From assembly GCF_000213785.1 (NCBI RefSeq), contig NC_015557.1:372001-436000 (forward strand): a stretch of DNA of 64,000 nucleotides. The letters are read 5' to 3'. The notes below the pieces were generated by a model, which saw only the letters and a list, made by a program, of their open reading frames with translations, made no database searches and was not told the DNA's origin. This stretch comes from Hydrogenobaculum sp. 3684 (lineage in GTDB: Bacteria > Aquificota > Aquificia > Aquificales > Aquificaceae). The translations under genes were made by a program, and so were the position numbers. This document shows, in pieces, positions 1-64,000 of the stretch (positions within the stretch are counted from its first letter, which is position 1; each line of letters begins with the position of its first letter).

Positions 1-167
1 TTTTCGTTTAGTATTTTTACCAGCTCTTCAGGTGGTCTTGTGGAGTTGTTTGATAATATTTTAAAGTTTTTGGTTTTTAAAAAGCTTAAAAACGCTTTTG
101 AATCTTCAAAAAGGTTGAACTCTTTATCTTTTACCAATACACCATCTAAATCCACTAGTATTTTCAT
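1..167 (-). CDS. HAD-family phosphatase, NagD-like (N-terminal part only)
   Basis: The gene runs off the left edge, and only the first 55 codons are visible. Residues 6-11 read DLDGVL, the HAD motif I with the nucleophile and acid/base aspartates (D6, D8). Residues 39-44 read SNNSTR, the motif II typical of the NagD/HAD-IIA subgroup (p-nitrophenyl phosphatase, phosphoglycolate or nucleotide phosphatases). The family acts on small cytosolic phosphate esters; the substrate cannot be read from this fragment. It is divergent to the membrane-protein gene at 191, with 23 bp between the two start codons. Confidence 0.8.
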   Translation of the reverse strand, partial: MKILVDLDGVLVKDKEFNLFEDSKAFLSFLKTKNFKILSNNSTRPPEELVKILNE

Positions 168-178
168 AGAAAATAGTT

Positions 179-184
179 TACAAT
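179..184 (+). promoter_or_regulatory. -10 box TACAAT, leaderless type
   Basis: TACAAT lies 6 nt before the ATG at 191 and there is no Shine-Dalgarno sequence. Transcription would start at or next to the start codon. Confidence 0.45.
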
Positions 185-190
185 GTTTTT

Positions 191-613
191 ATGGAACTTG
201 TGGATATTTTTTATAAGAGAGCTATAATGTTTTGGAAAAGTTTTTTAGGTTTAATAACAATATCTTATATAGCGCTTTTGTTGTCTTACTTTATAATAAG
301 ATTGCCTATAAAACTTCCTCTTGAAATTAGGTTTTATTTGATTGGAGGGGAGATATTTTTGGGTATCATAGTGTTTTTCTTATCTTATTTTGTTAAAAAG
401 CAATACATACCTGTATCGATTCATGAGCCTTATTGGAGTTATAAAGCTATGAAAGGTTATTTCTGGCCTTATAGCATAGCTTCTGCTCCTTTTTTGTTTG
501 CTGGGATATTTTACCTTTTAGTGGCTGATTTGATAAGTTTAAGCGTGGGGTTTTTTATAAGCTTTTTACTTATTTTTTATCAAAAGCCCAAAAAAGGTGA
601 TATAATATACTAA
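191..613 (+). CDS. Small four-helix membrane protein of unknown function
   Basis: I do not recognise a family for this 140-residue protein. It has about four hydrophobic segments, near residues 14-34, 49-68, 95-112 and 113-130, so it is an inner-membrane protein. The conserved-looking middle loop (EPYWSYKAMKGYFWPYS) is aromatic-rich. The start is supported by a TACAAT box 6 nt upstream. The gene ends 21 nt before the YdcH-like gene, but that gene has its own promoter and Shine-Dalgarno site, so an operon is uncertain. Confidence 0.6.
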   Translation: MELVDIFYKRAIMFWKSFLGLITISYIALLLSYFIIRLPIKLPLEIRFYLIGGEIFLGIIVFFLSYFVKKQYIPVSIHEPYWSYKAMKGYFWPYSIASAPFLFAGIFYLLVADLISLSVGFFISFLLIFYQKPKKGDIIY

Positions 614-634
614 CATCAAGCTGGAGGTTTTAAT

Positions 635-868
635 ATGGATAGAAAAGCTATTGAAGAAAAGTTATACAAAGAAGATCATCATTATAGGCATTTAAAGGAC
701 AAACACGATGAACTAGACAAAGAAATAATGAAAATGGAAAAGCACCATCCTATGACTTATGATTTGGAACTTCAAATAGAAGCTCTCAAAAAAGAAAGGC
801 TTAAATTAAAAGACGAAATGGAGTTAATTGTTGTAGAATATATGAAAAAGCATGGAGAAGTGGCATGA
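635..868 (+). CDS. DUF465/YdcH-like small coiled-coil protein
   Basis: This 77-residue, highly charged and almost wholly helical protein matches the pattern of the YdcH/DUF465 family: an HxxL..KHxELD.EI core followed by LK.ERLKLKDEM. The molecular role of the family is unknown. A good ribosome site (GGAGG, 8 nt before ATG) and a TATAAT box in the end of the upstream gene (about 600-605) suggest its own transcript. Its stop codon overlaps the leuD start (ATGA), so the two are translationally coupled. Confidence 0.75.
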   Translation: MDRKAIEEKLYKEDHHYRHLKDKHDELDKEIMKMEKHHPMTYDLELQIEALKKERLKLKDEMELIVVEYMKKHGEVA

Positions 869-1362
869 TTATAAAAGGTAGAATATGGAAGTTTAAAGAC
901 AATATAGATACAGATCAGATTATACCTGCAAGATATTTAAATACATCAGATCCTTTGGAGCTTGCATCTCACGTAATGGAAGACTCTGAAAAACCAAACT
1001 TTGCGAAAGAGCATCAAGAAGGTGATATCATAGTAGCTGGTAAAAATTTTGGTTCTGGCTCTTCTAGGGAACATGCTCCTATAGCTATAAAGTATGCTGG
1101 TGTACCAGTGGTGGTGGCTAAAAGCTTTGCAAGGATATTTTTTAGAAATGCAATAAACATAGGTCTTCCGATAGTAGAGTGCAAAGAAGCTGTAGATGAA
1201 GCTGAAGATGGAGATATTTTTGAAATAGACCTTGAAAATGGTATAGTAAAAAATGTTACAAAAAATAAAACCTATTCTTCTACTAAATTTCCAGAAGAGC
1301 TTATGGCTATACTAAGAGCTGGTGGGCTGATGGAATATGCAAAATCAAGATTATCTTCTTAA
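865..1362 (+). CDS. leuD: 3-isopropylmalate dehydratase small subunit
   Basis: LeuD is the swivelling domain of isopropylmalate isomerase; with LeuC it converts 2- to 3-isopropylmalate in leucine synthesis. At 165 residues it is the short LeuD/HacB type common in thermophiles. Visible family motifs are [14 protein letters not shown] near residue 12, [14 protein letters not shown] near 59 (substrate loop) and [12 protein letters not shown] near 89. leuC is not in the window, so the two subunits are encoded apart. The 3' end overlaps pyrE by 26 nt. A homoaconitase small subunit is the main alternative reading. Confidence 0.9.
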
Positions 1363-1891
1363 GTTAAAAGAACTTATAAAAAAATATTCTCTTTTGGTAG
1401 CAGATGAACCTAAGTTTAAACTAGTTTCTGGTAAGCTTAGTAAGTATTATATAGATTTAAAACAAGTTACCTTTGATCCAGAAGGCATATACATACTTGG
1501 CAACGTTTTGTATGATATGCTAAAACCTTTTGACGTTGATGCTGCAGGTGGACTTACGCTAGGAGCCGATCCTATGGCATATGCGGTTTCAATTATATCC
1601 TTTGAAAAAGGCAGGCCTATAAAACCTTTTGTAGTAAGAAAAGAGCCAAAAGATCACGGCATGGGTAAGCAAATAGAAGGTAAGCTAGAAAACGTTAAAA
1701 ATGTGGCTATATTAGAAGATGTATCTACTACAGGTGGGTCTTCTTTAAAAGCTGCAAACGTTTGCAAAAACGCTTCTTTGAACGTGGTAGGTATATTTAC
1801 CATCGTAGATAGAGAAGAAGGCGCCAAAGAAAATATAGAAAAGGAAGGTTTTAAATTTTATTCTGTGTTTAAATTATCTGAGCTTTTGTGA
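1337..1891 (+). CDS. pyrE: Orotate phosphoribosyltransferase
   Basis: PyrE transfers the ribose-5-phosphate of PRPP to orotate, giving OMP in pyrimidine synthesis. The PRPP-binding signature VAILEDVSTTGGSS lies near residues 123-136, and the flexible catalytic loop with VRKEPKDHGMGK near 95-106. The 184-residue length is normal. The ATG lies inside leuD, 26 nt before its stop, and the next gene starts on GTG overlapping the pyrE stop, so leuD-pyrE-tlyA appear to be one coupled message. Confidence 0.92.
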   Translation: MQNQDYLLKLKELIKKYSLLVADEPKFKLVSGKLSKYYIDLKQVTFDPEGIYILGNVLYDMLKPFDVDAAGGLTLGADPMAYAVSIISFEKGRPIKPFVVRKEPKDHGMGKQIEGKLENVKNVAILEDVSTTGGSSLKAANVCKNASLNVVGIFTIVDREEGAKENIEKEGFKFYSVFKLSELL

Positions 1892-2628
1892 AAAAAAGAC
1901 TAGATCTATTGTTGGTGGAAAAGGGCTTGGTTTCTTCTCGTGAGAAAGCTCAAGCTTTTATAATGGAGGGAAGGGTTTTTGTAAATGGTAAAGCTGTTTT
2001 AAAAGCTGGTACCCTTGTGCAAGAAGAAGATGGTATTGAGCTTTTAGGAGAAGAAAAATTTGTATCAAGAGCAGGCTATAAGCTCGAAAATGCCATAAAA
2101 GAGTTTGATGTGGATGTGTCTGAGAAAATATGCCTTGATATAGGATCTTCTACGGGTGGGTTTACGGATTGTCTTCTTCAATACGGTGCAAAATTGGTTT
2201 ATGCTGTAGACGTAGGGCATCTTCAAATGCATGAAAAGCTAAGAAAAGATCCAAGGGTGATGTTGTTTGAAGATACAGACATAAGAGTTTTTAAAAAGCC
2301 AGATGATATCGATTTTGATATTGTTACTGTAGATGTGTCTTTTATCTCTCTTAAGAAGATAGGAGAGTATATTAAAAATCTTTGCTCTTATTATACAAAA
2401 CTTCTTATGCTTGTAAAACCTCAATTTGAGCTTTCTCCAAAGCATCTAAAAAAAGGAATAGTAAAAGATGATAGTGCTAAAATGCTTGCTCTTGAAAGTG
2501 TCATATCTCATTTTGAATCTATAGGTTTTGAGCTTTTAGCATATACAAAAGCAAGACCAAAAGGTACCAAAGGAAACGAAGAATTTTTTACTTATTTCAT
2601 ATTAAAGGATTATAATAAGACAAAATGA
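1888..2628 (+). CDS. tlyA: TlyA-family rRNA 2'-O-methyltransferase
   Basis: An N-terminal S4 RNA-binding domain (residues 1-60, with RLDLLLVEKGLVSSREKA) precedes an FtsJ/RrmJ-type methyltransferase whose SAM motif is LDIGSSTGGFTD near residues 87-98. Members methylate rRNA cytidine 2'-O positions; some are annotated as hemolysin A. The start is GTG, overlapping the pyrE stop (GTGA). The 246-residue length fits the family. The stop overlaps the ATG of the PBP1A gene. Confidence 0.9.
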   Translation: MKKRLDLLLVEKGLVSSREKAQAFIMEGRVFVNGKAVLKAGTLVQEEDGIELLGEEKFVSRAGYKLENAIKEFDVDVSEKICLDIGSSTGGFTDCLLQYGAKLVYAVDVGHLQMHEKLRKDPRVMLFEDTDIRVFKKPDDIDFDIVTVDVSFISLKKIGEYIKNLCSYYTKLLMLVKPQFELSPKHLKKGIVKDDSAKMLALESVISHFESIGFELLAYTKARPKGTKGNEEFFTYFILKDYNKTK

Positions 2629-5096
2629 AAAACATACTTTCTTTTTTAGGTTTTTTTATAGTTGTTGTATTTGTGCTTTTAGGAGTATATGTTTATAGCG
2701 TAAGTATTGGGCTTCCAGATGTTAGAGCTTTAGAGAATTGGCATCCGCCGGAAGCGTCAATGGTGTATGACTCAAACGGTAAACTTATAGGTACGATAGG
2801 AGCTCAGAATAGGATTTATGTAACAATAGACAAAATACCTAAAATAGTTCAAGATGCTTTTGTTTCTGCTGAAGATAAGACTTTTTATCACAACATAGGA
2901 ATAGACCCAACAAGTATAATAAGGGCTTTAATAGTAGATTTAGAAAAGGGAAAGGCTGTAGAAGGCGGAAGCACTATAACCCAGCAACTGGCGAAAAACC
3001 TTTTCCTTACCCCTAAGAAGACAATATCAAGGAAGATAAAAGAAGCAATCCTTGCTATAGAGATAACTCATACTTTTCCCAAAAGCAAAATACTTGAAAT
3101 GTATCTCAACCAGATATATTTGGGGCATGGTGCCTTTGGTGTAGAAGCTGCATCGGAAACTTACTTTGGAAAACACGTTTGGCAACTAAGCCTTGATGAA
3201 GCTGCTCTTTTGGCAGGGCTTCCTAGGGCTCCTACAAAGTATGATCCATATATAAATCCAAACTTGGCTCTTCAGAGAAGAAACTACGTTTTGTATAGAA
3301 TGTATAAAGATGGCTATATTACGAAAGAAGAGTACCTTAAAGCCTCTCAGAAACCTATTGTTTTAAACAAACATACAAACCCCATCACCAATAGCGATTA
3401 TTTCGTTAGTTTTTTAAAAGATTATATGTATAGAAATTTTCCCGATCTTATTTATCAAGGTGGATTAAAAATTTATACCACTTTAAATGAAACGCTTCAG
3501 CAAGCAGCGGAAAATGCTGTTAGAAACCAAATATTGTATATATCTAAACTAGAACATTATCCAGTTCTACCTTGGTCTATTACCGATACTATAGCAAAAT
3601 TTAAGGCTCAAAAAATAGATCTTAAGAAATCCAGGTATTATATAGGTTTTGTTAAAAGCATAAAAAATAATCAGGCAAATATAGATATAAACGGCACAGA
3701 GGTCACAGCTAAAATTTTCCCCGGTATAAACGCTGGCGAGTACGTAATGGTAGAACTTTCACGCACCACAAGTATGCCACGATCTACAAGTATGCCACGC
3801 CCCAATAACGGATTTAATGCAAAGATAATACCACAGCTTCAATCGGCTTTGGTTAGCATGAACGTGCACAACGGTGCTATATTGGCTTTGGTGGGTGGGT
3901 ACTCTTATCAGCTTTCTTCTTACAATAGAGCAGTTTATGCTTTAAGACAGACTGGTTCTGCTATAAAACCTATAGTTTATCTATCAGCCTTGATGAAAGG
4001 CTATACTCAGATAACCGAGATAGACGCTACGCCTCATGCTTATAAAGATCCGTCTGCCCCTGGTGGATTTTGGACACCTAGAAATTATGAGGGAGAGAGT
4101 TTTACTACAATTACCTTGAGAAGGGCTTTGGCTTACAGCGTTAATACTGCGAGTGTTAATCTTTTGGCCCAGGTGGGTTTTGATCTACCGATATCTTTAG
4201 CAGCAAAGGTGGGTATAAAACTTCCTCCTTATTATTCTATGGTGCTTGGTAGCACAAGCGTTACTCCGCTTCAACTTACAAACATGTATCAAGCTTTTGC
4301 CAACTTAGGAACTTATTGTGAACCGTATTTTATAACAAAGATAGTAAACTCTCAAAACCAAGTGGTATATATAGGTCATCCAGTTTGCTACAACGTATTT
4401 CCAGCTCCTTACGATAGGGTCTTGATATCTATGTTAGAATACGTGGTAAAAGTGGGGACTGGCTATGCTGCCCATGTGTTGGGACCTTATATAGCTGGTA
4501 AGACAGGTACTACAAACCATTACGACGATGCTTGGTTTGAAGGCTTTTCCTCTGATGTAGTAACTGGTGTTTGGACTGGGTTTGATATAAGAAAAAGAAT
4601 AGGTCACAATATGGCTGGTGCTGCAGCATCGCTTCCTACTTGGATAAACTATATGAAAGAAGCACTAAGCATATATCCGGAAAAGCCGTTTCCTTTACCA
4701 GATGGGGTAGAGTATGTGGAGATAGACCCAAAAACTCATTTAAGAGCTACTCCTTCTTGTCCCGGAGAGCCTATACTTTTTGTAAAAGGTACAGCACCAG
4801 AAACAACTTGTCAAAACGTTTCCTTGCCGGTTCTTCAAAGTTTAAACCCAAATCAACCTCAAAACCCAGGAAGTCCTTTGCAACCTTTAAACAACAATTC
4901 CTCACAATCACAATTCGCACAGCCCAATTCCCAACCATCTCAGGGCACTGCATCACCTGCTAAGCCTTCAACAAATCCTAGCTCAAAAAATCCAAACAGT
5001 ATATTACCTAAGATAATACAAGAAATAAACAAAGAGACTAATAAAATAGATAACGAAACAAAAAATATAGATAAGGAGTTAAACAATGCTCGCTAA
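2625..5096 (+). CDS. mrcA: Penicillin-binding protein 1A, bifunctional glycosyltransferase/transpeptidase
   Basis: This class A PBP polymerises and cross-links peptidoglycan at the outer face of the inner membrane. In order it has an N-terminal membrane anchor (about 5-27), a GT51 domain with catalytic E83 in EDKTFYHN, and a transpeptidase domain with SAIK (S445, K448), SVN (505-507) and KTG (626-628). Residues 382-393 read [12 protein letters not shown] and are encoded by two tandem copies of the 18-bp repeat, placed in the linker between the domains and exactly on codon boundaries. The last 110 residues are a Pro/Asn/Gln/Ser-rich tail ending in a charged helix. The gene overlaps tlyA and hisF. 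Confidence 0.93.
3768..3803 (+). repeat. 18-bp interspersed repeat, two tandem units inside PBP1A
   Basis: Unit 1 is ACAAGTATGCCACGATCT (3768-3785) and unit 2 is ACAAGTATGCCACGCCCC (3786-3803). Both are read in frame as TSMPR plus one residue. The preceding 18 bp end in a similar CACG block and may be a decayed third unit. Related units lie at 8619, 10356 and 58769. Confidence 0.85.
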
Positions 5097-5844
5097 GAGG
5101 ATTATACCGTGTCTTGATATAAAAGATGGTAGGGTGGTAAAAGGTATAAACTTTGTAGATTTAAAAGATGCTGGGGACCCAGTGGAAAATGCAATTGTTT
5201 ATGAAGAGCAAAAAGCTGATGAAATAGTGTTTTTAGATATAACAGCCTCTTACGAAAATAGAGATACGGTGGTAGATTTGGCAAAAAGAGTAGCTCAAAA
5301 TATCTTCACCCCTTTTACCATAGGAGGCGGGATAAGAACCTTAGATGATATAAGAAAACTTCTAGAAGCCGGTGCCGATAAAGTATCTATAAACTCAGCT
5401 GCCGTTAAAAACCCTCAGCTTATCTACGAGAGTGCAAGAAAGTTTGGCTCTCAGTGCATAGTGGTGGCGATAGACGCAAAACATGCAGAAGATGATACTT
5501 GGCATGTTTACATAAACGGTGGTAGAGTAAATACACATTTAAACGCTATAGAATGGGCTAAACAAGTAGAATCTCTTGGGGCTGGTGAGATTCTTCTAAC
5601 ATCTATAGATAAAGACGGTACAAGATCAGGCTACGATATAAAACTAACAAATCTTATATCAAAAGCTGTAAATATACCAGTTATAGCCTCTGGTGGGGCT
5701 GGTAGAAAAGAGCATTTCTTAGAAGCTTTTAAGCTAACTGAAGCAAGCGCTTGCTTAGCGGCTTCTATATTTCACTTTAAAGAAATATCTATACCAGAGT
5801 TAAAGGCTTATTTGAAAGAAAATAACGTGCATGTTAGAGTATAA
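5086..5844 (+). CDS. hisF: Imidazole glycerol phosphate synthase, cyclase subunit
   Basis: HisF is the beta/alpha-barrel that uses ammonia from HisH to convert PRFAR to imidazole glycerol phosphate and AICAR in histidine synthesis. The catalytic aspartates D11 ([12 protein letters not shown]) and D130 (VVAIDAK) are present, as are the phosphate-binding loops GGGIR (80-84) and ASGGAG. The 252-residue length is standard. The start lies inside the last 11 nt of the PBP1A gene, and no other his gene is nearby. Confidence 0.95.
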
Positions 5845-5858
5845 TTTATCTTATAAAA

Positions 5859-6440
5859 CTACGTTCTCATTGATACAAAAGCTTTTATAAACTCTTCAGC
5901 GTTTTTTAATTCGAGTTCTCTATTCCAGATTTTTAATTCTGCTCCAGATGTGCTTATTATAGCAATTTTTGAAAAGCCAAAGATTCTACCTAAAAGGCTT
6001 TGTTTTAACACTATGTTTGATATTTTATCAAGGCTATAATCGATTACGTTGTTGCCCCAAGTCCCATAAGCTAAAATGAGTCTTTTGTTTGTGATAAAAA
6101 GCTTTGTGGTTTTCTTTAAAACATAAGGCTTTATCAACATAGATAAGCTAAAGCTTAAAGCGTATAAAAATACCAAGAAGAATAGGCTTATATCTTTGGC
6201 AACTAATACCAATATGCTTATTATAAGACCGATTACACCTATCAATGTGGCTTTGATGATTTCCTTTATGTATACCATCTCTCCTTCTACTATTATATGT
6301 TCATCCTCGGTTAGGTATTTTTGAATTAGTTTTTCTTTATTTCCTAATTTTATTTTTATAGCATTTATTGTTATTACTAAAAGCCAATATACTAAAAGTA
6401 TGCCAAAGGCCAAAGACACTATTGAATGATTTTTTTCCAT
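5859..6440 (-). CDS. Membrane protein with bacterial PH domain (YdbS-like)
   Basis: The protein has 193 residues. A hydrophobic segment near 10-27 is followed by two more between about 64 and 100, then a bacterial PH (bPH2-type) domain with LFITNKRLILAYGTWGNNVIDYSLDKI, the usual first strands of that fold. The role of the domain in bacteria is poorly known; membrane-associated YdbS/YdbT-like proteins are the nearest described relatives. The gene is convergent with hisF and 12 nt downstream of the CopD-like gene on the same strand, so the two may be co-transcribed. Confidence 0.65.
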   Translation of the reverse strand: MEKNHSIVSLAFGILLVYWLLVITINAIKIKLGNKEKLIQKYLTEDEHIIVEGEMVYIKEIIKATLIGVIGLIISILVLVAKDISLFFLVFLYALSFSLSMLIKPYVLKKTTKLFITNKRLILAYGTWGNNVIDYSLDKISNIVLKQSLLGRIFGFSKIAIISTSGAELKIWNRELELKNAEEFIKAFVSMRT

Positions 6441-6452
6441 AAAACAATTTTA

Positions 6453-6902
6453 TCACATGTTATATCTCAAAGCGCTTGCTAGAAAAACTATACCAAGACT
6501 TAAAATTAAATTTAATATACCTAGTATTCTTGTTATTTTTGCATATTTTTTAGAGTTTTTGGCTTTTGGACTAAAATAAAAATCATGAAGAATTGATATC
6601 AACACCACCAAAAAGAAAGTATGGATTTTAATTTGAAGCGTTTTTTGATATAGTGACTCCGGATGGAGTAATGAAGTATAAGGTACTGATAAAAAATGCA
6701 TGTTTAAAAGACCTGTTATGAAAAGCGTCGGAAGACCTATTAGAGTACCTATGTTGCTAAATCTTTTTCCTATGTTTTGAAAAGCTTCATCTTTGAAAGG
6801 GGTTCTTCTTATATAAGGAGAAGATACAAACACCATAAATAGCATACCACCTACCCACAAGCAAGCAAATGTTATATGTATAAAAAGTATAAAAACATTC
6901 AT
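6453..6902 (-). CDS. CopD-like four-helix membrane protein
   Basis: The protein has four hydrophobic helices and the FIHITFACLWVGGMLFMVFV start typical of CopD/DUF2269-type proteins, with histidines in the first and later helices that could bind haem or copper. I place the start at 6902. An ATG at 6965 would give 170 residues, but it sits inside a hairpin that looks like the rplI operon terminator (6958-6974). The 21 extra residues there are polar and unlike the family. Function is inferred from the fold only. Confidence 0.6.
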   Translation of the reverse strand: MNVFILFIHITFACLWVGGMLFMVFVSSPYIRRTPFKDEAFQNIGKRFSNIGTLIGLPTLFITGLLNMHFLSVPYTSLLHPESLYQKTLQIKIHTFFLVVLISILHDFYFSPKAKNSKKYAKITRILGILNLILSLGIVFLASALRYNM

Positions 6903-6957
6903 AAGTAAATGATAACTTATGTATTTATAAAAATCTATGATATTGTTATTGTAAGAA

Positions 6958-6974
6958 GCTGGCATAAAGCCAGC
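6958..6974 (-). terminator. Hairpin after rplI, likely operon terminator
   Basis: On the minus strand, GCTGGC-N5-GCCAGC forms a perfect 6-bp stem starting 10 nt after the rplI stop, followed by a T-rich tract (TTCTTAC). It is a modest intrinsic terminator for rpsF-ssb-rpsR-rplI. Confidence 0.55.
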
Positions 6975-6983
6975 AAAGGATGT

Positions 6984-7433
6984 TTATTTTGATTCTTCTT
7001 GAACATTTACTTTTACACTAGCGTATATGTCGTTGTGTAGTCTAACTTTTACGGTATATAAACCTAAGTTTTTAATGGGTGAACTTATTATGATCTGCTT
7101 TTTGTCTACGTTAAAGCCTTTTTCGTTAAGAGCTTTGGCGATGTCTGAAGTGGTTATAGCACCAAAGAGTTTACCATTTTGACCTACCGGTTTTCTAATG
7201 GTTATTTCTGCACCATCGAGCTTTTTGGCTAACTCTTGAGCTTGAGCTCTTATTTTTTCAAGTTTTCTGGCTTTTTGGGAAAGTATGCTTTGGATATGTT
7301 TTATGTTGCCCTCTGTGGCTGGCAATGCCAGTTTCCTTGGTATTAGGTAGTTGTTGGCAAAACCATCTCTTACAGTTATGATATCTCCAAAGCTTCCACG
7401 TCCTTCCAATTCTTCTAAAAGAATCACCTTCAT
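6984..7433 (-). CDS. rplI: 50S ribosomal protein L9
   Basis: L9 has two domains: an N-terminal rRNA-binding domain (MKVILLEELEGRGSFGDIITVRDGFANNYLIPRKLA) and, after a long helix, a C-terminal domain with a family-type KPVGQNGKLFGAIT segment. The 149-residue length is standard. It is the last gene of the rpsF-ssb-rpsR-rplI operon, 10 nt after rpsR, with an AGGAGG-like site before its ATG. Confidence 0.97.
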   Translation of the reverse strand: MKVILLEELEGRGSFGDIITVRDGFANNYLIPRKLALPATEGNIKHIQSILSQKARKLEKIRAQAQELAKKLDGAEITIRKPVGQNGKLFGAITTSDIAKALNEKGFNVDKKQIIISSPIKNLGLYTVKVRLHNDIYASVKVNVQEESK

Positions 7434-7443
7434 GATATCCTCC

Positions 7444-7665
7444 TTATACTACTACGTAAGGTAGCAAAGCAAGCTGTCTAGCCCTTTTTATTTCATTGGC
7501 TAGCTTTCTTTGATGTTTGGCACATACGAAAGTCATTCTTCTTGGAAGAATTTTGCCATGCTCAGACATAAACTCTCTTAGTTCGTTGTAGTTTTTGTAG
7601 TTTGGATCTCTTTTTTCCATGCAAAACTTGCAAACTTTAGCTTTTTTCATCTTAGTTTCCATCAT
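7444..7665 (-). CDS. rpsR: 30S ribosomal protein S18
   Basis: This small, basic S18 protein binds the platform of the 30S subunit with S6. It keeps the zinc-ribbon form CKFC near the N-terminus with a later CAKHQRK, and the family core [33 protein letters not shown]. The ATG at 7665 has GGAG 11 nt upstream and is preferred over the internal methionines. It lies between ssb and rplI. Confidence 0.97.
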
Positions 7666-7690
7666 ACTTCACACTCCTTTTTTAAAGTTT

Positions 7691-8149
7691 TTAAAATGGT
7701 ACGTCATCATCGTCTTCTAAGCTTTTTTCTATGTCAGACCTAATATTTTCTATACCGTTTATATCTTCATCATTGTAAAAGCCATAAGACAAATCTTCTT
7801 GCGTAGAAGGTTTATTTTGTGCTCCTTGTGGTCTTGAAATTATCTTAACGCTTTCGGCTACTATGCTTACTTTAGACATATTTTTACCATCTTGAGAAGT
7901 CCACCTATCTTGAGCGAGTCTTCCTTCTACAAGTATCATATAACCTTTTGATATTTGTGTAGATAGCCTATCAGCCAACGCTCCATAAGCTTTTACATCA
8001 AAATAGTGAGCTTCTTCTTTCCACTCGTTATTTACTCTGTAGCTTCTGTTGTAGGCTATGGATATATCAATTGTCTTGTTGCCAGACGGAAGTATCCTTA
8101 GTTCTGGGTCTTTTGTCAGTCTACCTATCAAAATAACTTTGTTTATCAT
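7691..8149 (-). CDS. ssb: Single-stranded DNA-binding protein
   Basis: An OB-fold SSB that coats single-stranded DNA in replication and repair. Residues 1-110 hold the OB domain (MINKVILIGRLTKDPELR... FDVKAYGALADRL... GRLAQDRW). A linker follows, then the acidic tip EDDDDVPF that recruits partner proteins. It is 152 residues long and lies between rpsF and rpsR, the classic arrangement. Confidence 0.96.
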   Translation of the reverse strand: MINKVILIGRLTKDPELRILPSGNKTIDISIAYNRSYRVNNEWKEEAHYFDVKAYGALADRLSTQISKGYMILVEGRLAQDRWTSQDGKNMSKVSIVAESVKIISRPQGAQNKPSTQEDLSYGFYNDEDINGIENIRSDIEKSLEDDDDVPF

Positions 8150-8161
8150 AAAATCTCCTAT

Positions 8162-8500
8162 TTATTGAGAAACTTTTTCCTCATTGGTTTCTTTGGATAG
8201 TATGTTTAACCATCTTATAACATCTTCGTTTATCTTGTAGTAAAAATCAAGGTCGTTTGGTAGTTGTGGATTAGTAGAAAATATTTTGAAGAAGTGGTAT
8301 CTTCCATGCCCAAATCCACTTATTTTATAGGCCAAATTTTTAGTACCCCAATCTTCTTCATGGACAATATTTCCACCTTTTTTGGCTATGAAGTCTTTCA
8401 CTTCATTTAGCTTTGTATTGTACTCATCCTCGGTAAGTGTGGGTTTAAACACCACCACACTTTCGTACATCCTCTGTGCACGATAATGTTTTGAGCTCAT
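8162..8500 (-). CDS. rpsF: 30S ribosomal protein S6
   Basis: S6 pairs with S18 on the 30S platform. The ferredoxin-like fold is visible in YESVVVFKPTLTEDEYNTKLNEVKDFI and the WGTKNLAYKISGFGHGRYHFF segment. The ATG at 8500 has AAGGAGG 5 nt upstream and is chosen over M11. It heads the operon. Confidence 0.96.
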   Translation of the reverse strand: MSSKHYRAQRMYESVVVFKPTLTEDEYNTKLNEVKDFIAKKGGNIVHEEDWGTKNLAYKISGFGHGRYHFFKIFSTNPQLPNDLDFYYKINEDVIRWLNILSKETNEEKVSQ

Positions 8501-8521
8501 AATACCTCCTTAAAATTAATC

Positions 8522-8550
8522 AAAGTTTAAAACTTTAAATAAATATTTTA
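8522..8550 (-). promoter_or_regulatory. rpsF promoter -10 and leader palindrome
   Basis: On the minus strand an extended -10 (TGG-TAAAAT, hexamer at 8545-8550) is followed by a leader containing the perfect palindrome AAAGTTT-N-AAACTTT (8522-8536), then the Shine-Dalgarno site. The palindrome could be a leader hairpin. I do not see the CCG-bulge motif known for S6:S18 autoregulation. Confidence 0.5.
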
Positions 8551-8618
8551 CCATATTTTTTTGTTTTAATATTATAAGTTTTGTATTTACGCTCTCATGA
8601 TATTATGTAAGAAATGCT

Positions 8619-8636
8619 ACAAGTATGCCACGGCCT
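8619..8636 (+). repeat. 18-bp interspersed repeat, single intergenic unit
   Basis: ACAAGTATGCCACGGCCT matches the PBP1A unit at 15 of 18 positions. It lies between rpsF and the 3' end of the AAA-ATPase-like gene, inside a 7-bp inverted repeat GAAATGC (8611-8617) / GCATTTC (8657-8663). Confidence 0.8.
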
Positions 8637-8669
8637 AGCACACTAGAGCGACAACATTGCATTTCAGTA

Positions 8670-10202
8670 TTATACTTTCTCCCACTCAAAGCCAACAATG
8701 TTTTTATCTTTCTTGCTAAACTCTATCCCTATTAGGTATATCTCATTATATTTGCCCATATACTTCTCATAATACTTTTTTTCTTTTATCTGTTTTAAAG
8801 CAACGCCTTCTTCTTTGTCTTCTACCACTTTAAACTCTATTATATAAACGCTGTCATCACTTAGTACACTTAAATCTATTTGCCCCTTGTTGGTGTTGTC
8901 TTCTGCTATTACGTTTAGCCCTGCTCCGTTAAAAAGTGCATATACAATAGATGCATAAAAACCTTCATAGGAATCTATATCGTTTTTCCTATACCAATCA
9001 TGTGGAATGCTTGCAAAAAATCTATGTAAGATGTCTTTTAATTTTTCTACTTGTCTATTCTCAAAAGCCTCTATTAGACCTATTTCAGTTTTATCTTTTA
9101 AAGAAAGATTTTCTATCACATAGCCTAAGAAAAAGTCGTTAAAGCTCATTTTTACTTCAAGGTTTGGAAAAGATAGTGTGTATAAGTTTTTGTTGCCTTT
9201 TGTTTTAAACTCTTTTATCGTAAGATATCCTGATTGAAACAAAAGATTTTCTATTCTTATATTATCCACATCAAGGTTTGATAATATCTCTTCTCCTACT
9301 TCAAGGTTTTCAAGCTCTGGGATGTAGTATCTGTTTTTCATAAACATCTTAATAAGGAATGTAGGTGTCCCTGTCTCAAACCAGTAAGGTTTAAACATTT
9401 TCTTATCAAACAAAAGCAATATATCAAAAGGATTGTAAACACTCTCTCCAAGCCAAGCGTAGCCGTTGTACCAGACTTTTATCTTTTCTTTATCAAAATC
9501 CTTTAATCTGTCTTCAAACACACTTTCAAGCTCAGATTGGGTATATCCGCAAACAGTGGCAAAGCTTGGGTCTATGGTAATATCGTTTAGCTGGTTTAAT
9601 CCACTAAAGATTGATACCTTTGAAAACCTTGATACTCCTGTAAGAAATACAAGTTTAAGATAGGGATCAGCATCTTTTAACACCGAATAAAAATCTTTCA
9701 ATATTTCTCTATTTTCTCTTGCTACTTCTATATTCTCTATCGCATCCAATATTGGTTTGTCGTACTCATCTATGAGTACTACTACCTGATGGTTGTGCCT
9801 GTCTGATAATATCTTTATTGTTTCTTCTAATTTACCTCTTGGTGTTTTGTAGCTAAGTTTTAGGTTGTGATCTTGTTGGATATTTAAAAATATCTCTTCT
9901 AAGTTTATCATTAAATCTTCTGAGCTTCTATTTACCCCTCTTCCAAGGCTTATTTTTAACACTGGATATTTCTTATTCCAATCCCAATTATCGTATAGAT
10001 AGAGCCCTTTAAATAATTCTTTGTTGCCAGAAAAAGCTTCTTTTAATGTATCAAGAAAAAGAGATTTACCAAACCTTCTTGGACGTGATAGAAAGTAATA
10101 TTTGCTAGTTAGCTTTGGTATAAAATGTGTTTTATCCACATAGTAAAAACCGCCTTCTATGATATCTTTGAAGGTTTGTATGCCTATTGGTAAAAGCTTC
10201 AT
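8670..10202 (-). CDS. AAA-ATPase-like / PD-(D/E)XK nuclease family protein, intact copy
   Basis: At 510 residues this has the architecture of the AAA-ATPase-like (PF09820-type) plus PD-(D/E)XK (PF08011-type) family. It starts LPIGIQTFKDIIEGGFYYVDKT, has the Walker A-like RPRRFGKS (39-46) and Walker B-like VVLIDEYDKP (141-150), and ends in a nuclease-like site with D443 and E456-F-K458. The family is often multicopy, and its biological role is not settled (defence or mobile-element links are proposed). A second, frameshifted copy lies at 38930 on the other strand. From about residue 189 on, the copies differ at about 13 of 322 residues, but the segment around 76-188 differs strongly. It is flanked by 18-bp repeats. 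Confidence 0.85.
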   Translation of the reverse strand: MKLLPIGIQTFKDIIEGGFYYVDKTHFIPKLTSKYYFLSRPRRFGKSLFLDTLKEAFSGNKELFKGLYLYDNWDWNKKYPVLKISLGRGVNRSSEDLMINLEEIFLNIQQDHNLKLSYKTPRGKLEETIKILSDRHNHQVVVLIDEYDKPILDAIENIEVARENREILKDFYSVLKDADPYLKLVFLTGVSRFSKVSIFSGLNQLNDITIDPSFATVCGYTQSELESVFEDRLKDFDKEKIKVWYNGYAWLGESVYNPFDILLLFDKKMFKPYWFETGTPTFLIKMFMKNRYYIPELENLEVGEEILSNLDVDNIRIENLLFQSGYLTIKEFKTKGNKNLYTLSFPNLEVKMSFNDFFLGYVIENLSLKDKTEIGLIEAFENRQVEKLKDILHRFFASIPHDWYRKNDIDSYEGFYASIVYALFNGAGLNVIAEDNTNKGQIDLSVLSDDSVYIIEFKVVEDKEEGVALKQIKEKKYYEKYMGKYNEIYLIGIEFSKKDKNIVGFEWEKV

Positions 10203-10208
10203 AATGTA

Positions 10209-10214
10209 ATTATA
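10209..10214 (-). promoter_or_regulatory. Extended -10 (TGG-TATAAT), leaderless type, for the AAA-ATPase-like gene
   Basis: TATAAT sits 6 nt before the ATG at 10202, preceded by TGG. About 27 nt up to the start codon are nearly the same as before the second copy at 38930, so the promoter was duplicated with the gene. Confidence 0.6.
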
Positions 10215-10262
10215 CCACGGCTAATTATGGGGGTTTTAGTCCAGTGCGGCTGTTAGTGATTT

Positions 10263-10355
10263 GTTCATAACCCACACGGTTTAGATGAAACTTGCTGTAT
10301 AAACAGCCCAACAAAACCTAACTAAAAAATTAAAAACGCCGTGTGGGGTTTCAAC
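10263..10355. repeat. Inverted pair of about 29-nt sequences with internal hairpin
   Basis: The left arm (10263-10291) begins GTTCATAACCC and ends GATGAAAC. The right arm, read on the minus strand from 10355, begins GTTGAAACCCC and shares ACACGG and TTT. The arms could pair through 9-11 bp, with the GCTGT/ACAGC hairpin in the loop. The left arm has the general look of a CRISPR repeat (GTT...GAAAC), but there is no array. Confidence 0.5.
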
Positions 10356-10391
10356 ACAAGTTTACCACGGTTTACAAGTCTACAACGGTTT
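10356..10391 (+). repeat. 18-bp interspersed repeat, two tandem intergenic units
   Basis: The units are ACAAGTTTACCACGGTTT (10356-10373) and ACAAGTCTACAACGGTTT (10374-10391), direct neighbours. They belong to the same family as the units at 3768, 8619 and 58769, and lie upstream of the AAA-ATPase-like gene, whose other side carries the 8619 unit. Confidence 0.8.
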
Positions 10392-10442
10392 ATGTGTTCA
10401 CGATGTAGTGAACTTATACATGCTAATTTCATTTTTAATCTA

Positions 10443-10448
10443 TATAAT
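10443..10448 (+). promoter_or_regulatory. -10 box TATAAT, leaderless type, for the LolC-like gene
   Basis: TATAAT lies 8 nt before the GTG start at 10457, and no Shine-Dalgarno sequence is present. Confidence 0.55.
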
Positions 10449-10456
10449 TATATCTT

Positions 10457-11659
10457 GTGAGATTTAAAGCATTAAAGATAGCGATAAGATATTTACTCAG
10501 TTTTAAAGGAAGTACATTTATTATAAGCTTGATATCGTTTTTTGGGATTGTGATAAGCACCGCTGGGATACTTCTTACAAACGGCGTTTTTGAAGGATTT
10601 CAAGACAATCTTAGAATTAAGCTTTTGGGGTCTATGCCAAATATTATACTTACATACGTAGGAGATGATTCTAAGGCCGATATACCTAAAGTTTTGGGGA
10701 TTTTAGAAAAAAACAAAAAAGATATAAAGATGTTTTCATATTTCAAGATATATCACGGGGCTATTCAAAGGGGCTCTTATATAAGTGCTGTCAATATAGA
10801 TGCTATGGATTTTGGCAACACTAAAAATTTGGGTTTTTTTGCAAACAAGATAAAAGGTTCTTTGGATAAAAAAGGTGTGATAGTAGGTAAAGATTTGGCT
10901 GCTATGCTTGGGGTGTCAAAAGGTGATTATGTTAGTATCATATCGCCTGTGGGTGTACAAACGCCTTTTGGATACATGCCAAAGGTTCAAAACTTGCCTG
11001 TGGTGGGTACTCTTAACAGTGGTATATTTGATATAGATTATTCTACCGTGCTTATGGATAACAGTGTTGCAGACAAGCTTTTTGTAAATAATCCGCCCAC
11101 AAGAGTCGTTGAGATAAATTTAAAAAATCCTTTTTATGCTCCTTCTTTTGCTAAAAGCCTAAAACCGCTCATTGGAGAAAAATTTGTTATAACCACTTGG
11201 ATAGATATGAATAAACCGCTTTTTGAAGCTCTTCAAACCGAAGAAAGAGGTATATTTTTTGTACTTACTCTCATGATAGTAGTGGCATCTTTTAATATTA
11301 CAAGCCTTCTTTTTATAAAAGTAAAAGAAAAGCTAAGAGATATAGCCATATTTAGAGTTTACGGAGAACCAAAATCTTTTATCATGGTTATAATACTTAT
11401 ACAAGGGCTTTTACTCAGCCTTAGTGGGTTTTTGGTGGGTGTTTTGGTGTCTTTTGTTTTGGAGTTTTTCATAAACAAATTTAAACTAATACATGTCCAA
11501 AAAAGCATATACCTTATGTCTTATGTGCCAGTTTCTATATCTTTTAAAGATGTGATGGAGGTCTTTTTGTTGGTGATATTTTTAAGCCTTGTGGCAGCTT
11601 TTATACCCTCTTATCACGCTGTAAAAGAAAACATAGTAAGGATACTAAGAAATGACTGA
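10457..11659 (+). CDS. LolC/LolE-type ABC transporter permease
   Basis: This inner-membrane permease of the MacB/FtsX type has one N-terminal helix (about 20-42), a large periplasmic domain and three C-terminal helices (about 272-295, 310-338 and 362-388). With the ATPase encoded next, it most resembles the lipoprotein-releasing LolCDE system. Only one permease gene is present, so it would act as a homodimer. The start is GTG, 8 nt after a TATAAT box. The 3' end overlaps the ATPase gene by 8 nt. A general MacB-like exporter is the alternative reading. Confidence 0.8.
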   Translation: MRFKALKIAIRYLLSFKGSTFIISLISFFGIVISTAGILLTNGVFEGFQDNLRIKLLGSMPNIILTYVGDDSKADIPKVLGILEKNKKDIKMFSYFKIYHGAIQRGSYISAVNIDAMDFGNTKNLGFFANKIKGSLDKKGVIVGKDLAAMLGVSKGDYVSIISPVGVQTPFGYMPKVQNLPVVGTLNSGIFDIDYSTVLMDNSVADKLFVNNPPTRVVEINLKNPFYAPSFAKSLKPLIGEKFVITTWIDMNKPLFEALQTEERGIFFVLTLMIVVASFNITSLLFIKVKEKLRDIAIFRVYGEPKSFIMVIILIQGLLLSLSGFLVGVLVSFVLEFFINKFKLIHVQKSIYLMSYVPVSISFKDVMEVFLLVIFLSLVAAFIPSYHAVKENIVRILRND

Positions 11660-12284
11660 CGGCGTGATAGAACTAAAAAACGTATCAAAGATATACAAAG
11701 ATAAGCCTGTAGTTGAAGGCTTAAACCTTTCTATAAAAAAAGGTGAGTTTGTAGGTATAATGGGACCCTCTGGTTCTGGTAAATCTACAACCCTTCATAT
11801 AATAGGTGGTATAGAAACCCCTTCTTCTGGTGATGTAAATATACTTGGTGTTTGGTATGCAAAAGACGGAAAAGTACTAAACGAAAAAGCTGTGTCAAAG
11901 CTTAGGAAAAAATACATTTCTTTTATATTTCAATTTTATTATCTTTTAGAAGATTTTGATGTGCTTGAAAATGTATCTTTGTTTGGAGATAAGAAAAAAG
12001 CCATAGAGCTTCTTAGCTTTCTTAGATTGGACCACAGACTAAACTACAAACCTTACGAACTCTCCGGCGGTGAACAGCAAAGGGTAGCTATAGCAAGAGC
12101 CCTTGTAAGAGAACCTAAAATCCTCATAGCTGATGAACCCACTGGAAACCTTGATCACAAAGAATCTCATAAAATTTTTTCTTTGTTAAAATCCCTAAAC
12201 AAAGAATCAAATATAACTATAATTGTAGCTACCCACAACGAAGAACTAAAACCCTTTTTTGATAGAGTTATATATCTTGGATAA
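11652..12284 (+). CDS. LolD-like ABC transporter ATP-binding protein
   Basis: The 210-residue ATPase carries Walker A GPSGSGKST (about 37-45), the ABC signature LSGGEQQRVAIARAL and Walker B ILIADEPTGNLD, the wording typical of the LolD/MacB/FtsE branch. It starts inside the end of the permease gene, so it is translationally coupled and is the energising subunit of the same transporter. A bidirectional terminator follows 1 nt after its stop. Confidence 0.88.
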   Translation: MTDGVIELKNVSKIYKDKPVVEGLNLSIKKGEFVGIMGPSGSGKSTTLHIIGGIETPSSGDVNILGVWYAKDGKVLNEKAVSKLRKKYISFIFQFYYLLEDFDVLENVSLFGDKKKAIELLSFLRLDHRLNYKPYELSGGEQQRVAIARALVREPKILIADEPTGNLDHKESHKIFSLLKSLNKESNITIIVATHNEELKPFFDRVIYLG

Positions 12285-12307
12285 AAGGAAGGCCAAAGGC
12301 CTCCTTT
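12284..12307. terminator. Bidirectional terminator between the LolD-like and FadL-like genes
   Basis: AAAGGA-A-GGCC-AAA-GGCC-TCCTTT forms a 10-bp stem with one bulged A between two convergent genes. It is preceded by A's (a U-tract on the minus strand). Confidence 0.7.
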
Positions 12308-12317
12308 AAAGTTTATA

Positions 12318-13646
12318 TCAAAATCTCCATTCAAGAGCTACGCTTAGAGCATCTTCTGCATTTTTTGCACCTATAGAGCATGGACTGTAAGGATCTTGAG
12401 ATGTAAGAGGTTGACCATTATAACACTGTCCACTATCTGTTACGCTATGTTGGAAATCATGCTCATAAGCAAGCGATACGCCAAAGGTGTTTGTAAACTG
12501 ATAGCTTCCACCAACCGTAACCGCTTCTTCTGTAATAGCTGGGAATCCGTATAGATTGAAGAGGTCTATATCATATTGATTAAACTGTCCCCCACTTATA
12601 GAAGTAGATGGCGGATTCATGTTTGTTCCGAAACTATTGCTTCTTATAGGGCTTCTTGCATAGTTAAAACCAGCTCTTAGTGTGAGTTTTGGTGTTACTT
12701 TGTAAGATGTACCAAGAGCAAATACCCATTGGTCTTCCCAACCAAACTCTTTGTAGCCATCGGCATTTGACCAGTTTATCCATCTAACATCAGCGCCTAC
12801 GTTCCATTTGTCAGTGGGTGCTACACCTACACCAAAGGCAAGCTCTTGGGGTTGTTCAAGCTTAAGGTCTTGGAAACTCCCGCTAAATTTACCCATAGAT
12901 GCTCCTTGAAAATCAAATACATGTCTATATGTCATAGATATAGGTGATTCGTAGTTTAAACCAGCGTATACAAAATTCCCAAAGTTAAAAGCTATACCAA
13001 GCTGACCGCCTATACCAAGTGCCGAACTTTGACCTCCACCGTAAGATGCTTCGCTGGTACAATTGAAAACTGGACCTTGAGGGGTTGGAACAAGCCCACA
13101 GTCATTTGGCATAGTAGCGTTCATATCAAGAGATCCGTAGGCAAAATCTATACCGGCACCTACGCTTATCATTGGGTTTATCTGGTAAGATAAAGCTGGT
13201 ATTATACGCATAAATTGAAGCGTTGTTCTCATGTTGTAGAAATAATCCGGATTTTGACTGGTGTAATCTGTACCCATACCAGATACACCAAAAGCACCTA
13301 TACCAAATACAAGTTTATCGTTTATCTTATCTACTATACCTACCTCTGGCACTAAAAAGAGGTTTGCGTCGCTATCCGCAGAAGCACTATTGTTTTCAGC
13401 TTTTACGCTTGGCATAAAAAGCATACCGCCAAACTGAACTTTGTTTGATCTTGCTACGCTCATCCAAGCTGGGTTTCTAAAGACAGAGTCCACAGAACCC
13501 ACAGGCATACCAACACCTATGCCACCCATTGCCTCTGAGTTTGGTGTAACGCCTATAAGATCATCGCCGTTTGTGGCAAAAGCGCCTGTTTGCCATACTC
13601 CAATTAAACCTGTAAACACCGCCAAAACAAGAAGCCTCTTTTTCAT
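12318..13646 (-). CDS. FadL/OmpP1/TodX-type outer-membrane protein
   Basis: The 442-residue beta-barrel family takes up hydrophobic compounds across the outer membrane. A signal peptide (MKKRLLVLAVFTGLIGVWQTGAFA) is followed by the family start NGDDLIGVTPNSEAMGG...NPAWMS and an aromatic C-terminal strand ending EWRF. The ATG at 13646 is preferred because GGAGG lies 8 nt upstream; an ATG 33 nt earlier would spoil the signal peptide. Two cysteine pairs in surface-loop-like regions may form disulfides. A TATAAT at 13678-13683 gives a leadered transcript. Confidence 0.88.
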   Translation of the reverse strand: MKKRLLVLAVFTGLIGVWQTGAFATNGDDLIGVTPNSEAMGGIGVGMPVGSVDSVFRNPAWMSVARSNKVQFGGMLFMPSVKAENNSASADSDANLFLVPEVGIVDKINDKLVFGIGAFGVSGMGTDYTSQNPDYFYNMRTTLQFMRIIPALSYQINPMISVGAGIDFAYGSLDMNATMPNDCGLVPTPQGPVFNCTSEASYGGGQSSALGIGGQLGIAFNFGNFVYAGLNYESPISMTYRHVFDFQGASMGKFSGSFQDLKLEQPQELAFGVGVAPTDKWNVGADVRWINWSNADGYKEFGWEDQWVFALGTSYKVTPKLTLRAGFNYARSPIRSNSFGTNMNPPSTSISGGQFNQYDIDLFNLYGFPAITEEAVTVGGSYQFTNTFGVSLAYEHDFQHSVTDSGQCYNGQPLTSQDPYSPCSIGAKNAEDALSVALEWRF

Positions 13647-13677
13647 GAAAAAACCTCCTTCAAAATACTTGACTATC

Positions 13678-13683
13678 ATTATA
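13678..13683 (-). promoter_or_regulatory. -10 box TATAAT of the FadL-like gene
   Basis: TATAAT lies 31 nt before the start codon, leaving room for the AAGGAGG site. This is a leadered promoter, in contrast to the many leaderless ones in the window. Confidence 0.45.
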
Positions 13684-13849
13684 GTGAAATGTTTGTGATT
13701 TTAGTTTTTTATTTTCTTATAATACTTCGTAGTAATTGTTATATAAGAATATTCTAATATTTATATTTAAACTATGAAATATCATTTTCAAATAATTCTA
13801 AATTAATATATTTTATTGATTAAAACTAACTCTAAAAGGAGGTACGTTT

Positions 13850-14233
13850 ATGTTTGGAATGCTTGTGGACAAGATTGAAAAAGCCATTGAGCAAGACAAG
13901 AAAAAGCCAAACTTAGGGCTTATAGACATTGAAAAGGTAAAAGAGCTTTATCAAAACGGAGCTCTCATACTGGATGTAAGACCTGTAGGCAAAGTAGAAG
14001 GCAAAAATGTAGAAGAAGCCAGTATCAAAAATGCTTACTACATACCAATTACTGAGCTAATGAAACACCTTGATAAGCTTCCAAAGGATAAGGAAGCACC
14101 AATTATAACCACTTGTAAGCTTGTAAAATTTGCCAATAGAGCTATGGGCTATCTGGAAGCTCTTGGCTATACAAACGTATATGTATTTGATGGTTCTACA
14201 CCAGATTTAATAGCAGCACTTTCAAACGGATAA
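13850..14233 (+). CDS. Rhodanese-like sulfurtransferase domain protein
   Basis: This is a single rhodanese domain of 127 residues, with ALILDVRP (38-45) and the catalytic Cys89 in the loop TCKLVKFANRAMGYLEALGY. The loop lacks the usual small-residue CxxGxR pattern, so its sulfur chemistry may differ. It is cytosolic, with no signal peptide. It stands alone between two minus-strand genes, with AAAGGAGG 9 nt before ATG and a strong terminator behind. Sulfur relay is plausible in a sulfur- or hydrogen-oxidising organism, but that is inference. Confidence 0.8.
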   Translation: MFGMLVDKIEKAIEQDKKKPNLGLIDIEKVKELYQNGALILDVRPVGKVEGKNVEEASIKNAYYIPITELMKHLDKLPKDKEAPIITTCKLVKFANRAMGYLEALGYTNVYVFDGSTPDLIAALSNG

Positions 14234-14244
14234 ATTTATTTACG

Positions 14245-14266
14245 CCCCCATTTTGGGGGTTGTTTT
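14245..14266 (+). terminator. Intrinsic terminator after the rhodanese gene
   Basis: CCCCCA-TTT-TGGGGG followed by TTGTTTT: a strong stem with a U-tract, 12 nt after the stop codon. Confidence 0.85.
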
Positions 14267-14274
14267 ATAAGCTT

Positions 14275-15576
14275 TTAAAATAAACTAAAAACATAAAGAC
14301 TAAGAAGCGTAAGTATCAAAACCGGTATTGTAAGGATAATACCAACTTTCATATAATAAGCATAAGATATGTTTAAACCTTTTTTGTTTAATACGTGAAG
14401 CCATAAAAGTGTTGCCAAAGAACCAATAGGTGTCATCTTAGGACCTATATCTGTACCTATTAGATTTGCCAAGGCTAAAATATGGCTCATATGATCAGCC
14501 GGGTTTGCAAGTTTTATATTTAGATTTATAAGCATAACGGTGGGAAGATTGTTGATAAGAGCCGATAAAACCCCTGACAACACACCTACGCCCATAATTG
14601 CTACAAATTTACCACCCTCTATAAAAAATCTTATTACACCAGGCATTATCTGATACAAAAACGCTTTTTGAAGACCAAACACCACCACGTACATACCTAT
14701 TGAAAATATAAGTATTTGCCAAGGGGTTTCTTTGAAAATGATATGTTTTAGATTTACTTTTTTATTTTTTAAACTTCCTATAGATATCAAAATCCCGGCA
14801 AATATGATTATAAAAGATGTTGGGATGTTGTATATGTGGGATACCATCAAAAGCCCTATAGCTAAAGCACCTATTGGCCAAGCCAAATAAAATAAAAATC
14901 TATCTTTTATGGCTTCTTCTGGGTTTTTGTCTTCTAAAATCTCTTTTTTGTAGCTTTTAGGAAGATGATTTTTATAATAAATAAGTAAAACCGCTATGGA
15001 ACTTACGATAGATACAATATTTACAAGAAGCATAGATTTGGCATACTCTAAAAAGCTTATGTGAAAAAAATCCGCTGTGATGATGTTTGTTAAATTTGAT
15101 ATTACAAGCCCAATACTTGCAGTATCAGATATAAAACCTCCTCCTACCATGTAGGCTCTTGCTTGTTCATCTTGAAGATTTAAATGCTTTATCTTAGAAT
15201 AAACGATAGGGGTTAGCATCAAAGCAGCGCCGTCGTTGGCTAAAAATATAGATATCAAAGCTCCTATTAGAAGCATATAAACATATAGCTTTATGCCATC
15301 TTCGTTGGCTTTGTCTATGGCTTTTAGCGAAATCCACTCAAAAAATCCTATGTTGTCAAGCACCACCGATATGAAGATAATGCCTATAAAAGCCAAGCTT
15401 GCATCCCATACGAGTTTTATAACCTCATATATATCGTTTATATTTACTATCCCAAGCAAAAAGCTCAAAACCCCTCCAACAACAGCAGATATACCAATGG
15501 GTATATTTTTTGGTTGTTTTATAACAAGGAACATCGTAAGAAGAAAAATGATAACGCTTTCTATCTCTTTTAGCAT
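14275..15576 (-). CDS. arsB: ArsB/NhaD-type ion transporter, probable arsenite efflux permease
   Basis: The protein has 433 residues and about 11-12 hydrophobic helices. The signature FLANDGAALMLTPIVYSKIK near residues 111-130 is very close to the ArsB loop, and the C-terminal half repeats it as LINNLPTVMLINL. ArsB exports arsenite, alone or with an ArsA ATPase. No arsR, arsC or arsA is adjacent. The ATG follows immediately on the stop of the small cysteine-rich gene, so the two are coupled. A related anion or Na+/H+ carrier is the alternative. Confidence 0.8.
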   Translation of the reverse strand: MLKEIESVIIFLLTMFLVIKQPKNIPIGISAVVGGVLSFLLGIVNINDIYEVIKLVWDASLAFIGIIFISVVLDNIGFFEWISLKAIDKANEDGIKLYVYMLLIGALISIFLANDGAALMLTPIVYSKIKHLNLQDEQARAYMVGGGFISDTASIGLVISNLTNIITADFFHISFLEYAKSMLLVNIVSIVSSIAVLLIYYKNHLPKSYKKEILEDKNPEEAIKDRFLFYLAWPIGALAIGLLMVSHIYNIPTSFIIIFAGILISIGSLKNKKVNLKHIIFKETPWQILIFSIGMYVVVFGLQKAFLYQIMPGVIRFFIEGGKFVAIMGVGVLSGVLSALINNLPTVMLINLNIKLANPADHMSHILALANLIGTDIGPKMTPIGSLATLLWLHVLNKKGLNISYAYYMKVGIILTIPVLILTLLSLYVFSLF

Positions 15577-15870
15577 TTATTTTGAACACTCGGTATTTTC
15601 ATAACACTCACATATTTCCATAGAAGCTTTTATATCTTCTTTTGATACGTTGCCAACTATTACGATGTTTAGTTTGCCATCTTCTTTTTTAAGATACATA
15701 GACGTTATTTTGTTTTTCATATCAGTGCTCATGCAATCACATTGCCCTGTTTTGCAAGCGTTTAGCATGTTTTCTATCTTGTTTTCATCTACATGTTCTG
15801 TTATTTCTATATTTACGCCGTCGGTGGACTCCTTTATCTTAGCTATATCCTTTAGGCTTTTGCTTTCCAC
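15577..15870 (-). CDS. Small cysteine-rich protein coupled to ArsB
   Basis: I do not recognise this 97-residue family. It is acidic and cytosolic with no signal peptide. Its cysteines are clustered as CKTGQCDC (about 39-46) and CECYENTEC (about 87-95), which looks like a soft-metal or arsenite binding pattern. The start is GTG with AAAAGGAGG 8 nt upstream. The last base of its stop codon is next to the first base of the arsB ATG. A metallochaperone or sensor for the pump is inference. Confidence 0.6.
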   Translation of the reverse strand: MESKSLKDIAKIKESTDGVNIEITEHVDENKIENMLNACKTGQCDCMSTDMKNKITSMYLKKEDGKLNIVIVGNVSKEDIKASMEICECYENTECSK

Positions 15871-15916
15871 AAATAAAACCTCCTTTTAAGATAAAAACTA
15901 ATATATAAAAAATTTT

Positions 15917-16948
15917 TTATATGTGTATGATATAGATATCGTCTGTTTTTATGACTTCTTTGTTTTTTTTACCTATTATATTTTTTAGCTCTTTGGAATC
16001 GTACTGGACTTTTCCTTTACCTATCATAATACCTTGTTCGTCTGATATACTTACTATATCCCCTTTTTTGAAAACTCCATCAAAACCTTTTATACCTATG
16101 GCAAGGAGTGCTTTTCTGTTTAAAAGTGCTTTTTTAGCCCCTTCATCTATGTATATGATGCCTTTTGAATACTGGGCCAATTTGATAAGATCTTTTGGTT
16201 TTAGTTTTGAGTTTTGTTTTGGTGGTATTTTTGTGCCTATGGCTTTGTCAGTGTATATATCTATAAGTCTTTGGCTTTTAGAGGTTATAAAAACCTCTAT
16301 ACCGATGTTTGATGCCATCATGGAAGCTTGGAGTTTGCTAAGCATGCCACCGCTTCCAAAGGTGCTTTTGGAGGGGTTTACCTCTTTGAAGGCCTCTTCA
16401 AAATCTGATACTTCTCTTATGAGGGTTTTGCCATCTTTTGTATAAAGCCCGCCGGCAGTTGAAAATATTACAAGTTTTGAGGCTTTTGATATATAAGATA
16501 CATAAACGCTTAAAAAATCGTTATCTCCAAAGATAAGCTCTTCGGTGGCTATGGCGTCGTTTTCGTTTATAATGGGTATGATGTTGTGATCTAAGAGTCC
16601 TTCTATCGTCCTTTGGGCGTTTGAAAACATGTTTTGATTTGTAAAAATATCAGAGGTTATAAGTATTTGACTTATAGTAAGGTTATAATTTGAAAATATG
16701 TTGTCGTACAAAGACATAAGCCTCGATTGGCCAACAGAGGCGAGTATTTGTCTTGAAAGGATAGAATCTCCTTTTATATTTAGGATTTTTTTTCCAGCCA
16801 TGACGGCCCCGGAGGATACTATAAGAAACTTGATATGTTCTTTTTGTAGAGTTTTTATATCCTCGGCGATGGAGGAGATAAAGCTTATATCAAAATCCCC
16901 TCCCTCTGTGGATAAGACGTTTGAACCAATTTTGATAACAAAGATCAT
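15917..16948 (-). CDS. proB: Glutamate 5-kinase
   Basis: ProB phosphorylates glutamate at the start of proline synthesis. The amino-acid-kinase domain shows KIGSNVLS, the SSGAV segment, ININENDA-like PIINENDAIAT and GSGGMLSKLQAS. A C-terminal PUA domain (about 265-343, GAKKALLNRKALLAIGIKG) is present. It starts 8 nt after rpmI on the same strand, so it is probably read through from the infC-rpmI transcript. proA is not in the window. Confidence 0.93.
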   Translation of the reverse strand: MIFVIKIGSNVLSTEGGDFDISFISSIAEDIKTLQKEHIKFLIVSSGAVMAGKKILNIKGDSILSRQILASVGQSRLMSLYDNIFSNYNLTISQILITSDIFTNQNMFSNAQRTIEGLLDHNIIPIINENDAIATEELIFGDNDFLSVYVSYISKASKLVIFSTAGGLYTKDGKTLIREVSDFEEAFKEVNPSKSTFGSGGMLSKLQASMMASNIGIEVFITSKSQRLIDIYTDKAIGTKIPPKQNSKLKPKDLIKLAQYSKGIIYIDEGAKKALLNRKALLAIGIKGFDGVFKKGDIVSISDEQGIMIGKGKVQYDSKELKNIIGKKNKEVIKTDDIYIIHI

Positions 16949-16956
16949 TATCTATA

Positions 16957-17160
16957 TCATATATTTTGTAAAAGTGGTTTTAGCTTCCTCTCTACTTTTG
17001 GATTTGTGATAAGGGTTTTCTTTTTTAGTCTTCTTTTTCTATCTTTTGGTTTTTTGGTGTTGTAGTGGCTTCCGTTTGCTTTGGCCCTTTTAATGTGGCC
17101 GTTGGCGGTGAGTTTAAACCTTTTTGCCATAGTTCTATTCGTCTTCATCTTTACCTTCAT
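16957..17160 (-). CDS. rpmI: 50S ribosomal protein L35
   Basis: The basic 67-residue L35 protein carries the family pattern MKTNRTMAKRFKLTANGHIKRAKA...HYNTKK. The ATG at 17160 is chosen because GGAGG lies 5 nt upstream; an ATG at 17172 would overlap that site. It follows infC as in most bacteria. rplT, the usual next gene, is absent and replaced by proB. Confidence 0.95.
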   Translation of the reverse strand: MKVKMKTNRTMAKRFKLTANGHIKRAKANGSHYNTKKPKDRKRRLKKKTLITNPKVERKLKPLLQNI

Positions 17161-17198
17161 AAAAACCTCCAAACTTAGTTTAAGCTTATTATTATAAC

Positions 17199-17714
17199 TT
17201 ATTTTTTCTTAGGAAGCAACGTAAAGGTTAAAAATGCGTTTTCTCGTACAGGAGGCTTTTCCAAAACACCAATATCCGCTAACTCGTTTACAATTTTATC
17301 CACAAGTTTGTTACCAAGCTCTGGGTATATGTTTTCTCTTCCTCTAAACCTTATACGCACCCTTACTTTGTCCCCATCTTCTAAAAACTCTCTCATTTGC
17401 TTTATTTTGATAGCCAAGTCGTGATTGTCTATCATGACTTTAAGGTTTATATCTTTTACATTTATAGCAGATTCTTTTTGCTTTTTCTTAGCTTCTTTTT
17501 CTTTCTTTTGAATCTCGTACTTAAACTTGCTGTAATTTAAGATCTTACACACCGGTGGATTTGCCTGCGGTGCTATCTCCACAAGGTCAAGGCCTTTTCT
17601 GTTGGCCACTTCAAGAGCTTCTTCTATTGGTACTATGCCTATTTGATTTCCATTCTCGTCTATTAGCCTTACCTCTCTTGCTGTGATCTTTTCGTTGATC
17701 CTATACTCTTGCAA
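17199..17714 (-). CDS. infC: Translation initiation factor IF-3, TTG start
   Basis: The 171-residue IF-3 starts YRINEKITAREVRLIDENGNQIGIV and has the C-terminal domain with RFRGRENIYPELG; it keeps initiation accurate and subunits apart. The start codon is TTG at 17714 with GAGGT 5 nt upstream. A non-AUG start on infC recalls the AUU start in enterobacteria, where IF-3 represses its own translation by rejecting non-canonical starts. The same control is plausible here. It is followed by rpmI. Confidence 0.95.
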   Translation of the reverse strand: MQEYRINEKITAREVRLIDENGNQIGIVPIEEALEVANRKGLDLVEIAPQANPPVCKILNYSKFKYEIQKKEKEAKKKQKESAINVKDINLKVMIDNHDLAIKIKQMREFLEDGDKVRVRIRFRGRENIYPELGNKLVDKIVNELADIGVLEKPPVRENAFLTFTLLPKKK

Positions 17715-17744
17715 AACTTACCTCTTCTTATCGCAAAGATATTT

Positions 17745-19865
17745 TTAGTCGCCTCTTTGCTGGCGATAATATATTTTAACTCTTAAGCTTTTAATAAAAT
17801 TTATAAACTCTTCATATCTCCATATCCTAGAATCGCATATTATGATGGTGCCTTTGTCTTTCTTGCTTCTTACAAGTCTTCCAAATCCTTGTTTAAACTG
17901 CAAAAACGCCTTTTTCCTCGCATAAATAAAACTATCCATAGTGTGCTTTAAGCATTTTTCTGAGCTACTATGTGCCATTGCCTGTTTCATAGATCCAAAA
18001 TGTGATGTCGTCGCTTTATTATGTTTTTTGAAATACCTCATTCTGTGGTAGTTTATGGGATCTTCAGGAGAGTCAAAAGGAAGCTTTGCCATCAAAAGCC
18101 CCTTATCCCCTTTTAGATCTATACCTGTCCATACAGAATCCACCCCTACCAATACGTTTTTATCTCCGTTTTCTACCATTTCTATGGCTTTTCTTAAGGT
18201 TGTTGTGTTTTGGAATATGATATCCTCGTCTTTTGGTATGTATTCCATTTGTTCATAGCTTGTTAAAAGCACCAAAACTTTGCTATAGAATGTTCTTAAA
18301 TATCTTAGACTATTTATTAGCTCTTCTTTCCATAAATCTTTGTTTTTTGGCACTACATTTTTTATGATAAAACTAACATCTTCATAATTAAATACATGCT
18401 CTAAAGAGTAATATTCACCGCTTATGCCTGTGGTAAGCTCTATAAGATCTTTGTCAAGAGTTGCTGAAGTTAGTATTACGCATTTGTAATTAGATAGATC
18501 TATAGCATCTCTTGGGAATATTGGAAAAGCCTCTATTTTGTAGTTAAAATCCCCAAGTTTTTTAGAAAATTCTCTACTTACCACAAAACCTATAATATCT
18601 TTGTTTTCTTCATCTTCCATGTATTTTAGAGTGTTATAAATGTTTGATACGCGGTTTGAGATAGATTTGAATTTGGCTATAAGCCTCATAATTTCATGTT
18701 CTAGCCTATCTGCTGATTTATCTTCAAAATCTTCTTGAAGTTCGCTTGTATCTATGCTAAATCTATTTAAAAATTCATTTTCAAATAACAAGGAGCTTTC
18801 CAAAAAAGCCTTAAACTTTCTGCTTATGGTATTTTTGTATTCAAGCCTTTCTTTGACTGTGTTTATGACATAATTTTTTATGACGTTTACAGCTTGGTTT
18901 AAAGGTTCATATACCATACTAATTAATGGTTCTACAAAAAAAGGTTCATCTAAAGGTATTGAGCTTGGAGCTTTACCTATAGTAGGCTTATTAGTTGGTT
19001 TTTGTTTTTTACTTTCAAAGATACCTTCAAACAAGCTTTTAAATATGCTAAGTATATCAACATTATCAAGCATATTTTTATTATCGTTATCAAGCATATC
19101 TCTTATAGATGCTGCAAGTCTCATTAGGCCAATTACAGAAAATCCAGAAGTAAGGGATTTTACCAAAGCTTCATCAAGTTCATGGGCCTCATCTATTACA
19201 AGGATTTTCTCTTTTGTATCGTCAAAGTTTTTTAAAACCAAAAGGCTATGGTTTACTACCAAGATATCCGCTAGTTTTTCTTTGTCTTTTAGCTTTTTAT
19301 AGTAAAAACAATCTTTTAGATAAGGGCAAGATTTTCTATAATTGGAGTCGCAGTAATTTTCATCTATATTTATATCGGTCCATACTTCTAAGGGTATGCT
19401 GGTAAATTCTACGTCTCCGTCCCATCCTGAGGATTCTATAAGCTCTCTTATAGTATTTGCGAGGCTTACTTTTCCAAATATTGTGGTTTGTTTTAATTCG
19501 TTTTCTTTATCGTAAAATCTATCAAGACAAAGGTAATTTGCTTTACCTTTTAATATAAGATAATTTATACCTTTACCAAAGTAGTTTTTTCTTATAGATG
19601 ATAAGTGTTCAAGGTCCCTTCTTAGTTGTTCTTGTAGGATTTTTGTCTTGGTGGATATGATTGCTTGTTTACCATGCTCTATGATAGGTAGTAAATATCC
19701 AAAGCTTTTGCCAACTCCCGTGGGAGCTTCTATTAAAACGACATTTTGTTCCTCATCATCAAAGTCTTCTTTGTTTATACATTCTTCTACTATGCTAAAC
19801 ATTTTCTCTTGGCTTTTTCTTCTTTCGTAGCCAAGGTTTAACAGTGTTTTGTAAAGTTCCATCAA
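17745..19865 (-). CDS. DinG/XPD-like superfamily 2 DNA helicase
   Basis: At 706 residues it has the helicase order of DinG/Rad3 proteins: Walker A EAPTGVGKS near 46-54, a cysteine group (a CLD near 115, then CDSNYRKSCPYLKDC) that would hold a 4Fe-4S cluster, the DEAH box VIDEAHEL, ILTSATLD, and GFGRLVRSKKDKG as motif VI. Such enzymes unwind D-loops, R-loops or damaged DNA 5' to 3'. It starts at the last bases of aspS (ATGATG over the aspS stop), so it is coupled to that gene. Confidence 0.88.
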   Translation of the reverse strand: MMELYKTLLNLGYERRKSQEKMFSIVEECINKEDFDDEEQNVVLIEAPTGVGKSFGYLLPIIEHGKQAIISTKTKILQEQLRRDLEHLSSIRKNYFGKGINYLILKGKANYLCLDRFYDKENELKQTTIFGKVSLANTIRELIESSGWDGDVEFTSIPLEVWTDINIDENYCDSNYRKSCPYLKDCFYYKKLKDKEKLADILVVNHSLLVLKNFDDTKEKILVIDEAHELDEALVKSLTSGFSVIGLMRLAASIRDMLDNDNKNMLDNVDILSIFKSLFEGIFESKKQKPTNKPTIGKAPSSIPLDEPFFVEPLISMVYEPLNQAVNVIKNYVINTVKERLEYKNTISRKFKAFLESSLLFENEFLNRFSIDTSELQEDFEDKSADRLEHEIMRLIAKFKSISNRVSNIYNTLKYMEDEENKDIIGFVVSREFSKKLGDFNYKIEAFPIFPRDAIDLSNYKCVILTSATLDKDLIELTTGISGEYYSLEHVFNYEDVSFIIKNVVPKNKDLWKEELINSLRYLRTFYSKVLVLLTSYEQMEYIPKDEDIIFQNTTTLRKAIEMVENGDKNVLVGVDSVWTGIDLKGDKGLLMAKLPFDSPEDPINYHRMRYFKKHNKATTSHFGSMKQAMAHSSSEKCLKHTMDSFIYARKKAFLQFKQGFGRLVRSKKDKGTIIICDSRIWRYEEFINFIKSLRVKIYYRQQRGD

Positions 19866-21646
19866 GTGATTTTTATATGCAGTTCTTTAAGTTGCTTATC
19901 TGAAACTACATCTGGAGCACCGGTAAGCAAGCAAGTACCTTTCTGGGTTTTAGGGAAAGCTATAACATCTCTTATAGAGTCAAAACCAAGCATCATAGCC
20001 ATTAGCCTATCAAAACCAAAAGCCAACCCCCCATGCGGTGGTGCTCCGTATTTTAGAGCTTCTAACAAAAATCCAAACTTCATATTTGCTTCTTCGTCTG
20101 ATATATTTAAAACCTTAAATACAAGTTTTTGCACATCTTTGTTGTGTATCCTTATAGAACCTCCTCCTATTTCAACACCGTTTAACACAACATCGTACGC
20201 TCTTGCACCAATACTCTCACCAATATTAATTATATCTTCTTTATCTGGCTTGTCAACAATATATTTTATTTTATCTAAATCCTCTGTTTTTGGAGATGTG
20301 AAAGGATGGTGCATAGCCTCAAGCCTTCCTTCCTCTTCATTGTATTCAAACATTGGAAAATCCACTACCCACAGAAACTCAAATTTTGATTCATCTATAA
20401 GATTTAACATCCTGCCAAGTTGCAATCTTAAATTCCCAAGTATTTTATATACGTTTTTGGGCTTGTCTGCTGAGAAAAATATCATATCTTGATCTTTGGC
20501 CTCAAGCTTTGAAAGCATCGCTTTTATTTCTTCTTGGGATAAGAACTTTGCAATAGGGGAGCTAAACTCACCATTTTCAATTTTGCCCCAAGCAAGCCCT
20601 TTTGCCCCTAATCCTTTTACATATTCTGTAAGATTGTCTATCTCTTTTCTTGATAAAATTTTGTTTATTTTTATAGCTTTTATAATACCTTTTTGCTCTA
20701 TAGCGCTTTTGAATACGTTGAAGTTGGTATTTTTGAAGATATCGCTAAGATCTACAAGCTCTAAACCAAACCTTGTATCTGGTTTATCGGAGCCATATCG
20801 TTCCATTGCTTCTTTGTAGGTGATCTTTTTAAAGGGTGTAACTAGTTCTATGTCTAAAAGCTCTAAAAACAGTTTAGAAAGAAGTTTTTCCGAAATTTCC
20901 ATAATATCTTGTTCTTCTACGAATGACATCTCAAAATCTATCTGGGTAAACTCTGGTTGTCTGTCAGACCTTAGATCTTCATCTCTAAAGCATCTTGCTA
21001 TTTGAAAGTATCTATCAAAGCCAGATATCATAAGTATTTGTTTGAAAAGCTGTGGGGATTGAGGTAAAGCGTAAAACTTACCAGGGTGAAGCCTTGATGG
21101 CACCAAGAAATCTCTTGCTCCTTCTGGGGTTGATTTTATTAAAAAAGGTGTCTCTATCTCGTAAAAGCCGTTTTCTTCAAAAAAATCCCTTGTTATCTTA
21201 AGGGCTTTACTTCTTGTTTTTATAGCTTTTTGAAACTTCGGCCTTCTTAAATCAAGATATCTATATTTTAATCTCAGTTCCTCTGAAATATCTACATTAT
21301 CATCTATTGGAAACGGCAATGTCTCCGATGCGTTTAAAAGCTCAATACGCTCTATTAAAAGTTCTACGTTGCCAGATTTTATTTTTGGATTTTCTGTACC
21401 AGCTGGTCTTCTTCTTACCAAACCTTCTACCAATACAACGCTTTCTTCTTTAAAGTGTTTTGCTATATCATAAAGTTCTTTATTGCTTGATTCTTCTAAA
21501 ACCGCCTGAAGCTTACCTTCTTTATCTCTTAAATCTATAAACAAAACACCGCCGTGATCTCTTATGGAATCTATCCATCCTGCTAATTTAACGTGTTTTC
21601 CTATAAAGCTATCGTCTACTAAGCCTATATATGTATCTCTTAACAT
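19862..21646 (-). CDS. aspS: Aspartyl-tRNA synthetase
   Basis: The 594-residue class II synthetase has the N-terminal OB anticodon domain (GKHVKLAGWIDSIRDHGGVLFIDLRD), motif 2 FRDEDLRSDRQPEFTQID, the bacterial GAD insertion and motif 3 GGLAFGFDRLMAM. It charges tRNA-Asp and, in bacteria with the GatCAB route, often also tRNA-Asn. A TATAAT box lies 6 nt before the ATG, so the transcript is probably leaderless. It is divergent to the secreted-protein gene at 21712. Confidence 0.96.
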   Translation of the reverse strand: MLRDTYIGLVDDSFIGKHVKLAGWIDSIRDHGGVLFIDLRDKEGKLQAVLEESSNKELYDIAKHFKEESVVLVEGLVRRRPAGTENPKIKSGNVELLIERIELLNASETLPFPIDDNVDISEELRLKYRYLDLRRPKFQKAIKTRSKALKITRDFFEENGFYEIETPFLIKSTPEGARDFLVPSRLHPGKFYALPQSPQLFKQILMISGFDRYFQIARCFRDEDLRSDRQPEFTQIDFEMSFVEEQDIMEISEKLLSKLFLELLDIELVTPFKKITYKEAMERYGSDKPDTRFGLELVDLSDIFKNTNFNVFKSAIEQKGIIKAIKINKILSRKEIDNLTEYVKGLGAKGLAWGKIENGEFSSPIAKFLSQEEIKAMLSKLEAKDQDMIFFSADKPKNVYKILGNLRLQLGRMLNLIDESKFEFLWVVDFPMFEYNEEEGRLEAMHHPFTSPKTEDLDKIKYIVDKPDKEDIINIGESIGARAYDVVLNGVEIGGGSIRIHNKDVQKLVFKVLNISDEEANMKFGFLLEALKYGAPPHGGLAFGFDRLMAMMLGFDSIRDVIAFPKTQKGTCLLTGAPDVVSDKQLKELHIKIT

Positions 21647-21652
21647 GCTTAT

Positions 21653-21658
21653 ATTATA
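21653..21658 (-). promoter_or_regulatory. -10 box TATAAT, leaderless type, for aspS
   Basis: The hexamer is 6 nt before the aspS ATG. It stands back to back with the TATAAT at 21699 on the other strand. Confidence 0.55.
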
Positions 21659-21698
21659 TACTAAAAACTTATATCATTGAAATTTTATTTGATAGGTA

Positions 21699-21704
21699 TA
21701 TAAT
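21699..21704 (+). promoter_or_regulatory. -10 box TATAAT, leaderless type, for the secreted-protein gene
   Basis: The hexamer is 7 nt before the ATG at 21712; no Shine-Dalgarno site is present. Confidence 0.55.
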
Positions 21705-21711
21705 AAATTTT

Positions 21712-22152
21712 ATGTTAAAGCGGGGAGTGGTTGTTTTAGGGTTTTTTCTACTTGGACATTTATCTTTTTCTAAACCACTAAAACTTGATATAAAAATACC
21801 ATATAAGGATGTAAATTTCAAAACTAAACATCGTGCATACACAAGTGTATCATCCCCTTTACCAAGAGATGAAAAGCAAAGTGTAGGATTTTCATTCTTT
21901 TTCAATAGACTTCCTTCTGTAAGCGCTATAGTGGACAATATCAGATCTCTTAATTTATCAAAAACTTATCAAGAACCACCCCCAGAGATATACACCTCTG
22001 ATATAAGAAGACATGCTGATTATTACGAAAAAGATATTATTACCAAAAATACATATATAAGACCTACCAACAAAGGCAATGAACTTGTTCAACTTTATAA
22101 AAACGATCCTCAGCTGGATTTTGGTGTAGCCCTAAACGCTAGTTTCAAATAG
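21712..22152 (+). CDS. Putative secreted protein of unknown function
   Basis: The protein has 146 residues with an N-terminal signal peptide (MLKRGVVVLGFFLLGHLSFS), so it is probably periplasmic. The mature part is rich in Lys, Pro, Ser and Tyr, has no cysteine and matches no family I know. The ATG at 21712 is preferred over one at 21631, because the earlier one would lie before the TATAAT box and inside the aspS coding region. The 265-bp gap to cydA follows. Confidence 0.55.
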   Translation: MLKRGVVVLGFFLLGHLSFSKPLKLDIKIPYKDVNFKTKHRAYTSVSSPLPRDEKQSVGFSFFFNRLPSVSAIVDNIRSLNLSKTYQEPPPEIYTSDIRRHADYYEKDIITKNTYIRPTNKGNELVQLYKNDPQLDFGVALNASFK

Positions 22153-22417
22153 TAAAAACTTGATTTTAAAAGCTAATGTGCCTGCATAGTAGCAAAAGTC
22201 TTTTTAGAATTTATTTTTGGTTAGTATGTATATACTTTTTATATAAAAATAGTTTTACACACATATTTCACAATGCTTATATATTATGAGTTATTTTCAT
22301 TTTACTATTATCATATGATATATTTCATTGTTATAAGATAATTTTTAAGTTAAATTAAATTGATGTAGGTTGGTTGATGCTAATCAACCAGCAATCTTTT
22401 AAAAGGAGGTATAGCTT
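22153..22417 (+). promoter_or_regulatory. cydAB upstream region with several AT-rich tracts
   Basis: I see no gene in these 265 bp. The stretch is strongly AT-rich, with possible -10 boxes (for example TATAAG at about 22332), and ends with the FNR-type palindrome and the AAAGGAGG ribosome site of cydA. Confidence 0.5.
22371..22390 (+). promoter_or_regulatory. FNR/CRP-family operator upstream of cydAB
   Basis: The 20-bp perfect palindrome TGGTTGAT-GCTA-ATCAACCA contains TTGATGCTAATCAA (22374-22387), exactly the FNR consensus TTGAT-N4-ATCAA. Its centre is about 37 bp before the cydA ATG, so it would lie at or downstream of the transcription start, a position that usually means repression. The same sequence could also form an RNA hairpin in the leader. 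Confidence 0.7.
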
Positions 22418-23962
22418 ATGGACTTGCTTGACTTGTCCAGGTTTCAGTTCGCCTTTACGGCGATCAATCACTTTATTTATGTGCCTCTTACGTTGGGGCT
22501 CTCTGTGTTCATAGCCATAGTAAAGACCATAGCCTACAAAACCAAAGATCCTAAGTATGACAAATTGGCTATGTTCTTGATGAAGCTTTTCGCAGTAAAC
22601 TTTGCCGCTGGTGTGGCTACAGGTCTTACTATGGAGTTTGAGTTTGGTACAAACTGGTTTACCTACTCAAAGTTTGTAGGTGATATCTTTGGAGCACCTC
22701 TTGCCATTGAAGGTCTTATGGCTTTCTTCTTGGAGTCAACCTTTATAGGTATATTCTTATTTGGAAAAGATAGAATATCTGATGGTATGCATACTTTTTC
22801 CGCTTGGATGGTAGCTCTTGGTAGTAACTTATCCGCTCTTTGGATTTTAATAGCAAACTCATGGATGCAAACCCCTGCTGGATACAAAATAGTCCAAACC
22901 CCCCAAGGTATAAGAGCTGAGCTTACAAACTTTTGGGCAGCTGTTATAAACCATACCACTGTTATAAGGTTTTTACATACCGTAACAGCTGGTCAAATTA
23001 CAGCCGGATTTTTTGTAATGGGTGTAATGGCTTATTTCTTGCTAAGAAACAAGAATATCGATATGGCCAAAGCTGGTTTAAAAGTAGCCCTTATATTTAC
23101 CACAATAGTATCCGTATCTGAAATTATAATAGGAGATACAGCTGGACACTTGGTAGCAGAATATCAACCCCTCAAGCTTGCAATGATGGAAGGTAAATGG
23201 AAAACGGAACAACCAGCTTCCTTGGATGTTTTTGGTTATGTAGATCAAAGCGCTCAAAAGACTTATCCTTTTATAAAAATACCCGGTTTGTTGTCTTTCT
23301 TGGCCTATCATAACTTCGATGCAAAAGTATACGGTATAAACGATTTGATAACTATGTACGATCAAAAAGCCCAAAACTATGCAAACGAAGCAAAAACATT
23401 AGAAGCCCAATACGCTTCAAATCCAAACCCAGCTTTGAAAGATAAGCTAGTGGCCGATAAAGCTTATGCCAAAGCTTACAACATTTCTTTAAAAGATTTA
23501 CCACCTATAAATCTTGTCTTCATGCCATTTCATATAATGGTTGGTCTTGGATTTTTCTTTGCATTTGTAACTTTGTGGGGTCTATATCTTTATAAAAAAG
23601 GTACTCTTTATACCAACAAAGCTTTCTTAAAGACCGTTTTATATTCAATCCCCCTTCCATTTATAGCTTCTGAGCTAGGATGGATGACTGCCGAAATAGG
23701 TCGTCAACCTTGGATAGTTACTGGCGTGCTTAAAACTGCCGATGCGGTATCTTTCAACGCTACTTCAAATGTAATGTTCTCCGTGCTTACTTTCGTAACA
23801 ATATACATACTACTATTCTACGTATATGTAACCACTATGATAAAGAAGGTAAGAGAATACGCAGACACCGAGGCTCCTTCTACAGCTCCAGCTATGGGTT
23901 CGATAAATACAGCTTTGCAAGCTTCTAAGACAGATTTGAACAACGATAACAGGATTTCTTGA
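22418..23962 (+). CDS. cydA: Cytochrome bd quinol oxidase subunit I
   Basis: CydA carries haems b558, b595 and d and oxidises quinol while reducing oxygen with high affinity. The 514 residues form about nine helices. H18 in FTAINHFIYVP matches the haem b595 ligand, and GRQPW (428-432) is the quinol-site signature. The Q-loop region contains a charged helical insert (YDQKAQNYANEAKTLEAQYASNP). It has an AAAGGAGG site 8 nt before ATG and forms an operon with cydB under an FNR-type palindrome. It gives low-oxygen or sulfide-tolerant respiration. Confidence 0.96.
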   Translation: MDLLDLSRFQFAFTAINHFIYVPLTLGLSVFIAIVKTIAYKTKDPKYDKLAMFLMKLFAVNFAAGVATGLTMEFEFGTNWFTYSKFVGDIFGAPLAIEGLMAFFLESTFIGIFLFGKDRISDGMHTFSAWMVALGSNLSALWILIANSWMQTPAGYKIVQTPQGIRAELTNFWAAVINHTTVIRFLHTVTAGQITAGFFVMGVMAYFLLRNKNIDMAKAGLKVALIFTTIVSVSEIIIGDTAGHLVAEYQPLKLAMMEGKWKTEQPASLDVFGYVDQSAQKTYPFIKIPGLLSFLAYHNFDAKVYGINDLITMYDQKAQNYANEAKTLEAQYASNPNPALKDKLVADKAYAKAYNISLKDLPPINLVFMPFHIMVGLGFFFAFVTLWGLYLYKKGTLYTNKAFLKTVLYSIPLPFIASELGWMTAEIGRQPWIVTGVLKTADAVSFNATSNVMFSVLTFVTIYILLFYVYVTTMIKKVREYADTEAPSTAPAMGSINTALQASKTDLNNDNRIS

Positions 23963-23975
23963 GGAGGTGAATGCT

Positions 23976-25016
23976 ATGGGTATATTACCAGATGGACTTT
24001 TTACCTTACAAGGTTTGTGGTTTTTGATAGCAGGTGTATTTTTAATTGGCTACTCAATAACCGATGGATTTGATTTGGGTAGTGCTTTCCCTATGATATT
24101 TATGAAAAGCGAATATGACAGAATAGCTCTTTATAATTCTGTTGCACCAGTATGGGATGGAAATGAGGTTTGGCTTATAGCTGGTGGGGGTATGCTCTTT
24201 GCCGCCTTCCCCACCGTGTATGCCGCTTCTTTCTCTGGATTCTATTTGGCTATACTCCTTGTTTTGTGGGCTTTAATAGGTAGAGCTGTGGCTTTTGAAT
24301 ACCGCAACAAAAGAGAGTCCATGGCTTGGAGACATACCTTTGATTTTATATACTGGCTTGGTAATGTTTTACCTGCTATTCTTTTTGGATGTGCCGTAGG
24401 AAACGCTGTAGTAGGAGTACCTATAGATCAAGACGCTGTATATCACGGCACTTTCTTCACGCTTTTAAGACCAGTACCTCTTGCAATGGGATTGGTAAGT
24501 CTTTTCATGTTTGCTATGCATGGAGCAGCTTATCTGTTGCTTAAAACCGAAGGTTCTGTTTTTGAGATGGCTAAAAAGTATGCTAGCATAAGTGTTATAG
24601 GATATGTAATATCTGTAATATTAACAAACGTACTAGCCATGCAAGAAGCCCCATTTTTGTATAAAAACTATTTTGCTTATCCAATACTTTTTGCTATACC
24701 TCTAGTGATGTTTGTAGGTGTTGTGCTCTATGTAAGCTTACTAAAATCTGGTAAATACGAAAAGATGGTTTATGCATCTGGGCTTGTTAACGCTTTCACT
24801 GTTCTAAATGTAGCTTGCGCTTCTTTCCCAGTACTAATGCGCTCAAGTATAAATCCAGATTACAGTCTAACAGTGTTTAACGCTTCTTCTTCTACCCTCA
24901 CTCTAACAGTGATGCTTATTGTAACGGTTATATTTATGCCTATAGTTATATATTATACTAGGTATGCGTATAAGGTATTTAGTGGAAAAGTAAGTGGAGA
25001 AAAGAGTTATTATTAA
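23976..25016 (+). CDS. cydB: Cytochrome bd quinol oxidase subunit II
   Basis: CydB is the structural partner of CydA, with about eight helices and the family motifs GYSITDGFDLG and WDGNEVWLIAGGG. I take the ATG at 23976, since GAGGAGG ends 8 nt before it and the upstream GTG at 23967 overlaps that site. It is 346 residues long. No cydX-like small ORF or cydDC genes follow; a terminator does. Confidence 0.95.
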   Translation: MGILPDGLFTLQGLWFLIAGVFLIGYSITDGFDLGSAFPMIFMKSEYDRIALYNSVAPVWDGNEVWLIAGGGMLFAAFPTVYAASFSGFYLAILLVLWALIGRAVAFEYRNKRESMAWRHTFDFIYWLGNVLPAILFGCAVGNAVVGVPIDQDAVYHGTFFTLLRPVPLAMGLVSLFMFAMHGAAYLLLKTEGSVFEMAKKYASISVIGYVISVILTNVLAMQEAPFLYKNYFAYPILFAIPLVMFVGVVLYVSLLKSGKYEKMVYASGLVNAFTVLNVACASFPVLMRSSINPDYSLTVFNASSSTLTLTVMLIVTVIFMPIVIYYTRYAYKVFSGKVSGEKSYY

Positions 25017-25060
25017 TTTTCTTGAAGCGTCTTGATGCAACCATTCCTATCCTTCTTTTA

Positions 25061-25083
25061 CCCCTCTTTTGAGGGGCTTTTTA
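25061..25083 (+). terminator. Intrinsic terminator after cydAB
   Basis: CCCCTC-TTTT-GAGGGG followed by CTTTTTAA, 45 nt after the cydB stop. Confidence 0.85.
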
Positions 25084-25184
25084 ATATATAGATAATTTAT
25101 CATTAAGAATATTTGATAACTATGATATATATTATATATATTTATAAGTATCTGATGCAGCTGATTTTTTATGCCTTTAATAGT

Positions 25185-26165
25185 TCAGTTCATTAATTTT
25201 GTTATGTATTCTTTTAAGTATTCTATATTTTGTCCGGTAGTAGAAGAAACCGGTATAAAATCAAGTGATTTTTCTTTGGCTAATTTTTCTAAAAGCTCCA
25301 AATTTTCTTTCTTTGCTATATCAAGCTTTGTACCTACAACGGCTTTAATTTTTTGTATCAAGCTTTTATCATAAAGAGAAAGTTCAGTAGTTAGAATTTC
25401 AAAATCTTTAACAGGGTTTTCACTAGACAGGTCTATAGCCAAAACCAAATATTTTGAACGCTCTATATGTTTTAAAAAATCAAGTCCAAGCCCAGCCCCT
25501 TTATGAGCATTTTCTATAATTCCTGGTATATCGGCGATGGTAAAAGATTTATCATCTGTTTTAATAACTCCTAACTCTGGATAAAGCGTAGTAAAAGGAT
25601 AATCGGCAATTTTTGGATGTGCATTGGTTAAGACCGATAATAGCGTTGATTTACCAACGTTTGGTAGGCCTACTATGGCTATATCGGCTATTGTTTTTAA
25701 TATAAGAACAAGCTCTTTTTCTTCTCCTTTTTTGCCATGTGTAAACTTTCTTGGAGTTTGATTTGTAGGTGTTGCAAAGTGAGCATTACCAAGACCACCA
25801 TCGCCGCCTTTTGCTACTACGCAACTTTGACCATGTTTTACAAGGTCACATAGAACGTCGTTGGTTTTTTTGTCTATTACTATAGTTCCTACTGGTACCT
25901 TTATTACAATGTCTTTACCGTTTTTACCGTGCTGGTTTTTTGGTTTTCCATGCTCTCCGTTTTGAGCTACAAAATGCCTTTTATATTTAAAATCTAAAAA
26001 CGTTGTTTTTGAAGAATCCGCTTTTAATATAACAGAACCACCTTTTCCCCCATTTCCACCCGCAGGTCCCCCATAGGGTCTATACTTTTCTCTTAAAAAA
26101 TAAACCCCTCCGTTTCCACCGTCTCCAGCTTTTACCTTTATCTGGGCTATGTCTATAAAGTTCAA
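25185..26165 (-). CDS. obgE: GTPase Obg/CgtA
   Basis: The glycine-rich OBG domain (residues 1-155, with [28 protein letters not shown]-type segments) is followed by the G domain with GLPNVGKST, the switch region [25 protein letters not shown] and GTKLD. It acts in 50S assembly and stress control. At 326 residues it has no C-terminal OCT domain, as in many Gram-negatives. It starts 7 nt after gap on the same strand. Confidence 0.95.
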
Positions 26166-26172
26166 ATTATTC

Positions 26173-27219
<1,047 letters not shown>

Positions 27220-27225
27220 TTACAG

Positions 27226-27906
27226 TTAAGATTTTATAAAAATAGCTATTATAGGAGAAAGAATAAAATTTAAAAGCTTTAGATCTTTGGTTATTCCTAA
27301 AAGCTTCAAAGCCAAACCCACTATAAGACAAGCACCGATAAAAGCTACATTTTCTAAAGAACCACTACTTATTGAGCTTTTAAAAAAGTAAGCTATATAA
27401 GTAAGAGAACCCTGATAAAGAAGTATTGAAAACGATGAAAACGCCACAGATCTACCCATCGAAGAAGAAAGAAGTACTGCGCTTATACCATCCATTATAG
27501 CTTTTGACAAAATAAGGCTATTCTGAGCCTTTGCCCCTTCCATGATACAACCAAGTATAGTGATAGGCCCTACACAAAACATTATTGTGGCTGTATTAAA
27601 CCCCTCTGGAGAGCCTATATTTTTAAATGCTTTTAAAAAAACCTTATCTAAGTTTGACTCAAAATCAAAATAATATCCTATTACGCCCCCTATTATTAGA
27701 CAAGCCAATACTTCTATAATATTTGCTTTTGAGCCTTCTCTAAAAAGATGATAAGCCATACCAAAGGAGAATAACCCAAAAGCTTTTAGAGTAGCTTCTT
27801 TTATGGAATGTGGAATATATTTTCCAAACAAACTCCCAAAGTATCCACCAACAAATACCAAAAGGGCGTTTATAAGAGTGCCTTCGCCTATAAAATACTC
27901 TGGCAT
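27226..27906 (-). CDS. DUF554-family membrane protein
   Basis: The protein has about seven hydrophobic helices and the DUF554 start GEGTLINALLVFVGGYFGSLFGK. The family is thought to be membrane transport-like, but its substrate is unknown. The ATG at 27906 overlaps the stop of the HIT gene as TGATG and is preferred over an in-frame ATG 15 nt upstream. It is 226 residues long, co-transcribed and probably co-translated with the HIT protein gene. Confidence 0.75.
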   Translation of the reverse strand: MPEYFIGEGTLINALLVFVGGYFGSLFGKYIPHSIKEATLKAFGLFSFGMAYHLFREGSKANIIEVLACLIIGGVIGYYFDFESNLDKVFLKAFKNIGSPEGFNTATIMFCVGPITILGCIMEGAKAQNSLILSKAIMDGISAVLLSSSMGRSVAFSSFSILLYQGSLTYIAYFFKSSISSGSLENVAFIGACLIVGLALKLLGITKDLKLLNFILSPIIAIFIKS

Positions 27907-28244
27907 CAACCCGGGGGCCACATCATCGGCCTTCCACCTATTATGTGTAGGTGTATATGAAAAACCGTTTGACCTCCATACTCTCCTACGTTGAAAACAA
28001 GCCTATAGCCTTCTTTTAAGTTTAGCGTATTGGCTATATCTTTGGCTTTTAGTATCATCTTCCCCACCAGAGCTTCATCTTCTTCTTTCAGAGCTTGCAC
28101 CCCTTCTATATGCCTTCTTGGTATTATAAGTACATGCGTTGGAGCCACTGGTTTTATATCTTTAAAAGCCACCAAAAGCTCATCTTCATAAACTATATCC
28201 GACCCAATCTCCTTGTTTGCTATCTTACAAAAAATACATTCCAT
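27906..28244 (-). CDS. HIT-family hydrolase
   Basis: This 112-residue histidine-triad protein has the zinc-type start CIFCKI, the central PTHVLIIPRRH and the active triad HIHLHIIGG near the C-terminus. HINT-like members hydrolyse purine nucleoside phosphoramidates or adenylated lysine. The ATG at 28244 gives the standard family start MECIFCKI; a longer frame to 28364 would run across the divergent gene's promoter. A TAAAAT box 7 nt upstream suggests a leaderless mRNA. Confidence 0.9.
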   Translation of the reverse strand: MECIFCKIANKEIGSDIVYEDELLVAFKDIKPVAPTHVLIIPRRHIEGVQALKEEDEALVGKMILKAKDIANTLNLKEGYRLVFNVGEYGGQTVFHIHLHIIGGRPMMWPPG

Positions 28245-28251
28245 AATTTTT

Positions 28252-28257
28252 ATTTTA
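28252..28257 (-). promoter_or_regulatory. Extended -10 (TGC-TAAAAT), leaderless type, for the HIT gene
   Basis: TAAAAT lies 7 nt before the ATG at 28244, preceded by TGC. Confidence 0.5.
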
Positions 28258-28303
28258 GCATAGATTTTATGCATTTTATTATGGAAAGCTTTTATACAAA
28301 TTT

Positions 28304-28309
28304 TATATT
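28304..28309 (+). promoter_or_regulatory. -10 box TATATT, leaderless type
   Basis: TATATT lies 8 nt before the ATG at 28318, on the opposite strand to the HIT promoter. Confidence 0.45.
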
Positions 28310-28317
28310 TTCTAAGC

Positions 28318-28614
28318 ATGGAATACCCTAAGGAAAAATTTAAAGAATTAGCAAGGCGCATCAAAAGTATGGCTATAAGTCCAGAGATAGATTTGGCTAT
28401 ATGTTTTCCTGGTATTGAAGAAGCCGAATGTGAAGATAAAGAAGAATACCCCTATGTTTTGGTTTCTTACTTAGGAGATGATGGTGATGGACCCTCTAAA
28501 AAGGTGGTCTTTAACGAATCTTATTGGAACTCTTCTGTAGAATCACTCCTTGGAGCTATTATGCATCAAGTAAAATCCTTGATGGAAGAGCTTCAATCTT
28601 TTGAAGGTGAATAA
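28318..28614 (+). CDS. Small acidic cytosolic protein of unknown function
   Basis: I do not recognise this 98-residue family. It is acidic, with a helical N-terminus, a central YPYVLVSYLGDDGDGP segment and a helical C-terminus (SLLGAIMHQVKSLMEELQ). It has no signal peptide or membrane segment. The 3' end overlaps the convergent MnmC2-like gene by 22 nt. A TATATT box 8 nt before the ATG supports transcription. Confidence 0.55.
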   Translation: MEYPKEKFKELARRIKSMAISPEIDLAICFPGIEEAECEDKEEYPYVLVSYLGDDGDGPSKKVVFNESYWNSSVESLLGAIMHQVKSLMEELQSFEGE

Positions 28615-29483
28615 TATTTGGATTTTAAGAGATAAACCCTTATGAAGTAATCAGATATTATTTCTTCCTCATCGGTATTAAGAGTTGTATCTCTCATAGG
28701 TATAGCGTAAGGGTTTTGAAAGTCTATGTTTGATTTATGTTTAGGTGTTTTTAAAGCCATTATAGAAGGTCTTTTTCGACCTACAGGTGCTATAAAATCT
28801 ATTTTGAAGTTTAAAAAACTAAGAGAAGATTGAACGCTTTTGTTTGATGTATAGCTTATCCAAACACCTTCTTCTTTTATATTTTTATAAAGCAAATACA
28901 AAAAATCCAGTGTCCATAAAGACGGATTTCTGTATGGTGAAAACCCGTCGTGTAGTATGATATCAAACATCATATTTGTTTTAAGCGCTCTTGCATCTTC
29001 TAAAACCACTTGCCAGTTTAGGTTTTTGCTGTTTATATAAAAGTTGTTTTTATAAAGCATATATCTTACTTCGTCTGAGTCGTGATTTAAAGCTATAAAA
29101 GAAGGTATTTTTTTATCTACACTTATTATGTTTACAGATTTGCCCAGTTTTAAAAGCTCATAAGCCAATACTCCAGAGTTTACAAACATACCAGAGCCTA
29201 TATCCAATACGTTTATAACGCTTTTTTCTTTTAAAAGCCCCAAAACAGGATTTACAAATTTGCTGTATGCTTCTTCTAAAGGTCCTGTAGTAATGCTGTG
29301 GTAAAACTCGTTGTAGTATTCATCGTATATGTTGGCTTGATCTGTATTAAGTGTGTAGGCATTTTCTTTATATATGTTTGAAAGTTCTTTTAAAAGTATT
29401 TCTTGATATCGCTCGCTTAAAATATAAAATCTTTTATCGTTTTTTAAAGTGATCAAAACCCGTTCTTTCAAGCTCTTTTCCAT
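28593..29483 (-). CDS. Stand-alone MnmC2-type (DUF752) tRNA methyltransferase
   Basis: The protein has 296 residues. A Rossmann SAM-binding motif VLDIGSGMFVNSG is followed by the signature LHDGFSPYRNPSLWTLDFLYLL, close to the MnmC DGFxPxxNPxxW motif. In enterobacteria this domain is fused to an FAD oxidase and makes mnm5-uridine at tRNA position 34. A separate DUF752 methyltransferase without the oxidase is described from Aquifex aeolicus, and this fits that form. The N-terminus overlaps the thiL 3' end by 50 nt. Confidence 0.78.
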   Translation of the reverse strand: MEKSLKERVLITLKNDKRFYILSERYQEILLKELSNIYKENAYTLNTDQANIYDEYYNEFYHSITTGPLEEAYSKFVNPVLGLLKEKSVINVLDIGSGMFVNSGVLAYELLKLGKSVNIISVDKKIPSFIALNHDSDEVRYMLYKNNFYINSKNLNWQVVLEDARALKTNMMFDIILHDGFSPYRNPSLWTLDFLYLLYKNIKEEGVWISYTSNKSVQSSLSFLNFKIDFIAPVGRKRPSIMALKTPKHKSNIDFQNPYAIPMRDTTLNTDEEEIISDYFIRVYLLKSKYYSPSKD

Positions 29484-30354
29484 TTACAAGTACCGACGCT
29501 TTACCCTTTTCTATCACACGTCCTATTACTGTGTTATCTAAAAATGGATTAAAGTGTTCTTTTTTTTGACAAAATAAAAGCTGATAATCTTCTCCTCCAG
29601 ACAAAGCTATATCGTAAGGGTTTAGATTTTCTTTTGAAGCGTAAAGCTTTAGTTCACGAGAAATAGGTATTTTGTTTAAATCTATCTCTATTACAACGCT
29701 TGAGCGCTCTGCAAGATGCCATAAATCAGAAGATAGTCCATCGGATATATCCATAGAGGCACTGGCGTATTTTCTTATATGATTTATATAGTCTATTCTG
29801 GCAGTGGGTCTTAAATGCCTTTCTATGAGTCTTAATTCATAATCCTCATAATCTTTTTTTGTTGTTAAAAGCCTAAAACCAGCGTACGAATCCCCAAGAG
29901 TTCCACTTACTACCACATCATCACCCACGTTTGCACCAGCTCTTGATACAAACCTATCTATTTCACCTATTAAAAATACATCTATACCAAGCTTTGAAGC
30001 TCTTGATACATTGCCCCCTACTATCCTAAGTTTATAAAAATCACAGGCATATTTTACACCTTCGTATATACGTTCTATAAATCTTTCATCTATATCTTCT
30101 GGTATCATAAGAGAGATAAGTCCATAAAGAGGTTTGCCTCCGTTTGCCACAACATCGGATACATTTATAGATATGGCTTTAAAGCCAATGGCTTCTGGTG
30201 GATAATCTCTTAAAAAATGAACATCTTCTAAAAAAGCATCGCAGGTGATATTGAGCCCAGTCTCTCCAATCTTTATATAAGCTGTATCGTCTCCTATAGT
30301 ATTTTCTCCAAGGATTGAGATTAGTTTTTTTATAAGCTCAAACTCACCTATCAT
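29434..30354 (-). CDS. thiL: Thiamine-monophosphate kinase
   Basis: ThiL phosphorylates thiamine monophosphate to the pyrophosphate cofactor. Family motifs are GDDTAYIKIG (20-29), the metal-binding DAFLEDVHF (39-47), INVSDVVANGG, the GGNVSRA loop, DISDGLSSDL and SGGEDYQLLF. The 306-residue length is normal. It is preceded 9 nt upstream by a membrane-protein gene on the same strand and overlaps the MnmC2-like gene downstream. Confidence 0.93.
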   Translation of the reverse strand: MIGEFELIKKLISILGENTIGDDTAYIKIGETGLNITCDAFLEDVHFLRDYPPEAIGFKAISINVSDVVANGGKPLYGLISLMIPEDIDERFIERIYEGVKYACDFYKLRIVGGNVSRASKLGIDVFLIGEIDRFVSRAGANVGDDVVVSGTLGDSYAGFRLLTTKKDYEDYELRLIERHLRPTARIDYINHIRKYASASMDISDGLSSDLWHLAERSSVVIEIDLNKIPISRELKLYASKENLNPYDIALSGGEDYQLLFCQKKEHFNPFLDNTVIGRVIEKGKASVLVNGKELERTGFDHFKKR

Positions 30355-30363
30355 CTTAATCTA

Positions 30364-30753
30364 TTATTTTAAGATATAAAGTATAGCTAAAATCATATTA
30401 AAAACTAATAAAAACGAGGATGTTTTAGAAACCTTTCTAAATTTTACCCTTCTTGGATCGTTTATATCTATCTTATCTATATCTCCTAAGCTTCGTTTTA
30501 GGCTTTTGGTATAATAAGATAAATATACATTTGCCAAAAGTCCCAAAAGCATAAAAAACGTATAAAAGCTTATGTTTAAAATAAACACCAAAAGAAGCTC
30601 TAAAAGTGCTATTTTGTAAAATCTCCAAAGGATTTGACCATATATCCTACCGGCTAAGTTCTTTGAATCTATCTTTTTAAAAAGCACATAAGAGACTATA
30701 AAAACTATTGAAAATATCTCACCAGCGTATAAACCCACTAAAAGCTTTACCAT
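30364..30753 (-). CDS. DUF4149/TMEM205-like membrane protein (tentative)
   Basis: This 129-residue protein has about four hydrophobic helices, starting VGLYAGEIFSIVFIVSYVLFKKI. The cytosolic DINDPRRVKFRKVSKTSSFLLVFN segment resembles the conserved part of DUF4149 proteins, where an FRRLHxxS motif precedes the last helix. The role is unknown. It overlaps the metallo-beta-lactamase gene by 7 nt and is probably part of the run that ends in the MnmC2-like gene. Confidence 0.5.
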   Translation of the reverse strand: MVKLLVGLYAGEIFSIVFIVSYVLFKKIDSKNLAGRIYGQILWRFYKIALLELLLVFILNISFYTFFMLLGLLANVYLSYYTKSLKRSLGDIDKIDINDPRRVKFRKVSKTSSFLLVFNMILAILYILK

Positions 30754-31385
30754 AAACCCCTCAAAAATGGATTGAATGTTAACTCATGCTCTAAGCTTGT
30801 ATCTTGATAGTGCCCACATATAACATGGGTATCTTTTGGAAGTATAGAAAAAATCTTTTTTAAAGACTTTGACAATTCTTCCCAAGAACCACCTGGTAGA
30901 TCTGTCCTTCCAACACCGCCTTTAAAAAGCGTATCCCCAGCTATAAGTGTATTTTGAGATGGTAGATAAAAACAACACCCGCCTGGGGTATGACCTGGTG
31001 TGTGGATAATCTCTATATCTACATTGGCAATACTGAGCTTGTCACCATCTTTTATATAAACATCTGGTTTTGGAGGTTTTTTTGCGTTTAGATAGATTGA
31101 AAACCCAGGGAATAACTCATCGTTTAATAAAAACTCATCTTCTTTGTGCATGTAAAAAGGAGCGTTGTAGCGCTCTTTTAATGTGGCTACTTGTCCTACA
31201 TGATCGTAATGCCCGTGTGTGGCCAGTATGGCTACTACTTTAAAATCACCTATAGTTTCTAATATATTTTCTACATCAGAACCTGGGTCTATCACTATAG
31301 CTTCTTTTGTATCTTCGTTTTTTATAACAGTGCAGTTTTCATCAATCGGTTTGGTCGGTATCGTTTCTATTTTCAGTTTCCCCAT
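30747..31385 (-). CDS. Metallo-beta-lactamase-fold hydrolase, glyoxalase II-like
   Basis: The zinc-site motif THGHYDHVG is followed by HTPGGCCF, AGDTLFKGGVGRTDLPGGS and a late GHYQDTS, the pattern of glyoxalase II-like hydrolases. The physiological thioester is not known. I take MGKLKIETIP at 31385 as the start because this strand opens the domain in relatives; an ATG 27 nt earlier is possible. The 5' end overlaps the small membrane-protein gene by more than 40 nt. Confidence 0.82.
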   Translation of the reverse strand: MGKLKIETIPTKPIDENCTVIKNEDTKEAIVIDPGSDVENILETIGDFKVVAILATHGHYDHVGQVATLKERYNAPFYMHKEDEFLLNDELFPGFSIYLNAKKPPKPDVYIKDGDKLSIANVDIEIIHTPGHTPGGCCFYLPSQNTLIAGDTLFKGGVGRTDLPGGSWEELSKSLKKIFSILPKDTHVICGHYQDTSLEHELTFNPFLRGLW

Positions 31386-31584
31386 CGGTTTTTGCTCCAT
31401 CGTTAAACCCAAATAAAATATATAACGGAACGCTCATAAAGCCAAGGGGTAAAATAGCTATGAAAATAGCCCATCCCCATTTTTTTCTTCTTATGGCATC
31501 GTATAGAAAGTAAAATAAAATGCCAAATACCCCAGCCACTATTATGAAATCACCACCACTAAAAATATGCTTTAAATAATTCAT
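31342..31584 (-). CDS. Small two-helix membrane protein
   Basis: The 80-residue protein has two hydrophobic segments (about 10-30 and 35-58) joined by RRKKWG, resembling the PLDc_N-type membrane anchors, and an acidic, Asp/Thr/Asn-rich tail. No function can be assigned. A TATAAT box 7 nt before the ATG makes it the probable head of the 31584-to-28593 transcript. Confidence 0.6.
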   Translation of the reverse strand: MNYLKHIFSGGDFIIVAGVFGILFYFLYDAIRRKKWGWAIFIAILPLGFMSVPLYILFGFNDGAKTDGETENRNDTDQTD

Positions 31585-31591
31585 CTTTAAG

Positions 31592-31597
31592 ATTATA
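31592..31597 (-). promoter_or_regulatory. -10 box TATAAT, leaderless type
   Basis: TATAAT is 7 nt before the ATG at 31584. A second TATAAT at 31600-31605 could give a start 8 nt earlier. Confidence 0.5.
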
Positions 31598-31600
31598 ACA

Positions 31601-32500
31601 TTATACAGTGGATAAAAATCTTAGAATTTTTATATAATGAAACGAAGAATCCCCGGGTGGTATTTTAAATCCATACCAATCAAGACCCACTTTTGCATTT
31701 TCTTTGGAAGCTTCTACCAGTATATAGCTCATGCAAGACAGCTTTTGTTCTAAGTCCATATCAAAATCCTCTGGTTTTAGTATGATTTCTTTGCTTATAA
31801 AATCCGAAAAATCATTTACCATCAACTTTTGCACTTTGGCGGAAGCTTTCCAGTTTATATACTTTGGATGTTCGTTATGATATTCTCTTATTTGATAAAG
31901 ATCTTGTCCTTCGTTCGTCTTTATAAAACCTTTTTCCGATTTGTAGTTAGCTGTATTTATTTTGCATTGTTTTGGGTTTGGATATACGTATATATCTGCT
32001 GGGACTGTATACTTTATCTCTCTATATGCAAAACCAAAAGGAAAATCAGAGGATATGTAAACCTCAAGCTCTTTGTAATTGCCTCTTTTTTCAAAAGTTA
32101 TTATAAGCTCTATCTGTTTTTCTTCTTTGGCTTTTAGCATAAAAAGAGATTTTTCATAAACTATTTCAAAGGTTTTATATGTTTTAAAAAATCTTTTTAC
32201 ATCTTTATTTAAATCTTTTGCCACAAATATATTTATAAGAAAAGAAGGCCAGCTTTTTTTATTTTTTATAGATATGATAACTTTCCCTGGTTCATTTGCA
32301 AAAAAATCATAAGCTTTTATAAATGTAAGTTCTAAAAATTTAATATTGTAGTATGATATAATGCCACTTATTATCATAAAAGCCATCATAAAGGATGTGA
32401 TCATGTAAAGGAGGTTGTTGGCGGTATTTATGGCGGCAAATCCAAAAAGAAGCATGATGATAATATAAAATATACCAAGTGGGGTTATCTTTACATTCAT
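31601..32500 (-). CDS. DUF58-family membrane-anchored protein
   Basis: Two N-terminal helices (about 7-45) anchor a large cytosolic or periplasmic domain ending in the DUF58 core LYQIREYHNEHPKYINWKASAK; the usual GD in that motif is replaced here. DUF58 proteins usually travel with MoxR ATPases and VWA proteins, which are absent. The ATG at 32500 overlaps the permease stop as ATGA and gives 299 residues; a longer frame to 32581 would lie inside the permease gene. Confidence 0.7.
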   Translation of the reverse strand: MNVKITPLGIFYIIIMLLFGFAAINTANNLLYMITSFMMAFMIISGIISYYNIKFLELTFIKAYDFFANEPGKVIISIKNKKSWPSFLINIFVAKDLNKDVKRFFKTYKTFEIVYEKSLFMLKAKEEKQIELIITFEKRGNYKELEVYISSDFPFGFAYREIKYTVPADIYVYPNPKQCKINTANYKSEKGFIKTNEGQDLYQIREYHNEHPKYINWKASAKVQKLMVNDFSDFISKEIILKPEDFDMDLEQKLSCMSYILVEASKENAKVGLDWYGFKIPPGDSSFHYIKILRFLSTV

Positions 32501-33450
32501 CCTTGCTCTGATAGCCCGTCTCCTAAGAGGTTTAACGCCACTATAAGTAAAAATATCACAATAGCTGAGGATAGCGTCCAAGGATAGAGCAGTATAGTGT
32601 ATATGCTTTTTGGTAGCATGTTTCCTAAAGATGGATATGGTTCTTCTATACCAAGCCCTAAAAAGCTAAGAGAACCTTCAGCTACTATGTAAGCAGGTAT
32701 AGATAAAACTGCGCTTATCACGATGTAGCTTTTTATGTTTGGTAGAATATGTTTAAATATGATATAAAAAGGGTTTGCTCCGTAAAATTTTGCAACATTT
32801 ACATAATCGTATTCTCTTATTGATAAAACCATTCCCCTTATAATCCTTGAAAAGGGTGCAAAACCAAAAAACGACAAAATAAAAACAATCATTCCAAACA
32901 CATAAACCCCAGATATATCAAGTGGGAAAAGCGCTCTTATAGATAGCATAAGATAGAATGTAGGCATAGCCATCATAACTTCTACCAATCTCATCACTAT
33001 GTTATCTAAAATACCACCTACATATCCGGCCAAGCTACCTATTAAAGTACCTATTGTAATTGTGGTAATAGCACCTATTATAGATATTGCAAGTGAGACT
33101 CTTAAAGCGTATAAAAGTCTAGAAAATTCATCTCTTCCAAGGGCATCTGTACCAAGTAAAAATATATGCCCACAGTTTGGTCTAAAAAGCTTAAAACCGT
33201 TTTTTGATTTTATGAAAAAATCTATATAACAGATTTTATTTTTATCCTCCATATAGGTTCTAGTTAGAGATTGGACAGGTTTTAATTTGTATATATAAAG
33301 CCCATGTAAGGATAAATGTAGAGGAGTAGGTGGGGCAAATACATAGTCTCTAAATTGCTTTTTATACGAGTAAGGGGCTATAAAATCTGCACCTATAGCA
33401 AGGATTGTTAAGAATACAATTACACTAAGTGCAAACTTAGTTTTCCACAT
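32497..33450 (-). CDS. DppC/OppC-type ABC permease, orphan
   Basis: This 317-residue inner-membrane permease of the peptide/nickel class has an N-terminal helix (about 7-28), a periplasmic stretch of about 70 residues, then the binding-protein-dependent domain with [24 protein letters not shown] and the ATPase-contact loop [17 protein letters not shown]. No DppB partner, solute-binding protein or ATPase is adjacent, so its partners must be elsewhere. It overlaps the fumarylacetoacetase-family gene by 14 nt and the DUF58 gene by 4 nt. Confidence 0.85.
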
Positions 33451-34117
33451 CTTCTTTAACGATGTTTGTTAAAATACCTATACCTTCTATCTCTATACTT
33501 ACTTTGTCTCCTATTTGCATAGGACCAACACCCGGTGGTGTACCTGTTATGATAATATCGTGTGGATAAAGACTCATAATATGCGATACAAAGCTTATAA
33601 TCTCATATACATCAAATATCATATCTGAAGTGTTGCCACGTTGCTTCAATTGGTTGTTTAGATACGTTTTGATATTTAGATTAGATGGATCTACGTCTTT
33701 TACTACCACTGGTCCTACAGGACAAAACGTATCAAAAGATTTTGCTCTTGTAAACTGGATATCTTTTTTCTGCAGATCCCTTGCCGTGACATCGTTTGCT
33801 ATAGAAAAGCCCAGTATTGCATCTTTTGCATCTTTGTAAGAGAGTTTTTTGGATGTTTTAGATATAACTATAGCAAGCTCTCCTTCGTAATCAACTCTTG
33901 TAGAGGCTTTTGGGTATATTATATCTTCTTGATCTAAAATGATGCTGCTTGTGGGCTTTAAAAACAAAAGGGGTTCTTTTGGTATATCCATATTGAGCTC
34001 TTTGGCATGGGCTTTATAGTTTAGTCCAACGCACACAACTTTTGTGGGCTTAAATTCTATTTCTTCATTTTTTCCTAAAAGCCAGATGCTATCGTTTTTT
34101 CTTTGAAATCTATACAT
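33437..34117 (-). CDS. Fumarylacetoacetate hydrolase-family protein
   Basis: The 226-residue FAH-fold enzyme carries [12 protein letters not shown] near the start and the metal ligands in [10 protein letters not shown], then [14 protein letters not shown] and [13 protein letters not shown]. The family hydrolyses or decarboxylates short 2-keto or acylpyruvate compounds; the substrate is open. The promoter looks leaderless (TGC-TATAAT 8 nt before ATG). Confidence 0.85.
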
Positions 34118-34125
34118 GGAATCTA

Positions 34126-34131
34126 ATTATA
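34126..34131 (-). promoter_or_regulatory. Extended -10 (TGC-TATAAT), leaderless type
   Basis: The hexamer is 8 nt before the ATG at 34117 and lies in the 23-bp gap after smc. Confidence 0.55.
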
Positions 34132-34140
34132 GCACAGATT

Positions 34141-37100
34141 TTAAGACACTTCTTTTAAAGATTTGAAGGTAAGGGTTTTTGAAATACCGTCTTTGTTGGT
34201 TACTCCTATAAGCTTGTCTGCAAAGTTTGCTAGGTTTTCTCTGAGGGTTACCACTATAAACTGCACATTTTTTGATTTTTCTTTTATCATCTGGCCAAGA
34301 AGATATGCATTTGCCTCGTCTAAATGAGCATCTATCTCATCAAAGTAATAAAACACCGATGGTTTATACTCTTGTATAGCAAAGATTAGAGATATTGCCG
34401 CTAATGTTTGTTCTCCTCCAGATATTGCTTCTACGTACTGCACATCTTTTCCTCTTGGTTTTACAAATATAGAAACACCGCCAGAAAATGGGTCCTCTTC
34501 GTTGTCCAAAGATAAATCCGCTTTTCCTTGATAAGATACTTTAGCGTATATTTCTTTGAAATTTTTTCTTATGTTGTTAAAAGCTTCCATAAAAGCGCTG
34601 TACTTTTTTCTATCTATCTCCTCTATCATAGCCTTTATCGCTTGCTTGTCTTTGATGAGTTGATCTAATTTTTCTTTGTAGTCTTTTAATCTGTTTAGGG
34701 TTTCTTCGTATTCTTCTTCGGCTTTTAGATTTATATCGCTCATGCTCTCCAAAAGTTTTTTGGTACGCTCTAATTCTTCTTTTAATTTTGAAGCGCTTTG
34801 GTTTTGCTCTTCGTAGATGGTACCGTCGTACTCCTTTTCTTTTAGAGCTTCGTTTATAGATTCTATCTTTGTTTGAATTCTTGTGATGTCGTTTGATAAA
34901 GAGCCAATCTCCTCCAAAAGCCTTTCGTGCTCTAGTTTAAGACCACCTAGTTCTGATTGTAAATTTTTTTGCTCTTTTTCTAAAAGCTCTTTCTCTTCGT
35001 AAAGCTTATAAAACATTGCATTTGATTCTTTTAACTCTTCTTCTGCGCTTTTTAGTTCAAGTTCTAAAGACATTAGCTCTTGTTCTAAACTCTTTATTTG
35101 AGAATGAGCTCCAATAAGTTCTTGCTTTTTTTGGTCTATAGAGGATTTTACATATTCTATATTTTTTGAGATGTCATTTTTCTTTAGTTCTACGGTGTTT
35201 AGTTCTTTTGTTTTGTCTAAATGAAGCTTTTTGTAATATTCTATGCTATCTTTAAGCTCTTTTATCTCTTTGCTAGTATAGTATGAAAGTATATCTTTTT
35301 TTCTAAGTTCTAAGTTTGTAAGCTTTTCTTCTATATACTTTATCTCCTCTTTTAAAGGTTCTAACATCTCCAATAACTCTTTTTTCTTGTTTTCTAAGTG
35401 CTCTATGTATTCTTCACCAGATTTTATACGCTCTAATATATTTGATTTTTGTAAAAGCGTATCTTTTTTTTGATTTTCCAAATCTTTGATATACTTTGTA
35501 TTTATTGCTATTATGCCTTCTTTTTCTATGAGAGTAGACTTTGCTTTGCTAATGTTTTGATCGAGTTGTTGTTCTTTTTCTTTTAAGAGGTTATATTTTT
35601 CGTTTAAAGATTCTAGTTTTTCTAAAAGGGCTTTTTTGCCGATGTTTGAGTGTTGTTTTGCTTTTCCTCCTGTTATAACACCGGTTTTTTCAAATACCTC
35701 TCCTTCTAATGTTACACATCTATAGTTTTGTAGGCTTTTAGCCACATCAAAGCTCTCTACCACAAGAGTATCACCAAAAACAAAGCTTATGGCAGGCTCC
35801 AATGTTTTATCGTAATCAACAAGCTTTAGTGCAAAGTCTATATATCCGCGCTGTCTTGGATAAGGTGGTAAACTTTGGGTTTTTATACGGTTTAAGGGTA
35901 TAAAGCTTACTCTTTTATCAGAGTTCTTTTTTAAAAGCTCAATACAAGTTTTTGCTACTTCTTCAGATTCTACAACCACATAAGAAAGCCTAGCCCCAGC
36001 CGCAGCTTCTATAGCTGTTTTGTATTCTTCGTCTTTTAAGCTTATAAGATCTTCTACTTTACCATAAACACCTTTTATATTTTGGAATATATAAGTATCA
36101 TCATCGTTGTATCTAAGCTGAGACTCTATTCTTGCTTTTTCTGATATGATTTGCTCTATTTCTTTTTTTGTTTCTGTCAAAGAACTTGTATATTTGGCTA
36201 TAGTTTGCTGTATCGCCTCTATAGAAAGTCTTGCCTCTTCTATATTTTTTTGGAATGTTTTTAATTTTTCTTCAACAGAGTCTTTTTGTTCTAACGCTTG
36301 TAAATCGGCTTTTAGTCTTTGTATGTCGTCTTTGTATCTATTTTGTTTTTGGGATATATCTTGAATTTGGTCTATATATTGCTGGTATTGTTTTTTCTTT
36401 TGTTCTAAAATAGATTTTAATTCTTTTTCTTTTTTTTCTATTTGTTCTATCTCCTCTGGTGAAAGGTTTAGCTTTTCTTCGGTGGATTTTAATTCTTTTT
36501 CTTTTTCTTTTATTATATGTTCTATATTATAAATCTCTTTTTCTTTTGAAAGTTTTTCTTGCTCTACTTCTAAAAGCTCTTTTTCTAGATTAAGTAAATC
36601 TTTTTGAAGAAAATCAATCTTTTTTTCAATATCTTCTTTATGGGATAACTCTTTTTTTAGTTCTTTTTCTTTTAAGGCTTTTTGCTCTTTTATATATTCT
36701 ATCTTTGCAGATAGCTTACCAGAAGATTCTCTGTAAGGAAGAAGGGTTTCTTGTAAGTTTGTTATTTTTTGTTCTACATCCTTTAGTTCTTTGGTTTTAA
36801 TATCTATGGTTTCTAAAAGTTTTGAGCTTTTAGTTTCTAAAGCTTCTTTTTCCTCGGAAGTCTTTTGTAAGTCCTTTAAAAGGTTTTGTTTTTCTTTTAA
36901 AAGCAAAACACACTCAAGTATATGTTTTTTCTCCATTAAAGCTTTGTATTGACGGAGCCTTTCTTTTTCTTTTTCAAATTTTTCTAAATTTGCCTCTAGT
37001 TCTTCTACTAAGGGTTTTAGTTCTCTTATTTTTATATCAGCTTCTCCTAGCTCTTCTAAAGCAAACTGTCTTTTTTGCTCGTATTCGCTTATACCTGCTA

Positions 37101-37587
37101 CATCTTCTATTATTTTTCTTCGCTCTAAAGGTGTCATTTTTACAAATTTTACTATATCTCCTTGTAATACTATGTTGTAGCCTTCTTTGTATATGCCACC
37201 TCTTGCAAGTATTAGATGCAAATCTTTTTCTCTTATAATTTTGCCGTTTAGTTTATATAAGCTTTTACCATCTTTATAGATAATCCTTGTAACTACAAAC
37301 TCATCGTATCCAAATATCTGTGGGTTTGAAAAGTGTACATCCACCTGTGCAAAATCTTCTCTTTGGCCTTGTTTTGAATATATAAGGTGTGTGAGGTTTT
37401 TAGCCCGCATGGTTTTTGATGTGGAAAGCCCAAGACCAAAGGATATGGCATCACCTATGTTTGATTTGCCAGCACCGTTTGGCCCCACTATCCCTACAAA
37501 GCCCTCCCCTATTGGTATTTCTAGTTTTTCTGTGCCGTAGGATTTAAAGTTTGTAACTACAATTTTTTCTATATAGGCATTTCCCAT
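34141..37587 (-). CDS. smc: Chromosome segregation protein SMC
   Basis: The 1148-residue SMC ATPase folds as an antiparallel coiled coil. The N-terminal head has Walker A GPNGAGKSNIGDA (about 34-46). Two long Lys/Glu-rich coiled coils flank a hinge (about 505-650, starting FQNIKGVYGKVEDL). The C-terminal head has the signature VEAISGGEQTLAAISLIFA and Walker B FYYFDEIDAHLDEAN. It organises and segregates the chromosome with ScpA/B. It begins 1 nt after argG on the same strand. Confidence 0.96.
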   Translation of the reverse strand: MGNAYIEKIVVTNFKSYGTEKLEIPIGEGFVGIVGPNGAGKSNIGDAISFGLGLSTSKTMRAKNLTHLIYSKQGQREDFAQVDVHFSNPQIFGYDEFVVTRIIYKDGKSLYKLNGKIIREKDLHLILARGGIYKEGYNIVLQGDIVKFVKMTPLERRKIIEDVAGISEYEQKRQFALEELGEADIKIRELKPLVEELEANLEKFEKEKERLRQYKALMEKKHILECVLLLKEKQNLLKDLQKTSEEKEALETKSSKLLETIDIKTKELKDVEQKITNLQETLLPYRESSGKLSAKIEYIKEQKALKEKELKKELSHKEDIEKKIDFLQKDLLNLEKELLEVEQEKLSKEKEIYNIEHIIKEKEKELKSTEEKLNLSPEEIEQIEKKEKELKSILEQKKKQYQQYIDQIQDISQKQNRYKDDIQRLKADLQALEQKDSVEEKLKTFQKNIEEARLSIEAIQQTIAKYTSSLTETKKEIEQIISEKARIESQLRYNDDDTYIFQNIKGVYGKVEDLISLKDEEYKTAIEAAAGARLSYVVVESEEVAKTCIELLKKNSDKRVSFIPLNRIKTQSLPPYPRQRGYIDFALKLVDYDKTLEPAISFVFGDTLVVESFDVAKSLQNYRCVTLEGEVFEKTGVITGGKAKQHSNIGKKALLEKLESLNEKYNLLKEKEQQLDQNISKAKSTLIEKEGIIAINTKYIKDLENQKKDTLLQKSNILERIKSGEEYIEHLENKKKELLEMLEPLKEEIKYIEEKLTNLELRKKDILSYYTSKEIKELKDSIEYYKKLHLDKTKELNTVELKKNDISKNIEYVKSSIDQKKQELIGAHSQIKSLEQELMSLELELKSAEEELKESNAMFYKLYEEKELLEKEQKNLQSELGGLKLEHERLLEEIGSLSNDITRIQTKIESINEALKEKEYDGTIYEEQNQSASKLKEELERTKKLLESMSDINLKAEEEYEETLNRLKDYKEKLDQLIKDKQAIKAMIEEIDRKKYSAFMEAFNNIRKNFKEIYAKVSYQGKADLSLDNEEDPFSGGVSIFVKPRGKDVQYVEAISGGEQTLAAISLIFAIQEYKPSVFYYFDEIDAHLDEANAYLLGQMIKEKSKNVQFIVVTLRENLANFADKLIGVTNKDGISKTLTFKSLKEVS

Positions 37588-37588
37588 C

Positions 37589-38797
37589 TTATTTTTGATT
37601 TTTAGCTTTTACACGACCTAAAACTTTTAAAGGTAAGCCGTAAACCTTTGTAAACATAGCACCAGCTTTATGATCAAAAGCATCTTTTTCTGTGTAGGTG
37701 GAAAGCTCTTCAATATATAGAGCGTTTGGAGATTTTCTCCCCACCACATCTATATTACCTTTGTATAGCTTTAGTCTTACTGTACCGTTTATATATTTTG
37801 ATATGTTGTTGTTAAAAGCGTCCAAAGCTTCCCTTAAAGGAGAAAACCAAAGCCCTTCATATACTAAATTTGCGTAGGTGTTTGATACATGTCCTATTAG
37901 ATACTGATAAGTGTATTTGTCCAAAGTCAAAGATACTAAGTCGTTGTAAGCTTTGTATAAACACATAGCCCCTGGAGCTTCGTAAATCTCTCTACTTTTT
38001 ATGCCCACCAACCTATTTTCTACCATATCTATACGTCCTACGCCGTGAGGAGCTGCTATATCATTTAGATGTTCTATAAGCTTATAAAGAGTATCAAAGC
38101 TTTTACCGTTTATAGCTACAGGAGTTCCTTCTTCAAAGGTAATCTCTACATATTCTGGAGTATTTGGTGCTTCTTCTGGATCTTTTGTGATTTGATAGGC
38201 ATCCTTTGGTGGCTCTTGATAAGGGTCTTCTAAGATACCACATTCTATAGATACACCCCAGAGATTTCTATCTATAGAGTATGGGTTTTCTTTTGTAGCT
38301 TTTACAGGAATGTTGTATTTTAAAGCATATTCTATCTCTTGCTCTCTTGATTTAAATTCCCATTCTCTTACAGGTGCTAATACTTCTATGTCTGGATTTA
38401 AAGCCCAAGCAGATACTTCAAATCTCACTTGGTCGTTTCCTTTTCCGGTGGACCCATGGGCTATATAATCTGCATTTCTTTTTTTGGCGTATTCTATAAG
38501 TTTTTTGGATATCAAAGGCCTTGATAAAGAAGCCGTCAAAGGATATTTACCTTCATACAAAGCCAAAGCTCTAAGGGTTGGAAGACAAAAATCTTTGGCA
38601 AACTCCTCTCTTATGTCTTCCACTATAGCCTCTATAGCCCCAGCTTTCCTAGCTTTTTCTGGTATTTCTGAAAGCTCTTCTTTTTGCCCTACATCTGCTG
38701 TGTAGGTTATAACTTCAAAACCCCTTTCCGTAAGCCATCTTACTATGATAGATGTATCCAAACCACCAGAATAAGCAAGTATCACTCTTTTTGCCAT
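37589..38797 (-). CDS. argG: Argininosuccinate synthase
   Basis: ArgG joins citrulline and aspartate with ATP in arginine synthesis. The PP-loop AYSGGLDTS starts at residue 8, followed by HGSTGKGNDQVRFE and the SIDRNLWGVSIECG segment. The ATG at 38797 gives the normal 402 residues; a longer frame to 38842 lies upstream of the promoter. TATAAT is 6 nt before this ATG, so the message is probably leaderless. smc follows directly. Confidence 0.95.
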   Translation of the reverse strand: MAKRVILAYSGGLDTSIIVRWLTERGFEVITYTADVGQKEELSEIPEKARKAGAIEAIVEDIREEFAKDFCLPTLRALALYEGKYPLTASLSRPLISKKLIEYAKKRNADYIAHGSTGKGNDQVRFEVSAWALNPDIEVLAPVREWEFKSREQEIEYALKYNIPVKATKENPYSIDRNLWGVSIECGILEDPYQEPPKDAYQITKDPEEAPNTPEYVEITFEEGTPVAINGKSFDTLYKLIEHLNDIAAPHGVGRIDMVENRLVGIKSREIYEAPGAMCLYKAYNDLVSLTLDKYTYQYLIGHVSNTYANLVYEGLWFSPLREALDAFNNNISKYINGTVRLKLYKGNIDVVGRKSPNALYIEELSTYTEKDAFDHKAGAMFTKVYGLPLKVLGRVKAKNQK

Positions 38798-38803
38798 TAT
38801 ATT

Positions 38804-38809
38804 ATTATA
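38804..38809 (-). promoter_or_regulatory. -10 box TATAAT, leaderless type, for argG
   Basis: TATAAT lies 6 nt before the argG ATG at 38797. Confidence 0.55.
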
Positions 38810-38917
38810 CTTCAAAAACAAAAGTTTATAACTTAAACACATTGTAAGATTTTTCTAAAACTTTTTAATTAAATTTATAACCTACCTTGACTCATTAATC
38901 TGAATAATTAACTATGG

Positions 38918-38923
38918 TATAAT
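38918..38923 (+). promoter_or_regulatory. Extended -10 (TGG-TATAAT), leaderless type, for the broken AAA-ATPase-like copy
   Basis: The hexamer is 6 nt before the ATG at 38930, and the sequence around it nearly matches the promoter of the intact copy at 10209. Confidence 0.55.
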
Positions 38924-38993
38924 TACATCATGAAGCTTTTACCAATAGGTATACAAACCTTAAGAGATATTATAGAGGGTGGTTTTTACTATG

Positions 38994-39013
38994 TAGATAA
39001 AACTAGATAAAAC
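38994..39013 (+). repeat. 10-bp tandem duplication that breaks the reading frame
   Basis: TAGATAAAAC occurs twice head to tail; the intact copy of the gene has one unit. Loss of one unit by slippage would restore a 510-codon-scale frame. Confidence 0.9.
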
Positions 39014-39509
39014 ACATTTTATACCAAAACTAACAAGCAAATATTACTTTCTATCCCGTCCCAGAAGGTTTGGTAAATCTCTTTTTCTTGATACACTAAA
39101 AGAAGCATTTTCTGGCAACAAAGAACTATTTAAAGGGCTTTATCTATACGATAATTGGGATTGGGAGAAAAGATATCCTATTATAAAGCTTGATTTAAGC
39201 CAAGCTTATCCAGATACAGAGGAAAATCTTATAAAATCATTAGATTCTTTCCTAAAAGCTGTAGCAAAAGAGCATCAAATAACCTTAGAAGAAGAGATAC
39301 TAGGCCTAAAATTTAAAGAACTCATCCAAAAGCTATACGAAAAATACAATCAAAAAGTGGTGGTACTTATAGATGAATACGATAAACCAATACTTGATGT
39401 AATAGAAGATATAGAAAAAGCAAGAAGAAATAGAGATATACTAAAAAAGTTTTTTGAGATACTAAAGCCCTCCGATCCTTATCTAAAGCTTGCCTTTCTA
39501 ACAGGTGTA

Positions 39510-40472
39510 TCGAGGTTCTCAAAAGTATCAATCTTTAGCGGTTTAAACCAGCTAAACGATATAACCATAGACCCAAGCTTTGCCACTGTTTGCGGATATA
39601 CCCAATCTGAGCTTGAAAGTGTGTTTGAAGACAGATTAAAGGATTTTGATAAAGAAAAGATAAAAGTCTGGTACAACGGCTACGCTTGGCTTGGAGAGAG
39701 TGTTTACAATCCTTTTGATATATTGCTTTTGTTTGATAAGAAAATGTTTAAACCTTACTGGTTTGAGACAGGGACACCTACATTTCTTATTAAGATGTTT
39801 ATGAAAAATAGATACTACATCCCAGAGCTTGAAAACCTTGAAGTAGGAGATGAGATTTTGTCAAACCTTGATGTGGATAATATAAGGGTAGAAAATCTTT
39901 TGTTTCAAGCTGGTTATCTTACCATAAAAGAATTTAAAACAAAAGGCAACAAAAACTTATACACACTATCTTTTCCAAACCTTGAAGTAAAAATGAGTTT
40001 TAACGACTTTTTCTTAGGCTATGTGATAGAAAATATTTCTTTAAAAGATAAAACTGAAATAGGTCTAATAGAGGCTTTTGAGAATAGACAAGTAGAAAAA
40101 TTAAAAGACATCTTACATAGATTTTTTGCAAGCATTCCACATGATTGGTATAGGAAAAACGATATAGACTCGTATGAAGGTTTTTATGCATCTATTGTAT
40201 ATGCACTTTTTAACGGAGCAGGGCTAAATGTAATAGCAGAAGACAACACCAGCAAAGGCCAAATAGATCTTAGTGTCTTTAACCAAGACAGCGTTTATAT
40301 AATAGAGTTTAAAGTGGTAGAAGACAAAGAAGAAGGCGTTGCTTTAAAACAGATAAAAGAAAAAAGGTATTATGAAAAGTATAAAGGCAAATACCAAGAG
40401 ATCTATCTAATAGGGATAGAGTTTAGCAAAAAAGATAAGAACATTGTAAGTTTTGAGTGGGAAAAGATATAG
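39510..40472 (+). repeat. Long inverted duplicate of 8670-9640
   Basis: About 960 bp are nearly identical, on opposite strands, between the two AAA-ATPase-like copies; a further 230 bp or so match at their 5' ends. They bracket about 28 kb. Confidence 0.85.
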
Positions 40473-40537
40473 TATTAATCTTAGCTTATAACATAAGTTT
40501 ACTAATAAGATAATATGTAAAATTTTAAAAAATATTT

Positions 40538-40543
40538 TATAAT
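40538..40543 (+). promoter_or_regulatory. -10 box TATAAT, leaderless type, for dapL
   Basis: TATAAT is 6 nt before the ATG at 40550, with no ribosome site between. Confidence 0.55.
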
Positions 40544-40549
40544 ATTCCT

Positions 40550-41713
40550 ATGGAATTTGAGTTTTCTGAAAGGCTAAAGGTTTTACCACCTTATTTGTTT
40601 GCGGCTATTGATAAAAAGAAAAGGGAAAAGGCTGCTCAAGGAGCAGACATAATAGATTTGGGTATAGGCGATCCAGACCTCCCAACGCCAAAGCCTATAG
40701 TGGAAGCTGGTAAAGCGGCTTTAGAAAAACCAGAGCATCATAGGTATCCATCCTATGAAGGTATGTATGCTTTTAGGAAAGCTGTAGCAGATTGGTATAA
40801 AAAGCGTTTTGGTGTATTGCTAGACCCAGATAAAGAAGTTGTGACGCTTATAGGTTCTAAAGAAGGTATAGCTCATTTCCCTCTTGCTTTTGTAAATCCT
40901 GGAGATTACGTGCTTTGTCCAGATCCTGGTTATCCGGTTTACAAGATATCCACTATCTTTGCCGGTGGCATTCCTTACATGTTGCCCCTAAAAGAGGAAA
41001 ATGGATTCTTGCCAGATATAGATTCTATACCTCAAAATGTGTTACAAAAAGCCAAGATAATATGGGTAAACTATCCAAACAATCCCACCTCTGCAAAAGC
41101 CCCGGACTCTTTTTATAAAAAGCTTATAGACTTTGCTCATAAATACGGTATTGTAATAGCCTCTGATTTGGCTTATTCTGAAATATACGCATCAGAACCG
41201 CCTCGCTCTATTCTTGAATTTGAAGGAGCTAAAGATGTGGCTATAGAGTTTCACTCTTTATCCAAAACTTACAACATGACTGGTTGGCGTATTGGTATGG
41301 CAGTTGGTAATCCAAGTCTCATAGCTGGTCTTGGCAAGATCAAGACAAACGTAGATTCAGGGCAGTTTCAAGCCATACAAGAAGCAGGTATAAAGGCCCT
41401 TAGCTTAGACGATAGCGTAGTTCAAAATCTTAGAGATATATATAAAGAAAGAAGAAAAGTTATGACAGAGGCTTTAAAAGCCATAAACCTTGACGTATTC
41501 GAATCAGATGCCACATTTTACCTTTGGATTAAAGTGCCAAAAGGTTTTACCTCTGCTGGTTTTGCAGAGCTTTTGTTAGATAAACTTGCCATAGTGGTAA
41601 CGCCGGGTAGTGGTTTTGGTGAAGCGGGAGAAGGTTATTTTAGGATATCTCTTACCGTAGATACAAATAGACTAAAAGAAGCAGCCGATAGGATAAAAAC
41701 ACTTACTTTATGA
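40550..41713 (+). CDS. dapL: LL-diaminopimelate aminotransferase
   Basis: The 387-residue fold-type I PLP enzyme reads DIIDLGIGDPDLPTP near 34-48, HRYPSYEGMYAFRKAVADWY, YPNNPTSAKA and the PLP lysine in SLSKTYNMTGWRIG. DapL converts tetrahydrodipicolinate directly to LL-diaminopimelate with glutamate, a short cut in lysine and cell-wall synthesis used by Aquificales and others. An alanine or aspartate aminotransferase is less likely. Its stop overlaps the Trm112-like gene (ATGA). Confidence 0.85.
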   Translation: MEFEFSERLKVLPPYLFAAIDKKKREKAAQGADIIDLGIGDPDLPTPKPIVEAGKAALEKPEHHRYPSYEGMYAFRKAVADWYKKRFGVLLDPDKEVVTLIGSKEGIAHFPLAFVNPGDYVLCPDPGYPVYKISTIFAGGIPYMLPLKEENGFLPDIDSIPQNVLQKAKIIWVNYPNNPTSAKAPDSFYKKLIDFAHKYGIVIASDLAYSEIYASEPPRSILEFEGAKDVAIEFHSLSKTYNMTGWRIGMAVGNPSLIAGLGKIKTNVDSGQFQAIQEAGIKALSLDDSVVQNLRDIYKERRKVMTEALKAINLDVFESDATFYLWIKVPKGFTSAGFAELLLDKLAIVVTPGSGFGEAGEGYFRISLTVDTNRLKEAADRIKTLTL

Positions 41714-41895
41714 TAAACAAAGAACTATTAGATATCATAGCTTGCCCTAAATGCAAGGGCGAGCTTCTTTACAATGAAAAGAAAAATATACTAATTTGTG
41801 GTAATTGTAAACTCGTTTATGAAATCGAAGAAGATATACCAATTCTTCTTGTAGAACAAGCAAAACCTCTTGATGAATACATCAAAAAACCTTAG
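41710..41895 (+). CDS. Trm112-family zinc-ribbon protein
   Basis: This 61-residue Trm112/YcaR-type protein begins ELLDIIACPKCKGEL and carries a second CGNCK, a four-cysteine zinc site, before the hydrophobic YEIEEDIPILL. Such proteins are often methyltransferase partners or standalone domains of unknown role in bacteria. It is wedged between dapL and the DprE1-like gene, overlapping both. Confidence 0.85.
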   Translation: MINKELLDIIACPKCKGELLYNEKKNILICGNCKLVYEIEEDIPILLVEQAKPLDEYIKKP

Positions 41896-43150
41896 CTTTC
41901 TCTGTGGGTGGGGTAGATTTCCTTGTATAGAAGCAAATGTTTTAGATAAAGTAGATTTTTCTAAAATCTTTATACCAAGAGCTTACGGTAGAAGTTACGG
42001 CGATGAAGCTTTGTATAAAAACGTATACGATACAACGGGTTTAAATCTATTTTTAAATGTAGATTTTGAAAAAGAATGTATAGAAGTTCAATCTGGTATA
42101 CAACTTCAAAAAATATTGGAATTTTTATTACCAAGAGGATACGCTTTGCCTATAGTTCCTGGTACTTCTCTTATAAGCGTAGGTGGTGCTATAGCAAACG
42201 ATATACACGGTAAAAGCTCAAAGGGGGTTTTTGGAGATTTTGTAGAAGGTTTTGAAATAATAACACCAAGAGATGTTTATCTATGTTCTAAAGAAAAAAA
42301 CAGTGAGCTTTTTTGGGGTGCCATAGGATCAATGGGTCTTCTTGGAGTTATCACAAAAGCTAAGCTAAAGATAGTAAAGGCAAGTCAGTATATAAGACAA
42401 AATATCATACCTACCAAAGGCATAGACAAGGCTATAGAGTTGTTGGAAACATTTGACAAAGATTACGAATTTTCAGTATGTTGGATAGACGCTTTTACCG
42501 AAAATGCTTTGGTAATGTTTGGGGATTATGAGTATTATGAAAAGCTTCCTCTTGATTTAAAATTTAGTTTTAAGGCTTTTAAAAGCAAAAAAACAATAGA
42601 TATACCTTTTGTGATGCCAAACTTTATTTTAAACGATATTAATATGAAAGCTTACAATGTTTATTATTTTACCAAGATGCCAAAAGGCGAGTCTTTGGTA
42701 CATTATTTTGATTTTTTCTTTCCTTTGGATAATATAAAAAATTGGAACAGACTTTACGGTAAAAGAGGTTTTTTGCAATATCAGCTTGTAGGACCAAAAG
42801 AGGCTTGTCTTGAAGTTTTTGATATTATAAAATCTCATAAGATATATCCATATCTAGTGGTGTTAAAAAGAATGAAAAACGCTTCAAATAGAGTGTTTTC
42901 TTTTGCGAAAGAGGGCTTTACGCTGGCTTTAGATTTTCCAGTGAAAGATGATGTCCTTAAGATGCTTCATAAATTTGACGATGTCGTTGTGCGTTATAAC
43001 GGACTTATATACATGGCAAAGGATTCAAGGCTTCCTAAAGACGTGTTTTGGCATATATACAAAGACCAAATAAAAGCTTTATTATCTTTAAAAGCCAAAT
43101 ACGATGAGAATTTTATACTAAAGTCTTTGATGTCAGAACGGCTTTTGTGA
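41873..43150 (+). CDS. FAD-dependent oxidoreductase, DprE1-like
   Basis: This 425-residue protein of the VAO/PCMH FAD fold has AYGRSYGDEAL near 35-45 (flavin pyrophosphate loop), VPGTSLISVGGAIANDIHGKSSK and WGAIGSMGLLGVITKA. The whole layout matches decaprenylphosphoryl-ribose 2-oxidase (DprE1)-like and sugar 1,4-lactone oxidases. No DprE2-like reductase is next to it. An ATG at 41873 inside the Trm112-like gene is preferred over the adjoining TTG at 41870. The substrate is unknown, possibly a polyprenyl-linked or free sugar. Confidence 0.78.
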   Translation: MNTSKNLSFLCGWGRFPCIEANVLDKVDFSKIFIPRAYGRSYGDEALYKNVYDTTGLNLFLNVDFEKECIEVQSGIQLQKILEFLLPRGYALPIVPGTSLISVGGAIANDIHGKSSKGVFGDFVEGFEIITPRDVYLCSKEKNSELFWGAIGSMGLLGVITKAKLKIVKASQYIRQNIIPTKGIDKAIELLETFDKDYEFSVCWIDAFTENALVMFGDYEYYEKLPLDLKFSFKAFKSKKTIDIPFVMPNFILNDINMKAYNVYYFTKMPKGESLVHYFDFFFPLDNIKNWNRLYGKRGFLQYQLVGPKEACLEVFDIIKSHKIYPYLVVLKRMKNASNRVFSFAKEGFTLALDFPVKDDVLKMLHKFDDVVVRYNGLIYMAKDSRLPKDVFWHIYKDQIKALLSLKAKYDENFILKSLMSERLL

Positions 43151-43162
43151 GATAATTAATAA

Positions 43163-44452
43163 ATGGAGAAAATCGTTATAACCGGAAGAGCAAACGTCGG
43201 TAAGTCTACACTATTTAACAAGATTTCCAAAAAAAGGATATCGATAGTAGAAAATATACCAGGGATCACAAGAGATGTGATAGAGTCTAAAGCTGTTTTT
43301 CAAGATAAGGTTTTTAAGCTGGTGGATACCGGTGGTTTGACAGATTCTAAAGAAGAAATATCTCAAGCTATAAGGGATAAAGTGCTTAAACTTTACAAAG
43401 AAGCTTATAAGATAATATTTGTAGTAGATGGCAAAGCTGGGCTTATACCAGAAGATAAAGATATTGCTAAGCTTCTTTACCCTTACAAAGAAAAAGTTTA
43501 TGTGGCGGTAAACAAAACAGATAGTAAAAAAGCCAGCGCTTCAGAGTTTTACGAGCTTGGGTTTGACAACGTATTTGAGATTTCAGCCACTCATGGTACT
43601 GGTGTTTTTGAGCTTTTAGAAGAGATAACAAAAGATTTACCATCAATGGAAGAGATAGAAGAAAAGGCTGATTTTATAAAACTAAGCTTTATTGGAAAGC
43701 CAAACAGCGGAAAATCTTCTTTGCTAAATTCTATTTTAAAGCAAGATAGAGTAATAGTTTCAAACATAGCAGGTACTACAAGAGACGCTGTTGATGTAGA
43801 ATTTAGTTATGAAGGTAAAGATTTTATCTTGGTGGATACTGCTGGTATAAGAAGGCCTTCAAATATAGATTATGGGATAGAGTTTTTTGCGGTAAATAGA
43901 AGTTTAGAAGCTATAGAAAAATCAGATGTTTGTGCTCTTGTGATAGATGCCACAGAAGGAGTTTCAAGGCAAGACATGAGGCTTGCCAGTCTTGTGAATA
44001 GAAAAGGTAAGGGGCTTATAGTGGTATTAAATAAAATAGATTTGATAAAAGACATCGAGGCTCTTAAAAAACACGTAGATAAAAAGTTGGAGTTTGTTTA
44101 TTTTGCTCCAAGAGTTTACGTATCTGCAAAAGAAGGTATAAATGTTTTTTCTATATTGCAAAAAGCTATAGATATTTACGAAGAATATTCAAGACCTATC
44201 AAGACTTCCTATGTAAATAGAACTGTAGAAAAAATTTTAGAAGAGTATCCGCAAAACTCTACAAAACCTATAAAAGTTTATTATACAGTGTTTTCGCCAA
44301 AGCCACCAACCATCGTGCTTCATACCAACAACAAAGATTTTTGGAGAGAGGATTATCTTAGGTTTTTTGAAAAAAAAATAAGAGAAAAACTAAATATAAA
44401 CTATGCACCTTTAAATATAATATTAAAAGAGCATCAAAAGAAAGAGGTATAG
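43163..44452 (+). CDS. der: GTPase Der (EngA)
   Basis: The protein has two consecutive G domains. The first has [12 protein letters not shown] and DTGG, with NKTD; the second has GKPNSGKSSLLN (about 175-186), DTAGIRR and NKIDL. A KH-like C-terminal domain follows. Der is required for 50S subunit assembly. The 429-residue length is typical. It follows the DprE1-like gene by 12 nt and precedes argJ by 3 nt. Confidence 0.96.
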   Translation: MEKIVITGRANVGKSTLFNKISKKRISIVENIPGITRDVIESKAVFQDKVFKLVDTGGLTDSKEEISQAIRDKVLKLYKEAYKIIFVVDGKAGLIPEDKDIAKLLYPYKEKVYVAVNKTDSKKASASEFYELGFDNVFEISATHGTGVFELLEEITKDLPSMEEIEEKADFIKLSFIGKPNSGKSSLLNSILKQDRVIVSNIAGTTRDAVDVEFSYEGKDFILVDTAGIRRPSNIDYGIEFFAVNRSLEAIEKSDVCALVIDATEGVSRQDMRLASLVNRKGKGLIVVLNKIDLIKDIEALKKHVDKKLEFVYFAPRVYVSAKEGINVFSILQKAIDIYEEYSRPIKTSYVNRTVEKILEEYPQNSTKPIKVYYTVFSPKPPTIVLHTNNKDFWREDYLRFFEKKIREKLNINYAPLNIILKEHQKKEV

Positions 44453-44455
44453 ATT

Positions 44456-45586
44456 ATGAACAACGTTTTAATGGGTATTGCAAAAGCTGGTATAAAAGAA
44501 TCTGGTAAAGAAGATTTGCTTGTGATAAAACTTCCCTTTGCTTGTGAAGCTCACTTTGTATTTACTACAAATCATTTTGCAGCAGCTCCTGTGATATATT
44601 CTAAGAACATGCTTGAGGCTTCTGGTAACAGGGTAAGCGCTATGGTTATAAACAGTGGAAATGCCAATTGCGGTACTGGTATAGAGGGTTATGAACATGC
44701 AAAGATGATGGGAGAAAAAGTAGCAGAGCTTTTTGATATACCAAAAGAAGAAGTGCTTGTATTTTCTACGGGCATCATAGGAAAGCCCCTTCCTATAATA
44801 AATGTATTAGAAGGTATAGAATATGCTGTAAATCATTTAGAGGTTTTAGACCTTGAAATGGCTGCTAAGGCAATATCCACCACCGATAGATTTCCAAAGT
44901 ACGCTTTTTGCAAAAAAGACAACTATGAAGCTTTTTGCTTTGGTAAAGGAGCGGGTATGATTCATCCTAATATGGCTACTATGCTTGCTTTTTGTTTTAC
45001 AAACTCAAAACTTATGCCAAGAAAACATTTTGATGATATTTTAGAGAAAACCTTTAACTCTATAGATGTAGATGGGTGTCAAAGCACCAACGATTCTTTT
45101 GGTGTTATATCTTACGGAGACTTAGATTATTCTGATGATGTATACAACTGTGTATATAAAGTTTGCAAAGAAGTCTCTGATATGATAGTAAAAGATGGAG
45201 AAGGAGCCACAAAGATAATAACTATAGAAGTTAAACACGCTAGCATTAAGACAAAAGCAAAAGTTATAGCAAATGCCATAGCCACTTCTAACCTTGTAAA
45301 AACTGCAATGTTTGGAGCTGACCCAAATTGGGGTCGTATATTGGCTGCCGCCGGTTCTACCATCTTTCCTATAGACCCGTTAAAAGTTAGTTTACATATA
45401 ATGGGTGTAAAAGTATACGATAGGGCACCGATTCATTTTAATAAAGAAAAACTAAGCCAAAAAATGAGAGAATCCCAAGATATAGAGATTGTTTTAGATT
45501 TAAAAGAGGGTAAAGAACATTTTAGCTATAGATTTTCTGATCTTGGATATGAATATATTAAAATAAACGCTGAATATACTACTTAG
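44456..45586 (+). CDS. argJ: Glutamate N-acetyltransferase/ornithine acetyltransferase
   Basis: ArgJ recycles the acetyl group from N-acetylornithine to glutamate in arginine synthesis. The self-cleavage and nucleophile site is in GMIHPNMATMLAF, with T175 as the expected new N-terminus of the beta chain. Other motifs are INSGNANCGTG and GADPNWGRILAA. The 376-residue length is slightly short but complete. AAAGAGG precedes the ATG. It is convergent with def, overlapping it by 4 nt. Confidence 0.95.
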   Translation: MNNVLMGIAKAGIKESGKEDLLVIKLPFACEAHFVFTTNHFAAAPVIYSKNMLEASGNRVSAMVINSGNANCGTGIEGYEHAKMMGEKVAELFDIPKEEVLVFSTGIIGKPLPIINVLEGIEYAVNHLEVLDLEMAAKAISTTDRFPKYAFCKKDNYEAFCFGKGAGMIHPNMATMLAFCFTNSKLMPRKHFDDILEKTFNSIDVDGCQSTNDSFGVISYGDLDYSDDVYNCVYKVCKEVSDMIVKDGEGATKIITIEVKHASIKTKAKVIANAIATSNLVKTAMFGADPNWGRILAAAGSTIFPIDPLKVSLHIMGVKVYDRAPIHFNKEKLSQKMRESQDIEIVLDLKEGKEHFSYRFSDLGYEYIKINAEYTT

Positions 45587-46077
45587 GTTTTTCTTTTAAA
45601 TAAATTATCTAAAGAGGTGAGTCTATCAAGAAACAATATACCGTTTAAATGGTCTAACTCATGTTGAAATAAAACCGCTTCTGGACCTTCTAAATCTAGT
45701 ATTATTTCATTTTCTTTTTCGTCTAAGGCTTTTACTGATACGTATTTATACCTTTGGATGTTGGCGGTGTATTCGGGTATACTAAGACATCCTTCTCTAA
45801 AAATTATGCTGTCTTCAGCTTTTATTATGACAGGGTTGATAAGTGTGATAAGGCCATGGTGGTTTTTTGGTGGTTTTCTAAAGCGAGAAGCATCCATTAC
45901 TATTATATTTTGCAACACACCCACTTGAGAAGAGGCTATGCCGGTACAAAAATCTTTTGAATACATAGTTTCTTTAAGGTTTTCTATATGTTTAATAATA
46001 TTGTCGTCTACTTTATTAACATCTTTTGACTTTTCTTTGAGTAAAGGATTTGGATAAACAAGGATTTCGTATATCAA
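45583..46077 (-). CDS. def: Peptide deformylase, probable TTG start
   Basis: This metal hydrolase removes the N-formyl group from new proteins. The second and third motifs EGCLSIPE and QHELDHLNG carry the cysteine and two histidines that hold the metal. The first motif reads GIASSQVGV where GxGxAAxQ is usual. No ATG fits. I choose TTG at 46077 (MIYEILVYPNPLL) with AGAGG 4 nt upstream. A TTG at 46092 lies too close to its GGAGG. It overlaps or abuts the end of the ACT gene. Confidence 0.88.
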   Translation of the reverse strand: MIYEILVYPNPLLKEKSKDVNKVDDNIIKHIENLKETMYSKDFCTGIASSQVGVLQNIIVMDASRFRKPPKNHHGLITLINPVIIKAEDSIIFREGCLSIPEYTANIQRYKYVSVKALDEKENEIILDLEGPEAVLFQHELDHLNGILFLDRLTSLDNLFKRKT

Positions 46078-46571
46078 AGGACCTCTTTGCAAACCTCCTG
46101 CAAAGATATATCTACGTTTAGCTCTTTTGACAAATCCTTTAAAGCTTTTTCTAAAGATGATAAACTAACGTCTTTAAGCTCTACTTCCATAAGCATTATA
46201 TATATATCTTTCACCTTGTGAGTCCTAAGATCGGTTATGTTTATATTTTTTGATGCTAAAAGCTTTGAAACGCTGTAAACTATGCCGGCTTTATCCGCTC
46301 CATATATGGATATAATAGCGTTGCAATTTGACTCTTCTTGGGGTTCTTTGTCTTCTACTGGTTTTATGTCTACTTCTATATCCTCTAGGTTAAAATCTTC
46401 TTTTTGTATGGGGTTTTTAGAAGTAAAAAGAAGCATAATAACAAACTGACCAGATAATCTGCTCATAGATGAGTCTTCTATGTTGGCACCCATCTTGTAC
46501 AAAATCTCTGTAATAGAGGCTACAATCCCAGGTTTATCTTTTCCAAAAGCTGTCAGTATATATTTTTTCAT
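46074..46571 (-). CDS. Tandem ACT-domain protein (GcvR-like)
   Basis: The 165-residue protein has two ACT domains: residues 1-75 (KKYILTAFGKDKPGIVASITEILYKMGANIEDSSMSR) and about 88-165 (IISIYGADKAGIVYSVSKLLASKNINITDLRTH). ACT pairs bind amino acids and regulate metabolism or transcription (GcvR, YkkN). The ATG is 6 nt after the CCA end of tRNA-Gly, so the mRNA is probably released by tRNA processing. A frame extended to 46622 would only read through the tRNA. def follows with a short overlap. Confidence 0.85.
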   Translation of the reverse strand: MKKYILTAFGKDKPGIVASITEILYKMGANIEDSSMSRLSGQFVIMLLFTSKNPIQKEDFNLEDIEVDIKPVEDKEPQEESNCNAIISIYGADKAGIVYSVSKLLASKNINITDLRTHKVKDIYIMLMEVELKDVSLSSLEKALKDLSKELNVDISLQEVCKEVL

Positions 46572-46577
46572 ATTAAA

Positions 46578-46652
46578 TGGAGCGAGCGACGGGACTCGAA
46601 CCCGCAACAACCACGTTGGCAACGTGGTGCTCTACCATTGAGCTACGCTCGC
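46578..46652 (-). tRNA. tRNA-Gly (anticodon GCC)
   Basis: The cloverleaf is complete. The acceptor stem is GCGAGCG / CGCTCGC with discriminator T and encoded CCA. The D arm is GCTC-AATGGTA-GAGC. The anticodon stem is CCACG / CGTGG around TTGCCAA with anticodon GCC. The T arm is GCGGG-TTCGAGT-CCCGT. CCA ends at 46578. The ACT-protein gene begins 6 nt downstream, so the two form one transcript. Confidence 0.97.
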
Positions 46653-46663
46653 TTAGAATTTTC

Positions 46664-46692
46664 ATTATATCACATTATCATCTTTTATGCAA
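46664..46692 (-). promoter_or_regulatory. Promoter of tRNA-Gly and the ACT gene
   Basis: TTGCAT (46687-46692), a 17-bp spacer and TATAAT (46664-46669) on the minus strand give a good sigma-70-type promoter. The -10 ends 11 nt before the tRNA. Confidence 0.7.
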
Positions 46693-46743
46693 TATGATAC
46701 GTATCAGTTTATATGAAAAATACTTTGTATATGGCTTTTGATA

Positions 46744-46749
46744 TATAAT
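46744..46749 (+). promoter_or_regulatory. -10 box TATAAT of fumC
   Basis: TATAAT lies 25 nt before the fumC ATG, leaving room for an AAGGAG ribosome site: a leadered promoter. Confidence 0.5.
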
Positions 46750-46774
46750 ATTAAAAAACCTTAAGGAGCGTAGT

Positions 46775-48169
46775 ATGGAGTATAGGATTGAAAAAGACAC
46801 CATGGGTGAAGTAAAAGTCCCAGCCGATAAGTACTGGGGAGCTCAAACTCAAAGATCTTTAATGTATTTTAACATTTCAAACGATATAATGCCTATAGAG
46901 GTAATTAGAGCTTTAGCACTTATAAAAAAAGCAGCAGCTATTGTAAACAACGAACTTGGAAAACTAGATGATTATAGAAAAGATCTTATTATAAAAGTAG
47001 CAGATGAGATATTAGAAGGCAAACTAGATGAACATTTTCCTTTAAAAGTATGGCAAACGGGTTCTGGAACCCAAAGCAATATGAATGTAAATGAGGTAAT
47101 AGCAAATAGAGCGGCTGAGCTAGCGGGTAAACCCTTAGGCTCCAAAGACCCAATACATCCAAACGATCATGTTAATATGTCTCAGTCTTCCAACGATACA
47201 TTCCCAACCGCTATGCATATATCTGCAGTTCAAATCCTTCAAGATAAGCTTATACCATCTATACAATATCTAAGAGATGCCTTAAAGGAAAAAGCCGAAG
47301 AATTTAAGGATATTGTAAAAATAGGAAGGACTCATCTTCAAGATGCTGTACCAATGACCCTTGGACAAGAATTTGGGGGGTATGTGCATCAGTTAGACAC
47401 AGCCCTTGAGCGTATAAAGTTGGTGCTACCAGAGTTAAAAGAAATAGGTATAGGTGCTACAGCAGTAGGCACTGGTCTAAACGCTCCAAAAGGTTTTGAT
47501 AAAAGAATGGTAGAAGTTTTATCAGAGCTTACCGGTATAGATTTTAAACTGTCTAGAAACAAGTTTGCATTTTTGAGCTCTCACGATCCTTTTGTGATGG
47601 CAAGCGGTGCTATGAAATCTTTAGCGGCGGCTTTGATGAAAATAGCAAACGATATAAGATGGCTTGGCTCTGGTCCAAGGGCTGGCATAGGAGAGCTTAT
47701 ACTCCCAGCCAACGAACCTGGTTCTTCAATAATGCCAGGAAAAGTGAACCCAACCCAGTCAGAAGCTATGACGATGGTTTGTGTGCAGGTGATGGGAAAC
47801 GATACAGTTATAGGCTTTGCCGATTCTCAGGGAAACTTTGAACTAAACGTGTTTAATCCAGTTATTATATTTAACTTTTTAAACTCTGCGAAACTTCTTT
47901 CAGATGCTATGAGATCCTTTGCCGATCACATGGTAAAGGGTATAAAACCAAACCTAAAGAAAATAAACTCTTATGTGCAAGAGTCTCTTATGCTTGTGAC
48001 AGCGCTTAATCCTTACATTGGTTATGATAACGCTGCAAAAATAGCCAAAACTGCCTATGAAAAAGATATATCGTTAAAACAAGCGGCGGTAGAGCTTGGT
48101 ATACTTACAGAAGAGGAGTTTGATAAATACGTAAGACCGGAGAAGATGGCAAAACCCCATGAAGATTGA
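46775..48169 (+). CDS. fumC: Fumarate hydratase, class II
   Basis: The oxygen-stable, iron-free fumarase (464 residues) interconverts fumarate and malate. The superfamily signature [17 protein letters not shown] is present, together with [14 protein letters not shown] and [17 protein letters not shown] lies 8 nt before ATG. In Aquificales it serves the reductive TCA cycle (established for the group, inferred here). The 3' end overlaps bioA by 11 nt. Confidence 0.95.
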
Positions 48170-49493
48170 ATCTTTAATGTTTTTAGAATCAACAGACAGA
48201 ACGTATTTTTGGCATCCATTTACCCAAATGAAAGTTTATGAAGAAGAAGGAGGTATTATATTTGAAAGAGGAGAAGGGGTTTATCTATACGATATTTATG
48301 GAAACAAATATATAGATGCTATATCCTCTTTGTGGTGCAATATCCACGGGCACAATCATCCAAAATTAAACCAAGCCCTTATAAACCAACTCAACAAAGT
48401 AGCTCACACTACAACCCTTGGAAACTCCAATGTACCGGCTATTATGCTGGCAAAAAAACTAGTAGACATAACACCTTCTTGCCTTGAAAGGGTTTTTTAC
48501 TCTGAAGACGGCGCTGAAGCTATGGAAATAGCTATAAAACTTAGTTATCATTATTTTAAAAACCTAGGCCAAGAAAGGCCTTATTTTATAAGTTTTGAAG
48601 GGGCTTATCACGGTGATACCATAGGAAGTGTAAGCGTTGGCAGTGTTTCTTTGTTTCATGACACTTATAAACCTTTACTTTTTAAAACCTACAAGCTCCC
48701 ATCTCCATATTATTTTACAAGAACCCATAGTGTTCAAGAACTTCTTGATATGCTTGAAAAGCTTTTAAAGGATATACATGATAAAACATCAGCTATAGTT
48801 ATGGAATCTGGTATGCAAGCAGCCTCTGGATTCTTGGTATATCCTAAGGGTTTTATGAAAAGCGTTTATGAAATAGCTAAGCATTACGGTGTTCTTTTTA
48901 TAGCCGATGAAGTGGCCACTGGTTTTGGTAGGACCGGTAGTATGTTTTATGTAGAACAAGAAGGCATATGCCCAGATTTTATGGCACTTGGTAAGGGTAT
49001 AACCGGTGGTTATATGCCTTTGGCAGCCACACTTACCACAAAAGAAATATACGAAGCTTTTTTAGGTGAGTACGAAGAACTAAAGCACTTTTTCCATGGA
49101 CATACATACACTGGCAACAATTTAGCATGTGCAGTGGCTCTTAAGAATATAGAGATTTTTGAAGAAGAAAACGTATTGGAGCTTTTAAAAGAAAAAATAG
49201 ACTATCTTGAAAAGCGTTTAAAAGAGTTTGAATCTTTAAAACACGTTAAAGAAACAAGACAGCTTGGATTTATGGCTGCCATTGAACTAGCCAAAGACAA
49301 GAAAGAGCCCTATGAAATAAAAGAACGAATAGGCTTTAAAGTGGCAAATTACGCTAAGAAAAAAGGAGTATTTTTAAGACCTCTTGGAAACAATATGATA
49401 CTTGTGATGCCACTTTCTATAGGCTTTGAAGAGATGGACAAGGTTTTAGATGTTTTGTATGAGTCTATAAAAGCTATTACGGAGAGCCTATGA
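48159..49493 (+). CDS. bioA: Adenosylmethionine-8-amino-7-oxononanoate aminotransferase
   Basis: BioA makes 7,8-diaminopelargonate in biotin synthesis, using SAM as amino donor. The N-terminal WHPFTQM is the BioA hallmark. The PLP lysine is in [14 protein letters not shown], and the [14 protein letters not shown] and [14 protein letters not shown] segments are class III. It is 444 residues long. It overlaps fumC at the start and the EVE-domain gene at the stop (ATGA). No other bio genes are adjacent. Confidence 0.92.
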
Positions 49494-49888
49494 AATATTT
49501 TCTTTTAAAAACAGAACCAAGCTCTTATTCTTACGATATGCTTGAAAAAGAAGGTAAAACCGTTTGGGACGGGGTTAAAAACCCTTTGGCTCAAAAGTTT
49601 ATTAAAAGCGCAAAACCAGAAGATATGGCTTATATATATCATACAGGTGATGAAAAAGCCATTGTAGGTTTGGCAAAGATAGTATCTTCAGCTTATCAAG
49701 ATCCTTCTGGTTTGTTTGTTTTTGATATAGTACCAGTAAGAAGATTAAAAAGAAAGATAAGTCTTTCAGAGATAAAATCCATAGATGCTTTTAAAGATTT
49801 TTATTTGGTTAAGATGCCAAGGCTTTCTGTGATGGAAGTGCCTGAGCATCTTGTAAAAGTTATTGAAAATTTAGAGCAATCGTTATGA
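49490..49888 (+). CDS. EVE-domain protein
   Basis: The 132-residue protein is a single EVE domain: YFLLKTEPSSYSYDML at the start, WDGVKNPLAQKFIKSAKPEDMAYIYHTGDEKAIVGLAKI in the middle, VKMPRLSVM near the end. This PUA-like fold binds modified bases in DNA or RNA. It overlaps bioA (4 nt) and the DUF996-like gene (4 nt). No restriction or defence genes adjoin it, so a housekeeping role is as likely as defence. Confidence 0.85.
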   Translation: MKYFLLKTEPSSYSYDMLEKEGKTVWDGVKNPLAQKFIKSAKPEDMAYIYHTGDEKAIVGLAKIVSSAYQDPSGLFVFDIVPVRRLKRKISLSEIKSIDAFKDFYLVKMPRLSVMEVPEHLVKVIENLEQSL

Positions 49889-50451
49889 GTACTATGACTA
49901 AAGAGATAGATATTTCCTCTGCTAAAAGGCTTGGTATAATGGGTAGTTTGTTTCTTTGTCTTTTTTTTATACCTTTTTTGGGTGTGTTTGCTTTTTTTGC
50001 TGGGATGTCTTTGATTTTGATGGCTTTCAATAGATTTAGCAAGGTTTTTAACAATAACAAGTTATTTAGTAAATTCTTACAAGCTTTTGTGCCAAGTATA
50101 ATACTTAGTTTTGCAGTACTCATCTTTGAGATTATGTTTGGTTTTGGATTTGTTTTATCAAAAGTTTATAAAACAGGTTTTAACGAAGGGACGTTTTTCT
50201 TTTTGGTTAGCCTGATGATTTTTGTAGGGGTTTATCTGGTTGGCATGTTTATATCTTACAATTATAAAAAGGCTTTTTATGAGCTTTCAAAAGCCACAAA
50301 CCATAAGCTTTTTGAAACTGTTGGAAATTTGATGTTTTTTGGTTCTACGCTGGTAATCTTCTTTGTGGGTATACTTATAGTCTATATTTCTTATATATTG
50401 CTTTTGATAGCTTTTATAAAATTACCAAATAAAATCAATTATCTTTTATAA
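49885..50451 (+). CDS. DUF996-like membrane protein
   Basis: The 188-residue protein has about five hydrophobic helices and a conserved-looking YKKAFYELSKATNHKLFETVGNLMFFGSTL segment between helices 4 and 5, close to the DUF996 pattern. The role is unknown. It overlaps the EVE gene by 4 nt and, convergently, the DUF2250-like gene by 13 nt. Confidence 0.6.
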   Translation: MSTMTKEIDISSAKRLGIMGSLFLCLFFIPFLGVFAFFAGMSLILMAFNRFSKVFNNNKLFSKFLQAFVPSIILSFAVLIFEIMFGFGFVLSKVYKTGFNEGTFFFLVSLMIFVGVYLVGMFISYNYKKAFYELSKATNHKLFETVGNLMFFGSTLVIFFVGILIVYISYILLLIAFIKLPNKINYLL

Positions 50452-50789
50452 GGAAACTCTAGTTCTAACTCTATTTCTTTTATTTGTCTTTCATACTCTC
50501 TTAGTAAGAGTTTGCCAGTTCTTGATAAATCGTAGTAGGTGTGGTTTCTATGTTTTAGAGATTTTAACCTCTTATCTTTTGAATGGTAGTTTATAATGGG
50601 GGCTGTCACTTTTTGTAGCAGCCCCATAGAAAGAAGTTTTTTATGTATATCAAAAGCCTCTTGTAAACTTATATGAAATCTATGGGAGATGAGCTTTGAG
50701 TAATCTGGCCCCATTATTTTGTGGTATTTTAGAATTTTTAGCTCTAAATCAGATAGCTCGTACTCATGCCCTTCAAACACAAATTTCAT
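50439..50789 (-). CDS. DUF2250-like winged-helix protein (tentative)
   Basis: The 116-residue basic protein reads [48 protein letters not shown], a winged-helix pattern, then [22 protein letters not shown]. The HTYYxLSRxGxxLLR segment is like that of DUF2250, a family known mainly from archaea and Aquificales. A DNA-binding role is inferred from the fold. Its start overlaps the glyA stop by 17 nt, so it lies in the same transcript. Confidence 0.55.
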
Positions 50790-52026
50790 CTTTTAGCTCT
50801 TTGTAAAGGGGAAATGCTTCACAAAGCTCTTTTACTTGCTCTCTTGCTTTTTGCAGTGTATCTTCTGAGTAATCTTTTAGCACCTTAGCTATTATCTTTG
50901 CTATAATCCTCATTTGATCTTCTTTCATACCTCTGGTGGTAAGAGCCGGTGTTCCTATTCTAATACCGCTTGTTTTTGTAGGTGGCAATGGATCAAAGGG
51001 TACAGCGTTTTTATTAACTGTAATACCAGCTTCTCCAAGTCTATTCTCTGCTTCTTTTCCAGTAAGGCCTATGTTTCTAAGATCCACAAGCACCATGTGG
51101 GAATCTGTCCCACCTGTTAATACATTTATTCCTTCTTTCAAAAGTTCCTCTGCCAAAACCCTTGCATTTTCCACTACTTGGGCAGCGTATTGTTTAAACT
51201 CGTTGCTCATGGCCTCCTTGAAACAAACAGCCTTTGCCGCTATAACATGCATCAAAGGTCCACCTTGAGTACCTGGAAATACGCTTTTGTCTATATCTTT
51301 TGCAAATTCTTGTTTTGATAAGATAAATCCGCTCCTTGGTCCTCTGAGTGTTTTATGAGTGGTAGAAGTTACAAAATGAGACACTTCCACTGGACTAGGA
51401 TACACACCACCAGCTATCAAACCAGAGTAATGGGCCATATCTACCATCAAGTATGCCCCTACAGAATCAGCTATTTCTCTCATCTTAGCCCAATCTATCA
51501 CCCTTGGGTAAGCGGAGGCTCCACCTATTATCATTTTTGGTTTATGCTCTTTAGCAAGTTTATACATTTGATCGTAATCTATAAGATAATCGCTTTCCCT
51601 AACACCATAATAAACTGCGTTATATATCTTGCCAGAAAAGTTTACTGTAGCACCGTGCGTTAAATGTCCTCCATGGGCTAAGCTCATACCTAGTATTGTA
51701 TCCCCTGGTTTTAACACTGCCATATAAACTGCCATGTTAGCTTGAGAACCAGAATGAGGCTGAACGTTGGCGTGTTCTGCTTTAAAAAGCTCTTTAGCCC
51801 TTTGGATTGCAAGATCCTCTACTATATCTACATACTCACAACCACCGTAATAACGTTTATGAGGTAATCCTTCTGCGTATTTGTTTGTAAGCACAGACCC
51901 TTGAGCTTCCATAATTTCAAGAGATGTAAAATTTTCCGATGCTATCATCTCAAGGTAAGAGTTCTGTCTATTTAACTCTCCTACTATAGCATCGTATATT
52001 TCTTTGTCTTTGGCTTTTAAAAGCAT
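50773..52026 (-). CDS. glyA: Serine hydroxymethyltransferase
   Basis: GlyA makes glycine and methylene-tetrahydrofolate from serine. At 417 residues it shows [40 protein letters not shown], the PLP lysine in [14 protein letters not shown] and [23 protein letters not shown] lies 6 nt before the ATG. It provides the C1 units that ThyX, further along, consumes. ugd lies 11 nt upstream on the same strand. Confidence 0.96.
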
Positions 52027-52037
52027 AAAAAACCTCC

Positions 52038-53360
52038 TTAAGCACCTATTTGATAATACTCAAAACCTAAGCTTTGCATCTTTTCTTTGTTGTATTGATT
52101 TCTACCATCAAATATGATTGGATTTTTAAGCCTTTTTTTCATCTCTTCAAAATCTGGGCTTCTAAACTCTTTCCATTCTGTTATAAGAAACAAAGCATCG
52201 GCGTTGTTAAGAGCATCGTACTTACTCTTAAAATAAGATACATTTGGATTGTCTTTTAAATAAAAGTTTTTTGCTTGATCCATTGCTACCGGGTCGTAAG
52301 CTTGTATTTTTGCTCCTCTTTTGGTTAATTCGTTTATTATTACTATAGAACTTGCCTCTCTCATATCGTCAGTTTCTGGTTTAAAACTAAGACCCCATAC
52401 TGCAAAGGTTTTATCTTTTAAATCTTCTCCAAAGCGTTTTACTGCTTTTTCTACTAGTACTTTTTTCTGTCTTGCGTTTACATCTTCTACAGCTTTTAGT
52501 ATCTTAGGTTCGTAGCCTACGTCTTCTGCTATTTTTATAAGAGCGTTTACATCCTTAGGAAAACAGCTACCTCCATATCCACACCCTGGATATATAAAAT
52601 GATATCCTATTCTGGGGTCTGAGCCTATGCCAATTCTCACTTTGTTTACATCTGCCCCTACTCGTTCGCATATGTTTGCTATTTCGTTCATAAAGCTTAT
52701 TTTCGTAGCGAGCATTGCGTTGGCGGCGTATTTTGTCATTTCTGCAGATTTCACATCCATAGCTATAAACCTTTCATGATTTCTGGTAAAAGGTGCATAA
52801 AGCTCTTTCATTAGCTCTATTGCCTCTTTTGAATCTGCCCCTACTACTACTCTATCTGGTTTCATAAAATCTTCTATTGCTGCCCCTTCTTTTAAAAACT
52901 CTGGGTTTGATATAACGTCAAAGCTTATATTTACACCACGCTTGTCTAACTCTTCTTGGATAACTTCTCTAACTTTTATAGCTGTGCCAACGGGTACCGT
53001 GGATTTGTTTATAACATACTTATGCCTATTCATGTATTTTCCTATGTCTCTTGCTACGCTTAACACATGTTTTAAATCTGCGCTACCATCTTCTCCCATT
53101 GGTGTACCAACAGCTATAAAGATAATATCTGTATTTTCAACAGCATATTTTATGTCTGTGGTAAAAAATAGCCTTCCTTGAGATGTGTTTCTTTTTACAA
53201 GTTCTTCTAAACCTGGTTCATAAATGGGTATAATCCCTTGTTTTAACTTTTCTATTTTCTCTTTGTCTATATCTACACAGTAAACTTCATTGCCCATTTC
53301 AGCAAAGCAAGTACCTGTAACCAAACCTACGTATCCAGTGCCTACTATCGATAGTTTCAT
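52038..53360 (-). CDS. ugd: UDP-glucose 6-dehydrogenase
   Basis: The 440-residue NAD-dependent enzyme makes UDP-glucuronate for envelope sugars. It has [18 protein letters not shown] at the start, the catalytic cysteine in [12 protein letters not shown] and [18 protein letters not shown] in the C-terminal domain. A TGA-TATAAT box lies 6 nt before the ATG, so the ugd-glyA message is probably leaderless. A UDP-N-acetylmannosamine dehydrogenase is a less likely alternative. Confidence 0.92.
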
Positions 53361-53366
53361 GCTTTT

Positions 53367-53372
53367 ATTATA
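53367..53372 (-). promoter_or_regulatory. Extended -10 (TGA-TATAAT), leaderless type, for ugd
   Basis: TATAAT is 6 nt before the ugd ATG at 53360. Confidence 0.55.
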
Positions 53373-53375
53373 TCA

Positions 53376-54125
53376 TTAACCTAAAGCTGCTAATATATCT
53401 TTGTCTATCTCAAAGTTTGATATAACTTCTTGGACTTCATCAAGCTCATCAAGGTGCTCTAGTAAGTTTAGAAGCTTTTTAGCGGTATCTATATCTTTTA
53501 TCTCTACAGTTGTTGTAGGAATAAGGCTTGTTTTAGCGCTTTCTATAGCAAATCCCTTGCTGGCTAAAATATCTTTTACAGTGTATACATCTTTAGGGTT
53601 TGTGTATACTATAAACATATCTTCAGTGGTTTCTACGTCATCAGCTCCTGCTTCTAAAGCAGCTTCCATAAGCTTTTCTTCGTCTGTGGATTCTTTTGGA
53701 ATCTCTATTACACCTTTTTGCTCAAACAAGTAAGACACGCATCCAGAAGAGCCTAGGTTTCCGCCATGTTTTGAAAAAGCGTGTCTTACTTCCGATGTAG
53801 CTTTATTCCTATTGTCAGTCGCCACTACTACCATTATAGCGGTACCGCCAGGACCATATCCTTCGTAAACTATTTCTTCCAAAGCTCCTTCTTTATCGTT
53901 ACCAGAGCCTCTTTTTATAGCTTTTTCTATGGTATCCATGGGCATACTTACTTTTCTTGCAGCTTCTATAGCCATTCTAAGCCTTGGATTTGCGTTTGGA
54001 TCTGGCCCGCCTAACTTTGTAGCTACTGTTATTTCTCTTATAAGCTTACCAAACAGTTTTCCTTTTTGCGCATCAACTTTAGCTTTTTTATGCTTAATTT
54101 GTGCCCAATGACTGTGTCCTGCCAT
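53376..54125 (-). CDS. YebC/PmpR-family protein
   Basis: The 249-residue protein begins MAGHSHWAQIKHKKAKVDAQKGKLFGKLIREI, the invariant YebC start, and keeps GGPDPNANPRLRMAIEAARKVSMP and YEGYGPGGTAIMVVV. Members are described as transcription factors and, more recently, as ribosome-associated factors helping proline-rich translation. GGAG precedes the ATG. It follows the HTH/NosL-like gene by 11 nt on the same strand. Confidence 0.94.
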   Translation of the reverse strand: MAGHSHWAQIKHKKAKVDAQKGKLFGKLIREITVATKLGGPDPNANPRLRMAIEAARKVSMPMDTIEKAIKRGSGNDKEGALEEIVYEGYGPGGTAIMVVVATDNRNKATSEVRHAFSKHGGNLGSSGCVSYLFEQKGVIEIPKESTDEEKLMEAALEAGADDVETTEDMFIVYTNPKDVYTVKDILASKGFAIESAKTSLIPTTTVEIKDIDTAKKLLNLLEHLDELDEVQEVISNFEIDKDILAALG

Positions 54126-54136
54126 ATTTTAAACTC

Positions 54137-54721
54137 CTATTTATTAAGTTTTCCGATTTTAAGAATACTGCCGTATTTCATAAGATCCCATATCACCTTT
54201 GTAGCTTCTTCAAATTCAAAAACTTCCCCTCCAAATCCTGTTTTAAACATAATAGCATCTTCTTTTCTTGCAAAAGCCAAAGCAGAAGGAGAACAACAAG
54301 ACACTGCTGCGGAACCTAGCACATAGTAAGCAGAAGTACCGCTTAAAAGGTTGCAGGTTATAAAGTCTTTGGTGGTTATTGCATCTATGGGATCCAATAT
54401 GCTTTTGTATAAAAGAAGCCCGCAGTGAGGACAGCAAGTGTGTATCTGTTTGCCGTTTTCTAAATGGAATGTAAACCTCAATCTATCGTCATTTTCTTTA
54501 TTACAAAAAGCACATGTATCTTTTTGCTTTTCTTGAGATTCTTTGATGTTTCTAGTTGCTACTTCTAACTTTCCATACTTTCTTACGATTAGGCCTTCTT
54601 TCTCAAGCTCCTTTAAATCTCTATATATGCTCATCAAAGAAACGCCAAATCTCTCCGCCAACTTTTTGGTATTTTGCTCGCCTTCTTTTATTAGTTTTAA
54701 AATCTCTCTCTTTCTATCCAC
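54137..54721 (-). CDS. HTH regulator fused to a NosL-like cysteine-rich domain
   Basis: Residues 1-55 form a DeoR-type winged helix (REILKLIKEGEQNTKKLAERFGVSLMSIYRDLKELEKEGLIVRKYG). Residues 65-190 resemble the NosL metal-binding fold: CAFC, TCCPHCG, then AYYVLGS...SCCSPSALAFARKEDAIMF...GG.VFEFEEA. Eight or more cysteines suit a copper or other soft-metal sensor. NosL itself is a lipoprotein copper chaperone, but no signal peptide is present here, so this is cytosolic. The start is GTG, 6 nt after TATAAT. Assignment of the C-terminal fold is by pattern only. Confidence 0.65.
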   Translation of the reverse strand: MDRKREILKLIKEGEQNTKKLAERFGVSLMSIYRDLKELEKEGLIVRKYGKLEVATRNIKESQEKQKDTCAFCNKENDDRLRFTFHLENGKQIHTCCPHCGLLLYKSILDPIDAITTKDFITCNLLSGTSAYYVLGSAAVSCCSPSALAFARKEDAIMFKTGFGGEVFEFEEATKVIWDLMKYGSILKIGKLNK

Positions 54722-54727
54722 TATATT

Positions 54728-54733
54728 ATTATA
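54728..54733 (-). promoter_or_regulatory. -10 box TATAAT, leaderless type, GTG start
   Basis: TATAAT lies 6 nt before the GTG at 54721. Confidence 0.55.
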
Positions 54734-54766
54734 ATTTGTTTTTGTCTTAAAAGCAATATGTAAGAT

Positions 54767-55357
54767 TTATAAAATCAAACTTTCTTTTTCCTTGCACTTT
54801 GAACAAACACCGCATTCTTTACCGTCTATTGGATTCATACAGCAAAAGGCTTTATCAAACAGTTCTTTTATGAAGTATCTATCGAATACATCTTTTTTAG
54901 ACATACCCAAAAAAGGCGTCTCTACCTTGTAATCTCCATACATAGAAAATAGATCGTTTATGGTTTTTATGAAATTATAAGAATTATCTTTAAAAGCCAC
55001 AAGACCCATGATACCTATGGCTATAAGGTTTGCATCAACAGCGTAAGCATATTTTAAAGCACTTATCAAAAGATCTAGGTTTCTAAAAGGAATCTCTACG
55101 TCTTCATCATTTATAAATGCTCTTTTGTTGAAGTCCTCAAAAAAATCATTAGGAGCATGGCTTAGTTTTAAAGGTTTTATGAGTTTATAGCTTTTAGATA
55201 TATGATCTATTATATCTTTTAGATGTTTTAGCTCTTCCTCTTCCCATTTAAATCCGCTTTTTACATATATTGGATATATTTCATAGTTTTTATTTATATA
55301 ATAGTTTAAAAGCGAGACACTATCAAAACCAGAGCTTACAAGCGCTATTACTTTCAT
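54767..55357 (-). CDS. QueC-like PP-loop protein, short
   Basis: The 196-residue protein has a PP-loop nucleotide site at the start (SSGFDS, residues 8-13) and a late CC...CGVCSKCKEKE cluster matching the QueC zinc site. QueC makes 7-cyano-7-deazaguanine (preQ0), the queuosine precursor. It is somewhat shorter than typical QueC and has SSGFDS instead of SGGxDS, so a related PP-loop enzyme is possible. queA lies 1.6 kb away, which fits queuosine synthesis. Its ATG lies 4-5 nt after the SRP RNA, in that RNA's own T-tract. Confidence 0.65.
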   Translation of the reverse strand: MKVIALVSSGFDSVSLLNYYINKNYEIYPIYVKSGFKWEEEELKHLKDIIDHISKSYKLIKPLKLSHAPNDFFEDFNKRAFINDEDVEIPFRNLDLLISALKYAYAVDANLIAIGIMGLVAFKDNSYNFIKTINDLFSMYGDYKVETPFLGMSKKDVFDRYFIKELFDKAFCCMNPIDGKECGVCSKCKEKESLIL

Positions 55358-55361
55358 AAAA

Positions 55362-55441
55362 AACCTTGCACCCGAGACGGCAGGCTTACCGTTGCTTCCT
55401 TCCGGACCTGGCGGGGTTCACCCTGTCCCGTTGCAAGGTTA
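55362..55441 (-). ncRNA. ffs: Small bacterial SRP RNA (4.5S-type)
   Basis: The minus strand folds as a single long hairpin with complementary ends ACCTTGCA / TGCAAGGT, and carries the conserved tip AGGTCCGGAAGGAAGCA with the GGAA tetraloop, and the asymmetric loop where Ffh binds. It guides membrane-protein ribosomes to FtsY. A TGC-TATAAT promoter lies 5 nt upstream, and a T-run (TTTTTT) follows and runs into the QueC-like ATG. Confidence 0.95.
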
Positions 55442-55446
55442 TTAAT

Positions 55447-55452
55447 ATTATA
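55447..55452 (-). promoter_or_regulatory. Extended -10 (TGC-TATAAT) of SRP RNA
   Basis: TATAAT lies 5-6 nt before the RNA 5' end, preceded by TGC; there is no good -35. Confidence 0.65.
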
Positions 55453-55488
55453 GCATAAAATATTTTTTATGATATCATATTATTTTAT

Positions 55489-55929
55489 ATGAAGAAACTT
55501 ATAATTCCTTTATATCTTTGTTTTATAGTTATATCCTACGCTCAAAGTTTTTGTATAAAAGAAAAAGAAGGAGCTTTTATAGAAGATCCTTATATAAAAG
55601 AGTATGTGATAAAGTCTGTGGAAGATGCTTTTATAGAAGCAAAAAAACCTTTAGATTGTAACTCTAAAAGCCATAAAACCGTTTTCTTAAAAGTCACCAA
55701 TTTATCTGATATGCCAATAGGATATTCTATATATCAAAGGGCAAACAACTATATTTTAAACTTAAGCATAGAGCTTGATATAGGTAACAAAAAATATACT
55801 TACTTTCAAAGCTCTTATTACGCTTTGCCTACCGGTGGGGAAGGAGATTTGCCAAAAAGACAAGCTTTAGAAGATGCTATGGATAGAATAAAAGATATGA
55901 TTGTAGAAGATCTTTTAAAAAATGGATAA
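55489..55929 (+). CDS. Putative periplasmic protein, LptE-like layout
   Basis: The 146-residue protein has a signal peptide (MKKLIIPLYLCFIVISYAQS). The mature part has a region of beta strands (KTVFLKVTNLSDMPIGY... YILNLSIELDIGNKKYTYFQSSYYALP) and ends in a long helix RQALEDAMDRIKDMIVEDLL. That order recalls LptE, the lipoprotein that plugs LptD in LPS export, but there is no clear lipobox and the sequence match is weak. It overlaps ribD by 8 nt. Confidence 0.5.
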   Translation: MKKLIIPLYLCFIVISYAQSFCIKEKEGAFIEDPYIKEYVIKSVEDAFIEAKKPLDCNSKSHKTVFLKVTNLSDMPIGYSIYQRANNYILNLSIELDIGNKKYTYFQSSYYALPTGGEGDLPKRQALEDAMDRIKDMIVEDLLKNG

Positions 55930-56992
55930 AGATATTTATTATATGAAACTTGCCTTAGAGGAAGCTTACAAATACAAGGGACAAACCCATCCAAATCCTG
56001 CCGTAGGAGCACTTATAGTAAAAGATGGCAAGATTTTATCAATAGGAGCTCATAAAAAAGCAGGCACTGATCACGCTGAGATCGTAGCTTTAAAAAATGC
56101 CCAAGAAGATGTAAAAGGGGCTACGATGTATGTAACTTTAGAGCCTTGCTCATTTCATGGTAAAACACCCCCATGCTGTCCTGCTATAATCTCAAGTGGT
56201 ATAAAAAAAGTTGTTATAGGCTCAGTGGATCCAAATCCAAAAGTCTCTGGAAAAGGCATAGAATGGCTAAAATCTTCTGGTATTGAAGTAGAAGTAGGTA
56301 TATTAAAAGAAGAATGTGATAAGTTAAATGAAGATTTTTTTGTTTATATAACAAGAAAAAGACCTTTTGTAACCCTAAAATGCGCTATGTCTTTGGATGG
56401 AAAACTTGCTAAAGAAAACAAAGAAAGCAAATGGATTAGCTCAGAAAAAGCAAGGAAAATATCTCATATATATAGAAAGCATTCAAGCGCAATATTAGTA
56501 GGTATAAACACCATCTTAAACGATAATCCAGAACTTACCGTAAGGCTTGAAGGGAATGAATATCAGCCCTACAGCGTTGTCATAGACCCAAACTTAGATG
56601 TTCCCTACGATGCAAACATGTTTAAAAAAGGATACGAAAAAATTATTATTATAGTTTCCACAAAAGCAGATGAAAAAAAGAAAGAATACCTTAAATCTCT
56701 TGGTGTTAGGCTTTTAGAATTAGAAAGTTTTGATATAAAATCCATATTAAAAGCTCTATACGAGATAGATATAATGCACATTTTTGTAGAAGGTGGAGCT
56801 TATACGATATCAAGATTTTTAGAAGAAAATATGTGGGATAAGATGCTTATATTTAGAGGTTATAAATTTATAGGAAAGGGCATAAGTCTTGATTTTCATA
56901 GCGATTTTTCAAAAATATACAAAGGAAGGATTGAGATTATAGACGATACCACAGATTTGTTGGAAATTTACAATGGATATATCACTTTTTGA
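55922..56992 (+). CDS. ribD: Bifunctional riboflavin deaminase/reductase
   Basis: The N-terminal cytidine-deaminase-like zinc domain (TDHAEIVALKNA and PCSFHGKTPPCC) and C-terminal reductase domain (FVTLKCAMSLDGKLA... KWISS... FVEGGAYTISRFLEE) together perform two steps of riboflavin synthesis from the GTP product. The 356-residue length is normal. The 3' end overlaps queA by 20 nt. Confidence 0.95.
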   Translation: MDKDIYYMKLALEEAYKYKGQTHPNPAVGALIVKDGKILSIGAHKKAGTDHAEIVALKNAQEDVKGATMYVTLEPCSFHGKTPPCCPAIISSGIKKVVIGSVDPNPKVSGKGIEWLKSSGIEVEVGILKEECDKLNEDFFVYITRKRPFVTLKCAMSLDGKLAKENKESKWISSEKARKISHIYRKHSSAILVGINTILNDNPELTVRLEGNEYQPYSVVIDPNLDVPYDANMFKKGYEKIIIIVSTKADEKKKEYLKSLGVRLLELESFDIKSILKALYEIDIMHIFVEGGAYTISRFLEENMWDKMLIFRGYKFIGKGISLDFHSDFSKIYKGRIEIIDDTTDLLEIYNGYITF

Positions 56993-58004
56993 TTACGATT
57001 TACCAGAAGAGCTCATTGCCAAATACCCAGTAAACCCAAGACATAGCGCTAAGCTGATGGTTTTAGATAGAAAAAGCTCCAATATAACTCATTCAACGTT
57101 TTGGCATATAGATGAGTTTTTGGAAGAAGGGGATTTATTGATATTCAACGACACAAAAGTCCTTCCGGCAAGACTTTTAGGAAAGAAAAAGGGGATAGAA
57201 AACTCAAATGTAGAAATACTTCTTTTAAGACACTTAGAAAATGAAAAATGGGAAGCTCTTGTGGGGGGCAAAAATATAAAACCAGGGCTCGTGATAGAAA
57301 TATCTGATGATTTTGAAGCAATTATACATTCTCAAATAGAAAAATCAAAGTTTTTGGTGCTTTTAAAAGCTAAAAACCAAAATCAAATTGAGGCCATAAA
57401 CAAATACGGCAAGATACCAATACCACCATATTTAGGAAGAGATGAAGAACCAATAGATAAAGAGTTTTATCAAACGGTATTTGCAAAAAAAGAGTTTTCT
57501 GTAGCAGCCCCAACGGCATCTTTGCATTTTTCAAAAGAGCTTTTAGAAAAACTAAAGAAAAAAGTAAATATAGATTTTGTCACACTTCATGTATCCTACG
57601 GAACTTTTAAACCAGTAACCGTACAAAACATAGAAGAGCACAAAGTAGATGAAGAGTATATAGAGGTCTCAGAATCTCTCATAAAAAATATTAAAAAGAC
57701 AAAAGAAATGGGTAAAAGGGTAATAGCGGTTGGCACTACAGTTACAAGGGCATTAGAAACCGCTATAGATAAACCATATTTTGGTTTTACAGATCTTTAT
57801 ATAAAACCTGGATTTAAATTTAAAGTCCTAGATGGTCTTATTACAAACTTTCATCTTCCAAAATCATCACTTCTTATACTTGTTAGTGCTTTTTGTAATA
57901 CAAAAAACCTAAATGGTAGAGAGTTCATACTAAAAGCCTACAAAGAGGCTGTAAAACACAAATATAGATTTTACTCATACGGAGATGGCATGCTTATATT
58001 TTAA
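56973..58004 (+). CDS. queA: S-adenosylmethionine:tRNA ribosyltransferase-isomerase
   Basis: QueA moves a ribosyl from SAM to preQ1 in tRNA, making epoxyqueuosine. Motifs are FDYDLPEELIAKYPV at the start, LLIFNDTKVLPARLLG, PTASLHFS and VGTTVTRALE, TNFHLPKSSLL. The 343 residues are complete. With the QueC-like gene at 54767 it suggests a queuosine pathway in this organism. Confidence 0.95.
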   Translation: MDISLFDYDLPEELIAKYPVNPRHSAKLMVLDRKSSNITHSTFWHIDEFLEEGDLLIFNDTKVLPARLLGKKKGIENSNVEILLLRHLENEKWEALVGGKNIKPGLVIEISDDFEAIIHSQIEKSKFLVLLKAKNQNQIEAINKYGKIPIPPYLGRDEEPIDKEFYQTVFAKKEFSVAAPTASLHFSKELLEKLKKKVNIDFVTLHVSYGTFKPVTVQNIEEHKVDEEYIEVSESLIKNIKKTKEMGKRVIAVGTTVTRALETAIDKPYFGFTDLYIKPGFKFKVLDGLITNFHLPKSSLLILVSAFCNTKNLNGREFILKAYKEAVKHKYRFYSYGDGMLIF

Positions 58005-58054
58005 AAAAACAAATTTGTGGTAAACTGCCGGGAAACCACGGCCATAAGCTTTGA

Positions 58055-58678
58055 TTAGAAATAATTTACAGTGTTAGAACCAGATACAAGTACTGGTTGA
58101 GATGTGCAAGAGATAACAGAAGAACCAGTAACACCAGATGCAGGAACTGTTGCACAATTTAATCCGTAAGCATTAGCTTGATTAAGTATAGATTGAACAT
58201 AAGCGTTGTCTATAGGAGCAGTTGTGAATGTGTAATAGCCTTGGGTTACAGAAACGTTAGAATTTGCACCGTTGTTGGCAGTAGCTGGTGTTCCAGCTCC
58301 AACTGGTCCAGTATACGCAGTGTAAGTCCATATGTTCGATGCGGTTGGTCCTATTTCCACAAAACTGCCAATATACTGCTCTAAAGCTGCACATGAAGCT
58401 ACGTTGTTGGTTGGTGCTGTACCTGTTGTCCAATCGTTTGGGCTTGCACATTTAACGTAAGGATACGCATTGTAAAAGTCATGTGCATAGTTCTTGAGTC
58501 CTGTGGCAAATAGCTTAAACCTGTTGGCTATCTGAGTTTCATTGCCGTTGGCTTTTAATGTCCTATAGCCTATAAAGGCAGCTCCTAAGAAAATTACGAA
58601 GGCCGTTAAAACCAAGAGAAACTCAATAATTGAGAAACCCTTATTAAACCACCTTTCTAGCCTTTGTCCATTTTTCAT
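58055..58678 (-). CDS. Type IV pilin-like protein
   Basis: The prepilin leader NKG is cut before F, giving FSIIEFLLVLTAFVIFLG with E5 of the mature protein and a hydrophobic helix as assembly domain. The remaining 170 residues are Ala/Thr/Gly/Asn-rich with two cysteine pairs (KCASPNDW...SCAALE and NCATVP...ISCTS), probably a disulfide-locked tip. It is a major or minor pilin of a type IV pilus. AGGAGG lies 8 nt before the ATG. No other pil genes are near. Confidence 0.85.
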   Translation of the reverse strand: MKNGQRLERWFNKGFSIIEFLLVLTAFVIFLGAAFIGYRTLKANGNETQIANRFKLFATGLKNYAHDFYNAYPYVKCASPNDWTTGTAPTNNVASCAALEQYIGSFVEIGPTASNIWTYTAYTGPVGAGTPATANNGANSNVSVTQGYYTFTTAPIDNAYVQSILNQANAYGLNCATVPASGVTGSSVISCTSQPVLVSGSNTVNYF

Positions 58679-58755
58679 AAACTTTTCCTCCTATAACTTA
58701 ATATCATAATAAATATAATATATCACGATAAATATAATACGTTTTGAGACATATG

Positions 58756-59661
58756 TCAATTTCTTTCCACGAGTCTACCACGATCAACAAGTCTGCCACG
58801 ATCAAGTAGCTCCTTCATCTTAATAGCGGTATCTCTTATCTCCCACTGAGCGCCTTTTTCTATCCTTTTACTTATAAAATCCATTAGATGGGGTATTGTG
58901 CCAGATACAACTATGTTTGTTTTTTGACCATGAGGTAAGATAAACCTTGCATCTTCTGCTGGTATTCCCATATTTACAAGGTCTATGTAAGCCTCTTCAG
59001 ATTGTTTTGTAGCTTTTAGAAAGATATCCAAAGCTTGCTGGTTATTCTTAATGGTAGGTGGGATTATCATCATATCTTGCCTTGGGACATCTTTCTTTTT
59101 TGGAAACTGCAACACATACCTTTGAGAACGCTGAGAGAAATTCAAAAAAGTGTGTCTTACTAGCTGATGAGTCATTACCCTTGATATATTCTCAAGATAA
59201 AATACCGCATATCCATAATATTCTCTTGATATATAAACAAGAGTTACATTGTCGTTCGAATCAACTATATTAGGAATCATAGAGTCTTTATTTAGTGTTA
59301 ATATTTCTTCGATAGCTTTATCTCTTTCTTCTTCTGTTAAATCTTCTAAATAGTGCCTTAAACTAAAACCTATTATATCTGGTGTTTCTTCGTTCCAGTA
59401 GGTTTTAAAATACTTTGCCGCCAGATAGATAGCCTTTTCTTTTTCTAACTTTTTATATGTAAAAGCATGAGAAAACACGGAGAAATGCTTGTAAGAGCAA
59501 AGTCTTAAAAGAAATTCTTTTGTTTCTTGTTTATTTGTTATTTTAGACTCTTGTAAAAGCTCTTCCAAAGTTTTCTTTGTATAGCAAACTCTAGCCCCAA
59601 GAGCACACAACCAAGCTATATTTGCAAAATCCTCTGGTGATGCTATATCTTTAATCCTCAT
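58756..59661 (-). CDS. thyX: FAD-dependent thymidylate synthase
   Basis: ThyX makes dTMP from dUMP with methylene-THF, NADPH and FAD. At 301 residues it is longer than most. The active-site segment is QLVRHTFLNFSQRSQRYVLQF, which departs from the RHRxxSxNExSxRY pattern but keeps the RH, the S and the RY. Residues 287-298 are DRGRLVDRGRLV, encoded by two tandem 18-bp repeat units just before the stop. TATAAT lies 7 nt before the ATG. Confidence 0.9.
   Translation of the reverse strand: MRIKDIASPEDFANIAWLCALGARVCYTKKTLEELLQESKITNKQETKEFLLRLCSYKHFSVFSHAFTYKKLEKEKAIYLAAKYFKTYWNEETPDIIGFSLRHYLEDLTEEERDKAIEEILTLNKDSMIPNIVDSNDNVTLVYISREYYGYAVFYLENISRVMTHQLVRHTFLNFSQRSQRYVLQFPKKKDVPRQDMMIIPPTIKNNQQALDIFLKATKQSEEAYIDLVNMGIPAEDARFILPHGQKTNIVVSGTIPHLMDFISKRIEKGAQWEIRDTAIKMKELLDRGRLVDRGRLVERN
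58769..58804 (+). repeat. 18-bp interspersed repeat, two tandem units inside thyX
   Basis: ACGAGTCTACCACGATCA (58769-58786) and ACAAGTCTGCCACGATCA (58787-58804) on the plus strand. The minus-strand gene reads them as DRGRLV twice. It is the same family as in PBP1A but on the opposite coding strand and in another frame. Confidence 0.85.
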
Positions 59662-59668
59662 TAAATCT

Positions 59669-59674
59669 ATTATA
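59669..59674 (-). promoter_or_regulatory. -10 box TATAAT, leaderless type, for thyX
   Basis: TATAAT lies 7 nt before the thyX ATG. Confidence 0.55.
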
Positions 59675-59720
59675 TAGAACTATTAATATTTCAACTAATG
59701 AAAAAATTTTATATTTTTGA

Positions 59721-59726
59721 TATAAT
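59721..59726 (+). promoter_or_regulatory. Extended -10 (TGA-TATAAT), leaderless type, for fabG
   Basis: TATAAT lies 8 nt before the fabG ATG at 59735, divergent to thyX. Confidence 0.55.
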
Positions 59727-59734
59727 ATTAAGAT

Positions 59735-60472
59735 ATGGAATTGGCCGGTAAAACTGCTTTGATAACAGGCTCTAACAGAGGCATTGGAAAAGCCATTGCT
59801 CAAAAGCTTGCAGAAAATGGAGCAGACATTATAATAACAGCCCCTATCAAAAGCGATGCAGAATCAGCGGCAAACGAGATAAAAGAAAGATACAACGTCA
59901 AAACTTACGCTTTTGAGCTAAATTTGTTAGATATAAATTCTATAGAAGATACCGTAAAAGAAATAGAACAAACAACAACAGTGGATATACTTGTAAACAA
60001 TGCAGGCATAACTAAAGACAATCTTTTTATAAGGATGAAAAAAGAAGAATGGGAAGATGTGATAAAAGTAAACTTTACATCTATATTTTATATAACACAG
60101 CCCATTGTTAAGCAAATGATTAAAAAGCGCTGGGGTCGTGTAATAAACATATCATCAGTGGTGGGCATAATGGGTAACGCAGGTCAGACAAACTATTCCG
60201 CCACAAAAGCAGCTCTCATAGGTTTTACAAAGTCTTTAGCAAAAGAGGTTGGTTCTAGGGGTATTACGGTAAATGCAGTAGCTCCTGGTTTTATAGATAC
60301 TCCCATGACTCAAGGCTTGCCAGAGGATATAAAAGAAGCTTATAAAAAGCAAATTCCTTTGGGAAGGTTTGGCTCACCAGAAGATGTTGCAAATGCTGTG
60401 TTGTTCTTAGCTTCTGAAAAAGCATCTTACATAACAGGTGAGGTAATCAACGTAAACGGTGGTATGTTGTAA
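59735..60472 (+). CDS. fabG: 3-oxoacyl-ACP reductase
   Basis: The 245-residue SDR enzyme reduces 3-oxoacyl-ACP in fatty-acid elongation. The NADPH site is ITGSNRGIGKAIA, NNAG follows, and the catalytic SYK set is in ISSVVG and YSATKAAL. The C-terminus is YITGEVINVNGGML. It is the first gene of the fabG-acpP-fabF-rnc cluster. Confidence 0.95.
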   Translation: MELAGKTALITGSNRGIGKAIAQKLAENGADIIITAPIKSDAESAANEIKERYNVKTYAFELNLLDINSIEDTVKEIEQTTTVDILVNNAGITKDNLFIRMKKEEWEDVIKVNFTSIFYITQPIVKQMIKKRWGRVINISSVVGIMGNAGQTNYSATKAALIGFTKSLAKEVGSRGITVNAVAPGFIDTPMTQGLPEDIKEAYKKQIPLGRFGSPEDVANAVLFLASEKASYITGEVINVNGGML

Positions 60473-60500
60473 AATTAAATATTTTTAAAGGAGGCATTTT

Positions 60501-60734
60501 ATGGACAGAGAACAAAGAATCAAAGAAATAATAGCTGATCAGCTTGGAGTAGAAGTTGATAAACTTACTCCAGACGCAAAATTTGTAGAAGACTTAGGCG
60601 CTGATTCCCTTGACGTTGTAGAGCTTATTATGAGCTTTGAAGAAGAGTTTAACATAGAAATACCAGACGAAGACGCTGAAAAGATAAAGACTGTTGGTGA
60701 TGTTATAAACTATCTAAATGAAAAGTTAAAATGA
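60501..60734 (+). CDS. acpP: Acyl carrier protein
   Basis: The 77-residue acidic four-helix carrier has the phosphopantetheine serine S36 in [21 protein letters not shown] lies 7 nt before the ATG. Its stop overlaps the fabF ATG (ATGA), fitting joint production for fatty-acid synthesis. Confidence 0.97.
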
Positions 60735-61972
60735 GAAGAGTGGTTATAACAGGTATAGGTGTTGTATCACCTATAGGAAACAACGTAAATGATTTTTGGC
60801 AAAACCTTGTGGCTGGTAAAAGCGGCATAGATACCATCTCTTCTTTTGATCCAGACAAATATGGTTTGACAGTTAAAATAGCTGCCGAAGTAAAAAACTT
60901 CAACCCAGAAGATTATTTCGATAAAAAAGATGCCCAAAAATTTTCTGATTTTATAAAATTTGCCTACGCAGCCGCAATGGAAGCCATGAAAGATGCCGAT
61001 CTTGAAAATGCCAACATAAATAAAGATAGAGTTGGTGTAATAGTAGGTACAGGTATAGGTGGATTAAAAGATATAGAAGAACAACACGATATTTTAAACG
61101 AAAAGGGTGCAAGAAGGGTTTCTCCCTTCTTCATACCTTACGGTATAGCAAATATGGCATCTGGAGTCATAGCCATAAAATATGGATTTAGAGGGCCAAA
61201 CTACTGCGTAGTATCTGCTTGTGCCACTGGTAATCATTCTATAGGAGATGCTTTCAGGATTATACAAAGAGGCGATGCAGATATTATGATAGCTGGCGGT
61301 ACAGAAAGTGCCATAACCCCACTCGGTATAGCTGGTTTTGCTTCGTTAAAAGCCCTGTCCACTAGAAACGATGAACCTCAAAAAGCTTCAAGGCCTTTTG
61401 ATAAAGATAGAGACGGCTTTGTAATGGGAGAAGGAGCTGGGATATTGATATTAGAGGAGTACGAACACGCTAAAAAAAGAGGCGCTAAGATATATGCTGA
61501 GATAAAAGGGTACGCTGCCACAGACGATGCTTTCCACGTGACAGCACCTTGTTCAGATGGAGAAGGTGCCGCTATGTGTATGAGATTGGCTTTAGAAGAT
61601 GCCTCTTTAAACCCAGAAGATATAGATTATATAAATGCACACGGCACTTCTACACCTCTAAACGATAAAATAGAAACCTTGGCGATAAAGAAAGTTTTCA
61701 AAGATCATGCTTATAAGCTAAAGATAAGCTCCAACAAATCCATGATTGGGCATCTATTGGGAGCTGCATCGGCTGTAGAAGCAGTAGCATCTGTTAAAAC
61801 CATTGAAACCGGCACGATACCACCCACTATAAACCTCGAAAATCCGGATCCTGAATGTGATTTGGATTATGTACCAAACAAAGCTATACAGTACGATGTA
61901 AGAAACGTTTTATCCAACTCCTTTGGTTTTGGAGGCACAAACGCCTGCATAATACTTAGCAAAGTTGATTAA
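60731..61972 (+). CDS. fabF: 3-oxoacyl-ACP synthase II
   Basis: The 413-residue condensing enzyme has the Cys-His-His triad: C164 in [13 protein letters not shown], and the histidines in [11 protein letters not shown] and IGHLLGAA. It begins [16 protein letters not shown]. It elongates acyl-ACP with malonyl-ACP. It overlaps acpP and is followed by rnc after 12 nt. Confidence 0.96.
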
Positions 61973-61984
61973 AAACACAATTAA

Positions 61985-62683
61985 ATGGATAGTTTTGAGC
62001 TTTTAGAAGAAAAAATAGGTTATAGATTTAGGGATAAAAATTTAGTAAAAAAAGCTTTTACACATATATCTTTTTCCAAAAGCTCAGAAAACTACGAAGT
62101 ATTAGAATTTTTAGGGGACGCTCTCGTTAACTTTATGACAGTAAATATATTGGTGGAGGCTTTTCCAAATAAAAAGGAAGGTGAGCTATCTCAATTGAAA
62201 TCTTTTTTAATAAGCGAAGAGTTTTTAGCTAGTCTCGCCAAATCTCTAAACTTTGAAAAGTATATACTTATAAGTAAGGGTGAAGAGCTAAAGGGTTCTA
62301 ACAAAAACCCTTCTATTCTCTGCGATGTGTTTGAAGCTTTTTGGGCTGCCATATACATAGACAGTGGATACGATTGTAAGCTCACAAAAAGTTTGTTTGA
62401 GCATCATTTTAAAAGCCAAATACTTGAGATAGTAAACTCAAATAGCTTAAAGCAGGACTACAAAACAGCTTTACAGGAGATAACTCAAAAAAAGTGGAAA
62501 GAAAGACCTATATACAACGTCATAAGCGTAGAAGGTCCAGAGCATAGGAAAACCTTTACAGTTGAATGTCTATTTAAAGATCTAAGAACTACAGGAAAAG
62601 GCAACAGTAAAAAGAACGCGGAACAAGAGGCAGCAAAAAATATGCTTCATATGATTCAAGATAATGAAAAGAAAAAAACTTGA
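61985..62683 (+). CDS. rnc: Ribonuclease III
   Basis: The 232-residue RNase III has the signature [12 protein letters not shown] and the second acidic site [13 protein letters not shown], then a C-terminal double-stranded RNA-binding domain ([22 protein letters not shown]... [18 protein letters not shown]). It cuts structured RNA, including rRNA precursors. It overlaps the AGOG-like gene by 20 nt. Confidence 0.95.
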
Positions 62684-63434
62684 AGAAATTTTAAAAAAAA
62701 TACCACCAAAAGCTTGGGATAAAATAATATCAAAAGAACCAGAGTATCTTTACTTTAAAGATCTTATGCCTTTTTATCATTTTGGGGCTTTTGCAATCAT
62801 AATGGTTATGAGCGGTTTAAACGCTTATCAGCTAAAGGGAAAAGCTCAAGAAAAGTATTTTCCAATATTAAAAAATATCTTGTTGCTAAATGAAAACAAG
62901 AAAGATTATGAAGCTCTTAGAAATACTTTTTTAAGCTTTTATGAAAAAGAAAGATCTTACAAAGGAAAGCTTAAAAGAGTGAACAACTTTTTTGATTCAA
63001 ACCTTGCAAAAACAATGTGGAAACAAGAAAATACCCATTATTTTAAAAGATATTTCAAAGATATATGGGAAGAGTTGGCTTTTACGATGGAGTCTAAAAA
63101 AGAGAGAAAAACCATAGCTTTTGCAATGAAGTGCTTAGGTGTAGGGCTTATTATGAAAGGTTGCAAAGATTTTGACTTTGACGGTATACCTATACCTGTG
63201 GATTCAAGGATAAAGCATTTTGCAACAAGAATAGGCTTAGAAAACGTTGATGATAATAAAATAATAACTTTTTTTGAAGAGATCTTGAAAAATGTACCCA
63301 ACATAAACATGATACATTTGGATTCTTTGATATGGCAAATAGCTAAACTTGATCACCAAGAACTAGACAAATATTTTGAAGAACTTGGATGTAAAATGCT
63401 ATCAAAAGAGCTTAAAAGTATTTTTAATGTTTAA
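62664..63434 (+). CDS. AGOG-like N-glycosylase/DNA lyase (8-oxoguanine)
   Basis: The 256-residue helical protein reads [21 protein letters not shown] then [17 protein letters not shown] and [15 protein letters not shown] catalytic Lys in the HhH and an Asp in VDSR match the AGOG (archaeal GO glycosylase, DUF1886-type) pattern, which removes 8-oxoguanine from DNA. The family is best known from archaea, with some thermophilic bacteria. It starts inside rnc, so the two are co-translated. Assignment is by motif reading. Confidence 0.65.
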
Positions 63435-63487
63435 ACACATAGCTAAATTATATGAAAAGCTTTATAATATAAATAAGGAGGTGTAAT

Positions 63488-63760
63488 ATGGAAGAGAAAG
63501 TAGATGTAAAAAAAGCTATTGAGAGCTTAGAAGAGGAAATAGCAAGGATTAAAAAAGAGCTTGGTTTGGACAAAGAAAGCAAAAGCATAGTGGAGATACC
63601 ACTAGAAAAAGGTAAAGAAATAACCACCAAGCTTATGAATATGGCTCAAAGTATCATAAAGGTTGCTTCAGCAGCTGCAAACGGTGCTATAGAAGGAGCC
63701 AAAAAAGCTTTAGAAGAAGGGGAGAATAAGGAGCAAAACGAAGGAGAAAAAAAAGAGTAA
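63488..63760 (+). CDS. Small charged helical protein of unknown function
   Basis: The 90-residue protein is helical. It has an acidic/basic coiled-coil N-terminus (SLEEEIARIKKELGLDKE), an Ala-rich amphipathic middle (SIIKVASAAANGAIEGAKKAL) and a Glu/Lys tail. No family is recognised. AAGGAGG lies 6 nt before the ATG with TATAAT-like sequence upstream. It ends 1 nt before ychF. Confidence 0.55.
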   Translation: MEEKVDVKKAIESLEEEIARIKKELGLDKESKSIVEIPLEKGKEITTKLMNMAQSIIKVASAAANGAIEGAKKALEEGENKEQNEGEKKE

Positions 63761-64000
63761 ATGCCCCTTAGTTGCGGTATAGTTGGTTTACCAAACGTAG
63801 GAAAGTCTACGTTATTTAATGCTCTTATAAAGGTGGCCAAAGCTCAGGCTGCCAATTATCCATTTTGTACAATAGAGCCAAACATAGGCACAGTAGAAGT
63901 CCCAGACGAAAGACTTTACGAAATAGCAAGACTAGAAAACTCTGCCAAAACAGTACCGACATTTATAGAGTTTGTGGATATAGCTGGTTTGGTAAGGGGT
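63761..64000 (+). CDS. ychF: GTPase YchF (5' part)
   Basis: The gene is cut by the window end after 80 codons. It begins [21 protein letters not shown] with the YchF-type P-loop NVGKST, then [12 protein letters not shown] and [10 protein letters not shown], the switch II of the Obg-related YchF ATPase/GTPase. It is involved in oxidative-stress and translation control in other bacteria. It follows directly on the small helical gene's stop. Confidence 0.95.

Follow-up and report, generated by a model that had tools for sequence, protein, structure and literature searches.

An exact match to the FNR consensus lies just upstream of cydAB in the hot-spring bacterium Hydrogenobaculum sp. 3684, and it raises the question of which regulator, if any, reads this element. 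The window considered here is a stretch of 64,000 nucleotides of that genome, in which the local gene order is aspS, a small ORF, cydA, cydB, an obgE-like gene and a gapA-like gene (non-cyd names assigned by eye). The small ORF (21715-22149, 145 aa) has no Pfam or NCBIfam match, and each of the five Hydrogenobaculum genomes compared below has a counterpart ahead of its Rieske-cyd locus. The box itself, TTGATGCTAATCAA at 22374-22387 on the + strand, is centred in TGGTTGAT-GCTA-ATCAACCA (22371-22390), a palindrome whose end is separated from the cydA ATG (22418) by 27 nt. It matches the consensus TTGATnnnnATCAA of E. coli FNR, which is described as a partial repressor of cydAB (PMC3688515). A preliminary description took the box as a sign of FNR-type control and argued that a site so near the start codon points to repression, or to a leader hairpin, more than to activation. 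The latter point holds; the former is taken up below. Features of the locus are collected in Table 1.

Table 1. Features of the cyd locus and its upstream region, in window coordinates
Feature	Position	Strand	Basis or remark
Proposed distal operator GTTAGTATGTATATACTTTT	22220..22239	+	PWM and orthologous sites
Candidate CRP/FNR-family box ATGATATATTTCAT, TGATN4ATCA with one mismatch	22315..22328	+	about 41 bp before guessed transcription start
Guessed promoter TTGTTA-16-TTAAAT	22328..22355	+	conserved blocks in genus alignment
Proposed promoter-proximal operator GTTGGT-N8-ATCAAC	22369..22388	+	centre 2 bp upstream of FNR-box centre
Possible RNA hairpin, 10-bp stem, terminator-like, weak T tail	22369..22392	+	folding
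20-bp palindrome TGGTTGATGCTAATCAACCA	22371..22390	+	contains exact FNR-consensus box 22374-22387
Deletion scar	22391..22393	+	3 nt in window versus 573 in G003, 568 in G004, 570 in G002, 112 in G001
cydA ribosome-binding site AGGAGG	22404..22409	+	read directly
cydA, cytochrome bd oxidase subunit I, 514 aa	22418..23962	+	PF01654, E 1.8e-162
cydB, cytochrome bd oxidase subunit II	23976..25016	+	PF02322, E 5e-85; TIGR00203

Occurrence of the FNR-type box

Scanning the 64-kb window for TTGATN4ATCAA returned the box before cydA as the sole exact match, confirming what the preliminary description had noted of the consensus within its 20-bp palindrome. Shuffled windows contained a mean of 0.14 exact boxes, with at least one in 13 of 100, and matches with one mismatch numbered 9 in the window against 4.75 expected, 7 of the 9 being coding. 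Across the genome (one contig, 1,552,775 bp) there are 7 exact boxes. When the ORFs are read by eye, four of these fall within genes (response regulator, ClpB-like, BioB-like and phosphorylase-like, also named by eye) and three between genes, including the one before cydA; two of the three intergenic boxes also overlap mechanically listed ORFs. Given the shuffle, one-mismatch and genome-wide counts, the exact box alone is not improbable. What is notable is its intergenic placement before cydA, in a window of which intergenic DNA makes up about 7%.

The preliminary description had proposed a search for the same box before other respiratory genes, and named the lack of any such match as grounds for refuting its reading. 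In the whole genome, no recognisable respiratory gene lies downstream of any of the other six exact boxes, so that for exact matches the refuting outcome is what was observed. Defining an FNR regulon by box counting was abandoned for the same reason, the seven exact boxes keeping no respiratory company.

Conservation within Hydrogenobaculum and candidate CRP/FNR regulators

The window genome (G000), taken as reference, was compared with four congeners (G001, G002, G003 and G004). The site reads GTTGGTTGATGCTAATCAAC in the window and GTTGGTTGACGCTAATCAAC, GTTGGTTTATGCTAATCAAC, GTTGGTTGGCGCTAATCGAC and GTTGGTAAAAGTTAACCAAT in the congeners. Just upstream, GTTGGT is invariant in all five genomes. 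The FNR box is exact in one of the five, and the congeners carry 1, 1, 3 and 4 changes in its 10 arm bases. Two overlapping frames can thus be compared: across the congeners, cells departing from the window number 3 of 48 in an operator frame of 6+6 arm positions (GTTGGT-N8-ATCAAC) and 9 of 40 in the FNR arms. At positions that belong to one frame only, changes occupy 7 of 16 cells for the FNR frame (four bases) and 1 of 24 for the operator frame (six bases; Fisher p 0.004, from lineages that are not independent). The FNR frame is exact in the window alone because the bases peculiar to it vary among the congeners. Taken together, the FNR likeness of the box looks accidental, and the conserved part resembles a different, putative repressor-type site that recurs before respiratory genes of relatives. 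Of the FNR-type control first proposed, one part stands, in that the site looks regulatory and its place is conserved; the other part, FNR as the binder, does not fit a box whose distinguishing bases are the variable ones, and the FNR reading of the site is weak.

The genus alignment also bears on the origin of the element. In G003 and G004, and in G002 as far as its contigs reach, the small ORF and cydA are separated by a Rieske gene, whose protein matches TIGR01416. The interval from the palindrome to the cydA leader is occupied by this gene in those three genomes and by a remnant in G001, where the first 29 Rieske codons alone are recognisable; the window keeps a scar of a few nucleotides (Table 1). 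CydA of G003 is 97% identical to that of the window and CydA of G001 91%. As G003 is the closer of the two, the two losses look independent, and the Rieske paralogue looks to have been lost twice, apparently separately, in the window genome and in G001. With the Rieske gene lost from the window, the leader now adjoins cydA; on this alignment, the flagged element is the presumptive former leader of a Rieske-cydAB operon, now abutting cydA. Another Rieske gene, 79% identical, remains in the window genome (G000:1429874). The palindrome was also considered as a copy of the bc1 Rieske promoter, and this was rejected, the region upstream of the remaining bc1 Rieske gene being without the site in the window genome and in G001.

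FNR is distinguished by a characteristic [4Fe-4S] cysteine cluster. The genome does encode FNR/CRP homologs, as the preliminary description anticipated: two proteins, L031 and L032, score over the Pfam cut-off. The N-terminal cysteine cluster of FNR is absent from both (Cys 4, 147 and Cys 43, 77, 96, 167, respectively), a second point against FNR as the binder. With the Fnr model NF008365, L031 scores 42 against a cut-off of 228 and L032 is unmatched. L031 (247 aa) occurs in 59 of 61 genomes, has DNR (3dkw) as its nearest solved relative by sequence, and carries a helix, VET[AT]IR, that is constant in the orthologues compared. L032 (209 aa, G000:C1:1127046-1127672) has the recognition helix REVVSR, whose E..SR pattern we take to be of the FNR type, and its gene adjoins a truncated globin gene (PF01152, bacterial-type). 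Among the five genomes L032 is intact only in the window genome; it is broken in G003 and G004 and was not found in G001 and G002.

This distribution would allow the FNR-like L032 to read the box and repress cydAB in response to O2 or NO, in the window strain only. The sole genome of the five with an exact box is also the sole one with an intact L032, and both the helix and the globin neighbour agree with such a role. The match is, however, a single coincidence among five genomes, and an FNR-like box was seen neither at the globin-regulator operon of L032 itself nor, as a candidate autoregulatory box, just upstream of 9 orthologues. The genomic boxes lacking respiratory neighbours and the missing cysteine cluster weigh in the same direction, making this reading quite unlikely.

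A better CRP/FNR candidate than the flagged box may be the TGAT box at 22315-22328. Its counterpart in G002 is perfect (TGATTAGAATCA), and perfect boxes occur in several Aquificales cydA promoters. The guessed promoter beside it comes from the genus alignment and was not listed by a consensus promoter scan. The near-universal Aquificales CRP-family protein L031 could bind this upstream box, with a second dimer on the leader box. In support, the leader box contains one of the two perfect TGATN4ATCA sites in the window, both of which are intergenic, and the helix of L031 is constant as noted above. The other perfect site is ATGATACGTATCAG at 46694-46707, about 80 bp before fumC (46775) and conserved in G003; it is likely a CRP/FNR-family site. 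Against such double binding, the leader copy is perfect in none of the four congeners, and the specificity of L031 is itself inferred. Occupancy of the leader box by L031 appears very improbable.

A recurrent operator-like motif in related genomes

The region upstream of Hydrogenothermaceae cydA carries GTTAGT-N8-ACTAAC or a near variant, and a second copy at -106 to -152 is frequent. With up to two mismatches allowed in the 400 bp upstream of cydA, the motif occurs in 13 of 15 non-Hydrogenobaculum promoters, and in 12 of the 15 it lies at -34 to -50. The misses are L051 and L055, of which L051 still scores 15.6 bits at -41 by position weight matrix (PWM); at L046 the site is at -382, ahead of a small ORF that precedes cydA. 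The 15 include the three Hydrogenothermaceae loci of a further set of 80, obtained after the motif had been defined, and all three carry it at -34 to -50 (L244 was not counted separately from G001). The six cydA loci of family f2 (L056-L061), inspected by eye outside the motif scan, show no such site.

The motif extends beyond cyd. At one mismatch, 17 Hydrogenothermaceae genomes contain 63 occurrences versus 31 for the reversed control, and of the 11 genomes with cydA, 9 have the motif ahead of the cyd operon. Further sites stand just before genes for the bc1 Rieske protein, a sulfide:quinone-oxidoreductase-like protein, a membrane 4Fe-4S protein and ATP synthase a, and before metallo-beta-lactamase/rhodanese and cysteine-synthase-like genes. 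Two observations count against an operator: housekeeping genes also lie downstream of some Hydrogenothermaceae sites, and the strict motif (one mismatch) is unenriched in the five Hydrogenobaculum genomes plus G007, with 8 occurrences against 12 in the control. In several Hydrogenothermaceae genomes (L175, L079, L081 and L082) the cyd operon and a gene for a HemN-type coproporphyrinogen oxidase are transcribed divergently, and operator copies lie in the interval. At L187 (G050:C15) an operator-like site precedes a nor-type cluster, and a CRP-family gene lies within a few kb.

For comparison with Hydrogenobaculum, a PWM was derived from 18 Hydrogenothermaceae cyd sites, proximal and distal copies together, with no Hydrogenobaculum sequence; its training includes the three later loci, of which it is not independent. 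Set against GTTAGT-N8-ACTAAC, the proximal site of the window has 5 of 6 symmetric pairs and scores 6.4 bits, a value reached by 76 of 2000 shuffles of the 250-bp upstream region. Taken singly this is a weak match, which counts against an operator. The proximal sites of G003, G004, G001 and G002 score 5.1, 6.4, -0.2 and 8.1 bits, the low value in G001 being a further point against. The relaxed form GTTRGT-N8-AYYAAC has the window proximal site as its only exact match in the genome; it was relaxed after the genus sequences had been seen, so this exactness is partly by construction, and the PWM from the other family is the fairer test.

A second copy is present further upstream. The distal site scores 16.4 bits in G004 (reached by 1 of 2000 shuffles) and 14.8 bits in G002 (0 of 2000), and 5.4 to 9.4 bits in the window genome, G003 and G001. 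By PWM, the proximal and distal cyd sites of the window rank 4th and 5th in 199,733 bp of their own genome. Placement follows that in the Hydrogenothermaceae, with one site between -34 and -50 relative to the first gene and a copy upstream, although the spacing between the two, 149 bp in the window, is longer than in that family.

Together, these observations also bear on whether the element has a function at all. A functionless chance palindrome in an AT-rich leader would be consistent with the frequency of exact boxes in shuffled windows, but the invariant GTTGGT, the place kept in five genomes, the second copy and the recurrence in relatives all argue otherwise, and chance is hardly credible as the explanation.

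Outside cyd, the gene for the membrane 4Fe-4S protein is a second predicted target common to Hydrogenobaculum and the Hydrogenothermaceae. The Hydrogenobaculum homologue is 31% identical to the Hydrogenothermaceae protein (E 3e-37), and its gene is preceded by GTTAGTAAGATATGATTAAC at -41 in G003 and G001, with one mismatch (ATTAGT...) in the window genome. These sites are low on the PWM, their scores being reached by 61, 49 and 130 of 2000 shuffles in G003, G001 and the window genome. Two further matches, at G000:262919 and G003:265602, were discarded because they fall within a coding gene.

The same symmetry could act in RNA. An RNA stem-loop in the mRNA leader before the ribosome-binding site, acting originally on Rieske-cydAB, might alter cydAB mRNA stability, translation or early termination. 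The cydA leader folds with a z of -2.59 and has a terminator-like look, and a 6-bp stem, GUUGGU/AYCRAY, pairs in 30 of 30 cells over the five Hydrogenobaculum genomes; the 8-bp stem of the preliminary description pairs in 31 of 40. The arm changes within the genus, three in all, are one-sided and G-U compatible, a pattern that the hairpin fits too and that counts against an operator. The same changes include no compensatory pair, however, and the T tail is 4 nt. Pairing of the 6-bp stem is broken in 14 of 78 cells at 13 homologous Hydrogenothermaceae sites, and similar sites lie 100-190 bp upstream, probably outside the cyd leader. These stem failures, along with the distal copies, favour a DNA operator over a hairpin, and the stem-loop is considered unlikely.

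Proposed mechanism and relation to known systems

The explanation preferred here, to which we would give an even chance, is that the locus retains a two-site operator from an ancestral Rieske-cydAB operon, with the palindrome as its promoter-proximal half and a putative dimeric repressor as its reader. This candidate would recognize GTTRGT/AYYAAC half-sites spaced 8 bp apart, one pair at 22369-22388, just past the presumed transcription start, and the other at 22220-22239 upstream. Its occupancy would block cydAB transcription, in response to a signal that is presumably redox or electron-donor related. The TGAT box at 22315-22328 may serve a CRP/FNR-family activator. In the window genome the exact FNR consensus would have arisen partly within the half-site spacer and need not be read. 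Among the places examined, no obvious dedicated regulator gene carries the operator site.

More broadly, GTTAGT-N8-ACTAAC may mark an undescribed Aquificota respiratory regulon under a putative repressor other than FNR, ArcA or Rex. In the Hydrogenothermaceae this regulon would coordinate cytochrome bd, bc1, sulfide oxidation, ATP synthase and nitric-oxide-reductase-linked genes, with a diverged form surviving at Hydrogenobaculum cydAB. This wider proposal is tentative, its probability falling a little short of even. The literature listings searched on Aquificales and Hydrogenobaculum, together with passages of PMC3665934, yielded no paper on the cydA-leader site and nothing on cytochrome bd control in Aquificota. 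If an operator common to these respiratory genes is real, it offers a direct handle on the regulator through DNA-affinity purification. The locus also carries a caution: perfect agreement with a consensus, when seen in a single genome, can be an accident of that lineage within a different, older site.

Like the FNR box at E. coli cydAB, as described in PMC3688515, the Hydrogenobaculum box is an exact consensus before cydAB in a place compatible with repression; unlike the E. coli site, which lies at -53.5, it lies past the guessed start. The E. coli FNR system further differs in that the Hydrogenobaculum genus has no conserved consensus, no Fe-S FNR was found in the genome, and the conserved half-sites stand in another frame.

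Half-sites resembling TTAGT occur in TetR-type operators. The present site shares with these a palindrome near the promoter, and TetR proteins are available (4 in G000), but no TetR gene is linked to the operator sites examined. As a candidate regulator, TetR was set aside: such proteins occur in 59 of 61 genomes, and near-universal presence offers no discrimination.

The Rex operator, TTGTGAAnnnnTTCACAA, is a known cyd repressor site, and Rex was suggested here by the half-site spacing. It was rejected as the regulator, with the Rex DNA-binding domain PF06971 over cut-off in 0 of 61 genomes (one sub-threshold fragment, in G023) in a search that detected it in 8 of 14 control genomes. Although the Hydrogenobaculum half-site, GTTRGT, also differs from that of Rex, the two operators are alike in having half-sites 8 bp apart, a position near the transcription start and targets in energy metabolism.

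Follow-up and report, generated by a model that had tools for sequence, protein, structure and literature searches.

How did the ThyX protein encoded in this window (the whole stretch of DNA analysed, 64,000 nucleotides, from the genome called G000 here) come to carry twelve extra residues next to its C-terminus? The protein matches Pfam Thy1 (PF02511, E 8.9e-43), and the domain ends at residue 286. The C-terminus is ...KELLDRGRLVDRGRLVERN, in which the extra residues 287-298 are DRGRLVDRGRLV. As the first-pass annotation had proposed, these residues come from two tandem 18-bp units that lie on the opposite (+) strand. The interval it gave, 58768-58804, was the right place and was one base too wide at the 5' end. 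The features of the locus are as follows:

58756-59661, minus strand: thyX, the host gene, 301 aa, with a Pfam Thy1 match
58769-58804, plus strand: 36-bp insertion in thyX, two tandem units, each a 14-bp core plus the linker ATCA
58769-58786, plus strand: thyX unit 1, ACGAGTCTACCACGATCA, which is ACGAGTCTACCACG-ATCA, with one mismatch to the core
58787-58804, plus strand: thyX unit 2, ACAAGTCTGCCACGATCA, which is ACAAGTCTGCCACG-ATCA, with a perfect core

The boundary of the insertion is ambiguous by one A, and 58770-58805 is equivalent. Compared to the 18-bp query, unit 1 has two mismatches and unit 2 has none, at a spacing of 18 bp. Three query-like sites were found in the window, compared to 0.03 in window shuffles. 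No inverted repeat was found at the insertion.

ThyX C-termini were compared among strains, and zero units were found in all four other Hydrogenobaculum genomes. The empty C-termini read KMKKLLERN in G003, KMKILIENP in G001 and KMKELLENH in G002, and the G004 fragment, read by eye from the DNA, is ...KMKILLENH followed by a stop. On the coding strand, CTACT[TGATCGTGGCAGACTTGTTGATCGTGGTAGACTCGT]GGAAAGAAATTGA in G000 stands against CTACTGGAGAGAAACTGA in G003, an exact in-frame gain of 36 bp with nothing lost. Since four of four other genus members are without the units, the insertion is a gain in the lineage of G000; polarity was checked against several outgroups at two loci, thyX and hisC. The insertion is placed after residue 286, outside the Pfam domain and three residues ahead of the old C-terminus. 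ThyA (PF00303) was absent from all five Hydrogenobaculum genomes and ThyX was the sole thymidylate synthase detected, so thyX is probably essential.

A tail of this kind could be a functional protein motif with a role in ThyX, or a regulatory binding site placed by selection. Unit numbers that depend on the strain, as seen in a penicillin-binding protein (PBP) and other proteins, are sometimes found in functional repeats. However, no DRGRLV tail was found in ThyX homologs that lack the repeat, either in the four other Hydrogenobaculum proteins or in more distant ThyX, and the units are read in six frames, in unrelated hosts, and are also present in intergenic repeats and remnants of transposases. 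A function placed by selection is therefore very improbable. Judging from sequence, DRGRLVDRGRLV appears to be a passenger from spreading DNA, outside the enzyme's design, and its insertion was probably neutral. Between thyX and the downstream gene there is a 19-bp A+T-rich direct repeat, ATATCATAATAAATATAAT (58701-58738), and the downstream gene itself (58055-58678) has a prepilin-like N-terminus by eye.

The annotation described the repeat as 18 bp long. The 18-bp period is real, but there is no fixed 18-mer: the family unit is a 14-bp core, ACAAGTMTRCCACG (ACAAGT-M-T-R-CCACG), plus a degenerate 4-nt linker. In 375 units, where orthologous arrays are counted more than once, 18-bp spacing was seen 175 times and 17-bp spacing 15 times, and 12 core positions (all but 7 and 9) were about 89-99% conserved. 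The linker is degenerate but non-random and resembles V-H-H-H: positions 2-4 almost never hold G (p ~3e-33), and T is rare at position 1. Neighbouring linkers were identical in 28 of 105 cases versus 4.5% by chance, and this excess shows that tandem duplication occurs. Linkage was found neither between core positions 7 and 9 (Fisher p 0.18) nor between core variant and linker (MI p 0.63). A hairpin or palindrome was considered for the 18-bp unit, which has no stable fold.

The repeat is dispersed and confined to the genus. The G000 genome (1,552,775 bp, one contig) contains 69 exact cores versus 0 for the reversed control pattern, and the four other Hydrogenobaculum genomes contain 90 (G003, 1,559,514 bp), 51, 28 and 23. 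G000 and G003 are finished, and in each the repeat is scattered at least about 50 times. Beyond the core counts, the analysis used stretches around the repeats, and in the drafts G001, G002 and G004 the arrays are only partly covered. No exact core was found in 36 relatives outside Hydrogenobaculum. The tandem pattern (two cores 3-5 nt apart) was searched in a contig collection of 84,980 species and matched only the MAGs KMB_Bin01 and ARK-05, both named Hydrogenobaculum, and UBA2488, which is labelled Aquificaceae bacterium and has contigs that match G002. It was present in no cyanobacterial contig of this collection. A phage or viral source was rejected because no IMG/VR viral contig has the tandem pattern. 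About twice as many exact cores are on the plus strand as on the minus strand (47/69 in G000, 62/90 in G003); in G000 the bias appears by eye on both chromosome halves, which speaks against a leading-strand effect. A literature search found no description of this repeat in Hydrogenobaculum.

Other units in the window show the repeat in a second reading frame and outside genes:

2625-5093, plus strand: class A PBP gene (Transgly and Transpeptidase, Pfam)
3768-3803, plus strand: two units in the PBP gene, linkers ATCT and CCCC, read TSMPRS, between the transglycosylase and transpeptidase domains
8619-8636, plus strand: single unit inside a longer dispersed repeat, with no ORF of at least 60 aa over it
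10356-10391, plus strand: two units, one mismatch each, with no ORF of at least 60 aa, adjoining the repeat end gtttatgtgttcacgatgtagt

As had been noted, one DNA thus yields two unrelated peptides, TSMPRS in the PBP and DRGRLV in ThyX, in opposite coding sense. This was offered as strong evidence that the repeat spreads at the DNA level. The conclusion is supported, though two genes alone are weaker evidence than was claimed. It now draws on six translations, clean empty and filled orthologous sites, the lack of a conserved ThyX tail and the copies outside genes.

The stretches analysed from G000 and G003 contain 118 arrays, of which 51 are inside ORFs of at least 240 aa. In phases 0/1/2 these number 11/15/7 on the same strand and 12/3/3 on the opposite strand, so insertion is independent of frame. 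ORF calls were mechanical except for Pfam-confirmed genes. The six translations in long ORFs are TSLPRF, YKSAT, QVCHG, DRGRLV, WQTC and VADL. Read in the opposite-2 frame, 53% of units would hold a stop, compared to 29% in the opposite-1 frame and 0.3-9% in the others. The scarcity of the opposite-1 and opposite-2 frames fits selection, because those frames often hold stops; VADL is rare, in a frame where linkers would create stops. Hosts named by Pfam include DnaA, with units between the ATPase and C-terminal domains, NrdA- and NrdD-type ribonucleotide reductases, the class A PBP, UDG, CheR, a prepilin peptidase, a Cas5-type protein, an asparagine synthase and an Eco57I-type methylase. A Toprim and topoisomerase protein resembles, by our reading, the C-terminal part of a reverse gyrase, and a class I aminotransferase is, by our reading, HisC. 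Most units fall outside or between Pfam domains, and those in the topoisomerase, the NrdA barrel, Asn_synthase and Eco57I fall inside. Some units lie outside genes, in intergenic repeats and transposase remnants.

Besides thyX, the screen, which covered sampled stretches around repeats, gave 13 empty and filled pairs with good flanks in which the gain is exactly 18 or 36 bp. At the cleanest of them, G000:1326181, the sequence reads ttccctct[ACAAGTATGCCACGCTAA]attattt, the flanks are 60/60 identical and no ORF of at least 60 aa lies over the site. Since no such ORF is present, the 18-bp step is not merely an effect of frame selection. G003:1516718 is a 36-bp gain, also with flanks 60/60 identical. 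Most clean pairs have no target-site duplication beyond one A. The target motif is weak: of 42 independent gene sites, 27 have an A directly 3' of the insert (p 3e-5), and of 51 arrays, 25 have a C at -2. A 4-nt target-site duplication was considered as the source of the linker and gave no general match; identity between the left flank and the last linker was only in weak excess, at 217 positions versus 188 (p 0.002), with four full matches versus 1.1.

At two sites at least, the inserts are not multiples of 18 bp: G003:666237 has 74 bp, and hisC of G003 holds a partial unit. At the hisC 3' end (L154 ~2690, G000:C1:1005190), two units at a 17-bp step extend HisC up to the start of the next gene, and the site in G003 has only ACAAGTCTACC. 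This 11-nt core stretch was considered as an ancestral seed, and the idea was rejected. G004 and G002 are without it, and the G003 copy therefore looks like a partly deleted unit.

Array length also differs between strains. The PBP gene has two units in G000 and seven at the same place in G003, and a CBS/GGDEF gene has four versus six. An ordinary minisatellite, in which chance seeds are amplified locally by slippage, would explain such differences, and the two versus seven identical PBP units do point to real slippage. However, the same 14-bp core sits at dozens of unrelated loci, many of them single-copy, with exact empty orthologous sites. The minisatellite reading is already refuted for dispersal and stands only for array growth.

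We favour a non-autonomous, genus-specific micro-mobile repeat that is recognised by its core and then changes by slippage, with a probability of roughly 60%. Exact insertion, a fixed core and a free linker together suggest core recognition, and insertion would be carried out by an enzyme acting in trans. The 14-bp core would be recognised, and four degenerate nucleotides would complete the 18-bp cassette. One or a few units would be inserted precisely, the target being neither lost nor duplicated save for the usual junction A, with NC-N|A as the preferred context. Arrays would later expand and contract through slippage in 18-bp steps. An 18-bp step keeps the host gene in frame and the core has no stop in any frame, so copies would persist in genes wherever the added residues sit at a terminus, in a domain linker or in a loop that accepts them.

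The enzymes usually suspected in such cases are missing. The Y1 transposase (PF01797) was absent from both finished genomes and found only in G002 of the five, and the reverse transcriptase RVT_1 was absent from all five. RAYT/IS200-type spread and reverse transcription were rejected on these grounds. This removes the usual suspects, supplies no replacement and counts against the favoured explanation. So do the weak target motif, the missing linkage and the sites that break the 18n pattern.

The main rival, replication template switching, needs neither enzyme, nor any dedicated one. A nascent strand would leave its target at a microhomology, pair with a unit boundary in an array, copy 18n nucleotides and return; because copying would stop at the next identical boundary of a periodic donor array, the inserts would be exact multiples of 18. 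Consistent with this, the inserts are exactly 18n with 0-3 nt of junction ambiguity, target flanks resemble the unit boundary (NC-N|ANAAG), and one insertion, G003:1515449, is shifted in phase. The weak excess of identity between left flank and last linker points the same way, as do some 5-nt direct repeats, such as GCTTA at G000:129976. However, many clean events have just 0-1 nt of junction identity. Under plain copying, a freely varying linker should not go with 12 fixed core positions, and core variants should stay linked to their linkers; the restriction to this genus and this core is left unexplained. Template switching from arrays is a real possibility, but we favour the core-recognised element with slippage over it.

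Linkage is missing both between core positions 7 and 9 and between core variants and linkers. If a fixed 18-mer were simply copied, this would be unexpected, except in an old family that has become saturated. It suggests either such a long-saturated pool or units that are regenerated with every insertion. Taken to its end, the latter would mean that each unit is made anew from a degenerate specification (a fixed core, with M, R and linker independently chosen) by an enzyme other than a reverse transcriptase or Y1, a new DNA insertion machinery confined to Hydrogenobaculum. We consider this unlikely.

Of the known systems, cyanobacterial small dispersed repeats (SDRs) such as SDR5 are described as about 20 bp, dispersed, tandem and presumed mobile (Elhai et al. 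2008, as cited in PMC2884548), and SDR5 is reported to insert precisely at a fixed site, between nucleotides 3 and 4 of HIP1 (PMC4390886). By these descriptions, the Hydrogenobaculum unit is like SDRs in its size of about 20 bp, dispersal, varying tandem copy number and precise insertion, here shown by empty and filled orthologous sites. It differs in being often in protein genes and in its 14+4 design, and it may differ in its target, where a weak bias (A at +1, C at -2) was seen. SDRs, compared by description, belong to an unrelated host lineage, and no sequence relation to them was seen, since the tandem core pattern was found only in Hydrogenobaculum-type MAGs. Rickettsia palindromic elements (RPEs) are selfish elements, about 150 bp and palindromic, that lie in frame in unrelated protein genes (PMC10969869). 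The unit shares the in-frame insertion, but it is 18 bp, has no stable hairpin and is read in six frames. REP/REPIN elements with RAYT transposases are likewise short, dispersed and non-autonomous (PMC3116915), but the unit has no palindrome, is present in genes and has no Y1 (RAYT) enzyme in G000 or G003. Unlike MITEs, which have terminal inverted repeats and target-site duplications, the 18-bp unit shows no inverted repeat at thyX and, in most clean pairs, no duplication beyond one A; and the genomic reverse transcriptase expected of a retroelement-borne repeat was not found in the five genus genomes. VNTRs and minisatellites also vary in unit number between strains, here in 18-bp steps, but this unit is spread over dozens of unrelated loci, for which empty orthologous sites are seen. 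It is thus SDR-like in behaviour and RPE-like within genes, and falls outside the RPE, REPIN/RAYT and MITE definitions tested.

The family poses the question of how exactly 18 bp can be inserted without target duplication when no reverse transcriptase was found in five genomes and no Y1 enzyme in the two finished ones. To our knowledge, this unit is one of the smallest pieces of DNA that appear to be mobile. It enters essential proteins in any frame, including DnaA, ThyX, the reverse-gyrase-like topoisomerase, ribonucleotide reductases, the PBP and HisC. Each unit adds six residues, and with the empty orthologues serving as controls, the family could be used as a natural series to study how proteins tolerate new sequence. 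In annotation, DRGRLV, TSMPRS, YKSAT and WQTC tails in Hydrogenobaculum should not be taken for protein motifs.

A second dispersed family, about 78-81 bp and tandem in places, carries the motif AGCACACTAGAGCG, with 27 sites at up to two mismatches versus 2 for the reversed control. Its sites include G000:C1:212381-212551 and 269998-270169, and nrdA in L159:1293-4343. In nrdA it lies in frame, giving a RAMQSHFNSNEHSQPLNSSENG-like peptide, at positions that differ between G000 and G003. The 18-bp units are nested in some copies of this family. Transposase gene remnants (GYRTPAEV C-terminus, integrase-like by eye) carry several units at differing places, at L180:10754-11716 and in copies near G000:366176-366433 and 599512-599664, and thus provide paralogous filled and empty sites.
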